Shown in pieces: positions 1-64,000 of a DNA stretch of 64,000 nt; position 1 is the first letter of the stretch, and the number at the start of each line of letters is the position of its first letter. A program made the translations under genes and the position numbers. This DNA comes from an uncultured Pseudomonadales bacterium. GTDB lineage: Bacteria; Pseudomonadota; Gammaproteobacteria; Pseudomonadales; Porticoccaceae. The notes under the pieces are model-generated. The model was given only the letters and a program-made list of their open reading frames with translations. It made no database searches and was not told the DNA's origin. The DNA lies in NCBI GenBank assembly GCA_943788875.1, contig CALSSA010000001.1:1-64000 (forward strand). Reading direction: 5' to 3'.

Positions 1-88
1 TACCGTCACACGCGGCAAGCATCTCCAGCAGCCGTATGCCGTAGATAACCCCACTTGATCCAGAAATGCCGATAATAAGTCGCATCAT
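1..88 (-). CDS. ubiX: Flavin prenyltransferase UbiX, N-terminal part only
   Basis: The minus strand encodes the first 29 residues of a protein that runs off the left edge. It begins MMRLIIGISGSSGVIYGIRL, the glycine/serine-rich FMN-binding start typical of UbiX/Pad1. In that family the enzyme makes the prenylated FMN cofactor used by UbiD in ubiquinone synthesis. Two adjacent in-frame ATGs (starts at 88 and 85) are possible; a GGGA sequence lies just upstream. Only the N terminus is visible, so catalytic residues cannot be checked. Confidence 0.8.
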   Translation of the reverse strand, partial: MMRLIIGISGSSGVIYGIRLLEMLAACDG

Positions 89-177
89 GTGTCCCTGCCT
101 ATTGAGGGGCTATTTTGCCCTGTTTATCAGCTTGGTAAAAGCCCAAGTAGGATCCTTTCGCCCAAGTTTACCCCGAA

Positions 178-1854
178 TCAAACAGTCTTGGCTTTTTCCT
201 CGGCCTTGAGGTCTTTACGCAATACTTTGCCCACGTTGGTCATAGGCAATTCATCGCGGAACTCGACAAACTTGGGTACTTTGTAGCCAGCCATCTGCTC
301 TTTGCAGTAGGATATTACATTATCTGCGTTAAGGTCTGGATTGGTACTGACCACAAACATTTTGACCACTTCACCGGCTTTGCTGTCAGCCACACCAATG
401 GCAGCACATTGGGCTACATCAGGGTGCTGAGTTAGCGCCTGTTCAAGTTCATTGGGGTAGACATTAAAACCGGAGACAATAATCATATCTTTGAGGCGAT
501 CAACGATTTTGATATAACCTTCTTCATCGACTTTAACGATATCGCCGGTATGCAACCAGCCATCAACAATCACTTCTGCGGTCTGCTCTTCACGACCCCA
601 GTAGCCAGCCATGACCTGATCACCACGCACACAGAGCTCCCCAATACCCTCAACTTCTTGCTCAACACCTTCCTCATTCACCACCTTGATCTCGGTACCG
701 GCAATAGGAATACCTGCATAGCCAATCTTTTCGTGGCCGGGAGGGTTCATAGAAATCACTGGCGATGATTCCGTCATGCCATAGCCTTCAGCAATCACAC
801 AGCCAGTAGCCCGCTGCCAATCCAGAGCCACAGAATCCATTAGTGCCATACCGCCAGACAATGTTAATCGCAGGTTGGAAAAATCTAATCGCAGGAAGTC
901 TTTGTTCTGCATCAGGGCTACAAACAGGGAGTTAAGCCCGCAGAAAATATCAAATTTAGTGTTCTTGATTGCATTGACAAACTGCGGAATATTGCGTGGG
1001 TCTGGTATAAGTACGCAATGCCCTTTGGTGGCTGGCATCAGCCCCAGGCATAGAGAAAAAGCATAGATATGATAGAGCGGCAGTGGTGCCACAGTGGTGG
1101 AATATTCGATCGGGGTATCCAGATTAGAGATCACATCCAGTGACTGGGCCACATTGGACATAATGGTTTTCTGGGTCAGCATCACACCTTTGGAGGCACC
1201 AGTGGTACCGCCGGTATATTGCAGCGCTGTAATATCATCTGGTTTAGCCCTGTGGACACTGTAATTGCTGCTTCCGGTCAACAGCTTGGGGAATGCAATC
1301 CAGTCACCTTTGGGCAATGAGGGCCGTTTGCCTACCAGCAACATCGCAGCACCCAGCAGCATCTGGCGTGGCTGGGACAACAGATCTATAGGGCGAGTGA
1401 CCACCACATGCTTGATATTGGTGCTGGGCAGTGCCTCAGTCAGAGTCTCAAGGAAGGCATCCAGTACCACCACGGCTTTCACATTAGCATCATTAAACTG
1501 GTGCACCAGCTCTCGAACCGTATACATGGGGTTGGTGTTGACCACGACCAGGCCCAACTTCCAAGCCGCGATCACGACCACTGGATACTGAGTCAGGTTA
1601 GGCAGTTGAACAGCAATTCGATCGCCGGGTACCAACTTGAGCTGCTTTTGAAAATAACTGGCAACGCGGCGGGCCAACTGGTCCACCTCTCCATAGCTCA
1701 ATGTCTGGCCAAGGCAGGTAAAGGCCGGGCTCTGATTTGCTTGAGTAACCGACTGGTTCCACAATTCAAGCAGCGACCGGGCAGATAAATCCGGCTGCTT
1801 TGCCGACAGCCCCACTCTCTTTTGCGCTTTCTTTACCGCGTCTTGAACCTTCAT
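178..1854 (-). CDS. fadD: Long-chain fatty-acid--CoA ligase (FadD-like)
   Basis: This is a 558-residue acyl-adenylate-forming enzyme expected to activate long-chain fatty acids to acyl-CoA at the inner membrane, feeding beta-oxidation. The full set of ANL-superfamily motifs is present: YTGGTTG near 213-219 (ATP-binding P-loop), GYGMTES near 357-363, GWLHTGD near 432-438, DRLKDMIIVSGFNVYP near 452-467, and a C-terminal GKVLRKDL with the adenylation lysine near 543. Length matches bacterial FadD (about 560). It is a single gene on the minus strand, 90 bp downstream of ubiX in gene order, with a weak ribosome-binding site. Which chain length or isoenzyme role (FadD1 or FadD2 type) applies cannot be decided from sequence. 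Confidence 0.9.
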   Translation of the reverse strand: MKVQDAVKKAQKRVGLSAKQPDLSARSLLELWNQSVTQANQSPAFTCLGQTLSYGEVDQLARRVASYFQKQLKLVPGDRIAVQLPNLTQYPVVVIAAWKLGLVVVNTNPMYTVRELVHQFNDANVKAVVVLDAFLETLTEALPSTNIKHVVVTRPIDLLSQPRQMLLGAAMLLVGKRPSLPKGDWIAFPKLLTGSSNYSVHRAKPDDITALQYTGGTTGASKGVMLTQKTIMSNVAQSLDVISNLDTPIEYSTTVAPLPLYHIYAFSLCLGLMPATKGHCVLIPDPRNIPQFVNAIKNTKFDIFCGLNSLFVALMQNKDFLRLDFSNLRLTLSGGMALMDSVALDWQRATGCVIAEGYGMTESSPVISMNPPGHEKIGYAGIPIAGTEIKVVNEEGVEQEVEGIGELCVRGDQVMAGYWGREEQTAEVIVDGWLHTGDIVKVDEEGYIKIVDRLKDMIIVSGFNVYPNELEQALTQHPDVAQCAAIGVADSKAGEVVKMFVVSTNPDLNADNVISYCKEQMAGYKVPKFVEFRDELPMTNVGKVLRKDLKAEEKAKTV

Positions 1855-1896
1855 CTTAAATCATCCAAATTTTAATAATTATTATGTCGAAAACTT

Positions 1897-3072
1897 TTAT
1901 CTAGACAGCAGCGCCATGCCTTTTTCAAGGCCAGCCAATGTCATCGGAAACATTTTATCCTCAACCAGCTCTTTAAGCATCTGAATTGAAGGTGTGTACT
2001 CCCAGTATTTTTCCTGCACAGGGTTAATCCAGATTAACTTGTCGTAGGTCTCTGCCATGCGCTGCATCCACACCGCGCCAGACTCTTCGTTGTGATATTC
2101 AACACTGCCACCGGGACTGGTCACTTCATAGGGCGCCATGCTGGCATCACCCACATAGATCACCTTGTAGTCCGAGGAATATTTGTTGAGCAAATCAAAG
2201 GTCGATATCTGCTCGTCACGGCGGCGATGATTATCTTTCCAAACATAGTCATACATGCAGTTGTGGAAATAGAAATATTCAAGATGCTTAAACTCTGTTT
2301 TAGCCGCCGAAAACAACTCCTCACAGAGTCGCACATAGGGGTCCATAGAACCGCCCACGTCAAAAAAGATCAGCACCTTCACGGCATTGTGCCGCTCGGG
2401 CACCATTTTAATATCCAGATAACCGGCATTGCGCGCTGTACTGCCAATGGTGTCATCCAGATCCAGCTGATCCGCTGAACCTTCGCGGGCAAATTTGCGC
2501 AGGCGGCGCAGAGCCACTTTGATATTGCGCGTGCCAATTTCAACCGAATCATCTAGATCCTGATACTGGCGCTCGTCCCACACCTTGACTGCAGTGCCTT
2601 TGCCACCGGGTCCGCCAATACGGATACCCTCGGGGTTAAAACCACCGTGTCCGAAGGGCGATGTACCATTGGTACCCACCCATTTATTACCGCCTTCATG
2701 ACGCTCTTTTTGCTCTTCGAGGCGTTTCTTAAACTCCTCAATCAATTTCTCCAGACCACCGAGACTTTCGATTTTAGCTTTCTCTTCCTCGGTAAAGTGC
2801 TTTTCGAACTCCTGGCGCAACCAATCCTCTGGAATCAAGGCTTCAATAATACCGTCGATATTTTCCAAATTCTTAAAGTAAGCACCAAAGGCTTTATCAA
2901 AGCGGTCGTAAAACTTTTCATCCTTGACCATCACCGTGCGGGCCAGCAGATAGAAATCATCGATCGAGCCAAAGGCGAGCCGATTTTCCATCGCATTGAG
3001 CAAATCCAGCAGCTCACGGATGGACACCGGTACCTTGGCTTTCTTGAGCGTATAGAAAAAGTTAATCAGCAT
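1897..3072 (-). CDS. VWA-domain protein, CoxE-like, partner of MoxR ATPase
   Basis: This 391-residue protein has a C-terminal von Willebrand A domain with a metal-site motif DVGGS near 238-242 in place of the classical DxSxS. The N-terminal half is helical and charged, with a glycine-rich linker around 127-160. It begins 12 bp after the stop of the MoxR gene, so the two are almost certainly co-transcribed. MoxR ATPases paired with VWA proteins are known as chaperone-like systems that mature metalloenzymes or protein complexes; CoxE is the analogue in CO-dehydrogenase clusters. No client gene is visible here, so the target is unknown. No signal peptide is seen, which suggests a cytoplasmic location. 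Confidence 0.85.
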   Translation of the reverse strand: MLINFFYTLKKAKVPVSIRELLDLLNAMENRLAFGSIDDFYLLARTVMVKDEKFYDRFDKAFGAYFKNLENIDGIIEALIPEDWLRQEFEKHFTEEEKAKIESLGGLEKLIEEFKKRLEEQKERHEGGNKWVGTNGTSPFGHGGFNPEGIRIGGPGGKGTAVKVWDERQYQDLDDSVEIGTRNIKVALRRLRKFAREGSADQLDLDDTIGSTARNAGYLDIKMVPERHNAVKVLIFFDVGGSMDPYVRLCEELFSAAKTEFKHLEYFYFHNCMYDYVWKDNHRRRDEQISTFDLLNKYSSDYKVIYVGDASMAPYEVTSPGGSVEYHNEESGAVWMQRMAETYDKLIWINPVQEKYWEYTPSIQMLKELVEDKMFPMTLAGLEKGMALLSR

Positions 3073-3084
3073 GGCAACAGCTTA

Positions 3085-3930
3085 TTATTGTGCGGCGCGG
3101 CGGGTCATAAAGGCCAGTCGCTCCAGCAGATGCACATCCTGCTCATTCTTTAACAGCGCGCCGTACAGTGGCGGGATTGCTTTGGTGGGGTCGCGGTTGG
3201 TCAGAATATCTTCAGGGATATCATCGGACATCACCAGTTTTAACCAGTCCACCAACTCAGAGGTTGAAGGCTTTTTCTTGAGGCCCGGAATCTTGCGCAC
3301 ATCAAAGAAAATATCCAGTGCTTCATCGACTAGAGTCTTTTTAATCTTGGGGAAATGCACGTCGACAATGCGTTGCATGGTCATGCGATCTGGGAAGTTA
3401 ATAAAGTGGAAGAAGCAGCGACGCAAAAATGCATCGGGCAGCTCTTTTTCATTGTTACTGGTGATAATAACAATCGGGCGCCGCACTGCCTTAACCGTTT
3501 CGCCAGTTTCATAAACATGGAATTCCATCTTATCCAGTTCCAGCAGCAAGTCATTGGGGAATTCAATATCCGCTTTGTCGATCTCATCGATCAGCAGCAC
3601 AACCTGCTCATCCGCCGTAAAAGCTTCCCACAGCTTGCCCTTTTTAATGTAGTTGGCAATATCATGAACCTTATCGCTACCCAACTGCGAGTCGCGTAGA
3701 CGAGATACAGCATCATACTCATACAGGCCCTGCTGAGCCTTAGTGGTCGACTTAATATGCCAGGATAATAGTGGCATACCTAAAGACTTGGCAACTTCTT
3801 CCGCCAGCAATGTTTTACCTGTGCCAGGCTCACCTTTAATCAACAGCGGGCGCTGCAATGTCACTGCGGCGTTTACCGCCATCTGTAGCTCTTCTGTGGC
3901 TACATAGTTATCAGTACCAGTAAATTTCAT
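3085..3930 (-). CDS. MoxR-family AAA+ ATPase
   Basis: This is a 281-residue AAA+ ATPase of the MoxR type. The Walker A motif GEPGTGKT lies near 33-40 and the Walker B motif LLIDEID near 112-118, followed by a sensor-1 region with TSNN. I chose the ATG giving MKFTGTDNYV rather than the GTG 15 bp upstream, because close family members start at this point and the extra residues look non-conserved. It is the first gene of a two-gene operon with the CoxE-like VWA protein. Family knowledge suggests ATP-driven remodelling of a partner protein or metal cofactor insertion; the client is not evident. Confidence 0.87.
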   Translation of the reverse strand: MKFTGTDNYVATEELQMAVNAAVTLQRPLLIKGEPGTGKTLLAEEVAKSLGMPLLSWHIKSTTKAQQGLYEYDAVSRLRDSQLGSDKVHDIANYIKKGKLWEAFTADEQVVLLIDEIDKADIEFPNDLLLELDKMEFHVYETGETVKAVRRPIVIITSNNEKELPDAFLRRCFFHFINFPDRMTMQRIVDVHFPKIKKTLVDEALDIFFDVRKIPGLKKKPSTSELVDWLKLVMSDDIPEDILTNRDPTKAIPPLYGALLKNEQDVHLLERLAFMTRRAAQ

Positions 3931-4151
3931 AGTCTTTAGATCCACTTATATAGGTTTAATAGTCTGTTCAGCCAAGCATAATAATCTAATCGGCCGATTG
4001 TTTTAATAGAAATATGCCCAAAAGCCGGGCAAAATCGCGAATATTGGCAGTTTATATGACCAAACAGTTTTCTTTTACCGAGAAAGCATTCCACTCTAAA
4101 AGCTGCGCTGTTAGCATGGTCTAATATCAGCAAAACTTTAAAGGGGCGCAA

Positions 4152-5690
4152 ATGAACACCGTATCGCAACGATCGACTGACTTTATGGGCCACCCCAAAG
4201 GCCTGTATATCTGCTTTGCCACCGAATTCTGGGAGCGCTTCTCGTTCTACGGCATGAAGTACCTGCTGCTGTTATACCTGACTAAATATCATCTTTTCAC
4301 CGATTCAATGGGCCTGGATGTGCTGGCCAGCTATGCCGCCATGGTCTATGCCATGCCGGTGGTCGGCGGACTGCTGGCAGATCGCTATCTGGGCATGCGC
4401 AAATCAGTGACCTTTGGTGGCTGCATGTTGGTGCTCGGCCATCTGGGCATGGCCTATGAGGGTCAGCAGGCATTTGTACAGGGTGAGACGGTGATTCGCG
4501 ACAATGCCGCGCTAGATATTTTCTACCTATCCCTGTCATTGATTATTATTGGTGTTGGCTTTCTAAAACCCAATATTTCCACCATTGTCGGCAAGCTTTA
4601 TGAGGACAATGACCCACGCCGGGACTCAGGTTTTACCATCTTCTATATGGGTATCAATATGGGCGCCCTCTTCGCCACATTACTGTGCGGCTATCTGGGT
4701 GAAACCTACGGCTGGGGCTACGGCTTTGGCGCTGCAGGCATCGGCATGGCCTTTGGTCTGCTGGTTTTTCAGGCTGGCCAAAACCATTTGCAGGGCCATG
4801 CAGAACCCCATGATCCCGCCCTGCTCAAACAGCGCTCAATGATTGGGGTCAGCAAAGAATGGGCTATCTATCTTGCCGCCATCGCCTCAGTAGCGCTGAT
4901 CTGGAATATGGTTCAGCACAGCCACAGAGTGGAGTGGCTGCTCAATGGCTTGAGCCTTGCGGTGATCTCCTGGCTAATCTTCTTTGTGCTAAAAAAATGT
5001 GATGCTGTGGAGCGAGGCCGCCTAATCGTAATGATGGTGCTGATCTTCTCCACCGTGGTGTTTTGGGCGCTGTTTGAACAGTCTGCCGCTTCCATGACCT
5101 TATTTGCCGATCGAGTAACAGACCGCGCACTGTTTGGCGTAGATCTTAGCGCCAGCCAATACGGCTCATTTAATGCTGCGTTTATTATTCTGCTGGCACC
5201 ATTGTTTGCTTCAGCCTGGATCCTTCTAGGGCGACGGGGCTGGGAGCCCAGTACACCAGTCAAATTTGGCATCGGCATTATCTTTGCCGGACTCGGCTTT
5301 GGTGCTCTAATGATCGGCGCTGCCAACACTAATGAAACTGGCCTGGTATTCGGCTGGTGGCTGGTATTGGCCTATTTGCTGCATACCATGGGTGAACTAT
5401 GCCTCTCACCTGTTGGCCTGTCTGCAGTCACCAAACTGTCAGTGCCGCGTATTGTCGGCCTGATGATGGGTACCTGGTTTCTGGCCACGGCCTATTCCGA
5501 GTTTGTTGCCGCCCAGCTATCAAAAATTGCCGCCATAGATAACGCTGCCACTGAAACTATTGATACAGCCGCTGCACTGGCCAGTTACAACGAGCTATTT
5601 ACCTTTCTGTTTTATATTGGCTGTGGGGTAGGTATCTTTATGCTGCTGATCTCGCCACTGCTGAAAAAGCATATGCACGGCATTCACTAA
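4152..5690 (+). CDS. Proton-dependent oligopeptide transporter (POT/PTR family)
   Basis: This 512-residue polytopic inner-membrane protein has about 12-14 hydrophobic segments. The POT signature ERFSFYGMKYLLLLYLTKY lies near residues 26-44, just before the second helix, and includes the E(R)F(Y)YG-type proton-coupling motif. The family imports di- and tripeptides with protons (DtpA/DtpB relatives). An 'aaaggggcg' Shine-Dalgarno precedes the ATG. It is transcribed alone, divergently from the MoxR gene, and is followed by a strong intrinsic terminator. With the Opp importer at 13-18 kb, this indicates good peptide-scavenging capacity. Confidence 0.93.
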   Translation: MNTVSQRSTDFMGHPKGLYICFATEFWERFSFYGMKYLLLLYLTKYHLFTDSMGLDVLASYAAMVYAMPVVGGLLADRYLGMRKSVTFGGCMLVLGHLGMAYEGQQAFVQGETVIRDNAALDIFYLSLSLIIIGVGFLKPNISTIVGKLYEDNDPRRDSGFTIFYMGINMGALFATLLCGYLGETYGWGYGFGAAGIGMAFGLLVFQAGQNHLQGHAEPHDPALLKQRSMIGVSKEWAIYLAAIASVALIWNMVQHSHRVEWLLNGLSLAVISWLIFFVLKKCDAVERGRLIVMMVLIFSTVVFWALFEQSAASMTLFADRVTDRALFGVDLSASQYGSFNAAFIILLAPLFASAWILLGRRGWEPSTPVKFGIGIIFAGLGFGALMIGAANTNETGLVFGWWLVLAYLLHTMGELCLSPVGLSAVTKLSVPRIVGLMMGTWFLATAYSEFVAAQLSKIAAIDNAATETIDTAAALASYNELFTFLFYIGCGVGIFMLLISPLLKKHMHGIH

Positions 5691-5697
5691 AACAAAA

Positions 5698-5735
5698 AAA
5701 AGCAGGTGCCCTGATCTGGGCATCTGCTTTACTTT
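5698..5735 (+). terminator. Intrinsic terminator after the POT transporter gene
   Basis: A hairpin with stem AGCAGGTGCCC / GGGCATCTGCT (one G-T pair) and a 6-nt loop lies 9 bp after the transporter stop, followed by a T-rich stretch. A run of A's on the left side means it may also work on the minus strand. Confidence 0.85.
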
Positions 5736-5871
5736 TCTGTTTTTAATCTTACGACTTGTATTTTACTTCAGCCCAAGGAGAACTTTCGGCATTTTAGCTG
5801 TCATATAGGACAGGCTATGCAGCCTTGCATGATTTCATATTTTGGGTCCCCCGCTGGACAAGGAGAAAATA

Positions 5872-5964
5872 ATGAAAACAGAACTACTACATCCTATTCT
5901 GCTGGTCATCACTATTTATATGGCCCCTATCATGCTGCTCACTGCAGTGATTACTGCTTCCTGA
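5872..5964 (+). CDS. 30-residue hydrophobic small protein
   Basis: A short ORF of 30 codons begins with ATG 6 bp after a near-consensus ribosome-binding site (AAGGAGAA). The product has a short polar start (MKTELLHP) followed by one hydrophobic stretch of about 20 residues, as expected for a single-pass inner-membrane microprotein. It lies between the transporter terminator and the convergent flavoprotein gene, so it would be transcribed from its own promoter in 5736-5871. I do not recognise it as CydX, KdpF or another known small membrane subunit. The strong ribosome-binding site and clean TM profile are the evidence; no homology can be claimed. Confidence 0.55.
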   Translation: MKTELLHPILLVITIYMAPIMLLTAVITAS

Positions 5965-5992
5965 CAAAGGCCAGAGAGCAAACTCAGCTGGG

Positions 5993-7630
5993 TTAAAGCA
6001 CCACACCAGATTTAATCTTCTTGAGTAAGTCGCCGGCTCCGCGCATGCCCACCACTGACATGGCAGTAATCATGCCCGCCATCAGCGCGCCTACAACACC
6101 GCAACTGACCACATCCTGGCCAGTCAAATACAGCCCGGATAACTTGGTGGTTGGCTTTAACCAGTCCTGTTCAAAGCGTTCTTTGGTATGGGCCAAACCA
6201 TAGGCCTGACCATGCTCATAGCGACAGAAATGGCTGGTGGACAATGGCGTCGACACCTCTGAATAATCAATTTTTCCCTCAAGATGGGGCATCTGCTTAT
6301 ACAGCGCCGCCAGCATGCGCTCGGAGAGATCTTGCTTGAGCGCTTCGTAATCATCCCCGCGTTTGCCCCAGGTTTTATCTGCCCATTGGCGATACTGCTC
6401 GTAATCGCAGGGGCCGGAGACGATTTCAATGGTCGAGCGGCCGGGATAGCGACGCTGAAAATCCGGATCCTTGGCCGAAGGAAAGGACACATAGACCAGT
6501 GGCAATGGCGCATTGGGGTCCGCTCGCAGAGCAGCCACATTATCATCATGATGCTGATCCAGATAGATCCACAGATTTGTTTTTGGTAACTGCAGTTCTT
6601 CCGCAGTGCCTTTTAGACCTATATACATGCCTACATGGGACATCGAGCGCTGCAATGCTGTGGCCTTCTCAATATACCCCAGCTTCTCACTCACCGGCTG
6701 AGGCAACAGCTTGGAAAAGGTATTAACCACACCAGCGTTGCTGATTACCGTAGGGGCATAGAGACAATGGCCATCAACCATTTTGACTCCGACGGCAGTA
6801 TTCTTTTCCACCAGAATTTCCTCCACATCGGCATAGGTAAATACATCACCACCAGAGGCCTGAACCTGCGGAATAATCGTTTCAGCAATTTTCGATGCTC
6901 CACCAACAGGATAAAAACCGCCATTAAAATAATGACCGGCAATTAGCGCATGCATAAGAAAGGTTGATTCTTTTGGCGGGCAACCATGGTCGCCCCACTG
7001 ACCGCACAGCACTGCAATCAGCTTTTCATTATCGGTCAGACCCTTAAGCACATTGTAGGAGGTATCCAGCGCATAGTCGGGCAACTTGTTCTTGCTGGAC
7101 AACGACATCAGCTTGCCAACCATATTGGGCATGGCTTTTAGCTGACTAATATTGCCCATAAACTTGCCAGTCTTTAGCACCAGCTCCACATACTCATCAA
7201 TAGCATCAGCTTCATCGGGGAACTGCTGCTTGAGGCTGTGCTTAAAATTCTCTTTGCCGGAGACAAAATCAAACTGCTCATCGCCAAGAATAATCCGATC
7301 ATAGACAGGGTCCATCTCCGCCCATTCCAGCTTGCCGCCACTGATATAATCAAATAGACCGCGCCCTGTACTCTTGCGTCCCATATCGCCGATATAGTGC
7401 ACCCCCACATCCCATTCATAGCCATTGCGCTCATAGGCATGGGTAAAGCCACCAGCAGTGTAATGCTGTTCCAGCACAATCACTTTTTTGCCCATCTGGC
7501 TGAGTAGTGCAGCGGCAGTTAAGCCACCTATACCAGAGCCAATCACAATGGCATCGTAGTTATCGTCGACGCGCTCGGCGCGATAGCGCTTGCCGATGCG
7601 CAGGGTGCTGGCAGCTACTTTCTGAGTCAT
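5993..7630 (-). CDS. Retinol-saturase / phytoene-desaturase-like FAD-dependent oxidoreductase
   Basis: This 545-residue flavoprotein has an N-terminal Rossmann motif (GSGIGGLTAAALLSQMGKKV, residues 31-50) followed by an acidic VLEQ turn for FAD ribose and the AGGFTHAYERNGYEWDVGVHY segment shared by all-trans-retinol 13,14-reductases and carotenoid desaturases. The C terminus has the usual G-[LV]-Y-L-TG-Q-D motif (LSGLYLTGQDV) closing the FAD site. No carotenoid or rhodopsin gene is nearby, so the substrate is open: a polyene, isoprenoid or other lipid is possible. The downstream membrane-protein gene (7661-8044) lies immediately upstream in transcription order and may be co-transcribed with it (30 bp gap). 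Confidence 0.85.
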   Translation of the reverse strand: MTQKVAASTLRIGKRYRAERVDDNYDAIVIGSGIGGLTAAALLSQMGKKVIVLEQHYTAGGFTHAYERNGYEWDVGVHYIGDMGRKSTGRGLFDYISGGKLEWAEMDPVYDRIILGDEQFDFVSGKENFKHSLKQQFPDEADAIDEYVELVLKTGKFMGNISQLKAMPNMVGKLMSLSSKNKLPDYALDTSYNVLKGLTDNEKLIAVLCGQWGDHGCPPKESTFLMHALIAGHYFNGGFYPVGGASKIAETIIPQVQASGGDVFTYADVEEILVEKNTAVGVKMVDGHCLYAPTVISNAGVVNTFSKLLPQPVSEKLGYIEKATALQRSMSHVGMYIGLKGTAEELQLPKTNLWIYLDQHHDDNVAALRADPNAPLPLVYVSFPSAKDPDFQRRYPGRSTIEIVSGPCDYEQYRQWADKTWGKRGDDYEALKQDLSERMLAALYKQMPHLEGKIDYSEVSTPLSTSHFCRYEHGQAYGLAHTKERFEQDWLKPTTKLSGLYLTGQDVVSCGVVGALMAGMITAMSVVGMRGAGDLLKKIKSGVVL

Positions 7631-7660
7631 AGCGGTTCCCTAATACGAGTTTAGTTATTA

Positions 7661-8044
7661 TTATTCTGCTTGCTGAGGGTCTTCTGAACCATCTGTTTTG
7701 GCTGGCTTTTTAAACCGACTCACAATCAGTCGGCTAATAAGATAGAACACAATACTGATTACACTAATGGCCATTATCGGCGCCAGCCCACGCTGAAAGC
7801 CCATATCATCGCCAGAAGCCAGCAGCCCTTCGTACAGGCTGACAAAAAATGCAGGTGCTAGATGGGGGTCATCGCGATAGGCTGTTACCGGGGTAAATAG
7901 CGCCACTGTGGCCAGCAGTAAAATAATATGGCGAATAGCGCCAATACCCACTTTGCGCACCAGCAGCCACAGGCAAAATAGCAGACACATGGCACCTAAA
8001 GAATAAGCTACCCAGCCCCATAAATAATTTTCTGCACTATACAT
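7661..8044 (-). CDS. Small inner-membrane protein of unknown function
   Basis: This 127-residue protein has three predicted membrane helices (about residues 8-29, 36-54 and 88-108) and a charged C-terminal tail rich in K, D, E and Q. I do not recognise a named domain. It sits between the ycgN-like gene (14 bp upstream in transcription order) and the flavoprotein gene (30 bp downstream), all on the minus strand, so an operon from ycgL or rnd onward is likely. The sequence between helices 2 and 3 (about 55-87) is probably periplasmic or cytoplasmic loop with conserved-looking RDDP and GDDMGFQRG segments. Confidence 0.65.
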   Translation of the reverse strand: MYSAENYLWGWVAYSLGAMCLLFCLWLLVRKVGIGAIRHIILLLATVALFTPVTAYRDDPHLAPAFFVSLYEGLLASGDDMGFQRGLAPIMAISVISIVFYLISRLIVSRFKKPAKTDGSEDPQQAE

Positions 8045-8058
8045 AACTTACCAACCTG

Positions 8059-8496
8059 CTAATCAACCCACTGAATAATATGATCTTCAATATCATCGTC
8101 ACTCACATTGAGTTCAGACACGATTTTGCCCTGCAGTGAAACACCATAGCTGTGGATAGTCTCTCGGGAGCCACTGATTAAATGATGCCATTCCGGCAAC
8201 GCCTGACCTGCAGCAATCAACCGGTAAGAGCAGCTTTTTGGCAGCCAGGCCAATGAATGAATATTCTCTTGATCGAGTTTGATACAGTCATTGACAACCT
8301 TGTGGCGGCCTTCATAGTCACTGCATCTGCAACTCTCGGTATCAAGTAGCTCGCAGCTGACATTGGTGTAAAAAATCTCGTCGTTATCCACATCCTGCAA
8401 CTTGACCAAACAGCATTTTGCACAGCCATCACAGAGTAACTCCCATTCCTCTGTACTCATTTGCTCAAGGCTTTTTGTCTGCCAGAATTGCGCCAT
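8059..8496 (-). CDS. ycgN: YcgN/UPF0260 family cysteine-cluster protein
   Basis: This 145-residue cytoplasmic protein carries a dense cysteine set near the N terminus (CDGCAKCCLVKL, residues 23-34) and further cysteines around 49, 57 and 71, the pattern of the YcgN/YkgJ zinc- or iron-binding family. WNYGxx-like and CSYR segments in the C-terminal half also fit the family. Its biochemical role is not established. It follows the ycgL gene by 6 bp and that in turn overlaps rnd, an arrangement (rnd-ycgL-ycgN) common in gammaproteobacteria. Confidence 0.88.
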   Translation of the reverse strand: MAQFWQTKSLEQMSTEEWELLCDGCAKCCLVKLQDVDNDEIFYTNVSCELLDTESCRCSDYEGRHKVVNDCIKLDQENIHSLAWLPKSCSYRLIAAGQALPEWHHLISGSRETIHSYGVSLQGKIVSELNVSDDDIEDHIIQWVD

Positions 8497-8502
8497 AACG
8501 GG

Positions 8503-8793
8503 TTACTTCTGCTGCTCATCAAGGGGGTATTTTACCGGCGGCATCTGCAGATAAAAGCCAGTACTATTAAGCTCAGTCATCACCTTATGGATATCGGCGC
8601 GGGCCAGTTTTCTCGACTCGGTTAAGACTAATGTGGTGACCAGTTTTAATACACCAAAGCTCTGCCTCAATGCCTCTGGTATATTTTCCAGCCCATCCTT
8701 GCCTATACTTTTCGGCACATAGAGGTACATCTCGTCTTTCTTGTCACTCTTATAAATATCACAGAGTATTTTGTTGTTTAAGCTCTCAGTCAT
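8503..8793 (-). CDS. ycgL: YcgL-domain protein
   Basis: This 96-residue protein matches the YcgL family: start MTESLNNKILCDIYKS, followed by the DEMYLYVPK strand-turn and a C-terminal PLDEQQK. Structures of the family show a small alpha/beta fold, but function is unknown. The ATG overlaps the end of rnd by 4 bp, implying translational coupling with RNase D. Confidence 0.9.
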   Translation of the reverse strand: MTESLNNKILCDIYKSDKKDEMYLYVPKSIGKDGLENIPEALRQSFGVLKLVTTLVLTESRKLARADIHKVMTELNSTGFYLQMPPVKYPLDEQQK

Positions 8794-9905
8794 AATAGTT
8801 CAGTGCCATTCAGCACCGCCTGAAGTGCGGGTTGTACTCTGGCTTGTCGCCATCCCTGGGTCAATCTTAAAGGCCATTGGCAATGGCCATCCATTGAGCT
8901 GCGCAAAATTTCTTCGAGCTCTTTTTTATTACATAAAAATTCTTGCGGGATCGCCATAGAGTCTGCCACCTCAGTCATAGACGTCCGCATCTCGCGCATC
9001 AAAGCACTGATCGCCTTGGGCAATGGCTGGGGCATTGCCGGAGCCGGGTTATCACTGCTGGCTTGGGCAATCTGTTGCAGGACCTTATCGCCGTGGCGCT
9101 GTACCGATCTTGGATACCAGTCTTCAATACCCTGCAGCTGTTGGCTCGCCGATGGCAGGCGCTTAGCCAACTCCAACAGCACCGAGTCTTTGATAATATG
9201 GGCGCGGGGCTTGTTCAGTTTTCTAGCTGTATTTTCCCGCCAATCACAGAGTCGCTTGAGCGCAGTGAGAGACTTAACCCCGAGACGCCAGGCGCCTTTT
9301 AAGCGCAGATAGTAGTTCTGATAATCCTTGCGCCCTTCCACCAGGGTAAATAAAGCTGCTGTCTCTTCGGCAAACCATTCATGGCGCTGCTGCTCCTCTA
9401 ATAGCTGGCTAAGAATCTTTTCCATAGCGTGCAAGTGCTCAACATCAACCGCAGCATAGTCTAACTGGCGCTGGGTTAAGGGCCTTGCCAACCAATCAGA
9501 TCTGGTTTCCTGTTTATCTAGCTCAATCTGAAACATGGAATCCACCAGCCGTGCATAGCCCATGCAGTAGCCAATATTGACAATGCCCGCCGCTATTTGG
9601 GTATCAAAAATACGCCCGGGGCAAATATCCAGAGCATATTCCAGCACCTCCAGATCCTCGGCACAGGCATGGAAGATCAGCAATTTAGTCTGATCTTCCA
9701 GCATCGCCTTTAGCGGCGAAAAGTCATCGATAGCCAGCACATCTACCAGCCAGCATTCATGGCCATCGGAGATCTGTATCAGCGCTATTTTGGGATAGAA
9801 GGTATCGGTGCGGATAAACTCAGTATCTACCGCCAGTTTGACCACATTGGCCAGCTGATCACACATCTGTTGGAGTTTTTCATTACTGTCAATCCAATGA
9901 TTCAT
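8790..9905 (-). CDS. rnd: Ribonuclease D
   Basis: This 371-residue 3'-5' exoribonuclease acts in tRNA 3'-end maturation. The DEDD exonuclease domain is N-terminal, with the first two metal ligands in VDTEFIRTDTFYPK (D27 and E29), a middle region with HACAEDLEVL and the later DYAAVDVEHL motif carrying the last aspartates. HRDC domains follow in the C-terminal half (about 205-365). Length equals E. coli RNase D (375). It starts right after the recR stop codon with no gap and overlaps ycgL, so it lies within a dnaX-ybaB-recR-rnd-ycgL-ycgN operon. Confidence 0.93.
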   Translation of the reverse strand: MNHWIDSNEKLQQMCDQLANVVKLAVDTEFIRTDTFYPKIALIQISDGHECWLVDVLAIDDFSPLKAMLEDQTKLLIFHACAEDLEVLEYALDICPGRIFDTQIAAGIVNIGYCMGYARLVDSMFQIELDKQETRSDWLARPLTQRQLDYAAVDVEHLHAMEKILSQLLEEQQRHEWFAEETAALFTLVEGRKDYQNYYLRLKGAWRLGVKSLTALKRLCDWRENTARKLNKPRAHIIKDSVLLELAKRLPSASQQLQGIEDWYPRSVQRHGDKVLQQIAQASSDNPAPAMPQPLPKAISALMREMRTSMTEVADSMAIPQEFLCNKKELEEILRSSMDGHCQWPLRLTQGWRQARVQPALQAVLNGTELL

Positions 9906-10499
9906 CTACAGCGCCTTTCTGCTTTGCAATGCCATATTCAAAGTACCACCATCCACATATTCCAGCTCCCCACCCATGGGCACACCATAGGCAATACGAG
10001 ACACACTAACCCCCAAGGCCTTGGCTTTATCAGCAATAAAATGTGCTGTAGCTTCACCTTCAACGGTTAGGTTAGTGGCGAGGATCAATTCATTGACCTC
10101 GCCATTGCGCAAACGCTCAATCAGCTGGTCGATACCGAGTTGTTCCGGACCAATACCATCTATGGGCGATAGATGCCCGAGCAAGACAAAGTATTTACCC
10201 TGAAAACTGCCAGCCTGTTCGATGGCATAAAGGTCAGCGGGATTTTCAACCACACAGATCTCTGTATTCTTGCGTCGGCTATTGCTACAGATACCGCAGA
10301 CATCATGCTCGGTCAGGTTGCGACATTCATTGCAACGACCCACTTTCTCCACCGCTTCAACAATGGACTCGGCCAAGCGGCTGGCGCCAACCTTATCTCG
10401 CTCCAGCAACTGCAGCGCCATGCGTTGGGCAGACTTAGCACCCACACCGGGCAGCACGCGCAGCGCATCAATTAATTGGTCTATCAGATTTCCGTACAA
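9906..10499 (-). CDS. recR: Recombination mediator RecR
   Basis: This 197-residue protein works with RecF and RecO to load RecA on gapped DNA. It has the helix-hairpin-helix start ([24 protein letters not shown]), a four-cysteine zinc finger (CNEC...CGIC near 57-72), a Toprim domain and the [17 protein letters not shown] terminus. I place the start at a TTG giving MYGNLIDQL, because this gives the family length; a longer frame reaching 10559 would overlap ybaB by 41 bp and add 20 non-conserved residues. It lies directly after ybaB, as in most bacteria. Confidence 0.92.
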
Positions 10500-10518
10500 A
10501 AATAATTCCGCCCAGAGG

Positions 10519-10836
10519 TTAGAATGGCATTTTGAAGCCCGGCGGAAGGTCCATACCACCGGTCATTGAACTGAGAGCATCTTTGCTCTTAGCCTCTACT
10601 TTGCGCACCGCATCATTGACCGCAGCAGCCAGCAGATCTTCAAGAAATTCTTTATCTTCACTCATCAAAGAGGGATCCAACGTCACTTTGCGCACATCGT
10701 GACGGCCCGTCATGACTACCTGCACCATACCTGCACCGGACTCTCCAGTGACCTCGGCTTTGGCGGCTTGCTCCTGCATAGCAGACATCTTTTCCTGCAT
10801 CTGCTGGGCCTGTTTCATTAGATTATTGATATCCAT
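10519..10836 (-). CDS. ybaB: Nucleoid-associated protein YbaB/EbfC
   Basis: This 105-residue protein begins [17 protein letters not shown], the helical dimerisation start of YbaB, and ends PGFKMPF. The family binds DNA as a dimer and compacts the nucleoid. A GAGGAAAAA Shine-Dalgarno precedes the chosen ATG; an upstream in-frame ATG at 10896 would run 44 bp into dnaX. It is 17 bp downstream of the dnaX stop and 19 bp before the recR TTG start. Confidence 0.93.
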
Positions 10837-10852
10837 TTTTTCCTCAGATGTT

Positions 10853-12778
10853 TTAGTCGATGGGTCGCACGGATTTTTCATCCAACGTGCCATCAAATAG
10901 CTGTTTAAATTTGATTACCGATGGATCAGTGTTGATAGCCTGTACGGCCTCGGCCAGACGTTCGGTTTTCTCACGGAGATCTGCCGCTCGCGGTGTCTCT
11001 TGTTCAACGATACCAAAGTTGATCTCTACGGTGAGAGGCTGAGCAAAATATTCACTGAGCGCCTCGGCCAGACTCTGCTGATGGGCCGCATCATAGAGGC
11101 TGGTTTCACCGCTATCGATAAGAAAGTTAAGCTGACTGCCCTGCCGATCTTGATAGAGGCAATGGCTGGCGATCTCTCCTAGGGAGGCGCCTATGCTGAG
11201 TTGCTTGCGGATATCAATCCAGTTGTGGGGGGTAAAATCCTGTAACAATACTTTGCTGGCCGGTGGTTGCTCTTTATTTAGAGACGTTGAGGGTTCTTCA
11301 TTAGCTGAGGGCTCTTCATTCACGGGCGCTGAGGGCTCTTCATTAGCTGAGGGCTCTTCATTCACGGGCGCTGAGGGCTCTTCATTAGCTGAGGGCTCTT
11401 CATTAAAGGCAGCTGAGGGCCCATTACTAAAGGCAGCCGAAGACTTGTTATTAAAGGCAGCTGAAGGCTCTTCATGAACGGCACTCAAGGGATCCATCGC
11501 ACTAGCGCCAGTATTCTGCACTGCGGCTAATGTCGCTGGGGTTGTTACGGGAGCTATCGAGGAAAATGATACAGCTGGTGCAGATTCGGCCGCTACCGGG
11601 CCATCTCCATCAACTGCAGCTTCAGACTTTTTTATTTGTGGCTCCCCCTCCTGAGGGGTGCCTGCCTCTGCACTCTGGCGCTGGGGCGGGTTGGCATCGG
11701 GGCGAAATGCCAATGCTCGCAACAGTACCATTTCAAAGCCGGACTTGAGATCCGCGGCCAGATGCAGGTCTTTGCGACCCAGCAGACAGATCTGATAGAA
11801 CAGCTGCACATCTTCTTTACTGGTCACCGCTGCCAGATCCAGCAACTCGGAATAATGGGCCACACCTTTATCCAGTGCCTCGGGCACTGTCTGCAAAATC
11901 GCTACCTGATGCCAGACAGACAGCAGATCGGATAGAGCAGAATCATAATCCGGTGCCTGCTCAGCCATTCGGGCAATAGCAGCCAATACATCAGCCCCTG
12001 TGCCACTGGCCAGCGCCATACAGATATCCACCACATAGCTGCGCTCGATGGTGCCGAGCATAGCACTAACTTCAGTTTCATTAATCTGCCCACCGCCATG
12101 ACCTATGGCCTGATCGGTAAGGCTTAGTGCATCACGCATACTGCCATCGGCAGCCCGTGCCAATGACCAGAGCGCGGCCTCCTCAAAAGGCACCTGCTCT
12201 TCCCCCAACACGAACTGCAGATGCTGAGTAATGCGCTCGGCGCTGAGGTTTTTCAAATTAAATTGCAGACAGCGCGACAACACCGTGATCGGCAACTTCT
12301 GCGGATCAGTGGTGGCAAACAAAAACTTTACGTGGGCCGGTGGTTCTTCAAGGGTTTTTAGCAATGCCGCAAAGCTGGATTTTGACAGCATATGCACTTC
12401 ATCGATCAGATAGATCTTAAAGCGGCCTCTAGAAGGTGCGTACTGCACATTATCCAGCAGGTCACGCATATCATCGACACCGGTGCGGGACGCGGCATCC
12501 ACTTCAATCAGATCAATAAACCGGCCTTCGCTAATTTCATTACAGCTGGCACAGGTACCACAGGGCACCGAGCTGATGCCCTGTTCGCAGTTCAGGCACT
12601 TCGATAGAATACGACCGATGGTGGTTTTGCCCACACCCCGGGTGCCAGTAAACAGATAGGCATGGTGCAACCGGTCATTATCCAGAGCATTGATCAATGC
12701 CTGCAACACATGCTCCTGTCCCGCCATTTCGGCAAAGGAACGGGGTCGCCATTTACGGGCTAGGACCTGATAACTCAT
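10853..12778 (-). CDS. dnaX: DNA polymerase III subunits tau and gamma (DnaX)
   Basis: The full frame (tau) has 641 residues, close to E. coli tau (643). The AAA+ clamp-loader part carries Walker A GTRGVGKT (45-52), a four-cysteine zinc site (C64, C73, C76, C79) and a LIDEVHML Walker B. The start [12 protein letters not shown] is chosen over an ATG 30 bp upstream. Residues roughly 430-500 are a low-complexity linker with tandem NEEPSA-type repeats encoded by 42-bp DNA repeats. The C-terminal domain V, which binds the polymerase alpha subunit, follows. A programmed -1 frameshift site near 11627-11633 should also yield the shorter gamma form (see separate entry). First gene of the dnaX-ybaB-recR-rnd group. 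Confidence 0.95.
11289..11420 (-). repeat. 42-bp tandem repeats in the dnaX linker
   Basis: About three copies of a 42-bp unit, each made of two related halves of 18 and 24 bp, encode repeats of the peptide [14 protein letters not shown] in the linker between the clamp-loader core and the C-terminal domain of DnaX. Copies 11289-11330 and 11331-11372 are nearly identical; the next is diverged after its first half. Copy number is likely variable between strains. Confidence 0.85.
11622..11652 (-). promoter_or_regulatory. dnaX: Programmed -1 ribosomal frameshift signal producing the gamma subunit
   Basis: On the coding (minus) strand the slippery heptamer A-AAA-AAG occupies 11633-11627 and is in the zero frame as AAA AAG. 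Slipping back one base gives AAA AAA GTC TGA, so translation ends at 11622 after a single new residue, exactly the layout known in E. coli dnaX. An AGGAGGGGGAG stretch, a Shine-Dalgarno-like stimulator, ends about 8-13 nt upstream (11652-11642). Downstream, TGCAG and CTGCA segments can pair around an inner GGCC/GGCC, a plausible stem-loop. Predicted gamma: 384 shared residues plus valine. Confidence 0.85.
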
Positions 12779-12849
12779 AGCTGCATCTGCTCGGATTAAA
12801 GCATTCATTATAGGGAGATAACTGGAGCGCTGGAAGGGCTAATGGCGAT

Positions 12850-12955
12850 GACCCCCAATAGCCACACCTCGGCACACAGCGTAACCACTACCGTTGCTCC
12901 CTTCCGGGCCTGGCGGGGTTTGCGGTTGGCTGTTGCGAGGGGACCAAAGGGGGCC
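12850..12955 (-). ncRNA. ffs: Signal recognition particle RNA (4.5S RNA)
   Basis: Read on the minus strand, this stretch contains the universally conserved SRP domain IV: CAGGCCCGGAAGGGAGCA with its GGAA tetraloop and asymmetric internal loop. The flanking halves pair as in E. coli 4.5S RNA, from a GGCCCCC 5' end to a TGGGGGTC 3' end, with GTGTGCCGAGGTGTGG on the 3' arm. The RNA is about 106 nt and binds Ffh for co-translational membrane targeting. It lies upstream of dnaX on the same strand. End points are judged from pairing and may be off by a few bases. Confidence 0.92.
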
Positions 12956-13148
12956 ACCATTAAAGCGAAGCGCGGGATTATCCGAGGTTTGCGCAGCAAG
13001 TGCAACATCCCAGCCAATATGAGGTCAAAAAACTATCGTAGCAGCGCTGGATCGGGCTTATTCTTCACATAACCAGCCAGCTTGTTTACACTGACTAAAC
13101 CAGCTTGCACCGATGATTGGCATAACAATAATTAAGGATGTTTATTTA

Positions 13149-14810
13149 ATGAAGCCGCAGGTCCCAGTTTCAACCTCCTCAGCATTTTTTACCATCAGTC
13201 TGATTCTGTTATGCAGCTTGCTACTAGGTAGCTGTGGCAGCTCGGAAAATAATGTCTCCAAAGGTAACCGCACCGGCACTTTGCACTGGGGCAATGGCAC
13301 CGAACCCCAGAGTCTGGACCCCCATATTGCCACTGGCGTGCCAGAGCACAAAATTATTGTCGCCCTGATGGAAGGACTGGTATTAAAAGATAGCAAAACT
13401 CTTGAGCCCAGACCGGGTGTGGCAGAGTCCTGGGAGATCAGCGACGATGGCCGGGTCTACACCTTCCACCTGCGCGACAATGCCCGCTGGTCCAATGGCG
13501 ACCCCCACAACGCCCATGACTATGTCTGGTCCTGGTGGCGGGCACTGCAGCCAGCGCTGGGCAATCTCTATGCCTATATGTACTTCTCTATCGAGAATGC
13601 CAAAGAATATTACGAGGGCGAGATAAGCGACTTTGAGCAGGTGGGCGTTAAAGCGTTAGATGATCTGACATTGCAAGTGACATTAAAAAACCCCACCCCC
13701 TATTTTTTACAACTGCTGGATCATTACAGCCTCTACCCAGTACATCAGGCAACCGTGGAAAAGTTTGGCACCGCTGATCAGCGCGGCACCCGCTGGACCT
13801 ATGAGGGCAATATTGTCGGCAATGGTGCCTTCCAACTGCGCGACTGGAAGATCAATCGCCGGGTGGTGGTAGAGCGCAACCCCTACTACTGGAATGCCGA
13901 CAATGTTCGCCTTAATGAAATCGTCTACTACCCCACAGAAAATGCGATTACCGAAGAGCGTATGTTCCGCGCTGGACAGCTGCATTACAGCGGTACAGTC
14001 CCAGCGGACAAAATTGCCACTTACCAGAGCAATAATGACCCTGCCCTGCGTATCGACCCCTATCTGGGTGTCTATTTTTATCGCATCAATGTAGAAACCC
14101 CACAGCTGCAGGATAAGCGCGTGCGCCGCGCTCTGGGCATGACCATTGATCGCGATCAACTCACCGAGCGCATTCTTAAAGCCGGTCAGATTCCTGCCTA
14201 TGCCATCACCCCGCCAGGCACCATGGGTTATTACCCCGAGAGCGATTTGCGCTTTGATCCTGAGGCTGCGCGGCAGCTACTGGCTGATGCCGGCTACCCC
14301 AATGGTGAGGGCTTTCCCAGCACTGAGATTCTCTACAACACCAGCGAAGGCCATCGCAAACTGGCCGTGGCCATTCAGCAGATGTGGAAGAAACATCTTA
14401 ATATCGATGTCACGCTGCTCAATCAGGAATGGAAGGTGTACCTTAATAGCGTCAGTATGAAAGATTATCAGATTGGCAGAGCAGGCTGGATTGGCGACTA
14501 TGTTGACCCCAATAACTTTCTCGATATGTTTCTCTGTAATGGCGGCAACAACCGCACTGGCTGGTGTAACCCAGCCTATGATAAGTTGATCCTGGAAGAT
14601 GCCGCAGAAGCCGAAACCCATGAACAGCGGCTGGCCATTTTCACCCAGGCCGAGAAGATGCTGTTGGCAGATATGCCGGTGATCCCGATCTATATTTACA
14701 CCTCCAACAATCTGGTGGACCCCTCGGTAAAGAACTTTAGTGGCAATATTCTTAACCAGCCGTCCTTTAGCGAAATCTATCTTGAGTCCGACAATGGGGG
14801 CCAGCAGTAA
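13149..14810 (+). CDS. oppA: Oligopeptide ABC transporter substrate-binding lipoprotein (OppA-like)
   Basis: This 553-residue periplasmic binding protein belongs to the SBP_bac_5 (OppA/DppA) family. The N terminus is a lipoprotein signal with lipobox LLGSC, so it is tethered to a membrane. Typical family segments include the EPQSLDPH start, ARWSNGDPHNAHDYVWSWWR, and GWIGDYVDPNNFLDMF near the C terminus. I chose the ATG at 13149, which has an AAGGA site, over one 36 bp upstream. It heads a tight oppA-oppB-oppC-oppDF operon (1-bp stop/start overlap with oppB). Substrate is presumably oligopeptides, perhaps murein peptides. Confidence 0.92.
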   Translation: MKPQVPVSTSSAFFTISLILLCSLLLGSCGSSENNVSKGNRTGTLHWGNGTEPQSLDPHIATGVPEHKIIVALMEGLVLKDSKTLEPRPGVAESWEISDDGRVYTFHLRDNARWSNGDPHNAHDYVWSWWRALQPALGNLYAYMYFSIENAKEYYEGEISDFEQVGVKALDDLTLQVTLKNPTPYFLQLLDHYSLYPVHQATVEKFGTADQRGTRWTYEGNIVGNGAFQLRDWKINRRVVVERNPYYWNADNVRLNEIVYYPTENAITEERMFRAGQLHYSGTVPADKIATYQSNNDPALRIDPYLGVYFYRINVETPQLQDKRVRRALGMTIDRDQLTERILKAGQIPAYAITPPGTMGYYPESDLRFDPEAARQLLADAGYPNGEGFPSTEILYNTSEGHRKLAVAIQQMWKKHLNIDVTLLNQEWKVYLNSVSMKDYQIGRAGWIGDYVDPNNFLDMFLCNGGNNRTGWCNPAYDKLILEDAAEAETHEQRLAIFTQAEKMLLADMPVIPIYIYTSNNLVDPSVKNFSGNILNQPSFSEIYLESDNGGQQ

Positions 14811-15745
14811 TGCTTAGGTTTGCGTTTAATCGACTATTGCAGGCTATTCCTGTGTTGCTGATTGTGATCAGTGCCACTTTCTTTCTCGTGCACAGTGCGC
14901 CGGGCGGGCCTTTCTCCGCGGATAAGGCGGTACCTCCAGAGGTTATCCGCGCGCTGGAAGCACAGTACAATCTCGATCAGCCACTGTGGCAGCAATATAT
15001 TAGCTACCTGGGTGATGTATTGCAGGGAGACCTTGGGCCTTCCTTTAAATACTCCGGGCGCACAGTTAACGAACTGATTGCTGCCGGCTTACCCGCCACC
15101 GCAGAGCTGGCTATGTATGCCATGCTAGTGGCGCTGATTATTGGTATTAGCGCCGGTGTGTTGGCGGCCATGCGCCCCAATACTATGCAGGACTATCTGC
15201 CCATGTCAGCGGCCATGCTGGGTATCTGCATGCCCTCTTTTTTGCTCGGGCCAATACTGGTGTTGGTCTTTGGTATTCATCTGGAATGGCTGCCAGTCTC
15301 GGGCTGGGGGGATATTCCCGGCGATAAAATTCTACCCGCCATTACTCTGGGTACTGGTTACGCTGCTTATATAGCACGACTGTCCCGTGGCGGTATGCTT
15401 GAGGTGCTATCCCAGGACTATATCCGCACCGCCAGAGCCAAAGGTCTGTCCGAACCGCTGATTATTTTTAAGCATGCCCTGCGTGGCGGCTTGATTCCAG
15501 TGGTGGCATTTTTAGGCCCGGCCTTTGCCGGTCTGCTGGGAGGCTCCTTTGTAGTGGAGACTATTTTCCAGATACCCGGGCTCGGTCGCTTCTATGTGCA
15601 GGCGGCATTTAACCGCGACTACACCATGATACTGGGTATGACGGTTTTCTTTGCCACCTTGATTATTCTATTTAATCTACTCTCGGATATGCTTGCCCTA
15701 TGGCTTAATCCCAAACTGCGTCAGCAGGCGGGAGGAGACAGCTAA
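14810..15745 (+). CDS. oppB: Oligopeptide ABC transporter permease OppB
   Basis: This 311-residue inner-membrane permease has about six helices and the family N terminus MLRFAFNRLLQAIPVLLIV. The EAA loop that contacts the ATPase is present (DYIRTARAKGLSEPLIIFKH, about 203-222). TAATG links it to oppA and to oppC (one-base stop/start overlaps at both ends), so the three are translationally coupled. Confidence 0.95.
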   Translation: MLRFAFNRLLQAIPVLLIVISATFFLVHSAPGGPFSADKAVPPEVIRALEAQYNLDQPLWQQYISYLGDVLQGDLGPSFKYSGRTVNELIAAGLPATAELAMYAMLVALIIGISAGVLAAMRPNTMQDYLPMSAAMLGICMPSFLLGPILVLVFGIHLEWLPVSGWGDIPGDKILPAITLGTGYAAYIARLSRGGMLEVLSQDYIRTARAKGLSEPLIIFKHALRGGLIPVVAFLGPAFAGLLGGSFVVETIFQIPGLGRFYVQAAFNRDYTMILGMTVFFATLIILFNLLSDMLALWLNPKLRQQAGGDS

Positions 15746-16620
15746 TGGATGATTTACAAGTAATGGAAGAACAGGGAAGCTCTTTGTGGCGCGATGCCTG
15801 GATCAAACTAAGCAAAAATTATCTCGCCCTGTTTGGTCTTGGGGTGATTGTGCTGCTGTGCATTGTCTCTCTGCTCACCCCCTGGATAGCGCCCTATGGT
15901 TATGAAGAACAGGATCTGATGCTCGGCGCCACAGCCCCCAGTCTGCAACATTGGCTGGGCACTGATATCTTTGGCCGCGATATGCTGACCCGAATTATGT
16001 ATGGGGGCCGGGTATCGCTGATGGTGGGATTTATCGCCACCGCGGTGGCACTGGTGATTGGTGTACTCTGGGGTGCCATCGCCGGTTTTGTTGGTGGCCG
16101 CGTGGATGCGGTCATGATGCGCATTGTCGATATTATGTATGCCCTGCCCTTTATGATTTTTATCGTATTGCTGATGGTAGTCTTTGGACGCAATATTCTG
16201 CTGCTGTTTTTAGCCATTGGCGCAGTGGAATGGTTGACCATGGCGCGCATTGTGCGCAGTCAGGTAATGAGCCTGCGCAAGCAGGAATTTGTTGAGGCGG
16301 CCTATTCATTGGGGCTATCTCAATGGACGATTATCCGCCGCCATATTATTCCCAACACCTTGGGTCCGGTCATTGTCTATACCACTTTAACCATTCCCAG
16401 CGTGATGCTGCTGGAGGCTTTTTTAAGCTTTTTGGGTCTGGGTATTCAGCCCCCGGAGAGCAGCTGGGGCCTGCTGATTAATTATGGTGTCGAAACTATG
16501 GAAGAGTATCCCTGGCTGCTGATTTTCCCCGGAGTGACTTTATCTCTAACGCTGTTTGCCCTGAATTTTCTTGGCGACGGCCTGCGCGACGCTTTGGATC
16601 CGCGCACGTCTAAAGACTAA
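15745..16620 (+). CDS. oppC: Oligopeptide ABC transporter permease OppC
   Basis: This 291-residue second permease of the importer has the OppC-type N-terminal helix, an extended periplasmic stretch with HWLGTDIFGRDMLTRIMYGG, and the EAA motif EFVEAAYSLGLSQWTIIRRH (about 182-201). It overlaps oppB by one base and precedes the ATPase gene by 15 bp. Together with OppB it forms the translocation pore. Confidence 0.95.
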   Translation: MDDLQVMEEQGSSLWRDAWIKLSKNYLALFGLGVIVLLCIVSLLTPWIAPYGYEEQDLMLGATAPSLQHWLGTDIFGRDMLTRIMYGGRVSLMVGFIATAVALVIGVLWGAIAGFVGGRVDAVMMRIVDIMYALPFMIFIVLLMVVFGRNILLLFLAIGAVEWLTMARIVRSQVMSLRKQEFVEAAYSLGLSQWTIIRRHIIPNTLGPVIVYTTLTIPSVMLLEAFLSFLGLGIQPPESSWGLLINYGVETMEEYPWLLIFPGVTLSLTLFALNFLGDGLRDALDPRTSKD

Positions 16621-16635
16621 TACAGGAACTGCATA

Positions 16636-18282
16636 ATGGCCCTTCTCGATGTCAATGGACTCAAGATTTACTTTCACACCAGAGATGGTGTGGTCAAAGC
16701 CGTGGACGATGTCAGCTTCTCGGTGGACAGTGGCGAGACCTTGGCCATAGTCGGCGAATCCGGTTCAGGCAAATCTGTCACCTGTTATAGCCTCCTCGAC
16801 CTGCTGCCCAAACCCCCAGCCAAAATCGAAGCCGGCACCGCTATGTTTGATGGCGAAGATCTACTGACCTGCAGCCCGGAGCGCATGAAGCAGTTCCGCG
16901 GCAACGATATCGCGGTTATTTTTCAGGATCCGATGACCTCACTAAATCCCTTTATCACTATTGGTGAACAGTTAATTGAGCCGCTGATTTATCACCCGGA
17001 TAAAGCCCGCCGCCTAACTCGTGATGCTGCCACCAAACGAGCCATCGAGCTGCTTGATGAAGTAGGTATTGTCAATGCCAATGCGCGGTTTAACTGCTAT
17101 GCCCATGAATTTTCTGGCGGTATGCGCCAGCGGGTAATGATTGCTATGGCGCTGATCAATGAGCCGAGGCTATTGATTTGCGATGAACCCACCACGGCTT
17201 TGGATGTCACTATTCAGGCGCAGATTCTGGAGCTGATTAAACAGCTGCAACAGAGTCGAGATATGGCGGTGATTTTTATCAGCCATGATTTGGGCGTGGT
17301 CGCTGGCATAGCCGATAATGTCATTGTGATGTGCGAGGGCACTGTGCGCGAGGCCGCAGATACGGAGTCAGTGTTTTACCGTACCAAAGACAGCTATACC
17401 AAACGCTTGCTGGCAGCCATTCCTGAGGGGGCCAAAACCATGGCCAACCGGGCTGAGGTTGGCCAGCCTCTGATTGAGGTCAGTCATTTAAAAACCTATT
17501 TTAAAGATTATTCCAGTCCAGCTGCCCGCGCAGAAAAGCGTCAGGTGAAGGCGGTGGATGATGTCTCTCTGTCCATTCAGCGCGGAGAGATTCTCGGTTT
17601 GGTTGGCGAGTCCGGGTCAGGAAAATCTACCATTGGCCGTTCTATTATGCAGCTGGTGCCAATCACTTCTGGCTCTGTTAGCTTTAATGGTACCCCTATC
17701 AGTGGGTTAAGTTCTTCTCAGCTGGTACCCTGGCGTCAGCGCATGCAGATGATTTTTCAGGACCCCTATGCGTCGCTCAACCCACGCATGACTGTGTACC
17801 AGACATTGGCAGAGCCGCTGCTCTATCACGGTCTTGCCAACAGCAGCAATATTAATCAGCAGGTACAGCAGCTGATGGATGATGTGGGTCTAGCCCGCGC
17901 CAGTATGCGCAAGTATCCCCATGAGTTCTCTGGGGGCCAACGGCAGCGTATTGCGATTGGCCGTGCGATTGCAACCAAGCCTGAATTGATTATTGCCGAT
18001 GAGCCGGTGTCGGCGTTGGATGTGACTATTCAGGCTCAGGTGTTGGATCTGATTCTTGATTTGGTGGAGCGGCACAATCTGACGATGATGTTTATTTCTC
18101 ATGATCTGTCGGTGGTGCGTTATATTTCTGATCGGGTGTTGGTGATGCATCATGGTGTGCTGATTGAGCAAGGTGATACTGAGCAGCTGTGGGCTAATCC
18201 TGAGCAGGAATATACTAAAAATTTATTGAAGGCGATTCCGTTGGCAGATCCCAGATCTGAGAGGGCTCGGCTTTCTAGTTAG
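16636..18282 (+). CDS. Oligopeptide ABC transporter, fused OppD-OppF ATPase
   Basis: This 548-residue protein contains two complete ABC ATPase domains in one chain, replacing the separate OppD and OppF subunits. The first half has GESGSGKS near 39-46, signature FSGGMRQR near 159 and a DEPTTALD Walker B. The second has GESGSGKS near 336-343, signature FSGGQRQR and DEPVSALD. Each half also ends with the Opp/Dpp C-terminal extension, shortened in the linker (about 250-285). Both nucleotide-binding sites look intact. Single-chain DF ATPases (YejF/GsiA type) are known. It ends the operon; no strong hairpin terminator is obvious after it. Confidence 0.94.
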
Positions 18283-18521
18283 GTTTTTTAGAGGGGTGGT
18301 GGCAAAGGATTGGGTGGATTTTTTGCTAGCTGCTGCAGACATGCCCTTGTTGCCTGAAATTATTTTGGCCGTCCTTTTCAATACACTTCTTTTTTAAGAA
18401 CCCAGAATTACGCTCGATAGTCAGGCTATAGGCACATGCAAGCTCGCACCAACCTCAGATTTTCTGCCAAAGTAAATAGACCCTTTGCTTCCCCTCAAGA
18501 TGACAATTGGGTGATGGAGGT
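18283..18521. other. Intergenic region between convergent opp operon and msrA
   Basis: This 239-bp stretch separates two convergently transcribed units. I see no ORF with a ribosome-binding site, no tRNA and no clear hairpin followed by a T-run. Short T-rich runs near 18284 and 18390 could contribute to termination of either operon. Confidence 0.5.
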
Positions 18522-19154
18522 TTAGCCGCAGCTAATACCTGTGCCACGGAGGCCACAGTAACCTGCTGGATTCTTGGCTAGATACTGCTGATGGTAGTCC
18601 TCAGCATAATAGAAAGTTGGGGCCGCCATAATCTCCGATGTGATCGATCCAAAGCCAAGATCAGTCAGCTGCACCTGCACAGACTCAGCAGACGCCTTCG
18701 CAGCCGCCAACTGTTCAGGGCTAGTGCAATAGATCGCCGAGCGATACTGGGAACCTCGATCATTGCCCTGCCGCATACCCTGAGTGGGATCATGGGCCTC
18801 CCAAAACACCGTTAGCAACTTCTCATAACTGATCAGCTGGGGATCAAATACTACCAGCACCACCTCAGTGTGACCGGTCATGCCTGTGCAGGTTTCCTCG
18901 TAAGTTGGGTTAGGTGTGTGACCACCCCCATAACCAACAGCAGAAGTCACCACACCTGACTGTTGCCAGAAGCGACGCTCGGCGCCCCAAAAACAACCCA
19001 TAGCAAAATAGGCCGACTGCAACCCCTCGGCAAAAGGACCCACAATAGGCTGGCCATTAATAAAGTTAACATTGTTAACCGGTATCGACTCGCTGCGACC
19101 CGGTAAAGCCTCATCTGCACTGGGCATTGCTGGCGTTTTGAAAAACATAATCAA
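18522..19154 (-). CDS. msrA: Peptide methionine-S-sulfoxide reductase MsrA
   Basis: This 210-residue enzyme reduces the S-epimer of methionine sulfoxide in proteins. The catalytic motif GCFWGAER has its nucleophilic cysteine at residue 54, and resolving cysteines occur in the C-terminal tail ([12 protein letters not shown]). It has the N-terminal extension seen in E. coli-type MsrA (about 212 residues). It lies 7 bp downstream of metZ on the same strand, a sensible pairing of methionine synthesis and repair. Confidence 0.95.
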
Positions 19155-19161
19155 CCTACTT

Positions 19162-20346
19162 TTAAAGAGCGCCTAAACCCAGTTCCAGGTCGGCTTTAAT
19201 ATCAATAATATCTTCGAGGCCCACTGCAATACGGATCAAACCGTCGCTAATACCGGCTGCAGCTCTTGCCTCGTCGCTCAGGCGACCATGGGTAGTGGTA
19301 GCCGGATGCACTATGGTAGTTTTAGCATCACCCAGATTGGCGGTTAGAGAGAGCATTTTGGTATTGTCTATAACCCGCCAGGCAGACTCGCGACCGCCCT
19401 CAACTACAAAAGACACTACTCCGCCAAAATCAGACTGTTGCTTTTTAGCCAGAGCATGACCCGGATGATCTTCAAGGCCGGCATAGAAAACCTTGCTGAC
19501 TTTGGGATGAGCATTAAGCCAGGTCGCCAATTCAGCCGCATTAGCAGAATGCGCCTGCATACGAATACGCAGCGTCTCCAAACCTTTGAGAAACACCCAG
19601 GCATTAAACGGACTCATGGTCGGCCCGGCAGCGCGCAAAAAGCCCACTACCTGCTCCATGAGTTCTGAGTTACCCACCACGGCACCACCCAGACAACGGC
19701 CTTGGCCATCAATATATTTGGTCGCACTATGCACCACTATATCCGCGCCCCAATTCAACGGCTTCTGCAGCACTGGGGTGCAGAAACAATTATCCACCAC
19801 AAAAGTAGTACCGGCTTTTTTGCTGATAGCAGCCAGCGCCTCAAGATCAGCAATCTCAGACAGAGGGTTCGACGGAGTCTCACAAAACAGCATTTTGGTA
19901 TTTGGCTGAATAGCCTTCTGCCAGGCATCCAGATCCGCCAGCGGAACATAGGTCACAGCAACACCAAACTTAGTGATGTACTTATCCATCATCACCCGAG
20001 TACTGCCAAACACATCCTGAGAGCAAACCACATGATCGCCCGATTGCAGCAGAGCCATAATTACACTTAGAGCTGCAGCCATGCCAGAGGCAGTGGCAAC
20101 ACATTGCTCGCCCTCCTCCATCGCCGCGAGGCGCTGTTCAAAACTGCGCACCGTAGGATTGGTATAGCGGGAGTAAACATTGCCCTGCAACTCATTGCTA
20201 AAATACTTAGCCGCCATCTCAGCGCTTTCGAAAACATAGCTGGACGTCAGAAACATGGCCTCTGCATGCTCATTTTCATGAGTGCGCTGATAGCCGCTAC
20301 GAATAGCTACTGTGTCCTGCTGATATTTATCCATATCCTTATCCAT
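19162..20346 (-). CDS. metZ: O-succinylhomoserine sulfhydrylase
   Basis: This 394-residue PLP enzyme of the Cys/Met-metabolism family converts O-succinylhomoserine and sulfide to homocysteine. The PLP lysine lies in the segment [27 protein letters not shown] and [10 protein letters not shown] segments are also typical. The [12 protein letters not shown] context and the position after purF match MetZ rather than MetB. Start is taken at the first ATG because GGGA lies 7 bp upstream; a second ATG 12 bp later is possible. Confidence 0.92.
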
Positions 20347-20378
20347 GTTTTGATCCCAGAGTTTTTAACCTAAGGCTG

Positions 20379-21908
20379 TTACATCACGATATTATTATGG
20401 ATGCCAATGACCTGACCTTTTTTAGGTTCAACACCAGAATCTACTTTTTGTTTCGCCGAATCATTGCGCAACTGTTCGATACGATCCAGATAATTCTTAT
20501 CCACATCGCCCGTCACATAGTTGCCATCAAACACCGAACATTCAAAGCGTCGCACATTCTCATTACCCTCTGCACCAGAGGCAATAAGATCATCCAGATC
20601 CTGATAGATCAACCAGTCAGCACCAATAATCTGGCCTACTTCGTCATCAGTACGACCATGAGCGATCAACTCAGAGGCCGAAGGCATATCAATGCCATAT
20701 ACATTGGGGTAGCGCACACCGGGTGCCGCCGATGCCATATAGACCTTATTTGCACCAGCATCGCGAGCCATTTGAATAATTTCCTGAGAGGTCGTGCCGC
20801 GCACAATACTGTCATCCACCAGCAAAACATTCTTACCAGCAAACTCAAGCTTTACCGCATTGAGCTTTTGGCGCACAGACTTTTTACGTTCAGTCTGGCC
20901 CGGCATAATAAAGGTGCGACCAATATAGCGATTCTTCATAAAGCCTTCACGTAGCTTCACTCCCAGTCGCTCGGCCAGAGCCTGAGCAGAGACACGGCTG
21001 GTATCCGGTATGGGAATCACCACATCGATATCATGTTCAGGGCGCTCACGCAGCAGCTTCTCTGCCAGCTTCTCACCCATACGCAGACGGCATTTGTACA
21101 CCGAAATATTGTCCATCAACGAATCGGGACGAGCAAAATACACATGTTCAAAAATGCATGGCACCAACTCATGATCCGCCGCACACTGCTGCAAATGGAT
21201 CTCACCAGCCTTGTCAATAAACAGCGCCTCGCCCGGTGCCAGGTCACGAATCAAATCAAAACCCAGACTGTCCAAAACCACAGACTCAGAGACCACAGCA
21301 TATTCACGGCCCGCTTCAGACTCGCGCACACCAAAGCACAGTGGGCGAATACCATGGGGGTCGCGGAATGCAAACATACCGTAGTTAGCGATCAGGCCAA
21401 CCACCGCATAGGCACCGCGACAGCGCTTGTGCACATGTTCAACGGCAGCAAAAATATCCTTACTGGTGGGCTCAAGCTTGCCGCGCAACTGCAGTTCATG
21501 GGCAAATACATTGAGCAGTACTTCGGAGTCGGAATCCGTATTCAAATGACGCAGGTCAGCGCGGAAAATATGTTCGCGCAACTCATCGGCATTGATCAGA
21601 TTGCCATTGTGCGCCATGCAAATACCATAGGGAGAATTCACATACAGCGGTTGAGCCAGAGCCGGGCCAGAACTCCCAGCAGTCGGATAGCGCACATGGC
21701 CAATACCTACCTCGCCCACCAATCGCATCATATGGCTGCGGCGAAACACATCCCGCGCTAGGCCTTCGCCCTTGCACTGGTGCAATTCGCCATTAGCCTC
21801 GGTAACAATACCAGCGGCGTCCTGCCCGCGATGCTGCAACATCGTCAAGGCATCATAGAGCCGTAAATTTACATCTGAAGTTCCAGAAATTCCAACCACA
21901 CCACACAT
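20379..21908 (-). CDS. purF: Amidophosphoribosyltransferase
   Basis: This 509-residue enzyme catalyses the first committed step of purine synthesis, forming phosphoribosylamine from PRPP and glutamine. The N-terminal nucleophile follows the initiator methionine ([10 protein letters not shown]2), and the PRPP-binding loop is [18 protein letters not shown] near 355-372. Length equals E. coli PurF (505). It begins 3 bp after cvpA, the standard cvpA-purF pair. Confidence 0.96.
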
Positions 21909-21911
21909 GGG

Positions 21912-22412
21912 CTACATCCAACTCGTTAAGTAGTCTTTAACAGCGGTCACTGCTTCCCTGCCCCAGGCTTCAAAGCCCTGAAACAGAGGAATAAGCGATG
22001 ACGCCATCCACCAAGGGTCCTCATCAACTGGCACTGCCTGAGGCAACATTATCACTATCGCCAGCACCACCAACAACCCCCTAAATACACCGAAAACCAA
22101 TCCCAACGTCCTGTCCGTGCCACCCAATCCGGTCGAGCTAACCAGTTTCCCCAATAAAAAATTTGCCATAGAACCGAGCAACAAGGTGCCGACAAAGAGT
22201 CCAGCCCAGGCTGCCAATTGGCGCATTGAAGCCAGGTCAATAAAGTTAACCAGCAGCTCAGCTGCAGGTTCCTTAAACGCCATAGCCACACCAAAGGCCG
22301 CAACCCAGATGACCAGAGACATCGCCTCTTTGACAAAACCGCGCACCAGACTGATTAGCCCGGAAATTGCGATAATACTTATAATCCCTATATCTGCAGT
22401 TGCTATATCCAT
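21912..22412 (-). CDS. cvpA: Colicin V production protein homologue CvpA
   Basis: This 166-residue inner-membrane protein has four hydrophobic segments and a short C-terminal amphipathic tail. The start DIGIISIIAISGLISLVRGF is typical of CvpA. The family is linked to envelope homeostasis and, in E. coli, to colicin V export and purF expression; the mechanism is not known. It sits between dedD (21 bp upstream in transcription) and purF. Confidence 0.92.
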   Translation of the reverse strand: MDIATADIGIISIIAISGLISLVRGFVKEAMSLVIWVAAFGVAMAFKEPAAELLVNFIDLASMRQLAAWAGLFVGTLLLGSMANFLLGKLVSSTGLGGTDRTLGLVFGVFRGLLVVLAIVIMLPQAVPVDEDPWWMASSLIPLFQGFEAWGREAVTAVKDYLTSWM

Positions 22413-22433
22413 AAATTACTCAGCCAGTATTGC

Positions 22434-22952
22434 CTAGAGTACCGCGGCAAAAATCTTCGACTCAACCTTGAGTTCAACATCAATTTTGCCCTGATCCAAT
22501 TGCGCCCTGCGCTTATCAATATTAGGCCCCACCCAAAGCTGGTAGCGGGTTTTACTCGTCCCCCGGGCTTGGTGAATAAAGGCCTTAAAACTTTTGTTGC
22601 GCAGCACTTTCAAAGCCGAGTTGGCATTATCTTTGTTCGCAAAGGTGCCCACCTTGATGTACCAGCGCTTCGGCATATTCATGCTATTCAGTTCAATCGG
22701 CTTATCATCAGCCGATGCCGGAACCAGCTTATCGACATCAAAAATAGCAGTCCTCAGGCTACTGCCCGCCACTGCAGCAGGGCGCACGGCCTTATCCACA
22801 GTAACCGCAGTGATTTCAGGGGCCGGCGGCAATTTGCTGCTGCGGTCAATACGGTTGGGGTCGGTAAAGTCAAATAGTACCGGCAATATAATCAAGCCCA
22901 GTGCACCCAGCACCAGGGATCCGACTATTCTCTGTTTTAAACCTTTACTCAC
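22434..22952 (-). CDS. dedD: SPOR-domain cell-division protein, DedD-like
   Basis: This 172-residue protein has a short cytoplasmic start ([11 protein letters not shown]), one transmembrane helix (about 9-27), a periplasmic linker, and a C-terminal SPOR domain (about 92-170) beginning RWYIKVGTFANKDNANSALKVL. SPOR domains bind denuded peptidoglycan at the septum; DedD helps activate constriction. It overlaps the end of folC by 8 bp. Confidence 0.9.
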   Translation of the reverse strand: MSKGLKQRIVGSLVLGALGLIILPVLFDFTDPNRIDRSSKLPPAPEITAVTVDKAVRPAAVAGSSLRTAIFDVDKLVPASADDKPIELNSMNMPKRWYIKVGTFANKDNANSALKVLRNKSFKAFIHQARGTSKTRYQLWVGPNIDKRRAQLDQGKIDVELKVESKIFAAVL

Positions 22953-24237
22953 TACCGACCTCTGCCAAAATCAAATTCAAAACCAGTGCAACTGTGTGGA
23001 ATGAACCAAAAACCACAATTTTCTGGGCTACACCGTCAACAGTCACAGCATTTACTGCCTGCAAAAAAGCCTCTTCAATAGACCGATGCAATTCCCCCTT
23101 CTGGTCGGCATTGTATAACAAATCGAGTAGGTATTGACCTTTGCTGGCCCTTGAACTCTGGCTTATTTCAGCAAGGTGCCAATGCCCAATCACCGCACTC
23201 ATGGCACCGACAATGCCCGACCAATCTTTGTCGTCCAACACCGACGCCACCGCCACACAGCTACCCTGCCAAGCATTCAAACTTTGCGCCAACTGAGTCG
23301 CCGCCGCCGGGTTATGAGCAACATCCAAGATCACTTCCACCCCGCGAAAATTCAATTGCTGCTGGCGACCAGTAAGGCCAACCTGCTGCAGCACATTGCG
23401 ACTGGTTTCAATATCCAGCTCAATCCCCGCCGCCAATAGCGCCTGCAATGCCACTGTCTTATTGATCGCCAGCAGACTTGATTGAGCCAGTTGGTCAATC
23501 TCAAACTGACCATTGGGGCCTGCAACATTTACCGCAAAAGGATTGCTCTCAGTATAGGAAAAGTCTTTACCAGCAAACAGCGCATCGGCACCAGTCTCAG
23601 CTATCATCTGTTCAAAGCCGATTGGATAGTCCTGCTCACCAATAACCAAAGGCCGACCGGATCTGGCAATACCAAGCTTCTCCCGGGCAATGGCCTCTCT
23701 GGTATCTCCCAGCCAATCCTGATGATCCAGCGCCACACTGGTCAGCACCGCAACATCCGTATCAATAATATTTATCGCGTCAAGGCGACCGCCGAGACCC
23801 ACTTCCAGCAGCATAACCTGGGGTTGCGCCTGATAGAAAATCACCAGCGCCGCCAGAGCCCCAAACTCAAAATAGGTCAGAGAAATCTCGCCACAATGGG
23901 ATTCAATCAACTCAAAAGCAGCGATAATCACATCATCGGCGACCGGCTTACCGTCGAGACAGATACGCTCGTTGTAATGCAAAAAATGAGGAGAGGTAAA
24001 CATGCCCGTGGAATAGCCATGTTCCAGCAGTATTGCCTGCATACAGGCAAGGCTAGAGCCTTTGCCATTAGTGCCGGCAACCGTGATCGCCAGAGGCGTT
24101 TTTTGTTGGTTAAAGCCCTGTTCAATCTGAATGCGCTGCCACACCACCGACAGGCGATGCAGACCAAGTTCAATCTCGCTGGGGTGCCTGCTCTCTAAAA
24201 GATTCAGCCAATCAGCAAGACTGCGTTCAGGCATCAA
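22945..24237 (-). CDS. folC: Bifunctional folylpolyglutamate / dihydrofolate synthase
   Basis: This 430-residue Mur-ligase-family enzyme adds glutamate to dihydropteroate and folates. The ATP-binding loop is [10 protein letters not shown] near 50-59, with [12 protein letters not shown] and the DVAHNPAA motif in the C-terminal part. It overlaps accD by 11 bp and dedD by 8 bp, the dense packing that also occurs in Pseudomonas for accD-folC-dedD. Confidence 0.95.
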
Positions 24238-25099
24238 CAGGTTCTGGCAAATGCATCAGCTTAGAGAGAATGCTGCCCAGGCGATCACGCATCTGGTGAC
24301 GGCCAATAATCATATCGATATGGCCCTTCTCCAACAAAAACTCACTGCGCTGGAAACCTTTAGGCAGCTTCTGACGAATGGTTTGTTCAATAATATTGGG
24401 CCCGGCAAAACCAGCGCGAGCGCCCGGCTCGGCAACATTCAAATCGCCCAGCATGGCCAGACTAGCAGAGACCCCACCGTAGACAGGATCGGTCATCACC
24501 GACACATAGGGCACACCGGCTATTCTCAATCGCTCCAACACAGCACTGGTTTTAGCCATCTGCATCAGCGAGATCAAGGCCTCCTGCATACGGGCACCGC
24601 CAGTCGCAGAGAAACAGATAAAAGGTCGTTGCTGTTCCAGCGCCAGATTGGCAGCGCGGGTGAATTTTTCGCCTACCGCATAACCCATAGAACCGCCGTG
24701 AAAGGCAAACTCAAAGGCACAGGCCACCACAGGAATACCCTTTAGATTGCCACTCATGGCAATTAGCGCATCTTTTTCACCGGTCTTTTTCTGAGCATCG
24801 GTGAGGCGGTCTTTGTACTTTTTAACATCGCGGAATTTGAGCCTATCTATAGCTTCCACATCTTCAGCGATCTCAGTACGCCCATCTTCATCGAGGAAGA
24901 TGCCCAGACGGCGGCGCGCGCCAATGCGCATATGATGCTCACATTTGGGGCAGACATCGAGATTGCGTTCTAATTCGGGACGGTATAGAGGTGAGGCGCA
25001 CTTGGGACATTTCTTCCACAGCCCTTCGGGCACGGAGTTGGCGCGTTCGTTTTTGCTTGAGGCGGGACCTGTTGGTCTAATGCGTTTCAGCCAGTTCAT
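24227..25099 (-). CDS. accD: Acetyl-CoA carboxylase carboxyltransferase subunit beta
   Basis: This 290-residue subunit joins AccA to transfer the carboxyl group from biotin to acetyl-CoA, making malonyl-CoA for fatty-acid synthesis. The N-terminal zinc finger has four cysteines at 31, 34, 50 and 53. The crotonase-fold core includes the glycine-rich GGARMQEA and [12 protein letters not shown] segments. It starts a minus-strand cluster 200 bp downstream of trpF. Confidence 0.96.
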
Positions 25100-25300
25100 C
25101 GATTACCTTTACGCTAACATTAATCAGTTAGAAGCTACTAATGAGTACTCCTGACAAGTACTCCTAAAGAGTACAGCGCCAGCGGACGCATTCTATCACG
25201 ACCGCCTCAATGGAGATAAGACCCGCAGCAAATATTTATTTAACTTTGATAAGGCAATGCGCTCTATCAAGCACCTACTCTCTTACGCTGATCAAAATCA

Positions 25301-25918
25301 TCAAGCCTGTTTGGCATTGGCCACAAAAATAGTCACTTTTTGCTCGTCTTTGATCCCCGGACTGGACTCAACACCCCCGCTAACATCAACCATATAGGGT
25401 CGCACCTGAGCCACGGCATCGGCAACATTGTCCGGCCGCAGGCCACCTGCCAGAATCAACTTATAGTCCCGCTGTGCCGGCAGCCGACTCCAATCAAACT
25501 GATGGCCAGTGCCACCGTATTGATCGTCAGACCAGGCATCAAACAGAAAGCCGCCCTCAGCATTGTAAGAGGCTACTTCAGCAGCCAAATCCAAACCCTC
25601 GCGCATACGAATCGCACGGATAAATGGAAATCCAAACTGCTGGCAAAACTCAGGGCTCTCATCACCGTGAAACTGTAACAGATCCGGTTTCACCTCAGCG
25701 ATCACCTGCTTCACAGTGGCCGCATCTGCATTCACCAGCAGCACCACCGCCAACGCCTCAGGACCAATCACCCCGCGAATTTCAGCCGCCCGTTGAATAT
25801 CCACATAGCGCGAACTCTTGCTGTAGATCACCAAACCCAAGGCATCGGCACCAGCCTGCTGAACCATCAAAGCCTGTTCCGGGCTGGTGATACCGCAAAT
25901 CTTAACCTGTACTGACAT
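25301..25918 (-). CDS. trpF: Phosphoribosylanthranilate isomerase
   Basis: This 205-residue TIM-barrel enzyme performs the third step of tryptophan synthesis. Motifs KICGITSPE (catalytic cysteine C8), LLQFHGDE, the catalytic aspartate segment FDAWS near 126, and LAGGLRPDNV are all present. In this gene order trpB and trpA do not follow; accD does, as in Pseudomonas. The 62 bp between truA and trpF holds no obvious terminator. Confidence 0.94.
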   Translation of the reverse strand: MSVQVKICGITSPEQALMVQQAGADALGLVIYSKSSRYVDIQRAAEIRGVIGPEALAVVLLVNADAATVKQVIAEVKPDLLQFHGDESPEFCQQFGFPFIRAIRMREGLDLAAEVASYNAEGGFLFDAWSDDQYGGTGHQFDWSRLPAQRDYKLILAGGLRPDNVADAVAQVRPYMVDVSGGVESSPGIKDEQKVTIFVANAKQA

Positions 25919-25980
25919 AAGTAATTCTCTGTTAACGTTTGGCTCTTCGCTACAAGCCAGTAGCTATTGGCAATAAGTCT

Positions 25981-26841
25981 CTAGCATAGCTGATCAGGCA
26001 AAAATGCAGGACCAGTGGGCAGCGGCGGCAAGGCAAACTGCTCTGGGTAATTGACATCCACCAGATAGAGCCCGTTGGGCGCTGCAGTCGCCGCACTTTT
26101 GCAGCGGTCACGCTCAGCAAGCAACCTCTTTATCCAGCCCGGTTGCTGACGGCCAAAACCCACCTCCAACAGCGATCCCACCATATTGCGCACCATATGC
26201 AAGACAAACGCATTGGCGCTGACCTCAAACACCAACAGCTGACCATGCTGATAAATATTAGCACTGATGACATTACGAAACGGCGACAATGACTGACAGC
26301 CAGCCCCGCGAAAGGCCGAAAAGTCCTGCTCCCCCAGCAGATACTGGCAGGCCTCCTGCATAGCAGCTGGGTTTACTCGGTGCCGAACCCAGGTTACCCC
26401 ATTAGCCAAAATAGCAGGTCGGGCGCTGGTGGCCGCAATCACATAGCGATAGGTGCGAGACGTGGCGCTAAATCGGGCATGAAAATCGCCATCCACCTCA
26501 TCTGCCCATGCCAGTGAAACGCTGTCAGGCAATTGGCTATTCGCGCCCTGAACCCAGTTATGGCCATTGCGCTGGGCACTGCTATCAAAATGAATCACCT
26601 GGTGGCTGGCATGCACCGCCGTATCCGTGCGCCCGGCGCAACTGAGTATCAGTGGTTCGCTAGCCACATAGCTCAATGCACGCTCCAGTTCGGCCTGCAC
26701 CGACGGACTGTGCTTCTGTTTTTGGAAGCCACAAAAAGCACTGCCGTCGTATTGAACGACGGCAGCAAAGCGTTTAATTCCTTGAGGTAAGCTCTGTCCT
26801 TCGGGAATCCTGCAATTTGGGGTATAGACCCAATCAGGCAC
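25981..26841 (-). CDS. truA: tRNA pseudouridine synthase A (positions 38-40)
   Basis: This 286-residue enzyme isomerises uridines in the anticodon arm. The catalytic aspartate is in AGRTDTAVHA (D73), with KYRYVI-like TYRYVIAA and RNMVGSLLEVG segments following. The N terminus is about 20 residues longer than in E. coli, with AAVVQYDGSAFCGFQ at 26-40; an internal start is not obvious. It lies 18 bp downstream of fimV, the usual fimV-truA order. Confidence 0.94.
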   Translation of the reverse strand: MPDWVYTPNCRIPEGQSLPQGIKRFAAVVQYDGSAFCGFQKQKHSPSVQAELERALSYVASEPLILSCAGRTDTAVHASHQVIHFDSSAQRNGHNWVQGANSQLPDSVSLAWADEVDGDFHARFSATSRTYRYVIAATSARPAILANGVTWVRHRVNPAAMQEACQYLLGEQDFSAFRGAGCQSLSPFRNVISANIYQHGQLLVFEVSANAFVLHMVRNMVGSLLEVGFGRQQPGWIKRLLAERDRCKSAATAAPNGLYLVDVNYPEQFALPPLPTGPAFLPDQLC

Positions 26842-26859
26842 GGTTAATATCCATTCACG

Positions 26860-29295
26860 TTAGTTGCCAAGACCATCCAGCACAGACTGAGCTCTGGCTC
26901 TGTCCGCTTCATCAGCTTCTTCAATAATTTCTGCCAAAATTTCCCGGGCACCCTCGGCATCGCCCATTTCAATGTAGGTGGCAGCCAGATCGAGTTTTAC
27001 ATCCACCGAGTTGATTTCACCCACATCCTCCAGACCTTCAAACTGATCAAGGTTGGCGGCTATATCGGCCAGAGCATCGGCCTCAGCACCCATGGATTTT
27101 TCCAGGGCATCAACGCCGGGCAGAGTAAAATCATCCGCCGGTTGCACAGGCTCAACTGCTTCGAAGGATGCAGTCGTGGACGCTTCAGTCGTGGGATTAT
27201 CATCTTCTGCAGGGCTGGGGTCAGCGGCTGGGCTAACATCGGCAAAAATGCCGCCGTCCATAAAGCTATCGTCGAGGAAATCTTCATCGAGGACTGATTC
27301 TGCTAGTTCATCGACGCCTTTCTCTACTTCGGGCTCGGATTCAGGCTCTACGTTAAGAGACGCTGGCGGCTCTGACTCTTCATCAACGGAAGCCGAAGGC
27401 TCTGGTTCAGGCTCTTCGTTAAGCGATGCTGAAGGCTCGCCACTAATCGAGGCTAGAGGCTCTTCATCAACAGTAGGCTCCACCTCAGAATCAACCGAGC
27501 CTTCCGCAGCAGACAACTGCTCTTCGGAGGCCTGCTCCTGTGGACCCAGAATCACCGAGGCCATGGCGGTGGCAACTTCATCGCCTGTTAATTCAATCTC
27601 AAGGAAAATCGGCTTCAGCTCATCGCGGCGATCTTCCCTAAACAATACTTCCATCAGCTTTAAACGGCTGGCGGTATCGCTGGCATCAGCGGCGCGGGCC
27701 TGCTGCAAAATCTCTATAGCCTGATCGACATTACCCAGTGACAGATACACCTCCGCCTCCGCCGTGGCTTCAACCATAGAATCAAAAATCTCTGGGCTAA
27801 CATCCGCATCCTCTTCGGCAAAGATTTCTTTATCGGTTTCGTCAAACAGATTATCCTCAGGGTTCAGTTCCAGGCCATCCAGCTCATCAACCAGCAGATC
27901 AGCACCTGTGTCCACAGAGGGCTCTGTATCGTATTCCTGATAACCGGCGCCAGAAGTATCCTCTTCCAACTCCCCAGAATCATCAGGACTGGCCTTGGAG
28001 GTTCTGCGCAATAGCAAAACCAGAACAAAAATAACCAGCACTAAACCAACCCAGAGATACCAGGGTTGGCCATCTAACTGCGCCTGCAAATCTTGAATCG
28101 CACTGGTTTTAGCCACAGGAGCCTCATCGACCATAGTCTCCAGAGTTTCCATGGTATCAACCTGAGCCTCCAACAGCGCCATGCGCTCACGCAACTCATT
28201 GTTTTCCAACTGAGTTTTGCTCATTTCATCCTGAGTCACCGCCAGCTCAGCACTTACCTCCGCACTTGCTACTTCAGCGCTTCCTTCTTCAGCGCTTACC
28301 TCAAGATCTTGAGAGGCGAAGGAATCATCACCAATAACAAGTTCCGTTGCTTCGGACGCATCATAGGCAGTAATCAAATCCAGAACGCCTCCACTGTCTT
28401 GGGCATCAGCACTGATATCCGACTCTGGGAAAAGCTCGCCCTCAGGGAAAAGTTCATCTTCAGCGAACAATTCGTCTGCACTAGGCTCGTCAATAGCAGG
28501 CTCGTCAGCAACAGCGTCTTCAATCGCCGGCTCTTGGACAGGAAGCTCTCGCTGGGCCGAATCAGCCAAACCAATCTGGTTGGCCACAATATCGCCAGCC
28601 TCTTCACCAATCTCAGCTTTCGACGGAAGACGTAAAATCGCCCCCTCTTTCATCTTATTGGCATCCCCGCGCACAAAGGCATTGGGGTTTTGGCTGTACA
28701 GCGAATCCATGGTTTGCAGGATAGTAAGACCCCGCGGACGCAGGCGCTTGGAGACATTCCACAGAGTATCGCCCACCACCACCTGATGTTGGTCACCAGA
28801 CAGCTTACGCTTGCCACCACGGGTGGCCGTTTGGGTAGCAGGCCCGGAGACGGCCTTAGCGATCGGCACAGCCGGGCCTTCCCCATAAATAGGCAGGTCG
28901 AGTAATAAAGTGTATTCGCGCAGCAGGCGACCTGAAGGCCATTCCAGTTGCACCAGAAAATCAAGATAGGGTTCAACCACAGGCTGCTCGGTAGTGACGC
29001 GAACAATGGTTTCGCCAGCGGCATTTTTGCCCACCGCAAAATCCAGCTGCGTCAGATAGAAGTCGCGGCTAACACCGGCCTGCGTAAAGGCCTGAGTGGA
29101 CGCCAGCTGCACCAGCAGCATACTGTCGTCAATGCCATCGACATTGCTGAGCTCAATCTCTGCATTGAGAGGCTCATTGAGCGCTGACTTAAGGGCAATT
29201 TCTCCAAAACCAACAGCAATTGCGGCACTGGTATAAAGCAGTGCGGCCAGAGCAGATCCGGCTGCCAGTTTGATCGACCATTTCCTGATTGTCAT
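26860..29295 (-). CDS. fimV: FimV-like polar hub protein with LysM domain
   Basis: This 811-residue envelope protein has a signal peptide (to about residue 26), the FimV N-terminal domain, a LysM peptidoglycan-binding motif around 165-225 (VVVGDTLWNVSKRLRP), a coiled coil near 355-395, one membrane helix (WYLWVGLVLVIFVLVLLLRR, about 412-431) and a very acidic cytoplasmic region ending in the FimV C-terminal TPR segment. FimV organises polar assemblies, type IV pili and cAMP signalling in Pseudomonas. The region 610-700 has repeated EPSAS/EEPEPE units resembling the DnaX linker. The start is the ATG with a GGAA site rather than one 60 bp upstream. Confidence 0.88.
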   Translation of the reverse strand: MTIRKWSIKLAAGSALAALLYTSAAIAVGFGEIALKSALNEPLNAEIELSNVDGIDDSMLLVQLASTQAFTQAGVSRDFYLTQLDFAVGKNAAGETIVRVTTEQPVVEPYLDFLVQLEWPSGRLLREYTLLLDLPIYGEGPAVPIAKAVSGPATQTATRGGKRKLSGDQHQVVVGDTLWNVSKRLRPRGLTILQTMDSLYSQNPNAFVRGDANKMKEGAILRLPSKAEIGEEAGDIVANQIGLADSAQRELPVQEPAIEDAVADEPAIDEPSADELFAEDELFPEGELFPESDISADAQDSGGVLDLITAYDASEATELVIGDDSFASQDLEVSAEEGSAEVASAEVSAELAVTQDEMSKTQLENNELRERMALLEAQVDTMETLETMVDEAPVAKTSAIQDLQAQLDGQPWYLWVGLVLVIFVLVLLLRRTSKASPDDSGELEEDTSGAGYQEYDTEPSVDTGADLLVDELDGLELNPEDNLFDETDKEIFAEEDADVSPEIFDSMVEATAEAEVYLSLGNVDQAIEILQQARAADASDTASRLKLMEVLFREDRRDELKPIFLEIELTGDEVATAMASVILGPQEQASEEQLSAAEGSVDSEVEPTVDEEPLASISGEPSASLNEEPEPEPSASVDEESEPPASLNVEPESEPEVEKGVDELAESVLDEDFLDDSFMDGGIFADVSPAADPSPAEDDNPTTEASTTASFEAVEPVQPADDFTLPGVDALEKSMGAEADALADIAANLDQFEGLEDVGEINSVDVKLDLAATYIEMGDAEGAREILAEIIEEADEADRARAQSVLDGLGN

Positions 29296-29497
29296 AAGTA
29301 TTTCCTGTTGTGTACGGTGCTTAAACAATCCAGCAATTCTTAAACAACAAAACAACCTGATACTAGGAACCTTAAAATAGCTGCTGGATATGCCTTAGAA
29401 ATTATATGGGGCTAAATTTTAGAGGTTGCCACGAAATATACTAGTTAAACTTAACCTAAATAGGCGATATTTAGTCGATTAATGGTTAAAACCCACA

Positions 29498-29566
29498 AAA
29501 AAAGGCCGAGCATTAAATTAATAGAACGCCCTAGCGTTAGATTAATAGAATGCCCAGCCCTTTTAA
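29498..29566 (-). terminator. Long-stem intrinsic terminator after asd
   Basis: On the minus strand AAAGGGCTGGGCATT pairs with AATGCTCGGCCTTT through about 14 base pairs including two G-U pairs and one bulged G, followed by a T-run. The loop has its own hairpin around AACGC/GCGTT and is made of two 24-bp imperfect direct repeats (29510-29533 and 29534-29557). It lies 22 bp after the asd stop. Confidence 0.8.
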
Positions 29567-29587
29567 AGTAAAAAATGTCCCCACAAG

Positions 29588-30700
29588 CTAGTCTTCGATC
29601 ACAATCCTCAGCATACGACGCAATGGTTCCGCCGCACCCCACAACAACTGGTCGCCCACAGTAAAGGCAGACAGATACTGCTCGCCCATATTCATTTTGC
29701 GCAGACGCCCAACCGGCACATTCAAGCCACCGGTCACAGCCGCTGGGGTCAGATGCGCCACCGAGGCTGCCTTATTATTAGGAATCACCTTTGCCCATTG
29801 ATTGGATTCCGCCAACATCGACTCAACTTCATCCATAGGCACATCCTGAGTCAGTTTGATGGTCAGCGCCTGACTGTGACAGCGCATAGAACCAATGCGC
29901 ACACAGAGTCCATCCAGAGGAATCGGGTTACCCTCGCGATTCAGAATCTTGTTAGTCTCCGCCTGATTCTTCCACTCTTCACGACTCTGACCATTCTCCA
30001 ACTGCGAATCAATATAAGGCAAAAGGCTGCCGGCCAATGGGTTACCCCAGTTATCCACTGGAAAACCATCCGATCTCAATGTATCCGTAACCTGACGATC
30101 AATATCCAGAATCGCCGACGATGGGTTGGCCAAAGTGTCATCAACAGACTCCTTAATTGCCCCCATCTGGCTGATCAGTTCACGCATATTCTGCGCACCG
30201 GCACCAGAAGCTGCCTGATAAGTCATAGATGTGGCCCACTCCACCAAGTTGGCATTAAACAGCCCGCCCAGACTCATCAACATCAGGCTCACCGTGCAAT
30301 TGCCGCCGATATAGTCCTTGATGCCATTAGCTAGGCCATCCTTAACCACATTCATATTTACCGGATCGAGCACAATGATAGAACTGTCTTCCATACGCAG
30401 CGCAGACGCCGCATCAATCCAGTAGCCACCCCAGCCAGCACTGCGCAGCTGCGGGTATACCTCTTTGGTATAATCGCCACCCTGGCAGGTGACAATAATG
30501 TCCATCTGCTGCAGAGCATCAATATCAAATGCACTTTTTAACAAAGGAATATCCACACCCACATCTGGGCCCGCCTGACCAGCCTGCGACGTGGTAAAGA
30601 AGACCGGCTCAATCTGGGCAAAGTCATTCTCTTCGCGCATCCTGTCCATCAGCACAGATCCCACCATGCCGCGCCAACCGATAAATCCTGTTTTCTTCAT
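29588..30700 (-). CDS. asd: Aspartate-semialdehyde dehydrogenase
   Basis: This 370-residue NADP enzyme makes aspartate semialdehyde for lysine, methionine, threonine and diaminopimelate synthesis. The start [20 protein letters not shown] is the Rossmann motif of the gammaproteobacterial type; the catalytic cysteine is in GGNCTVSLM (C135), and SGAGAQNM and a later [12 protein letters not shown] segment with the active-site histidine are present. It follows leuD by 22 bp, so leuC-leuD-asd are probably one transcript. Confidence 0.96.
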
Positions 30701-30722
30701 CGTTTCAAACCCTTTTGATTAC

Positions 30723-31370
30723 TTATTTAATGGCTCCAAACACCCAGGGGTGCTGCGCCGCACGATCAGCCTCATAGGCCTTAATCTCATCCGCGTTTTG
30801 CAACGTCAGACCAATCTCATCCAAACCATTAAGCAGACAGTCCTTGCGAAACTCATCCAGCTCAAAACTAAATACATGGCCACTGTCAGTGGTCACCGTC
30901 TGCGATGGTAAATCAACAGAGAGCTGATAGCCCTCCTGGACATCCATTTCAGTAAACAAAATATCCACCTGCTCCTCGGTCAAAATCACCGGCAGCAAGC
31001 CATTTTTAAAACAGTTGTTGTAGAAGATATCCGCATAGCTCGGCGCAATCACCGCATTAAAGCCATAGTCCTCCAGCGCCCAAGGCGCATGCTCGCGGCT
31101 GGAGCCACAGCCAAAGTTCTTGCGCGCCAGCAGAATAGAAGCCCCTTCAAAGCGTGGGAAATTCAACGGAAAGTCAGGGTTAACTGGACGATTAGAACAG
31201 TCGGCACCGGGCTGACCCTCATCCATATACCGCAACTCATCAAACAGATTGGGCCCAAAGCCACTGCGCTTGATCGACTTTAAAAACTGCTTGGGGATAA
31301 TCATATCCGTGTCCACATTGGCGCGGTCCATAGGACCAACCAAACCACGGTGTGAAGTAAATGCTTTCAT
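30723..31370 (-). CDS. leuD: 3-isopropylmalate dehydratase small subunit
   Basis: This 215-residue swivel-domain subunit pairs with LeuC in leucine synthesis. [17 protein letters not shown] near 17-33 and [14 protein letters not shown] near 80-93 are diagnostic. TAATGA joins the leuC stop and leuD start, giving translational coupling. Confidence 0.96.
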
Positions 31371-32803
31371 TATTCAGCACCTCCAGTAAATGTGCGTACA
31401 TCAACAATACGACCAGCCACGGCAGCAGCCGCAGCCATCGCCGGACTCATCAAATGAGTACGACCACCATTGCCCTGCCGCCCTTCAAAGTTGCGGTTAG
31501 ACGTAGAAGCACAGTGCTCACCCGCTCCCAACTTATCCGCATTCATCGCCAAGCACATTGAACAACCGGGCTCACGCCAGTCCATGCCCGCGTCAATAAA
31601 GATCTTATCCAGCCCCTCAGCTTCCGCCTGAGCCTTAACCATCTGCGAACCCGGCACAATCAACACCTGCTTCACCGACCCAGCCACCGAGCGGCCTCTA
31701 GCAACTTCCGCCGCCGCACGCATATCCTCAATACGAGAATTGGTGCAAGAACCAATAAATACCCGATCAACCGCAATCGAATCAATCGCCTGACCGCCCT
31801 CAAGACCCATATAATCCAGCGCACGCTGCAACCCTTTGCGCTGCTCTTCACTGGGTTGTTCTTCCAGCGTTGGAACAGAAGCCGTTACCGGCGCCACCAT
31901 CTCCGGAGACGTCCCCCAGGTTACCTGCGGCGCAATATCGTCTGCATGCAGGCTCACTTCAGTATCAAACGCCGCATCAGCATCTGTGGTTAAAGTATTC
32001 CAGTACTCAACCGCCTGATGCCACAGCTCGCCCACAGGCACAAACTGACGACCTTCACAGTAATCAATAGTCTTCTGATCCACCGCCACCATGCCCACAC
32101 GGGCACCTGCTTCAATAGCCATATTGCACACCGTCATGCGGCCCTCAATCGACATATCCCGGAACACTGACCCGGCAAACTCAATAGCATGCTCATTACC
32201 ACCAGCAGTACCAATCTTGCCAATAATCGCCAACACCACATCTTTAGGGGTGACGCCAGCGCCAACAGTGCCATCCACTGTCACGCGCATATTTTTCATT
32301 TTCTTCGCCACCAGACATTGAGTCGCCAACACATGCTCAACCTCAGAAGTACCAATGCCATGAGCCAAACAAGCCAACGCTCCATGGGTCGCCGTGTGAG
32401 AATCGCCACAGACTACCGTCATGCCCGGCATAGTAGCGCCCAGCTCAGGGCCCATCACATGCACAATGCCCTGGCCCATCTCATTGATCTTAAATTCTTT
32501 AATGCCGTAGAGATCGCAGTTGTCATCCAGGGTCTGCACCTGAATCCGCGACACCTCATCCGCCATACCAGCCACACCAGCATCACGTTCAGCCTTATCG
32601 GTCGAGATATTGTGATCAGGGGTCGCAATATTAGTATCCAGACGCCAAGGCATACGGTCCGCCATACGCAGACCCTCAAATGCCTGAGGTGAAGTCACCT
32701 CATGAATCACATGCCGATCGATATAAATCAGCGACGAACCATCGCTATTTTGTTTAACAAGGTGGCTATCCCACAGCTTGTCGTAAAGTGTTCTTCCCGC
32801 CAT
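31370..32803 (-). CDS. leuC: 3-isopropylmalate dehydratase large subunit
   Basis: This 477-residue aconitase-family enzyme isomerises 2- to 3-isopropylmalate. The start [14 protein letters not shown] has a GGGAG ribosome-binding site; an upstream TTG/ATG at 32851 would add non-conserved residues. The 4Fe-4S ligands are in the [11 protein letters not shown] segment and the GCSMCLAMN segment. A divergent LysR gene starts 122 bp upstream, which suggests direct regulation. Confidence 0.95.
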
Positions 32804-32855
32804 AACTCTCTCCCAGAGAATTCCTATGTTGCAGACATTGTAATCCTGCATTAAG

Positions 32856-32870
32856 ATGAAATAAATTCAT
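32856..32870. promoter_or_regulatory. Candidate LysR-type operator between leuC and the LysR gene
   Basis: ATGAA-N5-TTCAT is a perfect inverted repeat and fits the T-N11-A pattern bound by LysR-type regulators. It lies in the 122-bp divergent intergenic region, 52 bp upstream of leuC and 55 bp upstream of the LysR gene. Confidence 0.45.
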
Positions 32871-32925
32871 ATTTAGCATAAATACCATTCTTATTAGGAA
32901 TTAATAGAAAGAGGAGCGCGCGCGG

Positions 32926-33789
32926 ATGGACAACCAAAACCTCAAAGCCTTTATCACCGTCGCCGAACTAGGCTCCTTTTCCGAAGCCGCCGACCGCCTG
33001 TACCTAACCCAGTCCGCCATCAGCAAGCGCATAGCCCAGCTCGAACAACAAATAGGTAAACGGCTATTTGATCGCATTGCCCGCCAAGTTTCACTCACAG
33101 AAGCCGGCGGCGAACTGCTACCCAGAGCCCGGCGCATCCTGCAGGAATATGAAAATGCCCTGCAGGCCATCAACGATTTATCCGGCGAAGCCAGTGGCAC
33201 ATTAAGGCTGGCCATTAGTCACCATCTGGGCCTGCATCGCCTGCCTCCAATTCTGAAACAGTTTGCCCAGCAGTATCCTAATGTGACCTTGGATATTGAG
33301 TTTATGGATTCTGAGAAAGCCTACGAGCAAGTGCTACATGGGGACTCGGAAGTCGCAGTGATTACCCTGGCACTAGAAGCCCATCACAACATAAATAGTA
33401 AGGTGATATGGAATGACCCACTGCGGTTTATCTGTGCGCAGGACCATCCGCTGGCCACATTAAAACAACCCGCACTTAACAATTTAGCAGAATACTCGAT
33501 TATTTTGCCGGGCATAAATACTTACACCGGGCAGATTATTCAGAGGCTATTTCACAAAGAGGGGATACCACTAAAGGCACCAATGTCGACCAACTATTTG
33601 GAGACCATTAGTACGATGGTTGAGGTAGGTTTGGGCTGGAGTGTGCTGCCGGAGACACTGGTGAGGGACCTACATGTGATGCCATTTGAGGCGATTACGA
33701 TTGAGCGGGAGTTGGGGTATATTCACCACACCAAGAGAAGCTTGTCGAATGCGGCAGTGGCGTTTTTGGAACTATTGGGTGGAGCGTAA
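32926..33789 (+). CDS. LysR-family transcriptional regulator
   Basis: This 287-residue regulator has the winged helix-turn-helix at residues 1-60 (FSEAADRLYLTQSAISKRIAQLE) and a C-terminal LysR substrate-binding domain. A GAGGAG site precedes the ATG. It is transcribed divergently from leuC-leuD-asd, and this gene arrangement, seen in many gammaproteobacteria, implies control of leucine biosynthesis. The effector is unknown, though a leucine-pathway intermediate would be the first guess. Confidence 0.88.
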   Translation: MDNQNLKAFITVAELGSFSEAADRLYLTQSAISKRIAQLEQQIGKRLFDRIARQVSLTEAGGELLPRARRILQEYENALQAINDLSGEASGTLRLAISHHLGLHRLPPILKQFAQQYPNVTLDIEFMDSEKAYEQVLHGDSEVAVITLALEAHHNINSKVIWNDPLRFICAQDHPLATLKQPALNNLAEYSIILPGINTYTGQIIQRLFHKEGIPLKAPMSTNYLETISTMVEVGLGWSVLPETLVRDLHVMPFEAITIERELGYIHHTKRSLSNAAVAFLELLGGA

Positions 33790-34038
33790 CGCCCCTTTTG
33801 CATGGCTCTATCCCTGTCATATCGAGCGAAGCGAAGTATCCCTTTAGATCCTTAACTAACGTTCTGGGTGACCGGGTGGAAGTCCGAGATGTGCGGGTGG
33901 AAGCTAGAGGTGACTCGTAGAGAGCCAAGGTGACTTTGGGCCACATCTGGCCACCCTCTCTCACCATTTCCTCGGCCCGCGACTTGCAGTAGAATGCTGC
34001 CTCGATTCAATCCAGTAACCACAGAGCTGTAGCCCCTT
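33790..34038. other. Intergenic region with dispersed-repeat-like sequence
   Basis: This 249-bp gap contains TCGAGCGAAGCGAAGTATCC near 33823-33842, which has the form of short repeats common in bacterial intergenic DNA. It is followed by GGGTGGAAG twice (near 33874 and 33894) and two GGTGACT sequences. No RNA gene or supported ORF is visible. The promoter of the following M16 peptidase must lie here. Confidence 0.4.
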
Positions 34039-36960
34039 ATGACTGACCATGCCCATTCCGCGTTTGAGTTGTTACGTGAGCAAGATATCCCTTCCCTAAA
34101 AGTTCGCTATCAGGAGTTTCGCCATCGCGTGACCGGTGCCCAGCATATACATCTGGCGGCGGACAATAGCGAGAATGTGTTTTTGGTGGCCCTGCGCACT
34201 GTGCCTATGGATTCCACTGGTGTGGCCCATATCCTTGAACATACAGCGCTCTGCGGCAGTGAAAAGTACCCGGTGCGCGATCCGTTCTTTATGATGATTC
34301 GGCGCTCGCTCAATACCTTTATGAATGCCTTTACCAGCAGTGACTGGACGGCTTATCCCTTTGCCAGCCAGAATAAGAAGGACTTTAACAATCTACTGGG
34401 TGTGTATCTTGACTCGGTATTTTTTGCCCGGCTGGACCCCTTGGATTTTGCTCAGGAAGGCCATCGCCTGGAGTTTGCTGATGCCAGCGACGCCTCGTCG
34501 GAGTTGACCTTTAAAGGGGTGGTTTACAACGAGATGAAAGGTGCCATGAGCTCGATTAACTCGGTACTGTGGCAAACTATGAGCAAGTACCTGTATCCCA
34601 CTAGCACCTACCATTACAACAGCGGCGGTGAGCCGGCTAATATTCCAGATCTGACCTACGATCAGTTTAAGGCTTTTTATAAGACCCATTACCACCCCAG
34701 CAATGCCATTTTTGTGACCTTTGGTGATATCCCGGCAGCTGAACATCAGGCTAGCTTTGAAGAAAATGCTCTGCGTCGCTTTGATAAGCTGGACTGCCAT
34801 ATTGCGGTCACTGATGAGCAGCGATACCCTGAGCCTCAGTACTTTGAAGAGTCCTATGCTTTTGATGCCAGTCAGGATGATTCAAGCGACAACAATACCC
34901 ATATTGTATTGTCTTGGTTACTGGGTGATTCCACTGACCTAGAAGCCACGATGCAGGCGCGCCTGCTGGCCAGTGTATTGCTGGACAACAGTGGGTCGCC
35001 TTTGCAAAAGGCTTTAGAAACTACCGACCTGGGTACTTCGCCCTCCCCTATGTGCGGCCTTGAAGACTCGCAAAAAGAACTGTGCTTTGCCTGTGGTATT
35101 GAGGGCTCTAACCCGGAGCAAGCAGATCAAGTTGAAGCACTGATTCTGGATGTGTTGCGCGATGTGGCTGACAATGGTCTGCCCCAAGAGCAGGTAGCGG
35201 CAAGCCTGCATCAGCTAGAGTTGTCTCAGCGTGAGATGTCAGGTGGCGGTTACCCTTATGGCCTGCATCTGATACTAACCAGCCTGACCAGTGCCACCCA
35301 TCGCGGTGACCCGGTAGCCCTACTTAATCTTGATCCGGTGCTGGATAAGCTGCAACAACAAATCACTGACCCTGAGTTTATCAAGTCTCTAGCCCGTGAC
35401 CTGTTGCTGAATAACAATCACCGCACCAGATTGATCTTAAAACCAGATGCACAACTAGGTGGGCAGAAGGAGCAGGCGGAGAAAGATCGTCTGGCGGCGA
35501 TCAAGGCGGCGTTATCTGCGGATGAAGCCCAAGAGATTATCGACGGTGCGGCTACGTTAAAGCAGCGTCAAGAAATGGAAGAGAATTTAGATATTCTACC
35601 CAAGGTAGGTATTGAAGATGTGCCTGCAGACATTAACTACTCCGAGAAGTCAGCGGTTATCTCTAGCCCGATTCTCCTGACCAGCTACAGTGCCGGCACT
35701 AATGGTCTAGCTTACCAGCAGGTGATTATGCCTATGCCTGCCCTTAGCGAAGCGCAGATGGATCTATTACCTCTGTACAGCACCTGTGTCACAGAGATGG
35801 GTGTGGGCCAGCGGGATTATCAGCAGACACAGCTCTGGCACTCACGCCTGGTGGGTGCCTATTCGGCATCGGCTTCTGTGCGCACCGATAAAGACAGCCT
35901 AGATAAGCTGCATGGCAATATTAGCTTTACCAGCAAAGGCCTGGCACGCAATCAGGCGGCCATGACTGATCTGATGCAAGAATCGATTACTGCTGCACGC
36001 TTTGATGAACTGCCGCGCCTGCGGGAGTTGGTGGCGCAAATTCGCACTTACAGAGAATCGTCAATTACTGGCAATGGCCATGTGCTGGCGATGACTGCGG
36101 CGGCCAGTGGCATTTCGGCCAATGCTAATCTCAGCCAGCGCTGGGGTGGCATGATGGGTCTGACATTGCTCAAGGCATTGGATAAAAGCCTGGATTCTAA
36201 AGATGGGCTGACTCAGCTTGCTGCCCAACTGGAGGAGATTCATCAGCTGGTTCTTGCCCAGCCACGCCAGTATCTGCTGGTGGCTGAGGGGGAACGGTTG
36301 GATAACTTTGCCACGGCGATGCAGTCTGGTTTCTCTGGTGGTGTTTCTGATACTGCCACGGGCAATCTGATTAACTATAACCCTGAGCTTACATCGGTTA
36401 ATCATGCCTTTACGGCTAATACTCAGGTGAGCTTCTGTGCCAAGGCCTACCCTACAGTGCCTACGGGCCATCTAGATTCTGCTGCACTGACAGTGCTGGG
36501 CGGTGTGTTGCGCAATGGTTATCTGCATCGGGCTGTACGGGAACAGGGCGGCGCCTATGGCGGCGGTGCTTCACAGGACAATCAAACTGGCGCTTTCCGC
36601 TTTTACTCGTATCGGGATCCGCGTATTGCTGGCACCTTGGAAGACTTTGATAACTCGATTAACTGGGTGCAGGAACAGGCTCTGGGTTACGACAAAATCG
36701 AGGAGGCTATTCTGGGTGTGGTCGGCGGTCTGGACAAGCCTGGCTCCCCTGCTGGCGAGGCGATTCAGGCTTTCCATGCAGAGCTTAATGGTCGCGGCAA
36801 GGCCTGCACTGAGCAGTTTAGAACTCAGGTGCTGGCGGTGACTGAGGCTGATCTTAAGCGCGTGGCTAGTACTTATTTGCGCGCGGATGCTGCGCAGACG
36901 GCGGTGATTACCAATGCCGATCTTGCTGCGGACACTGGCCTTGAAATCATTAACTCTTAA
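34039..36960 (+). CDS. M16C metallopeptidase, PreP-like (presequence protease family)
   Basis: This 973-residue clamshell peptidase degrades unfolded peptides. The inverted zinc motif HILEH is at 64-68, and the family context LEHTALCGSEKYPVRDPFF follows. Four homologous domains of about 230 residues in two halves are expected from the length, which matches PreP/Cym1. No signal peptide is visible, so a cytoplasmic site is likely; it may digest peptides brought in by the POT and Opp importers. The arginine/tyrosine pair near the C terminus (AVREQGGAYGGG) that completes the active site is present. cmoA follows after 21 bp. Confidence 0.93.
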   Translation: MTDHAHSAFELLREQDIPSLKVRYQEFRHRVTGAQHIHLAADNSENVFLVALRTVPMDSTGVAHILEHTALCGSEKYPVRDPFFMMIRRSLNTFMNAFTSSDWTAYPFASQNKKDFNNLLGVYLDSVFFARLDPLDFAQEGHRLEFADASDASSELTFKGVVYNEMKGAMSSINSVLWQTMSKYLYPTSTYHYNSGGEPANIPDLTYDQFKAFYKTHYHPSNAIFVTFGDIPAAEHQASFEENALRRFDKLDCHIAVTDEQRYPEPQYFEESYAFDASQDDSSDNNTHIVLSWLLGDSTDLEATMQARLLASVLLDNSGSPLQKALETTDLGTSPSPMCGLEDSQKELCFACGIEGSNPEQADQVEALILDVLRDVADNGLPQEQVAASLHQLELSQREMSGGGYPYGLHLILTSLTSATHRGDPVALLNLDPVLDKLQQQITDPEFIKSLARDLLLNNNHRTRLILKPDAQLGGQKEQAEKDRLAAIKAALSADEAQEIIDGAATLKQRQEMEENLDILPKVGIEDVPADINYSEKSAVISSPILLTSYSAGTNGLAYQQVIMPMPALSEAQMDLLPLYSTCVTEMGVGQRDYQQTQLWHSRLVGAYSASASVRTDKDSLDKLHGNISFTSKGLARNQAAMTDLMQESITAARFDELPRLRELVAQIRTYRESSITGNGHVLAMTAAASGISANANLSQRWGGMMGLTLLKALDKSLDSKDGLTQLAAQLEEIHQLVLAQPRQYLLVAEGERLDNFATAMQSGFSGGVSDTATGNLINYNPELTSVNHAFTANTQVSFCAKAYPTVPTGHLDSAALTVLGGVLRNGYLHRAVREQGGAYGGGASQDNQTGAFRFYSYRDPRIAGTLEDFDNSINWVQEQALGYDKIEEAILGVVGGLDKPGSPAGEAIQAFHAELNGRGKACTEQFRTQVLAVTEADLKRVASTYLRADAAQTAVITNADLAADTGLEIINS

Positions 36961-36981
36961 AAGGTTAAAGAGCATTGACCC

Positions 36982-37716
36982 ATGACTAACTCTAGCCGCG
37001 ACAATCTATTCTCTAGCCCCTTGGGCAAGGTGGCGGCTTTTGCATTTGATCAGGCGGTGGTAGACGTATTTCCGGATATGATCAGCAGATCAGTCCCCGG
37101 TTATGAAACCATTCTTGCTCATACAGGGGAGCTGGCTGATCGCTTTGTGCAGCCTAATACCCATTGTTATGACCTCGGCTGTTCGCTGGGGGCCTCTACT
37201 ATGGCAGTGCGCCAGCGTATTGAGGGCCGCGGTGCGACGATCTTTGCTGTAGATAATTCCAGCGCCATGCTGGATAAATGCCAGACCATTCTGGATGCCA
37301 AACCTGATAGCACCTTAGTGAATCTGGTGAATAGCGATATCTGTGATATTGAAATCAGCAATGCCTCTTTAGTGGTCATGAACTTTACCCTGCAGTTTGT
37401 ACCTCTGGCACAACGGGCGGCATTGATGGATAAGATTTTTCAGGGTCTGATTCCCGGCGGCTGTGTGATTATTTCGGAGAAGCTTAGCTTTGAGCCGGAG
37501 TCCCTTGATCAGCTGCTCAGCGAACTCCACCATGGTTTTAAACGGGCTCAGGGTTACAGTGATCTGGAAATTAGCCAGAAGCGGGATTCTATTGAGAATG
37601 TGCTGGTTCCTGAGACATTGGATAGCCATATCCAACGATTAAGGGCCTGCGGATTTCAGTCCGCAAGCCCCTGGTTTCAATGTTTTAACTTTTGCTCTCT
37701 GGTGGCGATCAAGTAG
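36982..37716 (+). CDS. cmoA: Carboxy-S-adenosyl-L-methionine synthase
   Basis: This 244-residue SAM-fold enzyme makes carboxy-SAM from prephenate and SAM for wobble-uridine modification of tRNA. YDLGCSLGASTMAVRQRI near 63-80 is the cofactor loop and VMNFTLQFVPLAQR is family-specific. It lies 21 bp after the M16 peptidase. Its partner cmoB is separated by two minus-strand genes (37741-39530), an unusual break of the normally adjacent pair. Confidence 0.94.
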   Translation: MTNSSRDNLFSSPLGKVAAFAFDQAVVDVFPDMISRSVPGYETILAHTGELADRFVQPNTHCYDLGCSLGASTMAVRQRIEGRGATIFAVDNSSAMLDKCQTILDAKPDSTLVNLVNSDICDIEISNASLVVMNFTLQFVPLAQRAALMDKIFQGLIPGGCVIISEKLSFEPESLDQLLSELHHGFKRAQGYSDLEISQKRDSIENVLVPETLDSHIQRLRACGFQSASPWFQCFNFCSLVAIK

Positions 37717-37740
37717 CCAACTCAGGCTTAGATTGCGAGC

Positions 37741-39165
37741 TTAGGTCAACATCTTCATCGTAGTCTTGATCAGCTTTTTCACCATGGGTGTATAGGGCGG
37801 GTACATCATTGAGAGTGTGCTGAACTTGTCCACCAGCACGCTGCGCTCGTGGGTAAAGGCTCTAAAACCCCACACGCCGCCGGACTTGCCAATACCACTG
37901 TTGTTAACGCCACCAAAGGGCAGGTTCGGGTGCAGAAAGTGCATTATGGTCTGGTTGACGCAGGTATCACCGGCACTGGTTTCTTGCAGCACTTTGTTGG
38001 TGAATTTGTCATCGGTGCTGTAAATATATAGGGCTAGCGGCTTGGGTTTGCTGTTGACATAACCGATGGCGGTATCAATATCCGAAAAGGTAATAATCGG
38101 CAGCACGGGACCAAAGATTTCCTCGTCCATAATCGATGAATCTTCACTCATACCTTCAATCAATGTGGGCGCAATAAACTGCCCTGTTTTGCTCACCTGG
38201 CCACCGGTCAGCACTTTGCCGCCTTTGCTTTTAGCGTCGTCCAGCAGGCCCGCGATGCGGCCATGATGACCGGCATTCACGACACGGCAGTAGTCACCAT
38301 TTTCTTTAGCCTCATTGCCGAGGCCATACTGAGACTCAATGCAGGCGGTCAGTTCTGCAACCAGCTTGTCTTTGATCGATTCGTGGACATAGATATAGTC
38401 CGGGGCAATACAGGTCTGGCCATTATTGTTAAATTTACCCCAGACGATGGATCCGGCCGCCTTTTTCAGGTTGGCGGATTTGTCCACAATCACTGGGCTC
38501 TTGCCACCCAGTTCCAATGTCACTGAGGTAAGATTTTTAGCGGCGGCAGCCATAACATGTTTGCCAACAGCCGGGCTGCCAGTAAAGAATATATGGTCAA
38601 ATGGCAGGTTGGTCAGGTAGCTGGCCACATCGGCCTTGCCTTCAAACAGTGATACTTCTTCTGGTCTAAATGCCTTTTTAACAATGGCGCCAATCACCTT
38701 AGACATTTTTGGGGTCATTTCCGAGGGCTTGATAATCACAGTATTACCCGCGGCGATTGACCACATCATTGGGCCAAAGGTCAGGTTAAACGGGTAGTTC
38801 CAAGGAGATACTACCAGAGTAACGCCTTTGGGCTCTTTGACAATGCGTGACTTGGTACCAAACATGGAGATGGTGGCACTGACATGTTCGGGCTTCATCC
38901 AGTTTTTCAGGGACTTGCGAATATGCTTAAGCTCAGCACGCACGGGCATAATCTCAGCCAGATCCACTTCTGCTTCGGGCTTGCCAAAGTCGGCCGCGGC
39001 GGCTTTGTGAATATCGTCATAGGCAGCTTTGAAGGCTTGCTCGAAACGGTCCAGCACTGCCAAGCGCTGCCTGTAATCTGATTTGCGCAGTTCCAGCGCA
39101 TAGTCTTTTTGTTGCGCAAAAACTTGATCAATTTTGGCTTTTAGCGCCGGCTTTAATTCACTCAT
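37741..39165 (-). CDS. Aldehyde dehydrogenase (coniferyl-aldehyde-dehydrogenase type)
   Basis: This 474-residue NAD(P)-dependent enzyme has the ALDH catalytic cysteine in FNNNGQTCIAPDYIYV (about C250), the glutamate in LELGGKSPVIV (about 218), and a Rossmann FTGSPAVGKHV segment. The C-terminal hydrophobic basic end (PMVKKLIKTTMKMLT) resembles fatty-aldehyde dehydrogenases that bind membranes. In this window it could oxidise aldehydes from AlkB-derived alcohols, but it is 14 kb away and that link is inference. Confidence 0.9.
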   Translation of the reverse strand: MSELKPALKAKIDQVFAQQKDYALELRKSDYRQRLAVLDRFEQAFKAAYDDIHKAAAADFGKPEAEVDLAEIMPVRAELKHIRKSLKNWMKPEHVSATISMFGTKSRIVKEPKGVTLVVSPWNYPFNLTFGPMMWSIAAGNTVIIKPSEMTPKMSKVIGAIVKKAFRPEEVSLFEGKADVASYLTNLPFDHIFFTGSPAVGKHVMAAAAKNLTSVTLELGGKSPVIVDKSANLKKAAGSIVWGKFNNNGQTCIAPDYIYVHESIKDKLVAELTACIESQYGLGNEAKENGDYCRVVNAGHHGRIAGLLDDAKSKGGKVLTGGQVSKTGQFIAPTLIEGMSEDSSIMDEEIFGPVLPIITFSDIDTAIGYVNSKPKPLALYIYSTDDKFTNKVLQETSAGDTCVNQTIMHFLHPNLPFGGVNNSGIGKSGGVWGFRAFTHERSVLVDKFSTLSMMYPPYTPMVKKLIKTTMKMLT

Positions 39166-39299
39166 ATTTCCCTCCCCGGGTTGTCTCTTGTCGCCTGTGT
39201 AACTCAGGCGTGCTTTTTTAAAATTCGTGGCTCAATAATTATTTGTCTGAGCTTAAGGTGCAATCAATATAAATGACCCATGGTTTCTAGGATACGTGC

Positions 39300-39530
39300 T
39301 CAGTAATGGGGTGGCCTCTCTCCCGCGCCGTTACCGCCGCTCTGGCTTAGGGAATCGCTCTCAGCGGCGCTGTCCTGCAGTACTTCAATCCGCTCGAGCA
39401 TATTGCGATGACCCTTGGTCAGGACGTCTATCTCTTGCTGCTGGCGAAAAATTTCGTCTTCAAGCTGGGCGTTGGCCATTTCTAAATAGGCCAGCTTTTC
39501 TTCCAGCGCATCAAATCGTTTATTTTCCAT
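39300..39530 (-). CDS. slyX: SlyX protein
   Basis: This 76-residue coiled-coil protein has a heptad pattern across residues 5-50 (LEEKLAYLEMANAQLEDEIFRQQQ in pieces) and ends in the diagnostic PPHY. Function is unknown. It lies between the aldehyde dehydrogenase and cmoB, and is divergent from cmoB. Confidence 0.9.
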   Translation of the reverse strand: MENKRFDALEEKLAYLEMANAQLEDEIFRQQQEIDVLTKGHRNMLERIEVLQDSAAESDSLSQSGGNGAGERPPHY

Positions 39531-39616
39531 TATTTGTCCCGGTACAGCCCTATAGTTTCGGCTAACACCATAGCGGAAATGCCTTATAATTGCCTACCAA
39601 AATCGCAGGCACAAAT

Positions 39617-40603
39617 ATGATTCCGCAAACACTTGATTACGGGCCGTTTCTCTCATGGCTCGAAGAGTCTCCCCTCGGCGACTGGGGCGAGACATTGCCC
39701 GAGCTGCTGGCGCAACAGCTGCGCCGCGAGCGCTGGGGTGATATGCCGGAATGGGAGGAGACCCTAAGGCGTCTGCCGGAGATAGATCCGCTTAATATAG
39801 AGCTTAAAACTGAGGTCGCCATTGGCGACACCAGCCTGATGGATAAAGGTCGTAGACTGGCTCTGCAAGCCACATTAATGGGCCTGCACCCCTGGCGCAA
39901 AGGCCCTTACAACTTATTTGGTATGCCGCTAAATACAGAATGGCGCTCGGACTGGAAATGGGATCGAGTTGCGCCGCATCTGGACAGCCTTGAAAACCGT
40001 CTAATTCTGGATGTTGGCTGCGGCAATGGCTACCACTGCTGGCGAATGCTTGGAGAGGGCGCGCGCCGGGTGATTGGCATTGATCCTTCGGTGAAGTTTG
40101 TGTTTCAGTTTCAGGCGATTAAGAACTTTGCTGGCGCCGATATGCCTATCGACGTGCTACCTCTGGGTATAGAACATATGCCCGCCAGACTGGCTGCCTT
40201 TGATACTGTTTTTTCTATGGGCATTCTCTACCACCGCCGCTCACCTATGGGCCATCTACGTGAGCTTAAAGAGCTGCTGCGCCCTGGAGGACAACTAGTA
40301 CTGGAGACTCTGGTTATTGAGGGACCGGAAGGCATGGCCCTAGTACCTGAAGGTCGCTATGCCAAAATGCCCAATGTCTGGTATCTGCCGACGGTGGACA
40401 CGCTACTCAGCTGGATGCGCAAGAATGGCTTTAAACACCCTAGACTGGTGGATATAAGTACCACTAGTATTAAGGAACAACGCAGCACTGACTGGATGAC
40501 CTTTGAGTCTCTGCAGGATTTTCTAGATCCGGATGATCATAGCAAAACAATTGAAGGCCATCCTGCTCCGATCAGAGCAGTGATATTAGCTGAGGCTCCT
40601 TAA
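39617..40603 (+). CDS. cmoB: tRNA U34 carboxymethyltransferase
   Basis: This 328-residue enzyme transfers the carboxymethyl group from carboxy-SAM to 5-hydroxyuridine at tRNA position 34. Motifs PWRKGPYNLFG, LDVGCGNGYHCWRM (cofactor loop near 131-144) and FSMGILYHRRSPMGHL are diagnostic. The ATG giving MIPQTLDYGPF is chosen over one 27 bp upstream. It is a single gene on the plus strand here. Confidence 0.94.
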   Translation: MIPQTLDYGPFLSWLEESPLGDWGETLPELLAQQLRRERWGDMPEWEETLRRLPEIDPLNIELKTEVAIGDTSLMDKGRRLALQATLMGLHPWRKGPYNLFGMPLNTEWRSDWKWDRVAPHLDSLENRLILDVGCGNGYHCWRMLGEGARRVIGIDPSVKFVFQFQAIKNFAGADMPIDVLPLGIEHMPARLAAFDTVFSMGILYHRRSPMGHLRELKELLRPGGQLVLETLVIEGPEGMALVPEGRYAKMPNVWYLPTVDTLLSWMRKNGFKHPRLVDISTTSIKEQRSTDWMTFESLQDFLDPDDHSKTIEGHPAPIRAVILAEAP

Positions 40604-40824
40604 CAAGAAACACATAAATAAAAAGATCCTAGATAAATTAAAGGGCATTACAAACCCAATGCAGACAATACTGATCAATAAGCGTTGTTGCGGCGGCGCT
40701 CAGTACGGCTAAACGTGGAGTATTGGGGCGGGCTGAACATCTGTGGATTCAGGTGGATCTTTAGAGGGTTTTGAGCTGGAGACTTCTTGGAAGCTTTCTA
40801 GAAAATCAGACTGCTCATTCCTAG
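40604..40824. other. Intergenic region between convergent cmoB and ald
   Basis: About 220 bp between the cmoB stop and the ald terminator. I see no ORF with a ribosome-binding site and no RNA gene. A short GC-rich inverted GTTGCGGCGGCG-like patch near 40685 does not form a convincing hairpin. Confidence 0.4.
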
Positions 40825-40857
40825 CAAAAAAACCACCGCGGGTAAGCAGTGGTTTTT
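40825..40857 (-). terminator. Intrinsic terminator of ald
   Basis: AAACCAC ... GTGGTTT pairs around a 12-nt loop and is followed on the minus strand by a seven-T run. It lies 23 bp after the ald stop. Symmetric A and T runs make it usable in both directions. Confidence 0.8.
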
Positions 40858-40879
40858 GGACCTGACATAAATGGCTGGG

Positions 40880-41995
40880 TTATGCCTTTAATGCCTCATC
40901 TGCTGCTACATACTGGTATTCCAGAGCGTCAGCTACTGCTTTGTAGGTCACTTTGCCTTTGTGAATATTAAGGCCATTCTGCAAGTTCTTATCTCTGAAC
41001 AGGCTGCTTATGGGGTCATCAGCCAGGGCCAGCGCATAGGGCAATGTGGCGTTGTTCAGTGCGATGGTAGCTGTGCGCGCCACACCACCCGGCATATTGG
41101 CGACACAATAATGAACCACATCATCAATGATATAGGTTGGGTGTTCATGGGTAGTGGCTTTGGAGGTCTCAAAGCAACCGCCCTGATCAATGGCTACATC
41201 CACTACCACCGAGCCCTTCTTCATGCGTCCGATAAGGTCTCGTGACAGCAACTTGGGGGCCGCAGCACCGGGAATAAGCACAGCACCGATAATCAGGTCG
41301 GCCTCAATAGCATAGTCCTCAACCGCCGCTGCCGTAGAGTAAACACAGCGCGCCCGGCCTTCATACTTGGCATCAAGCTCGCGCAACCGGGGGATTGAGC
41401 GATCCAATATAGTCACATCTGCGCCCATGCCCACAGACATTGCTGCGGCATTGTCACCCACTACACCCCCACCAATAACCAGCACCTTGGCCGGTGCAAC
41501 ACCGGGCACACCCCCCAGTAACACACCGCGACCACCCTGAGCCTTCTCCAGATGATGAGCCCCTGCCTGCACGGACATACGGCCAGCAACTTCGGACATG
41601 GGCGCCAGCAATGGTAGTCCGGCCTGATTATCCGTGACCGTCTCATAGGCAACACAGGTTGCACCAGACTCAATCAATAATTTGGTTTGTTCGGGATCTG
41701 GGGCCAGATGCAGATAGGTATATAAAATTTGCCCTTCCCGCAGCATCTTGCACTCGGCGGGCTGAGGCTCTTTGACCTTTACCACCATATCAGCCCGGGC
41801 AAATATCTCACCAGCCGAATCAGCCATCTCAGCACCAGCCTGAATATATTCTGCATCGCTAAAGTCGATCGCCAGACCAGCCATACGCTCGACAATAACG
41901 CTGTGACCGCGCTTGACCAGTTCATTGACAGATGACGGGGTCAGGCCAACGCGATATTCGTGATTCTTAATTTCCTTAGGCACACCAACCAACAT
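40880..41995 (-). CDS. ald: Alanine dehydrogenase
   Basis: This 371-residue NAD-dependent enzyme interconverts alanine and pyruvate plus ammonia. The start MLVGVPKEIKNHEYRVGLTP, the MVVKVKEPQ lysine segment and the Rossmann VLVIGGGVVGDNAA near 170 are typical, and the C-terminal HYCVANMPGGVARTAT motif is complete. A divergent Lrp/AsnC gene starts 168 bp away, the usual partner of ald. Confidence 0.95.
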   Translation of the reverse strand: MLVGVPKEIKNHEYRVGLTPSSVNELVKRGHSVIVERMAGLAIDFSDAEYIQAGAEMADSAGEIFARADMVVKVKEPQPAECKMLREGQILYTYLHLAPDPEQTKLLIESGATCVAYETVTDNQAGLPLLAPMSEVAGRMSVQAGAHHLEKAQGGRGVLLGGVPGVAPAKVLVIGGGVVGDNAAAMSVGMGADVTILDRSIPRLRELDAKYEGRARCVYSTAAAVEDYAIEADLIIGAVLIPGAAAPKLLSRDLIGRMKKGSVVVDVAIDQGGCFETSKATTHEHPTYIIDDVVHYCVANMPGGVARTATIALNNATLPYALALADDPISSLFRDKNLQNGLNIHKGKVTYKAVADALEYQYVAADEALKA

Positions 41996-42111
41996 TTCAA
42001 ATCCCTCTTTTTAAAGCAATAGTTAAAAGCATCTATCAAAGGCACTAACGCGCTCATCAAGTTATTTGGTAATTCTAGTCAATCACCATAATAATTCTTT
42101 ATTAAAATCGG

Positions 42112-42117
42112 TATAAT
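42112..42117 (+). promoter_or_regulatory. Candidate -10 element for the Lrp-type gene
   Basis: A perfect TATAAT lies 47 bp upstream of the regulator ATG within an AT-rich 168-bp divergent region. No clear -35 hexamer is seen at 17 bp, which would be consistent with activator dependence. The surrounding A/T-rich direct repeats may bind the Lrp-type protein. Confidence 0.4.
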
Positions 42118-42163
42118 CCAGAATATTTTTATACTTTAGACATTTAAACAGGATATTTTATTT

Positions 42164-42661
42164 ATGGCTTCTACAGCAGAAACCACCGACAAACTGGGCA
42201 AAATTGACCGCCATATACTGCGATTGCTACAGAAAGACGGACGCATAAGCTATACAGACCTAGCCCGTGAAGTCGGGCTCTCCGTGACCCCCTGTATCGA
42301 GCGCGTCAAGCGACTCGAACGCAATGGCTATATTCTTGGCTACTCAGCACAGGTATGCCCACAAAAACTTAATGCCAGCCTGGTGGTGTTTGTGCAGATA
42401 AGGCTCAACCACACCTCCCAGAAAAACTTCGAAGAATTCCACCGCTCAGTGTTGGACCTGGAAAATGTGCAGAGCTGCTTTTTAGTCTCCGGCAACTATG
42501 ACTACCTGCTCAAAGCCAGAGTTGCTGATATGGGCGCCTACAGAGAACTGCTCGGACATCGAATACTCAAACTGCCCGCCGTTCAGGAGTCCACCAGCTA
42601 CGTGGTGATGGAAGAGCTCAAAGAGACAATGGCGGTGCCAGTGCCCTACAGCCGAAAATAA
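42164..42661 (+). CDS. Lrp/AsnC-family transcriptional regulator
   Basis: This 165-residue protein has an N-terminal helix-turn-helix (ILRLLQKDGRISYTDLAREVGLS, in residues 18-41) and a C-terminal RAM domain with the SGNYDYLLK motif (about 111-119) that binds amino acids. Size and motif order match Lrp. Divergent placement from ald suggests alanine- or leucine-responsive control of alanine catabolism. Confidence 0.92.
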   Translation: MASTAETTDKLGKIDRHILRLLQKDGRISYTDLAREVGLSVTPCIERVKRLERNGYILGYSAQVCPQKLNASLVVFVQIRLNHTSQKNFEEFHRSVLDLENVQSCFLVSGNYDYLLKARVADMGAYRELLGHRILKLPAVQESTSYVVMEELKETMAVPVPYSRK

Positions 42662-42751
42662 GCTATAAAAACCAACGAATATCCCCAGCTTAAGGTTGAC
42701 TCAATTCCTCCGCTCACCTATAGTGCGCTACCTCAGAAATGAGTCCAAAAC

Positions 42752-42828
42752 GCACTCGTAGCTCAGCTGGATAGAGTACCCGGCTACGAACCGGGCGGTC
42801 GAAGGTTCGAATCCTTCCGAGTGCGCCA
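42752..42828 (+). tRNA. tRNA-Arg(ACG)
   Basis: The 77-nt cloverleaf has acceptor arms GCACTCG / CGAGTGC, a D arm GCTC / GAGT, an anticodon arm CCCGG-CTACGAA-CCGGG with anticodon ACG, a T arm GAAGG-TTCGAAT-CCTTC and an encoded CCA. A34 would be edited to inosine by TadA to read CGU, CGC and CGA. Confidence 0.97.
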
Positions 42829-43469
42829 CATATAAAAAGCCCGCCTTCTAGGCGGGTTTTTTGTATGTGCTGTACGACGAGGTGAGAACCTTCCGTTCGA
42901 CTAGTTATCCCCACGGGATAACTTGGACCAAGCCGCCACGCGGCGATGCTTCGTAGAAGTTTAAACAGGCCATGACCTGTTTAAAGTCAATCCTTCCGAG
43001 TGCGCCACATATAAAAAGCCCGCCTTCTAGGCGGGTTTTTTGTATGTGCTGTACGACGAGGTGAGAACCTTCCGTTCGACTAGTTATCCCCACGGGATAA
43101 CTTGGACCAAGCCGCCACGCGGCGATGCTTCGTAGAAGTTTAAACAGGCCATGACCTGTTTAAAGTCAATCCTTCCGAGTGCCCACATATAAAAAGCCCG
43201 CCTTCTAGGCGGGTTTTTTTATGTGCTGTACGACGAGGTGAGAACCTTCCGTTCGACTAGTTATCCCCACGGGATAACTTGGACCAAGCCGCCACGCGGC
43301 GATGCTTCGTAGAAGTTTAAACAGGCCATGACCTGTTTAAAGTCAATCCTTCCGAGTGCCCACATATAAAAAGCCCGCCTTCTAGGCGGGTTTTTTTATG
43401 TGCTGTACGACGAGGTGAGAACCTTCCGTTCGACTAGTTATCCCCACGGGATAACTTGGACCAAGCCGC
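42810..43469 (+). repeat. Tandem array of 3.7 tRNA-Arg 3'-end repeats
   Basis: Units lie at 42810-42988 (179 bp), 42989-43167 (179), 43168-43344 (177) and 43345-43469 (partial, 125). Each begins with the last 19 nt of tRNA-Arg (AATCCTTCCGAGTGCGCCA), followed by the intrinsic terminator and about 125 bp of structured DNA. In unit 1 these are hairpins AGGT-GAGA-ACCT (42880-42891, a GNRA loop), GTTATCCC-CAC-GGGATAAC (42904-42922), GCCGC-CAC-GCGGC (42932-42944), CTTC-GTA-GAAG (42949-42959) and TTTAAACAGG-N6-CCTGTTTAAA (42960-42985). Units 1 and 2 are identical apart from the tRNA flank; units 3 and 4 share a lost G in the tRNA relic and a one-base change after the T-run. The layout matches the E. 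coli tyrT repeats. Confidence 0.93.
42840..42862 (+). terminator. Intrinsic terminator after tRNA-Arg (first of four copies)
   Basis: CCCGCC-TTCTA-GGCGGG followed by six T's begins 11 nt after the tRNA CCA. The same hairpin recurs in every unit of the downstream array at 43019-43041, 43197-43220 and 43374-43397; the last two have seven T's. Confidence 0.93.
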
Positions 43470-43539
43470 AGCACAACGCTACCCCACAAGGGCATGAACA
43501 AACCAAAATCTATGCACAGCTCATCCCCCCAATCAGATT

Positions 43540-45054
43540 TCAAAAATCTATCGTACCTTCCCCCGGAGATCGAATCATTTCGTCAGGGTACTCAGGTATT
43601 GGAAATGTAAACTGAGAGACCTCCGTATCATCAAGGTCATCTATCCCATCATGGTCTGCATCAGTGGATGTCAATGGGTCGAGCGGAAAGGCGTCCCTAT
43701 AGTTCAGAACACCATCATCATCAGTGTCTTCGTCCGCCAAATAAAAAGCCCCAGAATAAACTGGATCCTTCACTGAATCACCAAGCTCAAAATCATTTAA
43801 CAGCAGAGCACCAGTTTCAGGGATCTCCCCCGCAAGCCTATCAATCATATTGTGATCAGGCGTCTTCAGAGACGTCCCTATTGCCAGCTCTGAATCGGTA
43901 CAGTTTGCCATGTCTACATGCGCATAAACGGTAAATGGCTTTAACACTCTGACCAGGTATTTTTGCTGATCATCACCGACCACTATCGCGCCATCCGGCA
44001 TCGAAAAACTCGGTAGCATAGCAGCGTTTAGAGACCCCACAGCTACCAGGGCCCCATCTTTCAGCGATCTGGTGGCATATGGGATAGCTACATTGCTTCC
44101 AGAAATAGCCGAGCTAACAGCAAACTGCTCTAAAACCCCATTATTGTCATAAGTAACATTGATGGACTCAGCTATCCTATCCCCATCAACATTGTAAACC
44201 CCATAACCATCACCGTGGACGTACTGCCAGCTCGCTTCTCGGCTGAGACAAATTTCAGACGGTTGACTAACTGTATTGTTCCTAAACAGCAAAAAGTCAT
44301 CGTTGTAAGCAATATCTATATTTTTGTATAACTGTGAAGGAAACTCGCCTTGCATGCCCCCGCTGCGTCGCGCGATAACGGAACCATAACCCACGCCATT
44401 TTCATCATGGATTATATTGGCCGAATAAAAATCCTTTATCATCCCGGCGACAAAATTCGAACTTACCAATACCAAGTCAACAAACGAAACCGTCTTATAT
44501 TGGATTCTGCCATCATCTAGCCTATTCGATGATGAGCTCCAGCTATATATATGTTCCTCATTGTCATCAATGAAATTCCACGCCAGATCCATGATGCCGT
44601 AGGGATTAGTTACAGTAACCTCTTCTTCAAGCACGATCTTGGCTCTATCATCGGCCCCAGTGCCACTGGGTTGCACCCAGGTTTCTATCGTCAGCGGCGA
44701 GTCACTCCTATTCTGCCCAACACGGAAAATACGAGGAAGATCGTTTTCAGAATTTTCACAACGCTTATCATCTAACGTGGCCAGATAGGCGAACGAGGCC
44801 TCTTCATCCTCGACTTTTTTAAAGTTAACAAAGTCTTTGTAGGATGACCGATTAAACAGGCACAAGACCACATTTAACCCTCCAAATGGAGTTTGTGTAA
44901 TAAATGGATGATAAAGTTTAATGGTAAAATCTGTCCAAATGGGCTTGCTTCTATCGGCGACATCCTCTTTGGTAAATCCAAAACTTTGTAGAGAAAAAAT
45001 CATTAGAGTCGTCAGCAAACCGATCGGTTTTAGAGCATTCAAAAGGCAAGTCAT
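43540..45054 (-). CDS. Secreted protein with calcium-binding C-terminal repeats, function unknown
   Basis: This 504-residue protein has an N-terminal signal peptide (hydrophobic stretch about 10-26, cleavage near SFG) and no domain I recognise over most of its length. Residues about 455-485 hold aspartate-rich motifs (DEDTDDDGVLNYRDAFPLDP, then DADHDGIDDLDD) like thrombospondin type 3 or EF-hand-like calcium-binding repeats found in surface proteins. Its start ATG overlaps the stop of the small lipoprotein gene by 4 bp, so the two are translated together. It lies just after the tRNA-Arg array in a low-GC accessory stretch. Confidence 0.65.
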   Translation of the reverse strand: MTCLLNALKPIGLLTTLMIFSLQSFGFTKEDVADRSKPIWTDFTIKLYHPFITQTPFGGLNVVLCLFNRSSYKDFVNFKKVEDEEASFAYLATLDDKRCENSENDLPRIFRVGQNRSDSPLTIETWVQPSGTGADDRAKIVLEEEVTVTNPYGIMDLAWNFIDDNEEHIYSWSSSSNRLDDGRIQYKTVSFVDLVLVSSNFVAGMIKDFYSANIIHDENGVGYGSVIARRSGGMQGEFPSQLYKNIDIAYNDDFLLFRNNTVSQPSEICLSREASWQYVHGDGYGVYNVDGDRIAESINVTYDNNGVLEQFAVSSAISGSNVAIPYATRSLKDGALVAVGSLNAAMLPSFSMPDGAIVVGDDQQKYLVRVLKPFTVYAHVDMANCTDSELAIGTSLKTPDHNMIDRLAGEIPETGALLLNDFELGDSVKDPVYSGAFYLADEDTDDDGVLNYRDAFPLDPLTSTDADHDGIDDLDDTEVSQFTFPIPEYPDEMIRSPGEGTIDF

Positions 45055-45230
45055 GATGATGCTCCCGTAGAAAACAAAACGACCTCATTGGGCAACGTCT
45101 TCACTTCAAGAACCGCAGGAGCAGGCGGTGCCGGTGGCCCAGGTATCGGGCTACTATTATTGGAAGAACCGCCTCCGCAAGAGACGCAAATAAACATGAT
45201 GGGAAGGATCGCTATGGATTTGATAGTCAT
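45051..45230 (-). CDS. 59-residue proline-rich lipoprotein
   Basis: A short gene of 60 codons encodes a lipoprotein: MTIKSIAILPIMFICVSCGG, with lipobox VSC before a GGGSSNNSS spacer, a proline/alanine run, and ~25 further residues. An AAGGAG site sits 6 bp before the ATG. It overlaps the start of the 504-residue secreted protein by 4 bp (ATGA), strong evidence for an operon and for a joint role at the cell surface. No homologue is recognised. Confidence 0.75.
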   Translation of the reverse strand: MTIKSIAILPIMFICVSCGGGSSNNSSPIPGPPAPPAPAVLEVKTLPNEVVLFSTGASS

Positions 45231-45478
45231 CGATTTCTCCTTGGATTATCATCCGATGTTAGACTATTCTAATGTGAATTGATACTCAATCATAGGCAAT
45301 CACACCTAAGGCACCAGTGTTTCTGGCGAAATGGAGTGGATGTGAATAGATATGTATAGACATTATCAGAAACAATCAATGTTTATTACATCGATCAGGC
45401 GTGTATATCCTCAGACTTTAACAGGCTGGTAATGGCGCTTTTTTTAAACAGACCTGAGAGAAACTTAATAATAAAAAT
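45231..45478. other. Upstream region of the lipoprotein-secreted protein operon
   Basis: This 248-bp AT-rich region should contain the promoter of the minus-strand operon. No RNA gene or terminator is seen. Confidence 0.35.
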
Positions 45479-45576
45479 ATGCTTTGGTACGAGACTAAAG
45501 TGCTAAAAAGAAGAGGGAAAACCACCTCAAATATCCAATCGCTGTTGCAATCAGCCACCCGACATTACTGTCATGG

Positions 45577-45760
45577 CGCGTTAGCGTTTATTGCCCCAAC
45601 CCCAGACTATGAAGCCCAGACATCTTATACAGCGACAATCAATGTCAAAGATGGCTTAGATACCGTTACCAGAGAAGTTATTTTTGGTATAGAAAACGAC
45701 CCCGATGATGACTTAGTACTGGCGGTCGATCAGGATCGCAGTGTCATGGCAGGGCTCTAA
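45577..45760 (+). pseudogene. Fragment of a cadherin-like domain protein
   Basis: An open frame (a longer frame starts near 45479) encodes ALAFIAPTPDYEAQTSYTAT followed by INVKDGLDTVTREV, the pattern of bacterial cadherin-type repeats of large surface adhesins (PDYE...TSYTATV.V.DG). It has no fitting ribosome-binding site, no signal peptide and only one partial repeat, so I treat it as a remnant of a lost surface-protein gene. Confidence 0.5.
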
Positions 45761-46163
45761 ATCAACCTCGCGTACATTTGCAGCAATGCCACAGCAATTT
45801 GCACTGTAGTTGCAAAACTTGCGCCACAGCACAGATTTGCGCTCTTCGTAAGCACCTCCCTGCAATTTAACGCAAAGGCAGAATCACACACACAAATGTA
45901 CAGACAGTCGTGTTTTTATACTGATTAACATTGAAATCAGAAAGGTCATTGAAAGCAGTGTGTACAGAGAAATAGGCTTTACGGTAAATTATATTTAGTA
46001 AGACAAGGTGAGAACCTTGTGTTTTGGTACCTAACGAATCTGGTTCACCCAGTGAGGTCATGATAAACTCCAACGTCTTAAGCAAGCCGAAACTCAAATG
46101 CAACCTGAATTAGCACTATAAAGTAGTGCTGTTATCCTAACACTTAGAGAATGGATGTTAATT
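45761..46163. other. Non-coding stretch with a hairpin like that of the tRNA-Arg repeats
   Basis: This 400-bp region has no supported gene. Near 46003-46020 the sequence ACAAGGT-GAGA-ACCTTGT forms a 7-bp hairpin with a GAGA loop. Seventeen bases here (GACAAGGTGAGAACCTT) match the tRNA-Arg unit (GACGAGGTGAGAACCTT) at 16 positions. Confidence 0.45.
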
Positions 46164-46520
46164 ATGCTTAAACTTAAAGCCATGGTAGTTTTCTGCGCCC
46201 TACCCTTATTGGCTAACTGCGCGTCCACCCCTAATAGTATAGCAGCAGTGCCATATCCCGATCAGGTCTTCAGAAATATGACCTGCGATCAAATAAAGGC
46301 CGAGTACCTAAAAATCGAAGCCAGTGTAGTGAAAATTACAGGGCAGCAGAGTTCTGAAAGGAGAAACGATCAAGGAATGAGTCTAGCAGGTGGGATGTTG
46401 TTAGGTTCATCATTCTTATTAACTGAGGGTAATACAGAGACTGCTTCCCAGCTAGCACTTATCAAGGGTAAATACGAATCTGTAAGCCGGGTCAGCGCAG
46501 AGAAAAATTGCGCGCCTTAG
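46164..46520 (+). CDS. Small lipoprotein of unknown function
   Basis: This 118-residue protein begins MLKLKAMVVFCALPLLANCA, with lipobox LANC, and the mature part is about 100 residues with C residues near positions 44 and 116. A short alanine/glycine segment (MSLAGGMLLGSSFLL) in the middle may be a membrane helix or glycine-zipper. A GGA site 9 bp upstream favours this ATG over one 9 bp earlier. It resembles small lipoproteins of the YgdR/OmpA-associated glycine-zipper kind only in a general way. Confidence 0.65.
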   Translation: MLKLKAMVVFCALPLLANCASTPNSIAAVPYPDQVFRNMTCDQIKAEYLKIEASVVKITGQQSSERRNDQGMSLAGGMLLGSSFLLTEGNTETASQLALIKGKYESVSRVSAEKNCAP

Positions 46521-46668
46521 TCTGCGCCGCAGTACCTTTCCTGCATTGCCCCACACAAGATAAAAATAACCAACACGAGACTACTACTGCCATAATGCGG
46601 TATCAGCACCCTAAGGATTTTAGGTTGCTGATACAGCTACACAACTCTCTTGGCGCACAAAACCAGTA

Positions 46669-47400
46669 CTAGGATTTGGTGTCATTTTTACTGAAAAAAG
46701 CCAGACTCAATCCACTCATAAAAATAAGATGTTCATCCGGAGTATTTGCGACATCAGAGTCGACCAGAATAACCTTTTTCTTTTCAAACCAACCTATTGC
46801 CCCTAGCGCCTCTGCTCCGTCAGAAATTTTGTATCCTACAGGCTTGGGATTCTTTCGTTTGTTTCCAACCACACTGTGCAGTGAACTGCCCTGCAACTCT
46901 CGGCCATCCGGTAAAGTAATTATTACCTTGCGGTTTTCGACAGGCGGGCCCATCGAGAACTTTGGCTTTTTATAAGGTAACACCACTAAGACCGCGGTTT
47001 GCTCACCACTTTGCATGACACATTGATAGTCGATTGCGCCCTGGCGCTCAAATGTCATCCCGTATTGGTTAGTTATTTCCTTTTTTATTCCAGAACAAAA
47101 TATGGTCCAAGTACCATAGGTATCATGTACCAGCGTTATATCCGTCGAGGTCTTTGATTTACCAAACCCCATAAACGAACTAGAAGACTTTCTGTTTTTC
47201 CATGTCCCTGTATAGGGGCCAATGTTCAAATCCTGGGTTTTGAAGTTAAACTTCATTAGTAACGACTTTGTTGGGTAGGTCGTCGCTCCCGCAAAATCTT
47301 CTTCAAAATTTGTATCAGCCACCTTAAAAAAGGCAGTAGCAGGTAAAGTGGTCATTAACGAGACCCAAAATAGGATATTCGTGAGGTGCATTCTAATCAT
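46669..47400 (-). CDS. Secreted protein of unknown function
   Basis: This 243-residue protein has a signal peptide (LTNILFWVSLMTTLPATAFF, cleavage near ATA-FF). The mature part is basic and beta-rich, and includes TYGTWTIFCSG and VIITLPDGRELQGSSL segments. A TTGGAG site precedes the ATG. I do not recognise the family. It is a single gene among accessory genes, with no terminator hairpin obvious. Confidence 0.65.
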   Translation of the reverse strand: MIRMHLTNILFWVSLMTTLPATAFFKVADTNFEEDFAGATTYPTKSLLMKFNFKTQDLNIGPYTGTWKNRKSSSSFMGFGKSKTSTDITLVHDTYGTWTIFCSGIKKEITNQYGMTFERQGAIDYQCVMQSGEQTAVLVVLPYKKPKFSMGPPVENRKVIITLPDGRELQGSSLHSVVGNKRKNPKPVGYKISDGAEALGAIGWFEKKKVILVDSDVANTPDEHLIFMSGLSLAFFSKNDTKS

Positions 47401-47703
47401 GGTTAATCTCCAAAAAAATTAGGGTCGAAAATCATTAACAATCAATGACGCAGGATGTGTATTTATACAATATTAGAGCCTTAAAAATATAAACTCTTTT
47501 ATATAAGGGTATTATAGTTTTTGGCAGTAGCAGTAAAGATTCGCTTCCAACAACCTAACTGTCTTTCCAAACATCGGTATCTTACAGATTTCTGGGCTAT
47601 AAAGGCACAATTTTAAACTCACTGGTCTGGGTTGCTAGACATGCTGCGCGGTAGGTTTGGCTATTTAGTCTGGTGACTGGGTAAGTAGCAATTAACCTGG
47701 CTC
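47401..47703. other. Intergenic region, nothing recognised
   Basis: About 300 bp of AT-rich sequence between two minus-strand genes. I see no ORF with a plausible start, tRNA or terminator. Confidence 0.4.
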
Positions 47704-48235
47704 TCACTTTTGAGGTTTTGAAGCGCATAACACTGGCATATGTGCAGCCTTCTGACTATCCTGCGAGGAAAAGATGAACTGAGCACCGTTACCGATTCCA
47801 GAGACAGTAGAGTTGTATAAAATATATCGGTTGGTTGACTGGGTGGAAAAATCAGGCAGTTGGCAGACCTCTAAACCACCAACTACATCAGCTTGGGTGC
47901 CTAAATTCACTAGTTGGTACTCAGCATCACCAGAGATTAGCGCCTGAAGGCACATCGACCACAATAGGCACATAGCTAGCACAGTCAGGCTCTGAATCTG
48001 TCAAACCAAAGTTAAAGTCACCCTCTGCCACAGACACCGTTGAGGGCTCATTTACATCCCTTAAGCCATTGAAATTAAGATCAAGAAATACCCTGGCACC
48101 AGAGATATAACCATCTATTGCCTTGCCTGAAACATCTGTTGAGCTTTCACTTGACCCATTTGAATTAGCTGAACCACCGCCACCGCAGCTTGCTATAGAG
48201 AGAATCAGCAGGAAAGAAGGAATAAGTCTAGTCAT
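47704..48235 (-). pseudogene. Frameshifted lipoprotein gene
   Basis: Two minus-strand frames together make one protein. The first part (from 48235) has a lipoprotein signal with lipobox ASC-GGGG and a domain with AIDGYISGARVFLDLNFNG, seen in bacterial surface lipoproteins that carry Ca-binding-like DLNFNGxxD motifs. The frame ends early (VPSGANLW then stop), while the other frame continues ISGDAEYQLVNLG to 47704. Removing one A at about 47942-47943 would join VPSGA to ISGDAEYQ and give about 176 residues. This could be a true mutation or an assembly error. Confidence 0.7.
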
Positions 48236-48567
48236 TAAATAGAGCCTTTGTTATTGTTAAAGCGCAGTAAAATCTAGCACGTTTTATTCGCTAGCGAATA
48301 GATTAAGCAAAACAACTGCTTGATACAGTAAAGAAGAACGCACGAATCCAAATAGTAAGGTTATTTATCACGGCCTAGGGAAAAGCACCAGAAACTGCCA
48401 TGCCAGGGCGACATTGTTCGCTCGAGAATCCTATCAGATTGGCCTGTGCGAGAAAGTGTGGCGGTCGAGGATGCGAGATTCCTCAGCAAGCAAGGTTTGC
48501 CATCGGCACTTAGTTTTCAGTATGGTTACCCTGTCCAAAATATTCAGTCAATTCAGGAACACTGGTT
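48236..48567 (+). other. Intergenic stretch with an open frame lacking a start
   Basis: From 48359 one frame stays open for 113 codons to 48697, encoding CQGDIVRSRILSDWPVRESV and DARFLSKQGLPSALSFQYGY, which look protein-like, but no ATG or ribosome-binding site precedes it; the first GTG is at 48446. It overlaps the next gene in another frame. It may be a gene remnant. I do not call it as a CDS. Confidence 0.25.
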
Positions 48568-48942
48568 ATGGTCTTTAAGGATAGTCATTATATTGAGCTG
48601 TATAAATGGCGGCTGCGTTCTGAAACCTGTGGTAGCAGCCCCGAAATCAGACAGCAGGCCGCTAAAAGAGAGCTGGATATGCGCCTGGAGGAGATAAGCA
48701 GAAGAAAGAAGGTGCAAAAGACGCTGATAATAATGACCTATATTGTTGCTGCCATTTTCTCTCTCGTTCAGGGCCTCGGATTGGTCGCTGCATGTTTGAT
48801 GCATGTTGCGGCATTCACCTATGGCAAATACTGTTATATCGATAGATGTGAAATGTATGCTTACGAGACAGCTTTGGGGCAGTGGGAAGCGGAGGGCAAA
48901 CCATCCGATCCGCCACCAAACAAAGACGGCAATACAGCTTAG
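48568..48942 (+). CDS. Small two-helix membrane protein of unknown function
   Basis: This 124-residue protein has a charged N-terminal part (about 1-48) with a helical segment rich in R, K and E, two hydrophobic helices (about 51-70 and 71-88) and a polar proline-rich tail. An AGGAA site precedes the ATG. No family is recognised. It precedes another small membrane protein (49078-49380) on the same strand by 135 bp. Confidence 0.55.
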   Translation: MVFKDSHYIELYKWRLRSETCGSSPEIRQQAAKRELDMRLEEISRRKKVQKTLIIMTYIVAAIFSLVQGLGLVAACLMHVAAFTYGKYCYIDRCEMYAYETALGQWEAEGKPSDPPPNKDGNTA

Positions 48943-49077
48943 TCAGACTACTATTTTAACCGGACACGAAAGCCGCTGATTTAGTGCCTGATCCAAATAT
49001 TTTTCTCTGGCGTAGTCTACTAAGGACTCCCAAAAAAATAATAGATTGAATCAATTCAACAGAGTAAGGGTAAGCTT

Positions 49078-49380
49078 ATGAAAACTAAACTGGCATTTCT
49101 CTGGTTCTATGACTGTTACAACATGGTTATGGACCACAATAAAAACCCATTGCGCAATATTCCTGATCCGGTTTCCCGTATGTGGGTTATGACTGTGCTT
49201 GCCTGGATGTGGTCGGTGGTATTTGGCGCCTACCTGGGAAGCGTTATCTATATGGGCATTAGTATCGCGTCGCACTTTATACTGATATTTATGGTCGCTT
49301 TCACTGCTGCCATCTTCTACGATGCTGAAAAACGCCATGATAGCTGGCTGCTGCAGCTGCGTGCTCTGCAACACCAATAA
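49078..49380 (+). CDS. Small inner-membrane protein of unknown function
   Basis: This 100-residue protein has an N-terminal amphipathic region with KNPLRNIPDPVSRMWVM and two membrane helices (about 36-57 and 59-80), then a short basic tail. A GGG-containing site lies 7 bp upstream of the ATG and an intrinsic terminator follows 16 bp after the stop, which supports it as a real gene. Homologues in related marine gammaproteobacteria seem plausible but I cannot check. Confidence 0.65.
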   Translation: MKTKLAFLWFYDCYNMVMDHNKNPLRNIPDPVSRMWVMTVLAWMWSVVFGAYLGSVIYMGISIASHFILIFMVAFTAAIFYDAEKRHDSWLLQLRALQHQ

Positions 49381-49395
49381 ACGCTGAGCCATTGA

Positions 49396-49425
49396 AAACC
49401 CGCTGCCCGCAGCGGGTTTCTCGTT
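49396..49425 (+). terminator. Intrinsic terminator
   Basis: AACCCGCT-GCCCGC-AGCGGGTT hairpin followed by a T-rich run, 16 bp after the small membrane protein gene. Confidence 0.8.
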
Positions 49426-49510
49426 TCTAGAAACTGCCCCACCAGTTTTAGAACCCCTCCTTAGGCTGTTAGACTAAGAACGAACTAACCTGATTAAAGC
49501 GTCTAACACT

Positions 49511-49804
49511 ATGACCCAATCATCTGACCAAACCGAAATCGAAGCATCTGCCTTTCGCCGACTACTGCAACATCTAGACGATCATAAAGAGGTGCAGAAT
49601 ATCGACCTGATGATTCTCGCTGATTTCTGCCGCAACTGCCTCAGCAAGTGGTATGTGACTGCTGCGGAGGAGAGAGGCGTTGCCATTGACTACGAGCAGG
49701 CGCGGGAAATTATCTATGGCATGCCCTACAGCGAGTGGAAGGATAAACACCAACCACCCGCCAATGCTGAGCAGCTTGAGGCCTTCGCGGCGCGCCAGAA
49801 ATAG
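49511..49804 (+). CDS. DUF1244-family protein
   Basis: This 97-residue cytoplasmic protein carries the DUF1244 core FRRLLQHLDDHKEVQNIDLM, FCRNCLSKWY (two cysteines near 40 and 43) and GMPYSEWKDKHQ. A structure of the family shows a small helical fold, but its function is unknown. The gene ends 1 bp before the convergent cysteine synthase gene's stop. Confidence 0.9.
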   Translation: MTQSSDQTEIEASAFRRLLQHLDDHKEVQNIDLMILADFCRNCLSKWYVTAAEERGVAIDYEQAREIIYGMPYSEWKDKHQPPANAEQLEAFAARQK

Positions 49805-49805
49805 A

Positions 49806-50882
49806 CTATTCGTTAAGGTGGAACCCCGGTGTTGACTGGGACAGGGCCAGCTCTGCCTCATCCATATCTTCACCCACGTCCTCAAACAAAGGTGATGACA
49901 GGTAGCGCTCTCCGGTGTCTGGCAACATGCACAGAATAACTGTCCCTGGCTCTGCGTTCTTGGCGATATCCAGTGCCACGGAGAATGTTGAACCACCGGA
50001 TATACCGGTAAAAATACCTTCTTTTTGTGCCAGTAGCTTGGACGCTTCTATACCATCCTGAGAATCAATAGGCACCAGCTGATCAAAGCGGTTTTGATCA
50101 ATGGATTCCTGTAGTACAGCTGGAATAAAGTCCGGAGTCCAACCCTGAATCATATGGGGCTCAAAGGCTGGGTGGCTACCTGCTGGTGCGCCGCCAGCTG
50201 TGCGCTCCTGGACCTGACCACTCTGTATAAGCTGGGCATTGGCCGGCTCGCTTAGCACGATCTTGGTCTCTGGACGCTCAGCTCTAAGCACTTTAGCGAC
50301 ACCGGAAAAAGTGCCTCCTGTGCCGTAACCTGTTACCCAATAGTCGAGGCGGTCCCCTGCAAAGTCAGCAAGTATCTCTCGCGCTGTGGTGTTTTCATGG
50401 ATCTTGGCATTGGCGTCAGTCTCAAACTGTCGCGCCAAAAACCAGCCGTTGGCGGCAGCGAGTTCGACGGCTTTTTGGTAACAGCCCATGGCTTTGTCGG
50501 CTTTTGGTGTGAGGACCACCTGAGCACCCAAAAAGCGCATCAACTTGCGTCGCTCGATGGACACGCTGGTGGGCATAGTGGCGATAAATGGATAACCTTT
50601 GGCGGCACATACCATGGCCAGTCCAACGCCCGTGTTGCCGCTGGTGGCTTCAATAACAGTCTGGCCAGGCTTGAGCTGGCCGCTGCGCTCTGCCTCTTCA
50701 ATAATACTGATTGCTAACCGGTCTTTGACCGACCCGGCTGGGTTAAAGAATTCAGCTTTTACATAGAGCCGCACATTGTCCGGTACCTGAGTTTTTACTT
50801 GCACACAGGGTGTGTCACCTATGGTGTCTAATATGCTGCTGTATAATTTTCCGCGCCCTTCTGTGCGCCTTGAGTCCGCCAT
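49806..50882 (-). CDS. Cysteine synthase (O-acetylserine sulfhydrylase)
   Basis: This 358-residue PLP enzyme makes cysteine from O-acetylserine and sulfide. The PLP lysine is K53 in PAGSVKDRLA; the substrate loop is ATSGNTGVGLA (about 79-89), and the phosphate loop is GTGGTFSG. CysK versus CysM cannot be settled: the segment TPDFIPAVLQESID resembles CysK. The 15 extra N-terminal residues (SRRTEGRGK) and a C-terminal acidic tail are unusual relative to the usual 310-320. Confidence 0.9.
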   Translation of the reverse strand: MADSRRTEGRGKLYSSILDTIGDTPCVQVKTQVPDNVRLYVKAEFFNPAGSVKDRLAISIIEEAERSGQLKPGQTVIEATSGNTGVGLAMVCAAKGYPFIATMPTSVSIERRKLMRFLGAQVVLTPKADKAMGCYQKAVELAAANGWFLARQFETDANAKIHENTTAREILADFAGDRLDYWVTGYGTGGTFSGVAKVLRAERPETKIVLSEPANAQLIQSGQVQERTAGGAPAGSHPAFEPHMIQGWTPDFIPAVLQESIDQNRFDQLVPIDSQDGIEASKLLAQKEGIFTGISGGSTFSVALDIAKNAEPGTVILCMLPDTGERYLSSPLFEDVGEDMDEAELALSQSTPGFHLNE

Positions 50883-50938
50883 GGGAATTGCTCCTTGTCA
50901 TTTGATTAGCTATAGACAGAAGCATAGAGCAAAGCGAG

Positions 50939-51508
50939 TCAATCGTAAAAGCCGATTTCAGCGACATCAATCTCGGCCTGATAATCACTGCCAAAGGCGA
51001 CGACGCCAATGCTGCGTATGGAGCCTGCCACAATCGTTGATCTCAACCATGAACTGGATCGCGTAAACTCGGCCAGGGGTAGTCGAATAATTTGCCAGTC
51101 CTCTGATGCTCTAAAGCTCGCCTGATAATACTGCCAGGGCAGCAATGTGCCGGCGGTGCGCAAATGGATAAAATAGCCGGCGGAGTTACCGCGCACCCGG
51201 AGGTAGACCCCCTGTGCTGATTCGATGGCACCTTTATCGATGGTTTTGCGAAACTGGATAAAGCCACCATTATTTTCGGTACTGACTCGACCTGACATGC
51301 GCGCGTATTTCTCGCCGTCCTGCTGCTCAAATTGAAGCTGCCCCTGTGACACGCCGCCCATCACCTGATCGCTGACATAAGTCCATCGCTGCTGCGGATC
51401 TGCCTCGAATTTATCAGTCTGCATAGTATCGGCTAGAGTCAGAGGCGCTGTAAAACCGATTGCACCACATACCATGCTTAAGGTTATTGCGCCAAAAAAC
51501 TTGTTCAT
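50939..51508 (-). CDS. CIA30-domain protein, secreted
   Basis: This 189-residue protein has a signal peptide (residues 1-26, GAIGFTAPLTLA) and a jelly-roll domain of the CIA30 type: RWTYVSDQVMGGVSQGQLQF, then NNGGFIQFRKTI and later VYLRVRGNSAGYFIHL. Mitochondrial CIA30 is a complex I assembly factor, but bacterial secreted forms have unknown roles and probably bind carbohydrate or a hydrophobic ligand. It lies 20 bp downstream of the TIGR03643-like gene in the same orientation. Confidence 0.85.
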   Translation of the reverse strand: MNKFFGAITLSMVCGAIGFTAPLTLADTMQTDKFEADPQQRWTYVSDQVMGGVSQGQLQFEQQDGEKYARMSGRVSTENNGGFIQFRKTIDKGAIESAQGVYLRVRGNSAGYFIHLRTAGTLLPWQYYQASFRASEDWQIIRLPLAEFTRSSSWLRSTIVAGSIRSIGVVAFGSDYQAEIDVAEIGFYD

Positions 51509-51527
51509 AACAGGCCTCCATAAGGGC

Positions 51528-51809
51528 TTATCGTTTGTATTGTGTTGGGCAGTATCCGCGACTGACGTCCGGCGAACGTAGGGAAAGGTGTTTAGTTTTA
51601 CGGCTGGTCACGCGCTTGCGCCACAATCGGAATGACCTTGGCTTAAGCTGCCCACGCATAAGATTGATCACTGAAGACTCATTGAGACCAAAGTTAAACT
51701 CTATAGCTTCAAATGGTGTGCGATCTTCCCAGGCCATTTCTACAATTCGCGATGTCTCGCTCGCTGTGAATAGCGCCTGAGACCTTTGGCTGGCGGGCAA
51801 TGATGGCAT
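51528..51809 (-). CDS. TIGR03643/DUF2805-family protein
   Basis: This 93-residue basic protein has the family core ETSRIVEMAWEDRTPFEAIE, then FGLNESSVINLMRGQLKP and a WRKRVTSRKTKH basic patch. It has a helix-turn-helix-like layout, and a DNA-binding role is often suggested but not shown. An operon with the CIA30 gene seems likely. Confidence 0.85.
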   Translation of the reverse strand: MPSLPASQRSQALFTASETSRIVEMAWEDRTPFEAIEFNFGLNESSVINLMRGQLKPRSFRLWRKRVTSRKTKHLSLRSPDVSRGYCPTQYKR

Positions 51810-52004
51810 AATCAGAGTAAACCTTTGGCAACAGATGATACTATAAGTACGTACAATATGGCTGTTTGTATCAGCTTAAATGAGGGCAGAAAAGAACCTC
51901 TGCTACCTGTTATTTTGGCTAAAAAGTATTTATAGTCTGGTAGCAACAACAATAAAAGTCATCACTGCAAACTTGCAGACCAAAGAAATGACTGGAGGCC
52001 TACC

Positions 52005-53183
52005 GTGATCACATATTCTATTGAAGATGCTCAAAAAGGACCTATTACTTACAGCGACAAGAAGCGCTATCTGTGGCTGATCTCAGTCATTATGCCAACC
52101 TTTCCTCTAATGGGCGTGTTTATCTTTTACCAAACCGGCCTGGAATGGACGCTGTGTCTGCCATTGATCATTAACTATACCATCCTACCTGTGCTTGACT
52201 GGCTGGTCGGCAGTGATGAGAACAATCCGCCGGAAGAGCTTGTACCTCAGCTGGAAGCCGATACTTACTACCGCTTTTTAACCTACATTACCGTGCCACT
52301 GCACTTTGTGGTGTTGATCGCATTGGCCTATGTGGTGGGCACCAATAATTTGAGTTGGTGGTCTATTCTGGTGACTGCCATCATTGCTGGTGGCTATAGC
52401 GGACTGGGTATTAACACTGCCCATGAGCTGGGCCATAAACAGACTGCCATTGAGCAGCTGCTGGCCAAAATCACTTTGGCTGTGCCCGCCTATGGGCATT
52501 TTTGTGTCGAGCATAACGGCGGCCATCATGTTCTGGTCGCAACGCCTGATGATCCTGCCAGCTCCCGCCTGGGTGAATCTATCTATGGGTTTACTCTGCG
52601 TGAGATTCCCGGGACCTTCGCCAGAGGCTGGAATCTGGAGAAAAACAGACTGCAAAAACAGGGTAAAAAGACCTGGTCTACGTACAACAATATTCTACAA
52701 TCCTATTTATTGAGTGCCCTATTACAGGGTAGTTTGATCTATAGCTTCGGCTGGGTGATGCTACCCTTCTTGGCTGTTCACAACTTCTGGGCCTGGTTCC
52801 AACTTACCTCGGCCAATTATATTGAGCACTATGGCCTGCTGCGTGAGAAACAAGAAAATGGCCGCTATGAGCGCTGCCAGCCCCATCATTCCTGGAATGC
52901 CAATTACATTATGAGCAATCTTGCACTGTTTCATCTTGAGCGCCATTCCGACCATCATGCCAACCCTATTCGCCGCTACCAGAGCCTGCGCAATTTTGCG
53001 CATATACCAGAACTGCCCAATGGCTATTACGGTATGTATATGTTGGCCTACATTCCCTGGCTGTGGTATCGGGTTATGGACCACAGAGTACTGGCTCTGC
53101 CACATATTAATGGGGATCTCTCCAAGGTCAATATAGCGCCTCATAAACGAGCCGAAATACTCGCCCGCTACGGTTCGAACTAA
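52005..53183 (+). CDS. alkB: Alkane 1-monooxygenase AlkB
   Basis: This 392-residue integral-membrane di-iron hydroxylase oxidises medium-chain alkanes to 1-alcohols with rubredoxin and rubredoxin reductase. All histidine boxes are present: HELGHK at 140-145, EHNGGHH at 169-175 with ATPDDPASSR following, the HYG motif NYIEHYGLLR at 271-280 and LERHSDHH at 311-318. Five to six helices are seen. The start is GTG with a GGAGG site 6 bp upstream. No rubredoxin gene is in the window. A TonB receptor follows 291 bp downstream in the same direction and could serve hydrocarbon uptake. Confidence 0.96.
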   Translation: MITYSIEDAQKGPITYSDKKRYLWLISVIMPTFPLMGVFIFYQTGLEWTLCLPLIINYTILPVLDWLVGSDENNPPEELVPQLEADTYYRFLTYITVPLHFVVLIALAYVVGTNNLSWWSILVTAIIAGGYSGLGINTAHELGHKQTAIEQLLAKITLAVPAYGHFCVEHNGGHHVLVATPDDPASSRLGESIYGFTLREIPGTFARGWNLEKNRLQKQGKKTWSTYNNILQSYLLSALLQGSLIYSFGWVMLPFLAVHNFWAWFQLTSANYIEHYGLLREKQENGRYERCQPHHSWNANYIMSNLALFHLERHSDHHANPIRRYQSLRNFAHIPELPNGYYGMYMLAYIPWLWYRVMDHRVLALPHINGDLSKVNIAPHKRAEILARYGSN

Positions 53184-53474
53184 GCCATTCACTCTCCTTA
53201 CACCTCTGACTACTCCAGCCCGTTTGGAGTGGTCAGGACCCTTCCCGATGCCCTAAATTGACGCCTTTAGTACTCAATTCGTTCGAATGGATATCATCCA
53301 TCAAAAAATTAAAGCAATTTAACCACAAACAGCAGAAATACTATGTATACAGCTTGATATAGGTTGCACTACTGAATAGAGTACCGTCCGGTTAAGTTAG
53401 AGTCTTAAATACAGGTCTTTAGCGGAACTCAAGATATTTAGATTTAAACAACAATTCAACTCCCGAGGAAAAAA
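53184..53474 (+). other. Intergenic region upstream of the TonB receptor
   Basis: This 291-bp AT-rich region holds the presumed promoter of the receptor gene and a ribosome-binding site (GAGGAAAAAA) just before its ATG. A short inverted repeat CCAGCCCGTTTGGAGTGGTC near 53217-53236 has no T-run and is not a clear terminator for alkB. Confidence 0.4.
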
Positions 53475-56012
53475 ATGAATTTTATTCATTCTAAAAAATT
53501 ATGTCTTTCTATCGCTATCGCCGGTGCGTTAACGACAGGAATGGCTCAGGCAGCTATTGATGAAATTATTGTCACAGCTAACAAGAGAGAACAATCACTA
53601 CAGGATGTACCGGTAAGTGTAACCGTTACCAGTGGCGAAACAATTCAACGCGCCAGCATTGTCGACTTGGTCGATCTGCAGACGTCTGTACCATCTCTGC
53701 GTGTAAACCAGCTGCAAAGCTCCGCACAGACCAACTTTACGATTCGTGGCTACGGAAACGGTGCCAACAACCCAGGAATTGAGCCCGCAGTAGCTGTTTA
53801 TATTGATGGCGTTGCCAGAACTCGATCAGCTTCAGCGCTGGCCGACTTACCCGCTGTACAGCGTATTGAGGTTCTTAGCGGTCCCCAGTCAACGCTGTTC
53901 GGTAAGAATGCGTCTGCTGGTGTTATCAGTGTCACCACAATGCTTCCTGAAGACCAACTTGGCGGCATGATCGAAGCAACCACAGGCAACTACGGCACCC
54001 GCATCATGAAAGGTACCGTCACCGGGCCAATCAGCGACACTATGTCATACAGACTGTCCGCCAGCGATAATTCATCAGACGGTTATGGCACCAACATCAC
54101 TACTGGTGCTGGCGTTAACTCCAGAGATCGCAGTGCCATCCGTGGACAGCTTTTGATCGAACCTGCCGACGACTTAACTATTCGAGTGATTGGTGATTAC
54201 AACGAAATTGATGAAATATGTTGCTCTGCAAGTTCTTTGACCTATGGAGGCGCCTCAGGAGTTGCTTCTATTATCGCCGCAGATAATGGTTTTGCTACTA
54301 CTCCAGTAGATCCGTGGGCACGAGATCTAAATATGAACTTTGACCCGTCGAACAAGTTGGTGGGTAAGGGCTTGTCAATTCAAATTGACAAAGACTACGA
54401 TTTTGCGACTTTGACATCTATTACTTCTGTTAGAGACCAGTCTTTGAGATCTAATTTTGATGCGGACTTCAGTGCAGCAGATATTTTGGGCGAGAATCGC
54501 GTCGATTATGATTTCGAGAACTTTACCCAAGAGATTCGCTTAACGTCCGATGGAGATGGCGACCTGCAATGGATGGTTGGTTTGTTCCACTCAGACGAGC
54601 AAGTAGAAAGCTTCCGTACCCTTAAATACGGCAATGATGTTTTCCCATTTGCTGACTTCTTAATTGGTTCGGCACTAGCGCCAGAAGGTACTGCACCAGC
54701 AGATATCACTGGCGGTTTAGCACCAGTAGCTACGATCCTCACCCTAATGGGAGCTGCCGAGCAGACAGCGCTAGCTGGAGATCTAGCTGGAGCAGCGGCT
54801 ATCGGCGCTTTAGCAGCACCGGGTACAGACCCCGCTGTGATAGGTGCTTTCCTTGTCGATGCTGGACTCGCCGCTGTACCTGGCCAAATGGTTGGTACCT
54901 GGTTTGTCCCTGGCACTGGTTTAATAGCCGAGGGATTCGATTTGGATGCAGTAGCCACGTCGATCTTCACGCAGCTCGATTACAATGTTTCTGACAACCT
55001 CAGGGTCACTCTTGGCCTAAACTACACTGAAGACGAAAAAACAGTTGTTTCAGCGGTAGAAATTGTTGATCCATTTGCAGAGCTACCACTCGCAGGCACA
55101 GCACTCGATGACCTTACAGGCTTGCAGCTGATTCCTCCATTCCCAGCATATGGTGGCGATGCGGATGAGACAGGTCGGTTTAAATCAGATGATTTGACTC
55201 ATACATTCCGTGTGGCTTACAACATGAATGATTCAGTTACTGTTTATGCCAGCCACTCAACGGGTTTCAAAGCAACTTCTATCAACATGTCTGTCGATGG
55301 TCGCACGCCTGGTAACCGCACAGCGGATCCCGAGGAAGCAACTAATATTGAAATTGGTTTAAAAGCCGTTTTTGATAATGGCTATGTCAATATTGCATTG
55401 TTCGAGCAGTCAATTGAAGGATTCCAGTCCAATGTCTTTGGCGGAACCGGGTTTAATCTGGAAAATGCCGGTAAAGAAACCCACGAGGGCCTAGAACTAG
55501 ACGGTATGTATGCCCTGTCTGATGATCTGGTTATTGGATTTTCTGCAATGTACATAGATGCAGTATATGACGAATTCCTCAATGGAACCTGCGACGCTAC
55601 TGGTCTGTCTGATCCTGAGTTTGCGTGCCCAACTGGTGCATCAACTATTGATCTGAGCGGCAATTCACCTGCTGGCATTCACGAACTAAGCTATAACGTA
55701 AACGCTACGTATAGCTTTTCAATGCCTCGCGGTGGCAATGGTTTCTTCAGAGTTGAGTATCTCCATGAGAAAGACGTTAAGCTTGCTGATCTGATCCCTT
55801 TCAGCATTGCCAAGCGTGGCTCTGACAACCTCAATGCCAGTCTGGGCTTTACCAGCGCTGATGGGGAATGGGATGCGATGCTGTGGGGTCGCAACCTGAC
55901 CGATCACGAGAGCTTGATCTCTGCGTTCCCAACGCCTGCGCAACCAGGTAGCTTCAGCGGATATCCAAATGCTCCACGCACCTATGGTTTCACCCTGCGC
56001 AAGAACTTCTAA
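53475..56012 (+). CDS. TonB-dependent outer-membrane receptor
   Basis: This 845-residue protein has a signal peptide (to about residue 27), a TonB box IDEIIVTA (29-36), a plug domain (about 45-160; FTIRGYG and IEVLSGPQSTLFGKNASAG) and a beta-barrel ending in RTYGFTLRKNF with the terminal phenylalanine needed for BAM insertion. Residues about 390-490 form an alanine/glycine-rich hydrophobic insertion, unusual in a barrel loop. The ligand is unknown. Adjacency to alkB and the same orientation suggest alkane or lipid uptake, though siderophore or polymer uptake is possible. Confidence 0.93.
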   Translation: MNFIHSKKLCLSIAIAGALTTGMAQAAIDEIIVTANKREQSLQDVPVSVTVTSGETIQRASIVDLVDLQTSVPSLRVNQLQSSAQTNFTIRGYGNGANNPGIEPAVAVYIDGVARTRSASALADLPAVQRIEVLSGPQSTLFGKNASAGVISVTTMLPEDQLGGMIEATTGNYGTRIMKGTVTGPISDTMSYRLSASDNSSDGYGTNITTGAGVNSRDRSAIRGQLLIEPADDLTIRVIGDYNEIDEICCSASSLTYGGASGVASIIAADNGFATTPVDPWARDLNMNFDPSNKLVGKGLSIQIDKDYDFATLTSITSVRDQSLRSNFDADFSAADILGENRVDYDFENFTQEIRLTSDGDGDLQWMVGLFHSDEQVESFRTLKYGNDVFPFADFLIGSALAPEGTAPADITGGLAPVATILTLMGAAEQTALAGDLAGAAAIGALAAPGTDPAVIGAFLVDAGLAAVPGQMVGTWFVPGTGLIAEGFDLDAVATSIFTQLDYNVSDNLRVTLGLNYTEDEKTVVSAVEIVDPFAELPLAGTALDDLTGLQLIPPFPAYGGDADETGRFKSDDLTHTFRVAYNMNDSVTVYASHSTGFKATSINMSVDGRTPGNRTADPEEATNIEIGLKAVFDNGYVNIALFEQSIEGFQSNVFGGTGFNLENAGKETHEGLELDGMYALSDDLVIGFSAMYIDAVYDEFLNGTCDATGLSDPEFACPTGASTIDLSGNSPAGIHELSYNVNATYSFSMPRGGNGFFRVEYLHEKDVKLADLIPFSIAKRGSDNLNASLGFTSADGEWDAMLWGRNLTDHESLISAFPTPAQPGSFSGYPNAPRTYGFTLRKNF

Positions 56013-56032
56013 AGCGCAATTAAAGAAGAGCC

Positions 56033-56067
56033 AAAAAAGGGCAACTCATTTGAGTTGCCCTTTTTTA
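56033..56067 (+). terminator. Intrinsic terminator of the TonB receptor gene
   Basis: AAAAAAGGGCAACTCA-N5-GTTGCCCTTTTTT forms a strong hairpin with flanking A and T runs, 21 bp after the receptor stop. It is bidirectional and can also end the convergent kbl transcript. Confidence 0.9.
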
Positions 56068-56086
56068 TTGGCCCCTCGAAATTGAT

Positions 56087-57284
56087 CTATAAGGAAAGCT
56101 TGGTCTTAACTCTGGCAAAAGCTTGCAGAGCAAACTCCAAATCATCCTGACTAAGTGCAGCCGACATCTGGGTGCGGATGCGCGCACTGCCCTTGGGAAC
56201 CACCGGAAAAGAGAAGGCCACTACATAGATACCCTGCTCCAGCATAGCTGCAGCAAACTGGCTAGCTAGTGCCGCATCGTCCAGCATAATTGGTACGATA
56301 GGGTGCTCCCCATCCAAGCAACCTAAAGCCCAACTTTAGCAACCCCTCTCGGAAGAATGCCGTGTTGGTCGCCAGTGTATCCTGCAGCTCAGTTGATTCA
56401 GATACCAGCTCGAGGGCCTTAATGGCTCCTGCCACTACCGGAGGGGCCACTGTGTTCGAAAACAGGTAAGGCCTTGAGCGTTGGCGCAGTAATTCAACGA
56501 CCTGTGAGCTGGCACTGGTATAGCCGCCACTGCCTCCACCCAATGCCTTGCCTAGAGTCCCGGTAATAATATCCACACGGTCCATACAGCCTCGCAATTC
56601 ATGGGTACCGCGACCATTGGCGCCGACAAAGCCGGTGGCATGGCAGTCATCAAAATGCACCATGGCCTGATACCTGTCCGCCAGATCACAGATCTCATCC
56701 AGCCGCGCTATGCTGCCATCCATGGAGAACACGCCATCTGTGGTGATCAGTTTAAAACGCGCGCCAGCCACCTCAGCAGCCTGCAGCTGCGCCTCTAAAT
56801 CGGCCATATCATTATTGCGATAGCGGAAGCGCTTAGCCTTGCACAGACGCACACCGTCAATAATACTGGCATGATTTAAGGCATCACTGATCACCGCGTC
56901 CTCTGGTCCAAGAAGAGTTTCAAACAGACCACCATTGGCATCAAAACAGGACGGATAGAGAATCGTATCCTCGGTACCCAGAAATTCACTGAGCCGCGTT
57001 TCAAGCTGTTTGTGCACTGTCTGGGTGCCACAGATAAAGCGCACTGAGGCTAGGCCATAGCCCCACTCGTCAAGACCAATTCTGGCTGCAGCATTAACCT
57101 CGGGGTGCTGGGCCAAGCCTAAATAATTGTTGGCACAGAGATTAATAAGCTCAGTACTGCCCTGAACCCCAACTCTGGCGCCCTGAGGTGTAGTAATCTC
57201 GCGTTCGATCTTATACAGCCCGGCATCTCGGATGCTCTTTAGCTCTGCAGCCAGATGATGTTGAAATTCTGCGTCCACTTTCAA
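56087..57284 (-). pseudogene. kbl: 2-amino-3-ketobutyrate CoA ligase, frameshifted
   Basis: The first frame (57284 to 56262) encodes 340 residues with the PLP lysine in [10 protein letters not shown] (K246), [10 protein letters not shown] and the family N terminus. After KLGFRLL the frame goes wrong (GWGAPYRTN) and stops. The second frame, from about 56317, resumes with [11 protein letters not shown] and runs to [20 protein letters not shown] and the true end. One extra base near 56318-56322 would restore a normal 398-residue enzyme. The enzyme cleaves 2-amino-3-ketobutyrate to glycine and acetyl-CoA after threonine dehydrogenase. Either a real inactivating mutation or a sequencing error. Confidence 0.85.
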
Positions 57285-57290
57285 TACTCC

Positions 57291-58316
57291 CTATTGCCAG
57301 TTAAGTATGACTTTACTGGCTTGACCTGCATTCATCGCATCAAAGCCCGCCTGAAAATCTTTATAACCCAAGCGATGGGTAATCACAGCTGAAATATCCA
57401 GACCGGACTCAATCATCACTGACATTTTGTACCAGGTTTCATACATCTCGCGGCCATAAATCCCCTTTAGCGTAAGCATATTAAAAATCACCTGACTCCA
57501 GTCAATCGCCAATTCACCACTGGGGATACCCAATATCGCCACTTTGCCGCCGTGACACATATTGGCCAGCAAATCAGCAAAGCCGGCGGGATTACCTGAC
57601 ATTTCCAGCCCAACATCAAAGCCTTCACTCATACCCAGCGCCGCCTGCACATCAGTTAAGTTTTCTGTGCGCACATCAACTATGCAACTGGCACCCAATG
57701 TTCGAGCCATCTCCAGACGTTGGGGATTAACATCTGTAATCACCACATGTCTAGCACCTGCATGTTTACACACTGCTGCCGCCATGGCGCCGATCGGCCC
57801 TGCACCAGTAATTAATACATCCTCACCTAGCAGGTCATATTGCAATGCCGTGTGCACGGCATTGCCCAGAGGATCGAATAGTGCAGCGATATCTAAATCA
57901 ATACCTGGGCTGTGTTCCCACACATTCGACATGGGCAGGGCCACATATTCAGCAAATGCGCCGGCCCGATCAACGCCGACCCCACTGGTCTGGGCACAGA
58001 GATGACGCCGCCCCGCCAGACAGTTGCGGCAGCGACCACAGACCACATGTCCTTCACCGGATACGATTTGACCCTCGTGAAAATCATTGACATTGGAGCC
58101 CACATCGACGATCTCGCCGACAAACTCATGGCCCACCACCATGGGCACCGGTATGGTCGACTGAGCCCAAGCATCCCAGTTATAGATATGCATATCTGTA
58201 CCACAGATGGCGGTGCGATTTATTTTTATTAACACATCATTAATGCCAATTTCAGGCTCGGGCACGTCTTCGAGCCACAGTCCTTTCTCTGCATGCTTTT
58301 TAACCAGCGCTTTCAT
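57291..58316 (-). CDS. tdh: L-threonine 3-dehydrogenase
   Basis: This 341-residue zinc enzyme, identical in length to E. coli Tdh, oxidises threonine to 2-amino-3-ketobutyrate. Catalytic zinc ligands C38 and H63/E64 (VVGHE) and the structural zinc cysteines C93, C96, C99 and C107 are present, as is the NAD motif [11 protein letters not shown] chose the ATG giving [10 protein letters not shown] rather than a TTG 18 bp upstream. kbl follows by 6 bp. An XRE-cupin regulator is transcribed divergently. Confidence 0.95.
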
Positions 58317-58335
58317 ATTGCTTTTACCTGACAAA

Positions 58336-58373
58336 TGTCTACTATAGGAGAAATTATTCTATTATCGTAGACA
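58336..58373. promoter_or_regulatory. Inverted repeat, candidate operator for the XRE-cupin regulator
   Basis: TGTCTACTATA (58336-58346) and TATCGTAGACA (58363-58373) form an inverted repeat with 10 of 11 bases matching, 16 bp apart, in the divergent region between tdh and the regulator gene. It lies 19 bp upstream of the tdh ATG and would be well placed for repression. Confidence 0.5.
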
Positions 58374-58433
58374 GTATATTTCCCTTATGCAAGATTAATT
58401 TCTTATATAGAGGATAAATTCAGGAGCCGCACT

Positions 58434-59015
58434 ATGGCCAAACCATCAGAGAACCAGCTTGATAACACCAGCCTTGCGCTGGGCAATCGCGTGATAGAAC
58501 TGCGGAAAAAACATCAGCTGACATTAGACCAGCTGTCCTCCGCCTCTGGCGTCAGCCGGTCCATGCTCAGCCAGATTGAGCGCGGCCAGGCCAATCCCAC
58601 CTTAACGGTCACCTTCAGGATTGCTCAGGCTTTTGGCATGAATATTGGCGAATTGATCGATCAGCCCTGGGCCTCATCCAATATTGAGATTGTTCACGGG
58701 GAGGATAAGAGCAACCTGTTCCGCTCGGATAAAGAATGCCAGATAAAAACCCTGTCACCGCTGCATATTGAAAAATCTGTGGAGTTTTACGAACTGCGAA
58801 TCGCTCCCAGAGCCAGCCTGACCAGCGCGCCCCATTTTGAGGGCACTAAAGAATTGCTCACTATCACCAGCGGCTATGCAAAGTTGGTTTCTGGGGAGAG
58901 TGTCTGTGAACTGCGAGGTGGCGATTCAGCCCATTATCGGGCAGACCTCAACCACAGCATTGAGAACTGCGGTGATTGCGAGTTAATTTGTTATCTGGTG
59001 GTGACTAGCCCCTAG
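58434..59015 (+). CDS. XRE-family regulator with cupin domain
   Basis: This 193-residue protein has an N-terminal XRE helix-turn-helix (LTLDQLSSASGVSRSMLSQIERG, in residues 25-50) and a C-terminal cupin ligand-binding domain (about 115-190). It is divergent from tdh-kbl, with a shared intergenic region of 117 bp containing an inverted repeat. A role as a threonine- or glycine-responsive regulator of threonine degradation is a natural inference. Cupin metal ligands are partly retained (HF and H near 138 and 168). Confidence 0.85.
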   Translation: MAKPSENQLDNTSLALGNRVIELRKKHQLTLDQLSSASGVSRSMLSQIERGQANPTLTVTFRIAQAFGMNIGELIDQPWASSNIEIVHGEDKSNLFRSDKECQIKTLSPLHIEKSVEFYELRIAPRASLTSAPHFEGTKELLTITSGYAKLVSGESVCELRGGDSAHYRADLNHSIENCGDCELICYLVVTSP

Positions 59016-59020
59016 GAGGG

Positions 59021-60580
59021 TTATTCAGTTATTGGCTCGATATCGGGATAATTGTTTAAAGGCTTGAGCTCCACTGGGGGCAGCGCTTTCGGTTCAGCCT
59101 TTGGCTCCCCTTTAGGCTCCACCGCCGGCTCAAGAGTTGAATCCATTTCTGTATCTACCCTTGGCCCAATATCGAAATAAGCCAATCTATCTCCCATAAA
59201 TGTGCCAACAATAACCTGATTCAGGGTTTCCGTTTGAAACGGCAGCGCCACCGAGGGCAACCCAAACGGCTGCTGGGTAAATGACCAACGCTCAATCTCA
59301 GTGAGACTGCTGGCCTCCAATTTAGTAACCCTAAACGGCAGCGGACAGGGAGTACTTTCCTGGCAGGCCAGTACATCAAGAAGCGCATGATCCAGAGATG
59401 TCAGCCATAGATTCCCCTTATCCAAGACCAGATTGTCCAGCGCATCAGCATAAAAACTGTGCAGCACCTGACCCGTTATCACATCGATAGCACTGAGCTT
59501 ATCGGCAATATTAAACGCCACATACAGAATGTTATTAGCCTCATCGAAAACCACGCCATTGGGCTGGGAACCCTCTGTACCTGGCACCTGACTAAAGCCT
59601 GTATGATTATCCCAGTGCAATACATAGCCAGTGTCCTGCTTGGCTATCACTTGGTACAAAAAGTCTGTAGTGGTAAATTCATGGGAGTACATATGACTGA
59701 CAAAAAAGCTGCCATCCCTGAGTAGGCTAACATCATTGATAAAATTTTCTTCTGGCGCCACCACACAACCACGCCAGACTAGGCCCCATTTGATTAGCTT
59801 CGGTGACTTATCTACCGGAGCAGTATCCACTGCGATCAGCTCAAACATTTCAATTGATTCGGCGCCCATATGATTTACCACAGCCAACTGATAACGGCCA
59901 TCAGTGCGCTCCACAAGATCGATGCCATGGGGGCCAAAGGGGCTATCGGCTGTTTTCACACACTGACTATCACCCCAGGTATTGTCGGAATAGATAATCG
60001 CCAGAGGCACGGATAACTTAGTTTCGGCATGCACTAATGCAAGACTGCCCGGCCCAGCTTCACTTGAAGGACCAGAGCCCCCAAATTGGGATAGCAAGAT
60101 AAAGCGGTTATCTGGCGTGATCACCATATCTTCAGGATTATTAACGACACAGGATACCGACAATGTTGTGCCAGACTCGCAATTGGAAACATCAGGGATT
60201 GGTCCAATATAGGAGCGAGCAAAAACAAAAACAGCGAGCAGTAGAAATATCAACGCCAATGGAATGGCAATGGGGTAGTAATGCTTGATAAAAAAGCGCA
60301 GTCCTTTTTCCAATGCTGGGGTATCTACAACAAGAATGTAAAGTCCCTCCGCCATCAGTAACAAACCAATCACAAAGACGGCAATGCGAGCGCTGTAAAA
60401 ATACCAATCAGCAACACCAGCACCCCAGATCAGCAATGGCAGAGCGAGCAAAACCTCACCTGCCGCAATCAATCGCCAAGAGGCGAGAGACAGCAGCCAG
60501 TCAGTACATCTGACAGCCAGAGGCTTAAATGGCAGAAGCAAAGCAATAACAAGGAAACCAACAGCAACAGCAATATTCAA
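59021..60580 (-). CDS. Membrane-anchored paraoxonase/SMP-30-like beta-propeller protein
   Basis: This 519-residue protein has four N-terminal membrane helices (about 1-24, 33-55, 61-84 and 100-122), then a soluble beta-propeller domain (about 130-470). GPHGIDLVERTDGRYQLAVV followed by NH and later PEENFINDVSLLRDGSFFVS match the calcium-binding strands of paraoxonase/arylesterase proteins, and PNGVVFDEANNILYVA is a SMP-30-type blade. The C-terminal tail is a repetitive Pro/Glu/Lys stretch (EPKGEPKAEPKALPP) reminiscent of periplasm-spanning linkers. A hydrolase or lactonase role is inferred, not shown. Transcribed alone, convergent with the XRE gene. Confidence 0.7.
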   Translation of the reverse strand: MNIAVAVGFLVIALLLPFKPLAVRCTDWLLSLASWRLIAAGEVLLALPLLIWGAGVADWYFYSARIAVFVIGLLLMAEGLYILVVDTPALEKGLRFFIKHYYPIAIPLALIFLLLAVFVFARSYIGPIPDVSNCESGTTLSVSCVVNNPEDMVITPDNRFILLSQFGGSGPSSEAGPGSLALVHAETKLSVPLAIIYSDNTWGDSQCVKTADSPFGPHGIDLVERTDGRYQLAVVNHMGAESIEMFELIAVDTAPVDKSPKLIKWGLVWRGCVVAPEENFINDVSLLRDGSFFVSHMYSHEFTTTDFLYQVIAKQDTGYVLHWDNHTGFSQVPGTEGSQPNGVVFDEANNILYVAFNIADKLSAIDVITGQVLHSFYADALDNLVLDKGNLWLTSLDHALLDVLACQESTPCPLPFRVTKLEASSLTEIERWSFTQQPFGLPSVALPFQTETLNQVIVGTFMGDRLAYFDIGPRVDTEMDSTLEPAVEPKGEPKAEPKALPPVELKPLNNYPDIEPITE

Positions 60581-60670
60581 GACAGCCTCAGATCAGCAGA
60601 GATAATGGCGGAGAGCATAGCATAGAGCGGAGTAACTGCAGAGCTTGGGGCTCGATGGTGAAGTCAACAA

Positions 60671-61531
60671 TTAGTCGTCAAAGTCTACAAATCGCTTTTC
60701 CTGATCTTTTAACTCTTTAAGTATCGCAAGCTGCTGCAAGGTCAGACCACGAAATTTTACCCCACCCACCCTGATGCTATGGGTTAATCTAATATCTTCG
60801 CCGGTCAAGGGCTCAAAACCGCGCCGTCCAAAAGCGCGTACCAGGTACAGCATACTGGTGAGTCGAGCTTCTTTTTTATTGTTGGCATTGATAACTACCC
60901 AGGGAGATTTGTCGGAGGAGGTATGACTAAACATCTGTTCTTTAAAGCGGGTAAAAATCTCCCACTTCTTGCGCGCATAAAGATCATTCTCCGAGAACTT
61001 CCAATAGGTTAAAGGGTTGCTTAAGCGATCTTCAAATCTGATTAGCTGAGCCTCTTTGTCAATGGACAGGTAAAACTTGGTCAGCAGCAGGCCTTCTTCT
61101 ATACAAATGTGCTCCCACTCCAGAACTTTGTTCATAAAACGCTTATAACGAGCCTCTGAACAATAGCCCATGGTGGGCTCGATCAATGCCCGGGAATACC
61201 AAGATCGATCAAAGAAAACAATACCCCCGGGCTGAGGAAACTTGCTCTGGTAGCGTTTAAACCAATATCTGGACTCAGAGTCTGTGGGTATGCCAAAAGC
61301 ATTCACCTTAAAATGGGCCGGCATCAGATTTTCAGTGAAGCGCTTGATGGTCGATCCCTTGCCTGCCGCATCCCTGCCCTCAAAGATCACAACCAGTCTC
61401 TGCCTGTCGTTGACCAGACGCTGTTGAATTTTTAAAAGTTCTACTTGTAAGCGACGCTTTTCAACCTGATACTCATCTTCAGTAATGTGATGGTAAGGCG
61501 TTTCAAGAGTTTTAATTTTTTTGAGCTTCAT
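60671..61531 (-). CDS. ppk2: Polyphosphate kinase 2
   Basis: This 286-residue kinase moves phosphate between polyphosphate and nucleotides. The Walker A motif is GRDAAGKGST (52-61), with FFDRSWYSRAL as Walker B region near 105-115, and the lid region RFEDRLSNPLTYWKFSENDL. Single-domain PPK2 of about 290 residues fits class I (ADP-forming ATP) but the class cannot be decided by eye. It overlaps no neighbours and is divergent from the hydrolase gene by 98 bp. Confidence 0.94.
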   Translation of the reverse strand: MKLKKIKTLETPYHHITEDEYQVEKRRLQVELLKIQQRLVNDRQRLVVIFEGRDAAGKGSTIKRFTENLMPAHFKVNAFGIPTDSESRYWFKRYQSKFPQPGGIVFFDRSWYSRALIEPTMGYCSEARYKRFMNKVLEWEHICIEEGLLLTKFYLSIDKEAQLIRFEDRLSNPLTYWKFSENDLYARKKWEIFTRFKEQMFSHTSSDKSPWVVINANNKKEARLTSMLYLVRAFGRRGFEPLTGEDIRLTHSIRVGGVKFRGLTLQQLAILKELKDQEKRFVDFDD

Positions 61532-61629
61532 ACTGAGGTTATCTTTTGCTGCGGCAAAACTAACTCATCAATCACGCTAGCCAGAACCAATAACTTTGTT
61601 ATGACAGCCCCAAAGAGGCCTTTTAATAT

Positions 61630-62571
61630 ATGCATACTAAAAGTATAGACTTTAGCAGCGGCGATGCCGGAACATTGCACTATCATCAGTGGATGCCAAA
61701 GCAGCCTGTTGCCTGGTTGCACATTGTGCATGGCATGGCCGAACACAGTGCTCGTTATGCGGATGTGGCAGCGTTTCTCAACCAGCATGGAATTATGGTC
61801 ACTGCTGGAGACCATCGAGGTCATGGACTCACAGGAAGCTCTGCAGACAGTCTGTATCACTTTGGCGACCATAATGGCTGGAATCAGATGGTTGAAGATC
61901 AGTGGCAGCTCATCAGCCATATCGCCAAACAGCAGCAGTTGCCCTTGATTATTCTAGGCCACAGTATGGGTTCATTTATGGCCACTCGCTTCTGCCAGCT
62001 CTATGGGCGGCGACTGCCACAGGATTGTAACCAGCATCTCGCAGGTTTGGTTCTCTCAGGCTCCAACTATACGCCTCCTGCGGCATGCAAAATGATCTCT
62101 GGAGTAGCCTGGATTGAGCGTGCTCGGGTGGGTGGGCGCAATGTCAGTAATATTCTTGAACAGCTGTCATTTGGTGCCTTCAATCGCTCCTTTGCCCCTG
62201 TTCGCACTGAAAAGGACTGGCTGTCCAGAGACCATGAGACTGTTGATCGCTATATTGAGGACCCCTGGTGTGGTGGCGCTATAAGCACGCAGTCCTGGTT
62301 CGATTTTATTCAGGGGTTAGCCGATATTTTCAACCCCAGTGCGTTGAGCACAATCGATAACCACATGCCGGTTTTGCTATTTTCGGGGAGTCTGGATCCT
62401 GTCGGCGGTAAGGGCAAAGGAGTCATTAAACTGCAACAAGCGCTGCTCAGCGCGGGCATCGAGCAGGTCGATATAAAGCTATACAGTGAAGGTCGGCATG
62501 AAATGTTCAATGAGACAAACCGGGAAGAAGTTTATCAGGATCTACTCAGCTGGATAAAAACTTTGCAATAA
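61630..62571 (+). CDS. Alpha/beta hydrolase, monoacylglycerol-lipase-like
   Basis: This 313-residue serine hydrolase has the oxyanion segment HIVHGMAEHSARY near 31-43, the nucleophile elbow GHSMGSF (S112), an acid in FSGSLDPVGGKG and a final histidine in YSEGRHEMFNE. The hydrolase_4/PldB pattern indicates activity on lysophospholipids or monoacylglycerols. No signal peptide is seen. It is convergent with the H-NOX gene. Confidence 0.9.
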   Translation: MHTKSIDFSSGDAGTLHYHQWMPKQPVAWLHIVHGMAEHSARYADVAAFLNQHGIMVTAGDHRGHGLTGSSADSLYHFGDHNGWNQMVEDQWQLISHIAKQQQLPLIILGHSMGSFMATRFCQLYGRRLPQDCNQHLAGLVLSGSNYTPPAACKMISGVAWIERARVGGRNVSNILEQLSFGAFNRSFAPVRTEKDWLSRDHETVDRYIEDPWCGGAISTQSWFDFIQGLADIFNPSALSTIDNHMPVLLFSGSLDPVGGKGKGVIKLQQALLSAGIEQVDIKLYSEGRHEMFNETNREEVYQDLLSWIKTLQ

Positions 62572-62577
62572 TAGAGC

Positions 62578-63141
62578 CTAGGGTTTTGATGTCTCGGCAA
62601 TCTGCTGCGTCAACAAGAACCGCTCAGTAGAACCAGAGCCATCGCCAAGGGTTTCTCGTTTTACTATCACTTTTTCACCGTAATAAGCTGCACAGCCAAG
62701 AATTAACCCCTCTGCCACATCCCCCATACAGCGGGGCGACTGGTACAGGAGCTCTATAGTTTTTTCACTGGTTCTCTTGACGTCAAACTTTGGAGGTCTG
62801 GCTCCGGGATAGAGTTTTTTAACTTCTGCATGGATAAAACTATCTATTTTTTCCAACAATTCAAAGGACGAATGTAAGTCCTTAAACAACTGGGGATAAG
62901 CGGCAATAAACTCGGCAAAATGATACATGCCGAAGCTCTTGGTCAAATTGGAGACTGACACATTGCTGCGCTCACTCAAGGATACAATTAAATCAATCAG
63001 TTCTCTGTGGGAATATTCGCCACTGGCGGTATAAATACCTCCATTGGAGGCAGCCGCATCCGAGATAATACTCTCGAGAACTTCCGGCCCGTATTGGGCC
63101 TCGACTAAATCCAAAAACGACTGGAATAACATCGCTTTCAT
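62578..63141 (-). CDS. H-NOX haem-based gas sensor protein
   Basis: This 187-residue protein matches the haem NO/O2-binding family: the N-terminal LFQSFLDLVEAQYGPEVL helix, the proximal histidine H104 in FIHAEVKKLYPGARPPKF, and the haem-propionate-binding YxSxR motif as YQSPR (133-137). Stand-alone H-NOX proteins usually control a neighbouring histidine kinase or cyclic-di-GMP enzyme, sensing NO at nanomolar levels. Neither type of partner is encoded within the window, so this one is an orphan. Length matches H-NOX (about 180-190). Confidence 0.9.
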   Translation of the reverse strand: MKAMLFQSFLDLVEAQYGPEVLESIISDAAASNGGIYTASGEYSHRELIDLIVSLSERSNVSVSNLTKSFGMYHFAEFIAAYPQLFKDLHSSFELLEKIDSFIHAEVKKLYPGARPPKFDVKRTSEKTIELLYQSPRCMGDVAEGLILGCAAYYGEKVIVKRETLGDGSGSTERFLLTQQIAETSKP

Positions 63142-63472
63142 ATTGCACCCTCTTAATTTTTTCTTTTATACAAAGAAGCATAGTATAAATCTGACAGAGT
63201 GCGGGCGAAATAGTTTTGTTTATGGATATCAGTAATTTTGTGGGTTTTGCGGATTTGGTTATGGTAATGATTGCTCGGCGGTGGCCACAGCGGGCAGGAT
63301 TTGATAGTAATAGCCTTTGGGCTATTACTACCCCGGCGGGGCTGCGTCGCTTCGCGACTTGTCCAAATTCCGCCGTAGGCGTAATTTGTGAACCTGGCGC
63401 TTTACGCTCAAATCCGCCGTTCCGGCGGTTAAATAAAAAAGGCCACCTACAAGGTGGCCTTTTTTATTTAAT
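63142..63472 (-). ncRNA. Structured tRNA-Pro downstream region with tRNA 3'-end relic
   Basis: Reading from tRNA-Pro on the minus strand: an intrinsic terminator (63435-63466), then hairpins CCGCCG-GAA-CGGCGG (63414-63428), AAATT-ACGCC-TAC-GGCGG-AATTT (63365-63387), GTCGC-GAA-GCGAC (63346-63358), CCCC-GCC-GGGG (63331-63341) and an 11-bp stem TAGTAATAGCC/GGCTATTACTA with a CAAA loop (63305-63330). Immediately after the last is TCAAATCCTGCC, a copy of 12 nt from the T-arm of tRNA-Pro, 190 bp from the original, ending in a CCA at 63283-63285. No ORF is seen. Role is inferred (see findings). Confidence 0.5.
63435..63466 (-). terminator. Intrinsic terminator of tRNA-Pro
   Basis: AAAAAAGGCCACC-TTGT-GGTGGCCTTTTTT hairpin, 7 nt after the tRNA 3' end on the minus strand. 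Confidence 0.9.
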
Positions 63473-63549
63473 TGGTCGGGACGGCAGGATTTGAACCTGC
63501 GACCACTACACCCCCAGTGTAGTGCGCTACCAGGCTGCGCTACGCCCCG
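63473..63549 (-). tRNA. tRNA-Pro(GGG)
   Basis: A 77-nt cloverleaf on the minus strand with acceptor arms CGGGGCG / CGTCCCG, anticodon loop CTGGGGG with anticodon GGG, T arm GCAGG-TTCAAAT-CCTGC and encoded CCA. It follows the MerR-type gene, the normal place for tRNA-Pro after ihfA in many gammaproteobacteria. Confidence 0.96.
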
Positions 63550-63624
63550 ATTTGAGAGCCGCAATGATACAGGCTAGGCATGTTTTTGCAACAAATTTGG
63601 TGAGTTTCAAATGAGCGATTGTTA

Positions 63625-63978
63625 TCAGCTCAGGGCGTCTAGAATATCTTCCAACTCAACAATGGTTTGCTCTAGAAGTTGGTTGTACGGGGTTTGCTCT
63701 TGTTTGGCGGGTTCACCATCCAGGCGCTGACGGGCACCGCCAATGGTAAACCCATGTTCATAGAGCAAGGAGCGGATCTGGCGAATCAGTACTACATCCT
63801 GACGCTGATAGTAGCGGCGATTACCCCTGCGCTTAACTGGATTTAAACTCGGAAATTCCTGCTCCCAATAACGTAACACATGGGGCTTCACCGCACAGAG
63901 TTCGCTGACCTCACCAATGGTGAAGTAGCGTTTACCCGGAATGGTGGGAAGTTCGTTGTTGTTACTTGGTTCCAGCAT
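63625..63978 (-). CDS. MerR-family transcriptional regulator
   Basis: This 117-residue protein has a MerR winged helix (YFTIGEVSELCAVKPHVLRY, residues 19-38) followed by REWEQEF-type WEQEFPSLNPVKRRGNRRYY, but no C-terminal effector domain like those of metal sensors; only about 30 residues follow the linker helix. It is the short MerR protein commonly found after ihfA. Ligand and target are unknown. The ATG overlaps the end of ihfA by 17 bp. Confidence 0.88.
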   Translation of the reverse strand: MLEPSNNNELPTIPGKRYFTIGEVSELCAVKPHVLRYWEQEFPSLNPVKRRGNRRYYQRQDVVLIRQIRSLLYEHGFTIGGARQRLDGEPAKQEQTPYNQLLEQTIVELEDILDALS

Positions 63979-64000
63979 AGTTCTCTACTCGAGCCTTTAG
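63962..64000 (-). CDS. ihfA: Integration host factor alpha, last 12 residues
   Basis: The right edge holds 12 sense codons and a stop on the minus strand encoding LKARVENYAGTK, which matches the C terminus of IHF-alpha (LKxRVEN). The gene continues beyond the window; IHF-alpha bends DNA with IHF-beta. Overlap with merR by 17 bp is seen. Confidence 0.75.
   Translation of the reverse strand, partial: LKARVENYAGTK

Follow-up and report, generated by a model that had tools for sequence, protein, structure and literature searches.

Organization of the array 3′ of tRNA-Arg(ACG)

The DNA analysed here, hereafter the window, is a 64,000-nt stretch of one contig from a SAR92-like organism (Porticoccaceae), whose order we take to be Pseudomonadales and whose class we take to be Gammaproteobacteria, following SAR92 taxonomy. 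On its forward strand a tRNA-Arg(ACG) gene is called at 42752..42828, with an Lrp-like gene upstream, and a tandem array at 42810-43469 starts from the 3′ end of this gene (consensus period 177, 99% matches in a tandem-repeat analysis). The array is built of four units on the same strand, of 179 bp (42810..42988), 179 bp (42989..43167), 177 bp (43168..43344) and 125 bp (43345..43469), lengths that agree with those in the initial annotation of this locus. The opening 19 nt of unit 1 are the tRNA 3′ end itself. Unit 2 is identical to unit 1, unit 3 carries two single-G deletions relative to unit 1 (one in the tRNA tail, one in the terminator), and unit 4 matches the opening 125 nt of unit 3 exactly, ends inside core hairpin H3 and lacks H4, H5 and a closing tail. 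The exact 19-nt copy of the tRNA end said to head every unit is present in units 1 and 2; units 3 and 4 open with 18 nt, one G fewer. The identity of units 1 and 2, and of unit 4 with the start of unit 3, points to recent growth of the array, and the single-G deletions common to units 3 and 4 suggest that this growth took more than one duplication step. Array length varies among genomes.

Each unit contains an intrinsic-terminator-like hairpin (42829..42869 in unit 1; copies at 43008-43048, 43186-43225 and 43363-43402), followed by an inverted T-arm copy with a GAGA loop, GGTGAGAACC (42878..42895; copies at 43057-43074, 43234-43251 and 43411-43428), and by the left half of a split T-loop, GTTCGA (42895..42900; copies at 43074-43079, 43251-43256 and 43428-43433). 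The core hairpins come next: H2 (42903..42923; copies at 43082-43102, 43259-43279 and 43436-43456), H3 (42932..42944; copies at 43111-43123 and 43288-43300), H4 (42948..42960; copies at 43127-43139 and 43304-43316) and H5 with its 10-bp stem (42960..42985; copies at 43139-43164 and 43316-43341). Element 1 closes with the right half of the T-loop, the acceptor strand and CCA, together a 19-nt copy of the tRNA 3′ end (42989..43007; 19/19 identical to the upstream tRNA), and elements 2 and 3 close with 18-nt versions with one deletion (43168-43185 and 43345-43362); element 4 has no tail. By covariance models, element 1 spans 42881..42993 and the others 43060-43172, 43237-43349 and 43414-43526. 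The terminator and five hairpins once ascribed to every unit, including the GAGA loop and the 10-bp stem, are there except that unit 4 breaks off within H3 and is without H4 and H5. The segment 42829-43007 has a folding energy of -72.6 kcal/mol (z -6.8 relative to 200 shuffles, with the terminator included and contributing).

A single element lies on the reverse strand of the window at 63297..63414, 3′ of a tRNA-Pro(GGG) called at 63473..63549 on that strand; its T-loop is split after GGTTCA and its tail copy begins AAATCCTGCC (63293-63302). The whole window genome (2.48 Mb, 14 contigs) holds nine element matches at four places, all 3′ of a tRNA: tRNA-Arg(ACG), tRNA-Pro(GGG), tRNA-Ser(TGA) and tRNA-Asp(GTC). 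Elsewhere in the window, 11288-11483 is a tandem repeat with units around TGAGGGCTCTTCATTAGC and periods of 18, 24 and 42.

A hairpin core within a split T-loop

By eye, the loci follow a common plan: a tRNA, often a terminator-like hairpin, an inverted tRNA 3′ end, a split T-loop with the core inside it, and a tail. The tRNA 3′ end is present a second time as a partial copy whose T-loop encloses the core, H2-H5; the inverted copy comes before this core and the tRNA's own last 18-19 nt after it. The inverted segment is a degenerate copy of the tRNA 3′ end through the T-arm, mostly with GGTGAGAACC or a near variant, and some inverted copies start with TGG, the complement of CCA. The left half of the T-loop reads GGTTCGA, or GGTTCA behind tRNA-Pro(GGG), tRNA-Leu(CAG) and tRNA-Leu(TAA), whose own loops read TTCAA. 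Within the core the order is H2, a TTTGGAC-like linker, H3, H4 (CCC-loop-GGG) and H5, with the core ending in ATC or GTC; the right half of the T-loop, AATCC or a variant, then leads into the acceptor strand of the element's own tRNA and reaches CCA in some loci.

Departures from a single core per T-loop occur. Two or more cores lie end to end in one T-loop at L171, L177 and L179, and core-to-core concatemers carry an ATCA/CTAA junction. In genome G018 an intact tRNA-Val is preceded by three tRNA-Val copies, each with the core inside its T-loop. A hairpin module some 50 nt long (starting CAGATTTTTGCTCCTGCAAAATCTGCATACATGCCATCC) recurs inside H3 at L174 and L175 (Leu-TAA) and at L160 (Pro-GGG); its presence in elements at different tRNAs suggests module exchange. 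A palindromic repeat, GATCCTTCGRCTTCRCTCAGGATGACA, follows soon after several elements (L036, L170 and L178; partly visible at L049 and L052). GNA-type loops are linked to DNA hairpin stability, and GNA triloops make up 37/106 in SAR92 and 84/155 elsewhere.

Distribution across genus, order, class and phylum

Three covariance models gave the following tallies, each of which counts the window genome. R1, trained on nine elements, matched 27/50 genus genomes at E ≤ 0.01. R2, trained on 106 matches all from the genus, matched 97/293 order genomes at E ≤ 1e-4 (42/118 genera). R3, trained on 119 matches, matched 99/369 class genomes at E ≤ 1e-4 (77/272 genera) and, across the phylum, 50/398 genomes at E ≤ 1e-5 (29/213 genera). 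Candidates scored per genome numbered at most 76 for the genus, 12 for the order, 10 for the class and 9 for the phylum, which makes the tallies lower bounds, and the E-values of all three models are rough owing to a short calibration. When R3 was run as a control over 546,764 bases (the window plus 50 loci), its matches were the five elements of the window and three others, none above 14.8 bits (E 0.54-4.1). The initial annotation had taken an absence of similar units from any related genome, together with RNA-seq showing no transcript past the first terminator, as favouring a neutral duplication; the model searches found such units in genus, order and class. R1 gave no match in 23/50 genus genomes, and the element therefore looks dispensable; strict filters and incomplete assemblies also produce misses.

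A tRNA lies upstream in 61 of the 69 genus matches listed (of 106), and in 104/119 of the wider alignment, where 15 tRNA types are represented. In three single-contig genomes from three genera, 18/23 matches have a same-strand tRNA no more than 600 nt away on their 5′ side. The tRNA neighbourhood beyond the genus was checked on best-scoring loci: a same-strand tRNA is upstream in 22/27 order loci (two of the five tRNA-free loci begin at contig ends), and within 800 nt upstream in 27/29 class loci and 13/18 phylum loci. Elements or fragments also occur about 7, 1.8 and 37 kb from tRNA-Arg(ACG), respectively in G022 (L040, C1:2148787), G021 (L043, C47:27958) and G018 (L039, C4:201600).

Relation to tRNA-linked repeats of E. 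coli

The repeats of this kind in E. coli already have a name. According to the available part of PMC8144298, E. coli K-12 has 22 tRNA-linked repeats (TLRs) spread over 10 loci, with one to five per locus, and they carry an exact 18-19-bp copy of the upstream gene's 3′ end; earlier work cited there includes Egan and Landy 1978, Rudd 1999, and Bosl and Kersten 1991/1994. The same part of that source reports that the 5S-linked TLRs RrA, RrB and RrF give processed transcripts which bind both Hfq and CsrA, that RrB occurs in 31 or more species from 12 genera, all of them in the Enterobacteriales, that 19 E. coli tRNA-linked members have a program score < 0.01 for the CsrB/C family, and that in 2021 the tRNA-linked forms were still without known function (PMC8144298). 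It also states that the amino-acid-starvation claim for TLRs was later retracted (PMC8144298, available part), so that the link to stringent-response modulation made in the initial annotation is outdated. The window array shares with these TLRs (as described in that part of PMC8144298) the position 3′ of stable-RNA genes, the one to five copies per locus (four here, the last truncated) and the 18-19-bp copy of the gene end.

The resemblance to the rtT repeats that had been pointed out is borne out and goes deeper than stated. The rtT/RttR units of the tyrT operon are spaced 178 bp apart and likewise have an inverted T-arm, GGTTCGA, a hairpin cluster and ATCC...CCA, but their hairpin sequences differ and, by eye, there is no intrinsic terminator between tyrV and the first unit. 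By eye, too, the split T-loop and inverted arm are the same at tyrT/V and lysQ, and rrnB carries a 5S version between terminators. In the 2-kb tyrT/V locus the four units rank at the top for R2, a model trained on the SAR92 genus (22.4, 15.9, 14.5 and 13.8 bits, E 5.7e-5 to 0.0066; next match 7.9 bits). R3, run unfiltered and containing no E. coli row, matched rrnB, the four tyrT/V units and lysQ, that is 6/11 of the units seen by eye, and gave no match at lysT, lysW, lysY, lysZ or argQ. Among nine E. coli loci tried, rrnB scored highest with R3 (28.2 bits), and a stretch at L273 that is not recognised as a TLR reached 18.8 bits, above four of the six matched units. The E. coli model evidence is by itself moderate, and it is the plan together with the tail that identifies the window array as a TLR. 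The independent origin entertained earlier finds no support.

Other known systems overlap in part. RrA, RrB and RrF show the same order of gene, terminator, element and terminator (in rrn operons, between T1 and T2), but they have a 5S tail in place of a tRNA tail and reported CsrA binding (PMC8144298, available part), whereas the window units have no GGA loops. A terminator-like hairpin between gene and repeat is also present in E. coli, at lysQ and rrnB. REP/BIME sequences are short palindromic DNA repeats adjoining genes; the window element differs from them in being bounded by T-loop halves and tRNA tails and in having no tie to Y1 transposase presence. Rfam presumably includes an RtT RNA family; a search of the window found no RtT family among 3 gathering matches or 91 matches at E ≤ 10, and at the relaxed threshold, apart from tRNA, the matches were all sub-gathering.

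Judged by its sequence, the window array is a member of the known, neglected TLR class, outside the taxa in which we found it described. The TLR account in the available part of PMC8144298 covers E. coli and, for RrB, Enterobacteriales, whereas the window array belongs to another family, involves other tRNAs and shows no GGA-loop enrichment in SAR92. Of the wider, undescribed class proposed in the initial annotation, the breadth holds and the novelty does not, the name tRNA-linked repeats being already in use (PMC8144298, available part). As far as our searches of the open-access literature reach, the breadth of TLRs, their split-T-loop anatomy and their tracking of the tRNA are new. TLRs, first reported from E. 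coli in 1978, appear to be common as a structured element beside the tRNA genes of the class, and the split T-loop provides a clear definition and a search model for them.

Elements track their own tRNA

We compared the two tRNA-derived parts of each element with all tRNA types in 61 first units, taking a single one for each combination of genome and tRNA and representing 15 tRNA types (tRNA labels, here and in the nearest-neighbour comparison below, are ARAGORN calls on the locus stretch). The tail copy fits its own tRNA above the mean of every other type in 38/61 first units, and the inverted segment does so in 34/61 (each reached in 0/2000 permutations). At Arg-ACG loci, by eye, the inverted T-stem follows the T-stem of the tRNA (CCTTC, CCTCC or CCACC) in 11/14 loci with an element; such following is absent at L077 and L078 and not clear at L079. 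The permutation test replaced an ungapped inverted-repeat test that reached shuffle P < 0.05 in 8/34 loci, an uneven result owing to indels; at least 8 of its 34 loci had no visible element. On sequence grounds, the tracking could reflect either selection or continued local copying, and it makes the mode of unit copying directly testable.

For 61 SAR92 cores, the nearest neighbour is at the same tRNA in another genome in 36 cases, at another tRNA of the same genome in 4, and at another tRNA elsewhere in 21, a split that likely reflects inheritance with some exchange. Near-alike cores do occur at different tRNAs, as at tRNA-Ser(TGA) in G070 and tRNA-Arg(TCG) in G002 (0.87).

Stem substitutions and GGA loops

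Across nine Arg-ACG elements, 14/32 pairs are altered on both sides with pairing kept, compared with a shuffle mean of 6.2, and 14 such pairs were reached in 0/500 shuffles. With 105 distinct rows, 29/32 pairs show two-sided change, in an alignment fitted to the structure model. The initial annotation had read the constancy of the hairpins across copies as either duplication or selection; identity within the array fits recent duplication, and the compensatory change lies between species.

Selection on a sense-strand RNA should favour G-U over A-C pairs, and a core with no such sign favours maintenance as a DNA palindrome. For the counts that follow, as for those of GGA loops, cores were cut by pattern or by model from recovered loci and relatedness was left uncorrected. 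In 104 cores we counted 12 G-U, 24 A-C and 2268 Watson-Crick pairs (G-U 14 and A-C 16 under the strictest of three settings). In contrast, 61 neighbouring spacers with terminators gave G-U 28 and A-C 1, and the stems of 39 tRNAs gave G-U 13 and A-C 0; the P value for the G-U/A-C contrast, 7e-8, is too small since the sequences are related. A second core set (n = 44, including at least 2 mis-cut spacers) gave G-U 9 and A-C 5, with no distinct trend either way. On the model alignment, helices H2-H5 hold 48 G-U, 48 A-C and 150 other mismatches, and the last figure means that part of the G-U/A-C signal is alignment noise. Helix H1 on that alignment has 29 G-U and 3 A-C, a pattern as for RNA, and keeps a GNRA-type loop. 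The lack of a G-U excess in the 104 cores, as against the neighbouring terminators, suggests that the core hairpins may be maintained at the DNA level.

CsrA binds A(N)GGA motifs in hairpin loops. In other orders of the class, GGA is in the loop of 57/167 core hairpins where 18.6 would be expected (300 shuffles gave at most 27; relatedness uncorrected), 42 core hairpins have it in an A(N)GGA context, and TCC is in 0/167, which makes the signal strand-specific. The phylum draw gave GGA in 17/78 loops against 5.3 expected. SAR92 has GGA in 5/252 loops (7.3 expected), TCC in 13 and the A(N)GGA context in 0/252, and the other genera of the order have GGA in 2/171 loops (7.2 expected). A missing csrA is ruled out as the reason for the GGA-poor SAR92 loops, since csrA is present in 42/50 genus genomes. 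We predict that the CsrA link may extend beyond the 5S members of E. coli, although the tRNA-linked members there have the low CsrB/C score given above; with GGA loops found outside the order, whether tRNA transcription feeds CsrA becomes directly testable. As a separate observation on gene order, csrA precedes tRNA-Ser(GCT) and its TLR by a few hundred bases in G016 (C6:118947) and G017 (csrA at C1:1107738), and in E. coli (L274) csrA adjoins serV-argVYZQ, with a TLR-like stretch also behind argQ.

Maintenance and origin of the element

We consider it probable, if modestly so, that at this TLR locus a palindromic repeat is tolerated behind stable-RNA genes, with copying and correction both taking place at the DNA level. 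The element would be an old palindromic DNA repeat without coding capacity, and it would be tolerated since the tRNA stays intact and, in the window, also since it lies beyond a terminator. Hairpins and tail copies would act as templates for strand switching and conversion during DNA-level copying and correction, and array length would shift through recombination between long direct repeats. The SAR92 element would be expressed at most by read-through, and elsewhere some members may have been co-opted as small RNAs. Up to 1.5 kb 3′ of tRNAs, the loci examined gave no second T-arm copy free of an element (eight rows reached at least 21/27 letters, each a tail behind an element), and the insertion step is thus not visible. 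The GAGA-loop hairpins and the GGA loops of other orders argue for RNA roles and against a DNA-level reading.

In a rival reading, which is possible but doubtful, the units give a functional small RNA by read-through past the terminator; it would be cut at the tRNA-like tails and, coupled to tRNA transcription, would serve as a decoy for protein or RNA. In E. coli, RrA, B and F are processed transcripts that bind both Hfq and CsrA (PMC8144298, available part), the GGA excess in other orders is strand-specific (57/167 against 18.6), and H1 combines a GNRA-type loop with an excess of G-U over A-C; yet GGA is not enriched in SAR92 (5/252) or in other genera of the order (2/171) despite csrA in 42/50 genomes, the core stems have no G-U preference, and each window unit carries its own terminator-like hairpin. 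We think it unlikely that the element is actively mobile, with T-loops as its targets and a recombinase or tRNA-primed DNA synthesis as its means of movement, although related cores occupy the T-loops of many tRNAs with a left half that mostly matches the loop type (TTCGA or TTCA), cores form concatemers with the ATCA/CTAA junction and lie within tRNA-Val copies in G018, similar cores occur at different tRNAs (Ser-TGA in G070 and Arg-TCG in G002, 0.87), and some inverted copies start with the CCA complement TGG. Against mobility stand 36/61 cores that look vertically inherited, the lack of an empty site in the loci examined, and the lack of a linked enzyme among Y1_Tnp and RVT_1, the two families tested. 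Y1_Tnp (PF01797) is found in 8/50 genus genomes, 5 with and 3 without element matches, and RVT_1 in 2/50, 1 of them above the cut-off, with neither in the window genome; the Y1 transposase and reverse transcriptase were accordingly rejected as movers.

In a broader version, TLRs would form one class-wide, T-loop-splitting family spread by tRNA-primed copying and later turned into CsrA decoys outside the window's order, which we regard as distinctly unlikely. An inverted tail starting with TGG would then be the primer-binding site, the 18-19-nt tail a copy of the primer up to the T-loop, with a break that we assume to be at nucleotides 57-59, and elements would be copied into the T-loops of stable-RNA genes, with hairpins outside the order becoming growth-coupled CsrA decoys. 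It is highly improbable that neutral local slippage limited to the window genome accounts for the array: the identity of the first two units, and of unit 4 with the opening of unit 3, agrees with slippage, but relatives already contradict it, with the element found across genus, order and class and with compensatory change. Scarcely credible, finally, is an origin as attachment-site scars of genomic islands at tRNA genes. The gaps of about 7, 1.8 and 37 kb between tRNA-Arg(ACG) and element in G022, G021 and G018 look as if islands had entered, but inserted DNA between tRNA and element means that insertion did not create the element, and a common hairpin core at unrelated tRNAs would be unexpected.

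Whatever their origin, TLRs hold broken tRNA copies that gene finders can mis-annotate as tRNAs. At L181 (G018, C4:594860-595314), ARAGORN reports as tRNA-Val genes three copies whose T-loops are interrupted by the element.
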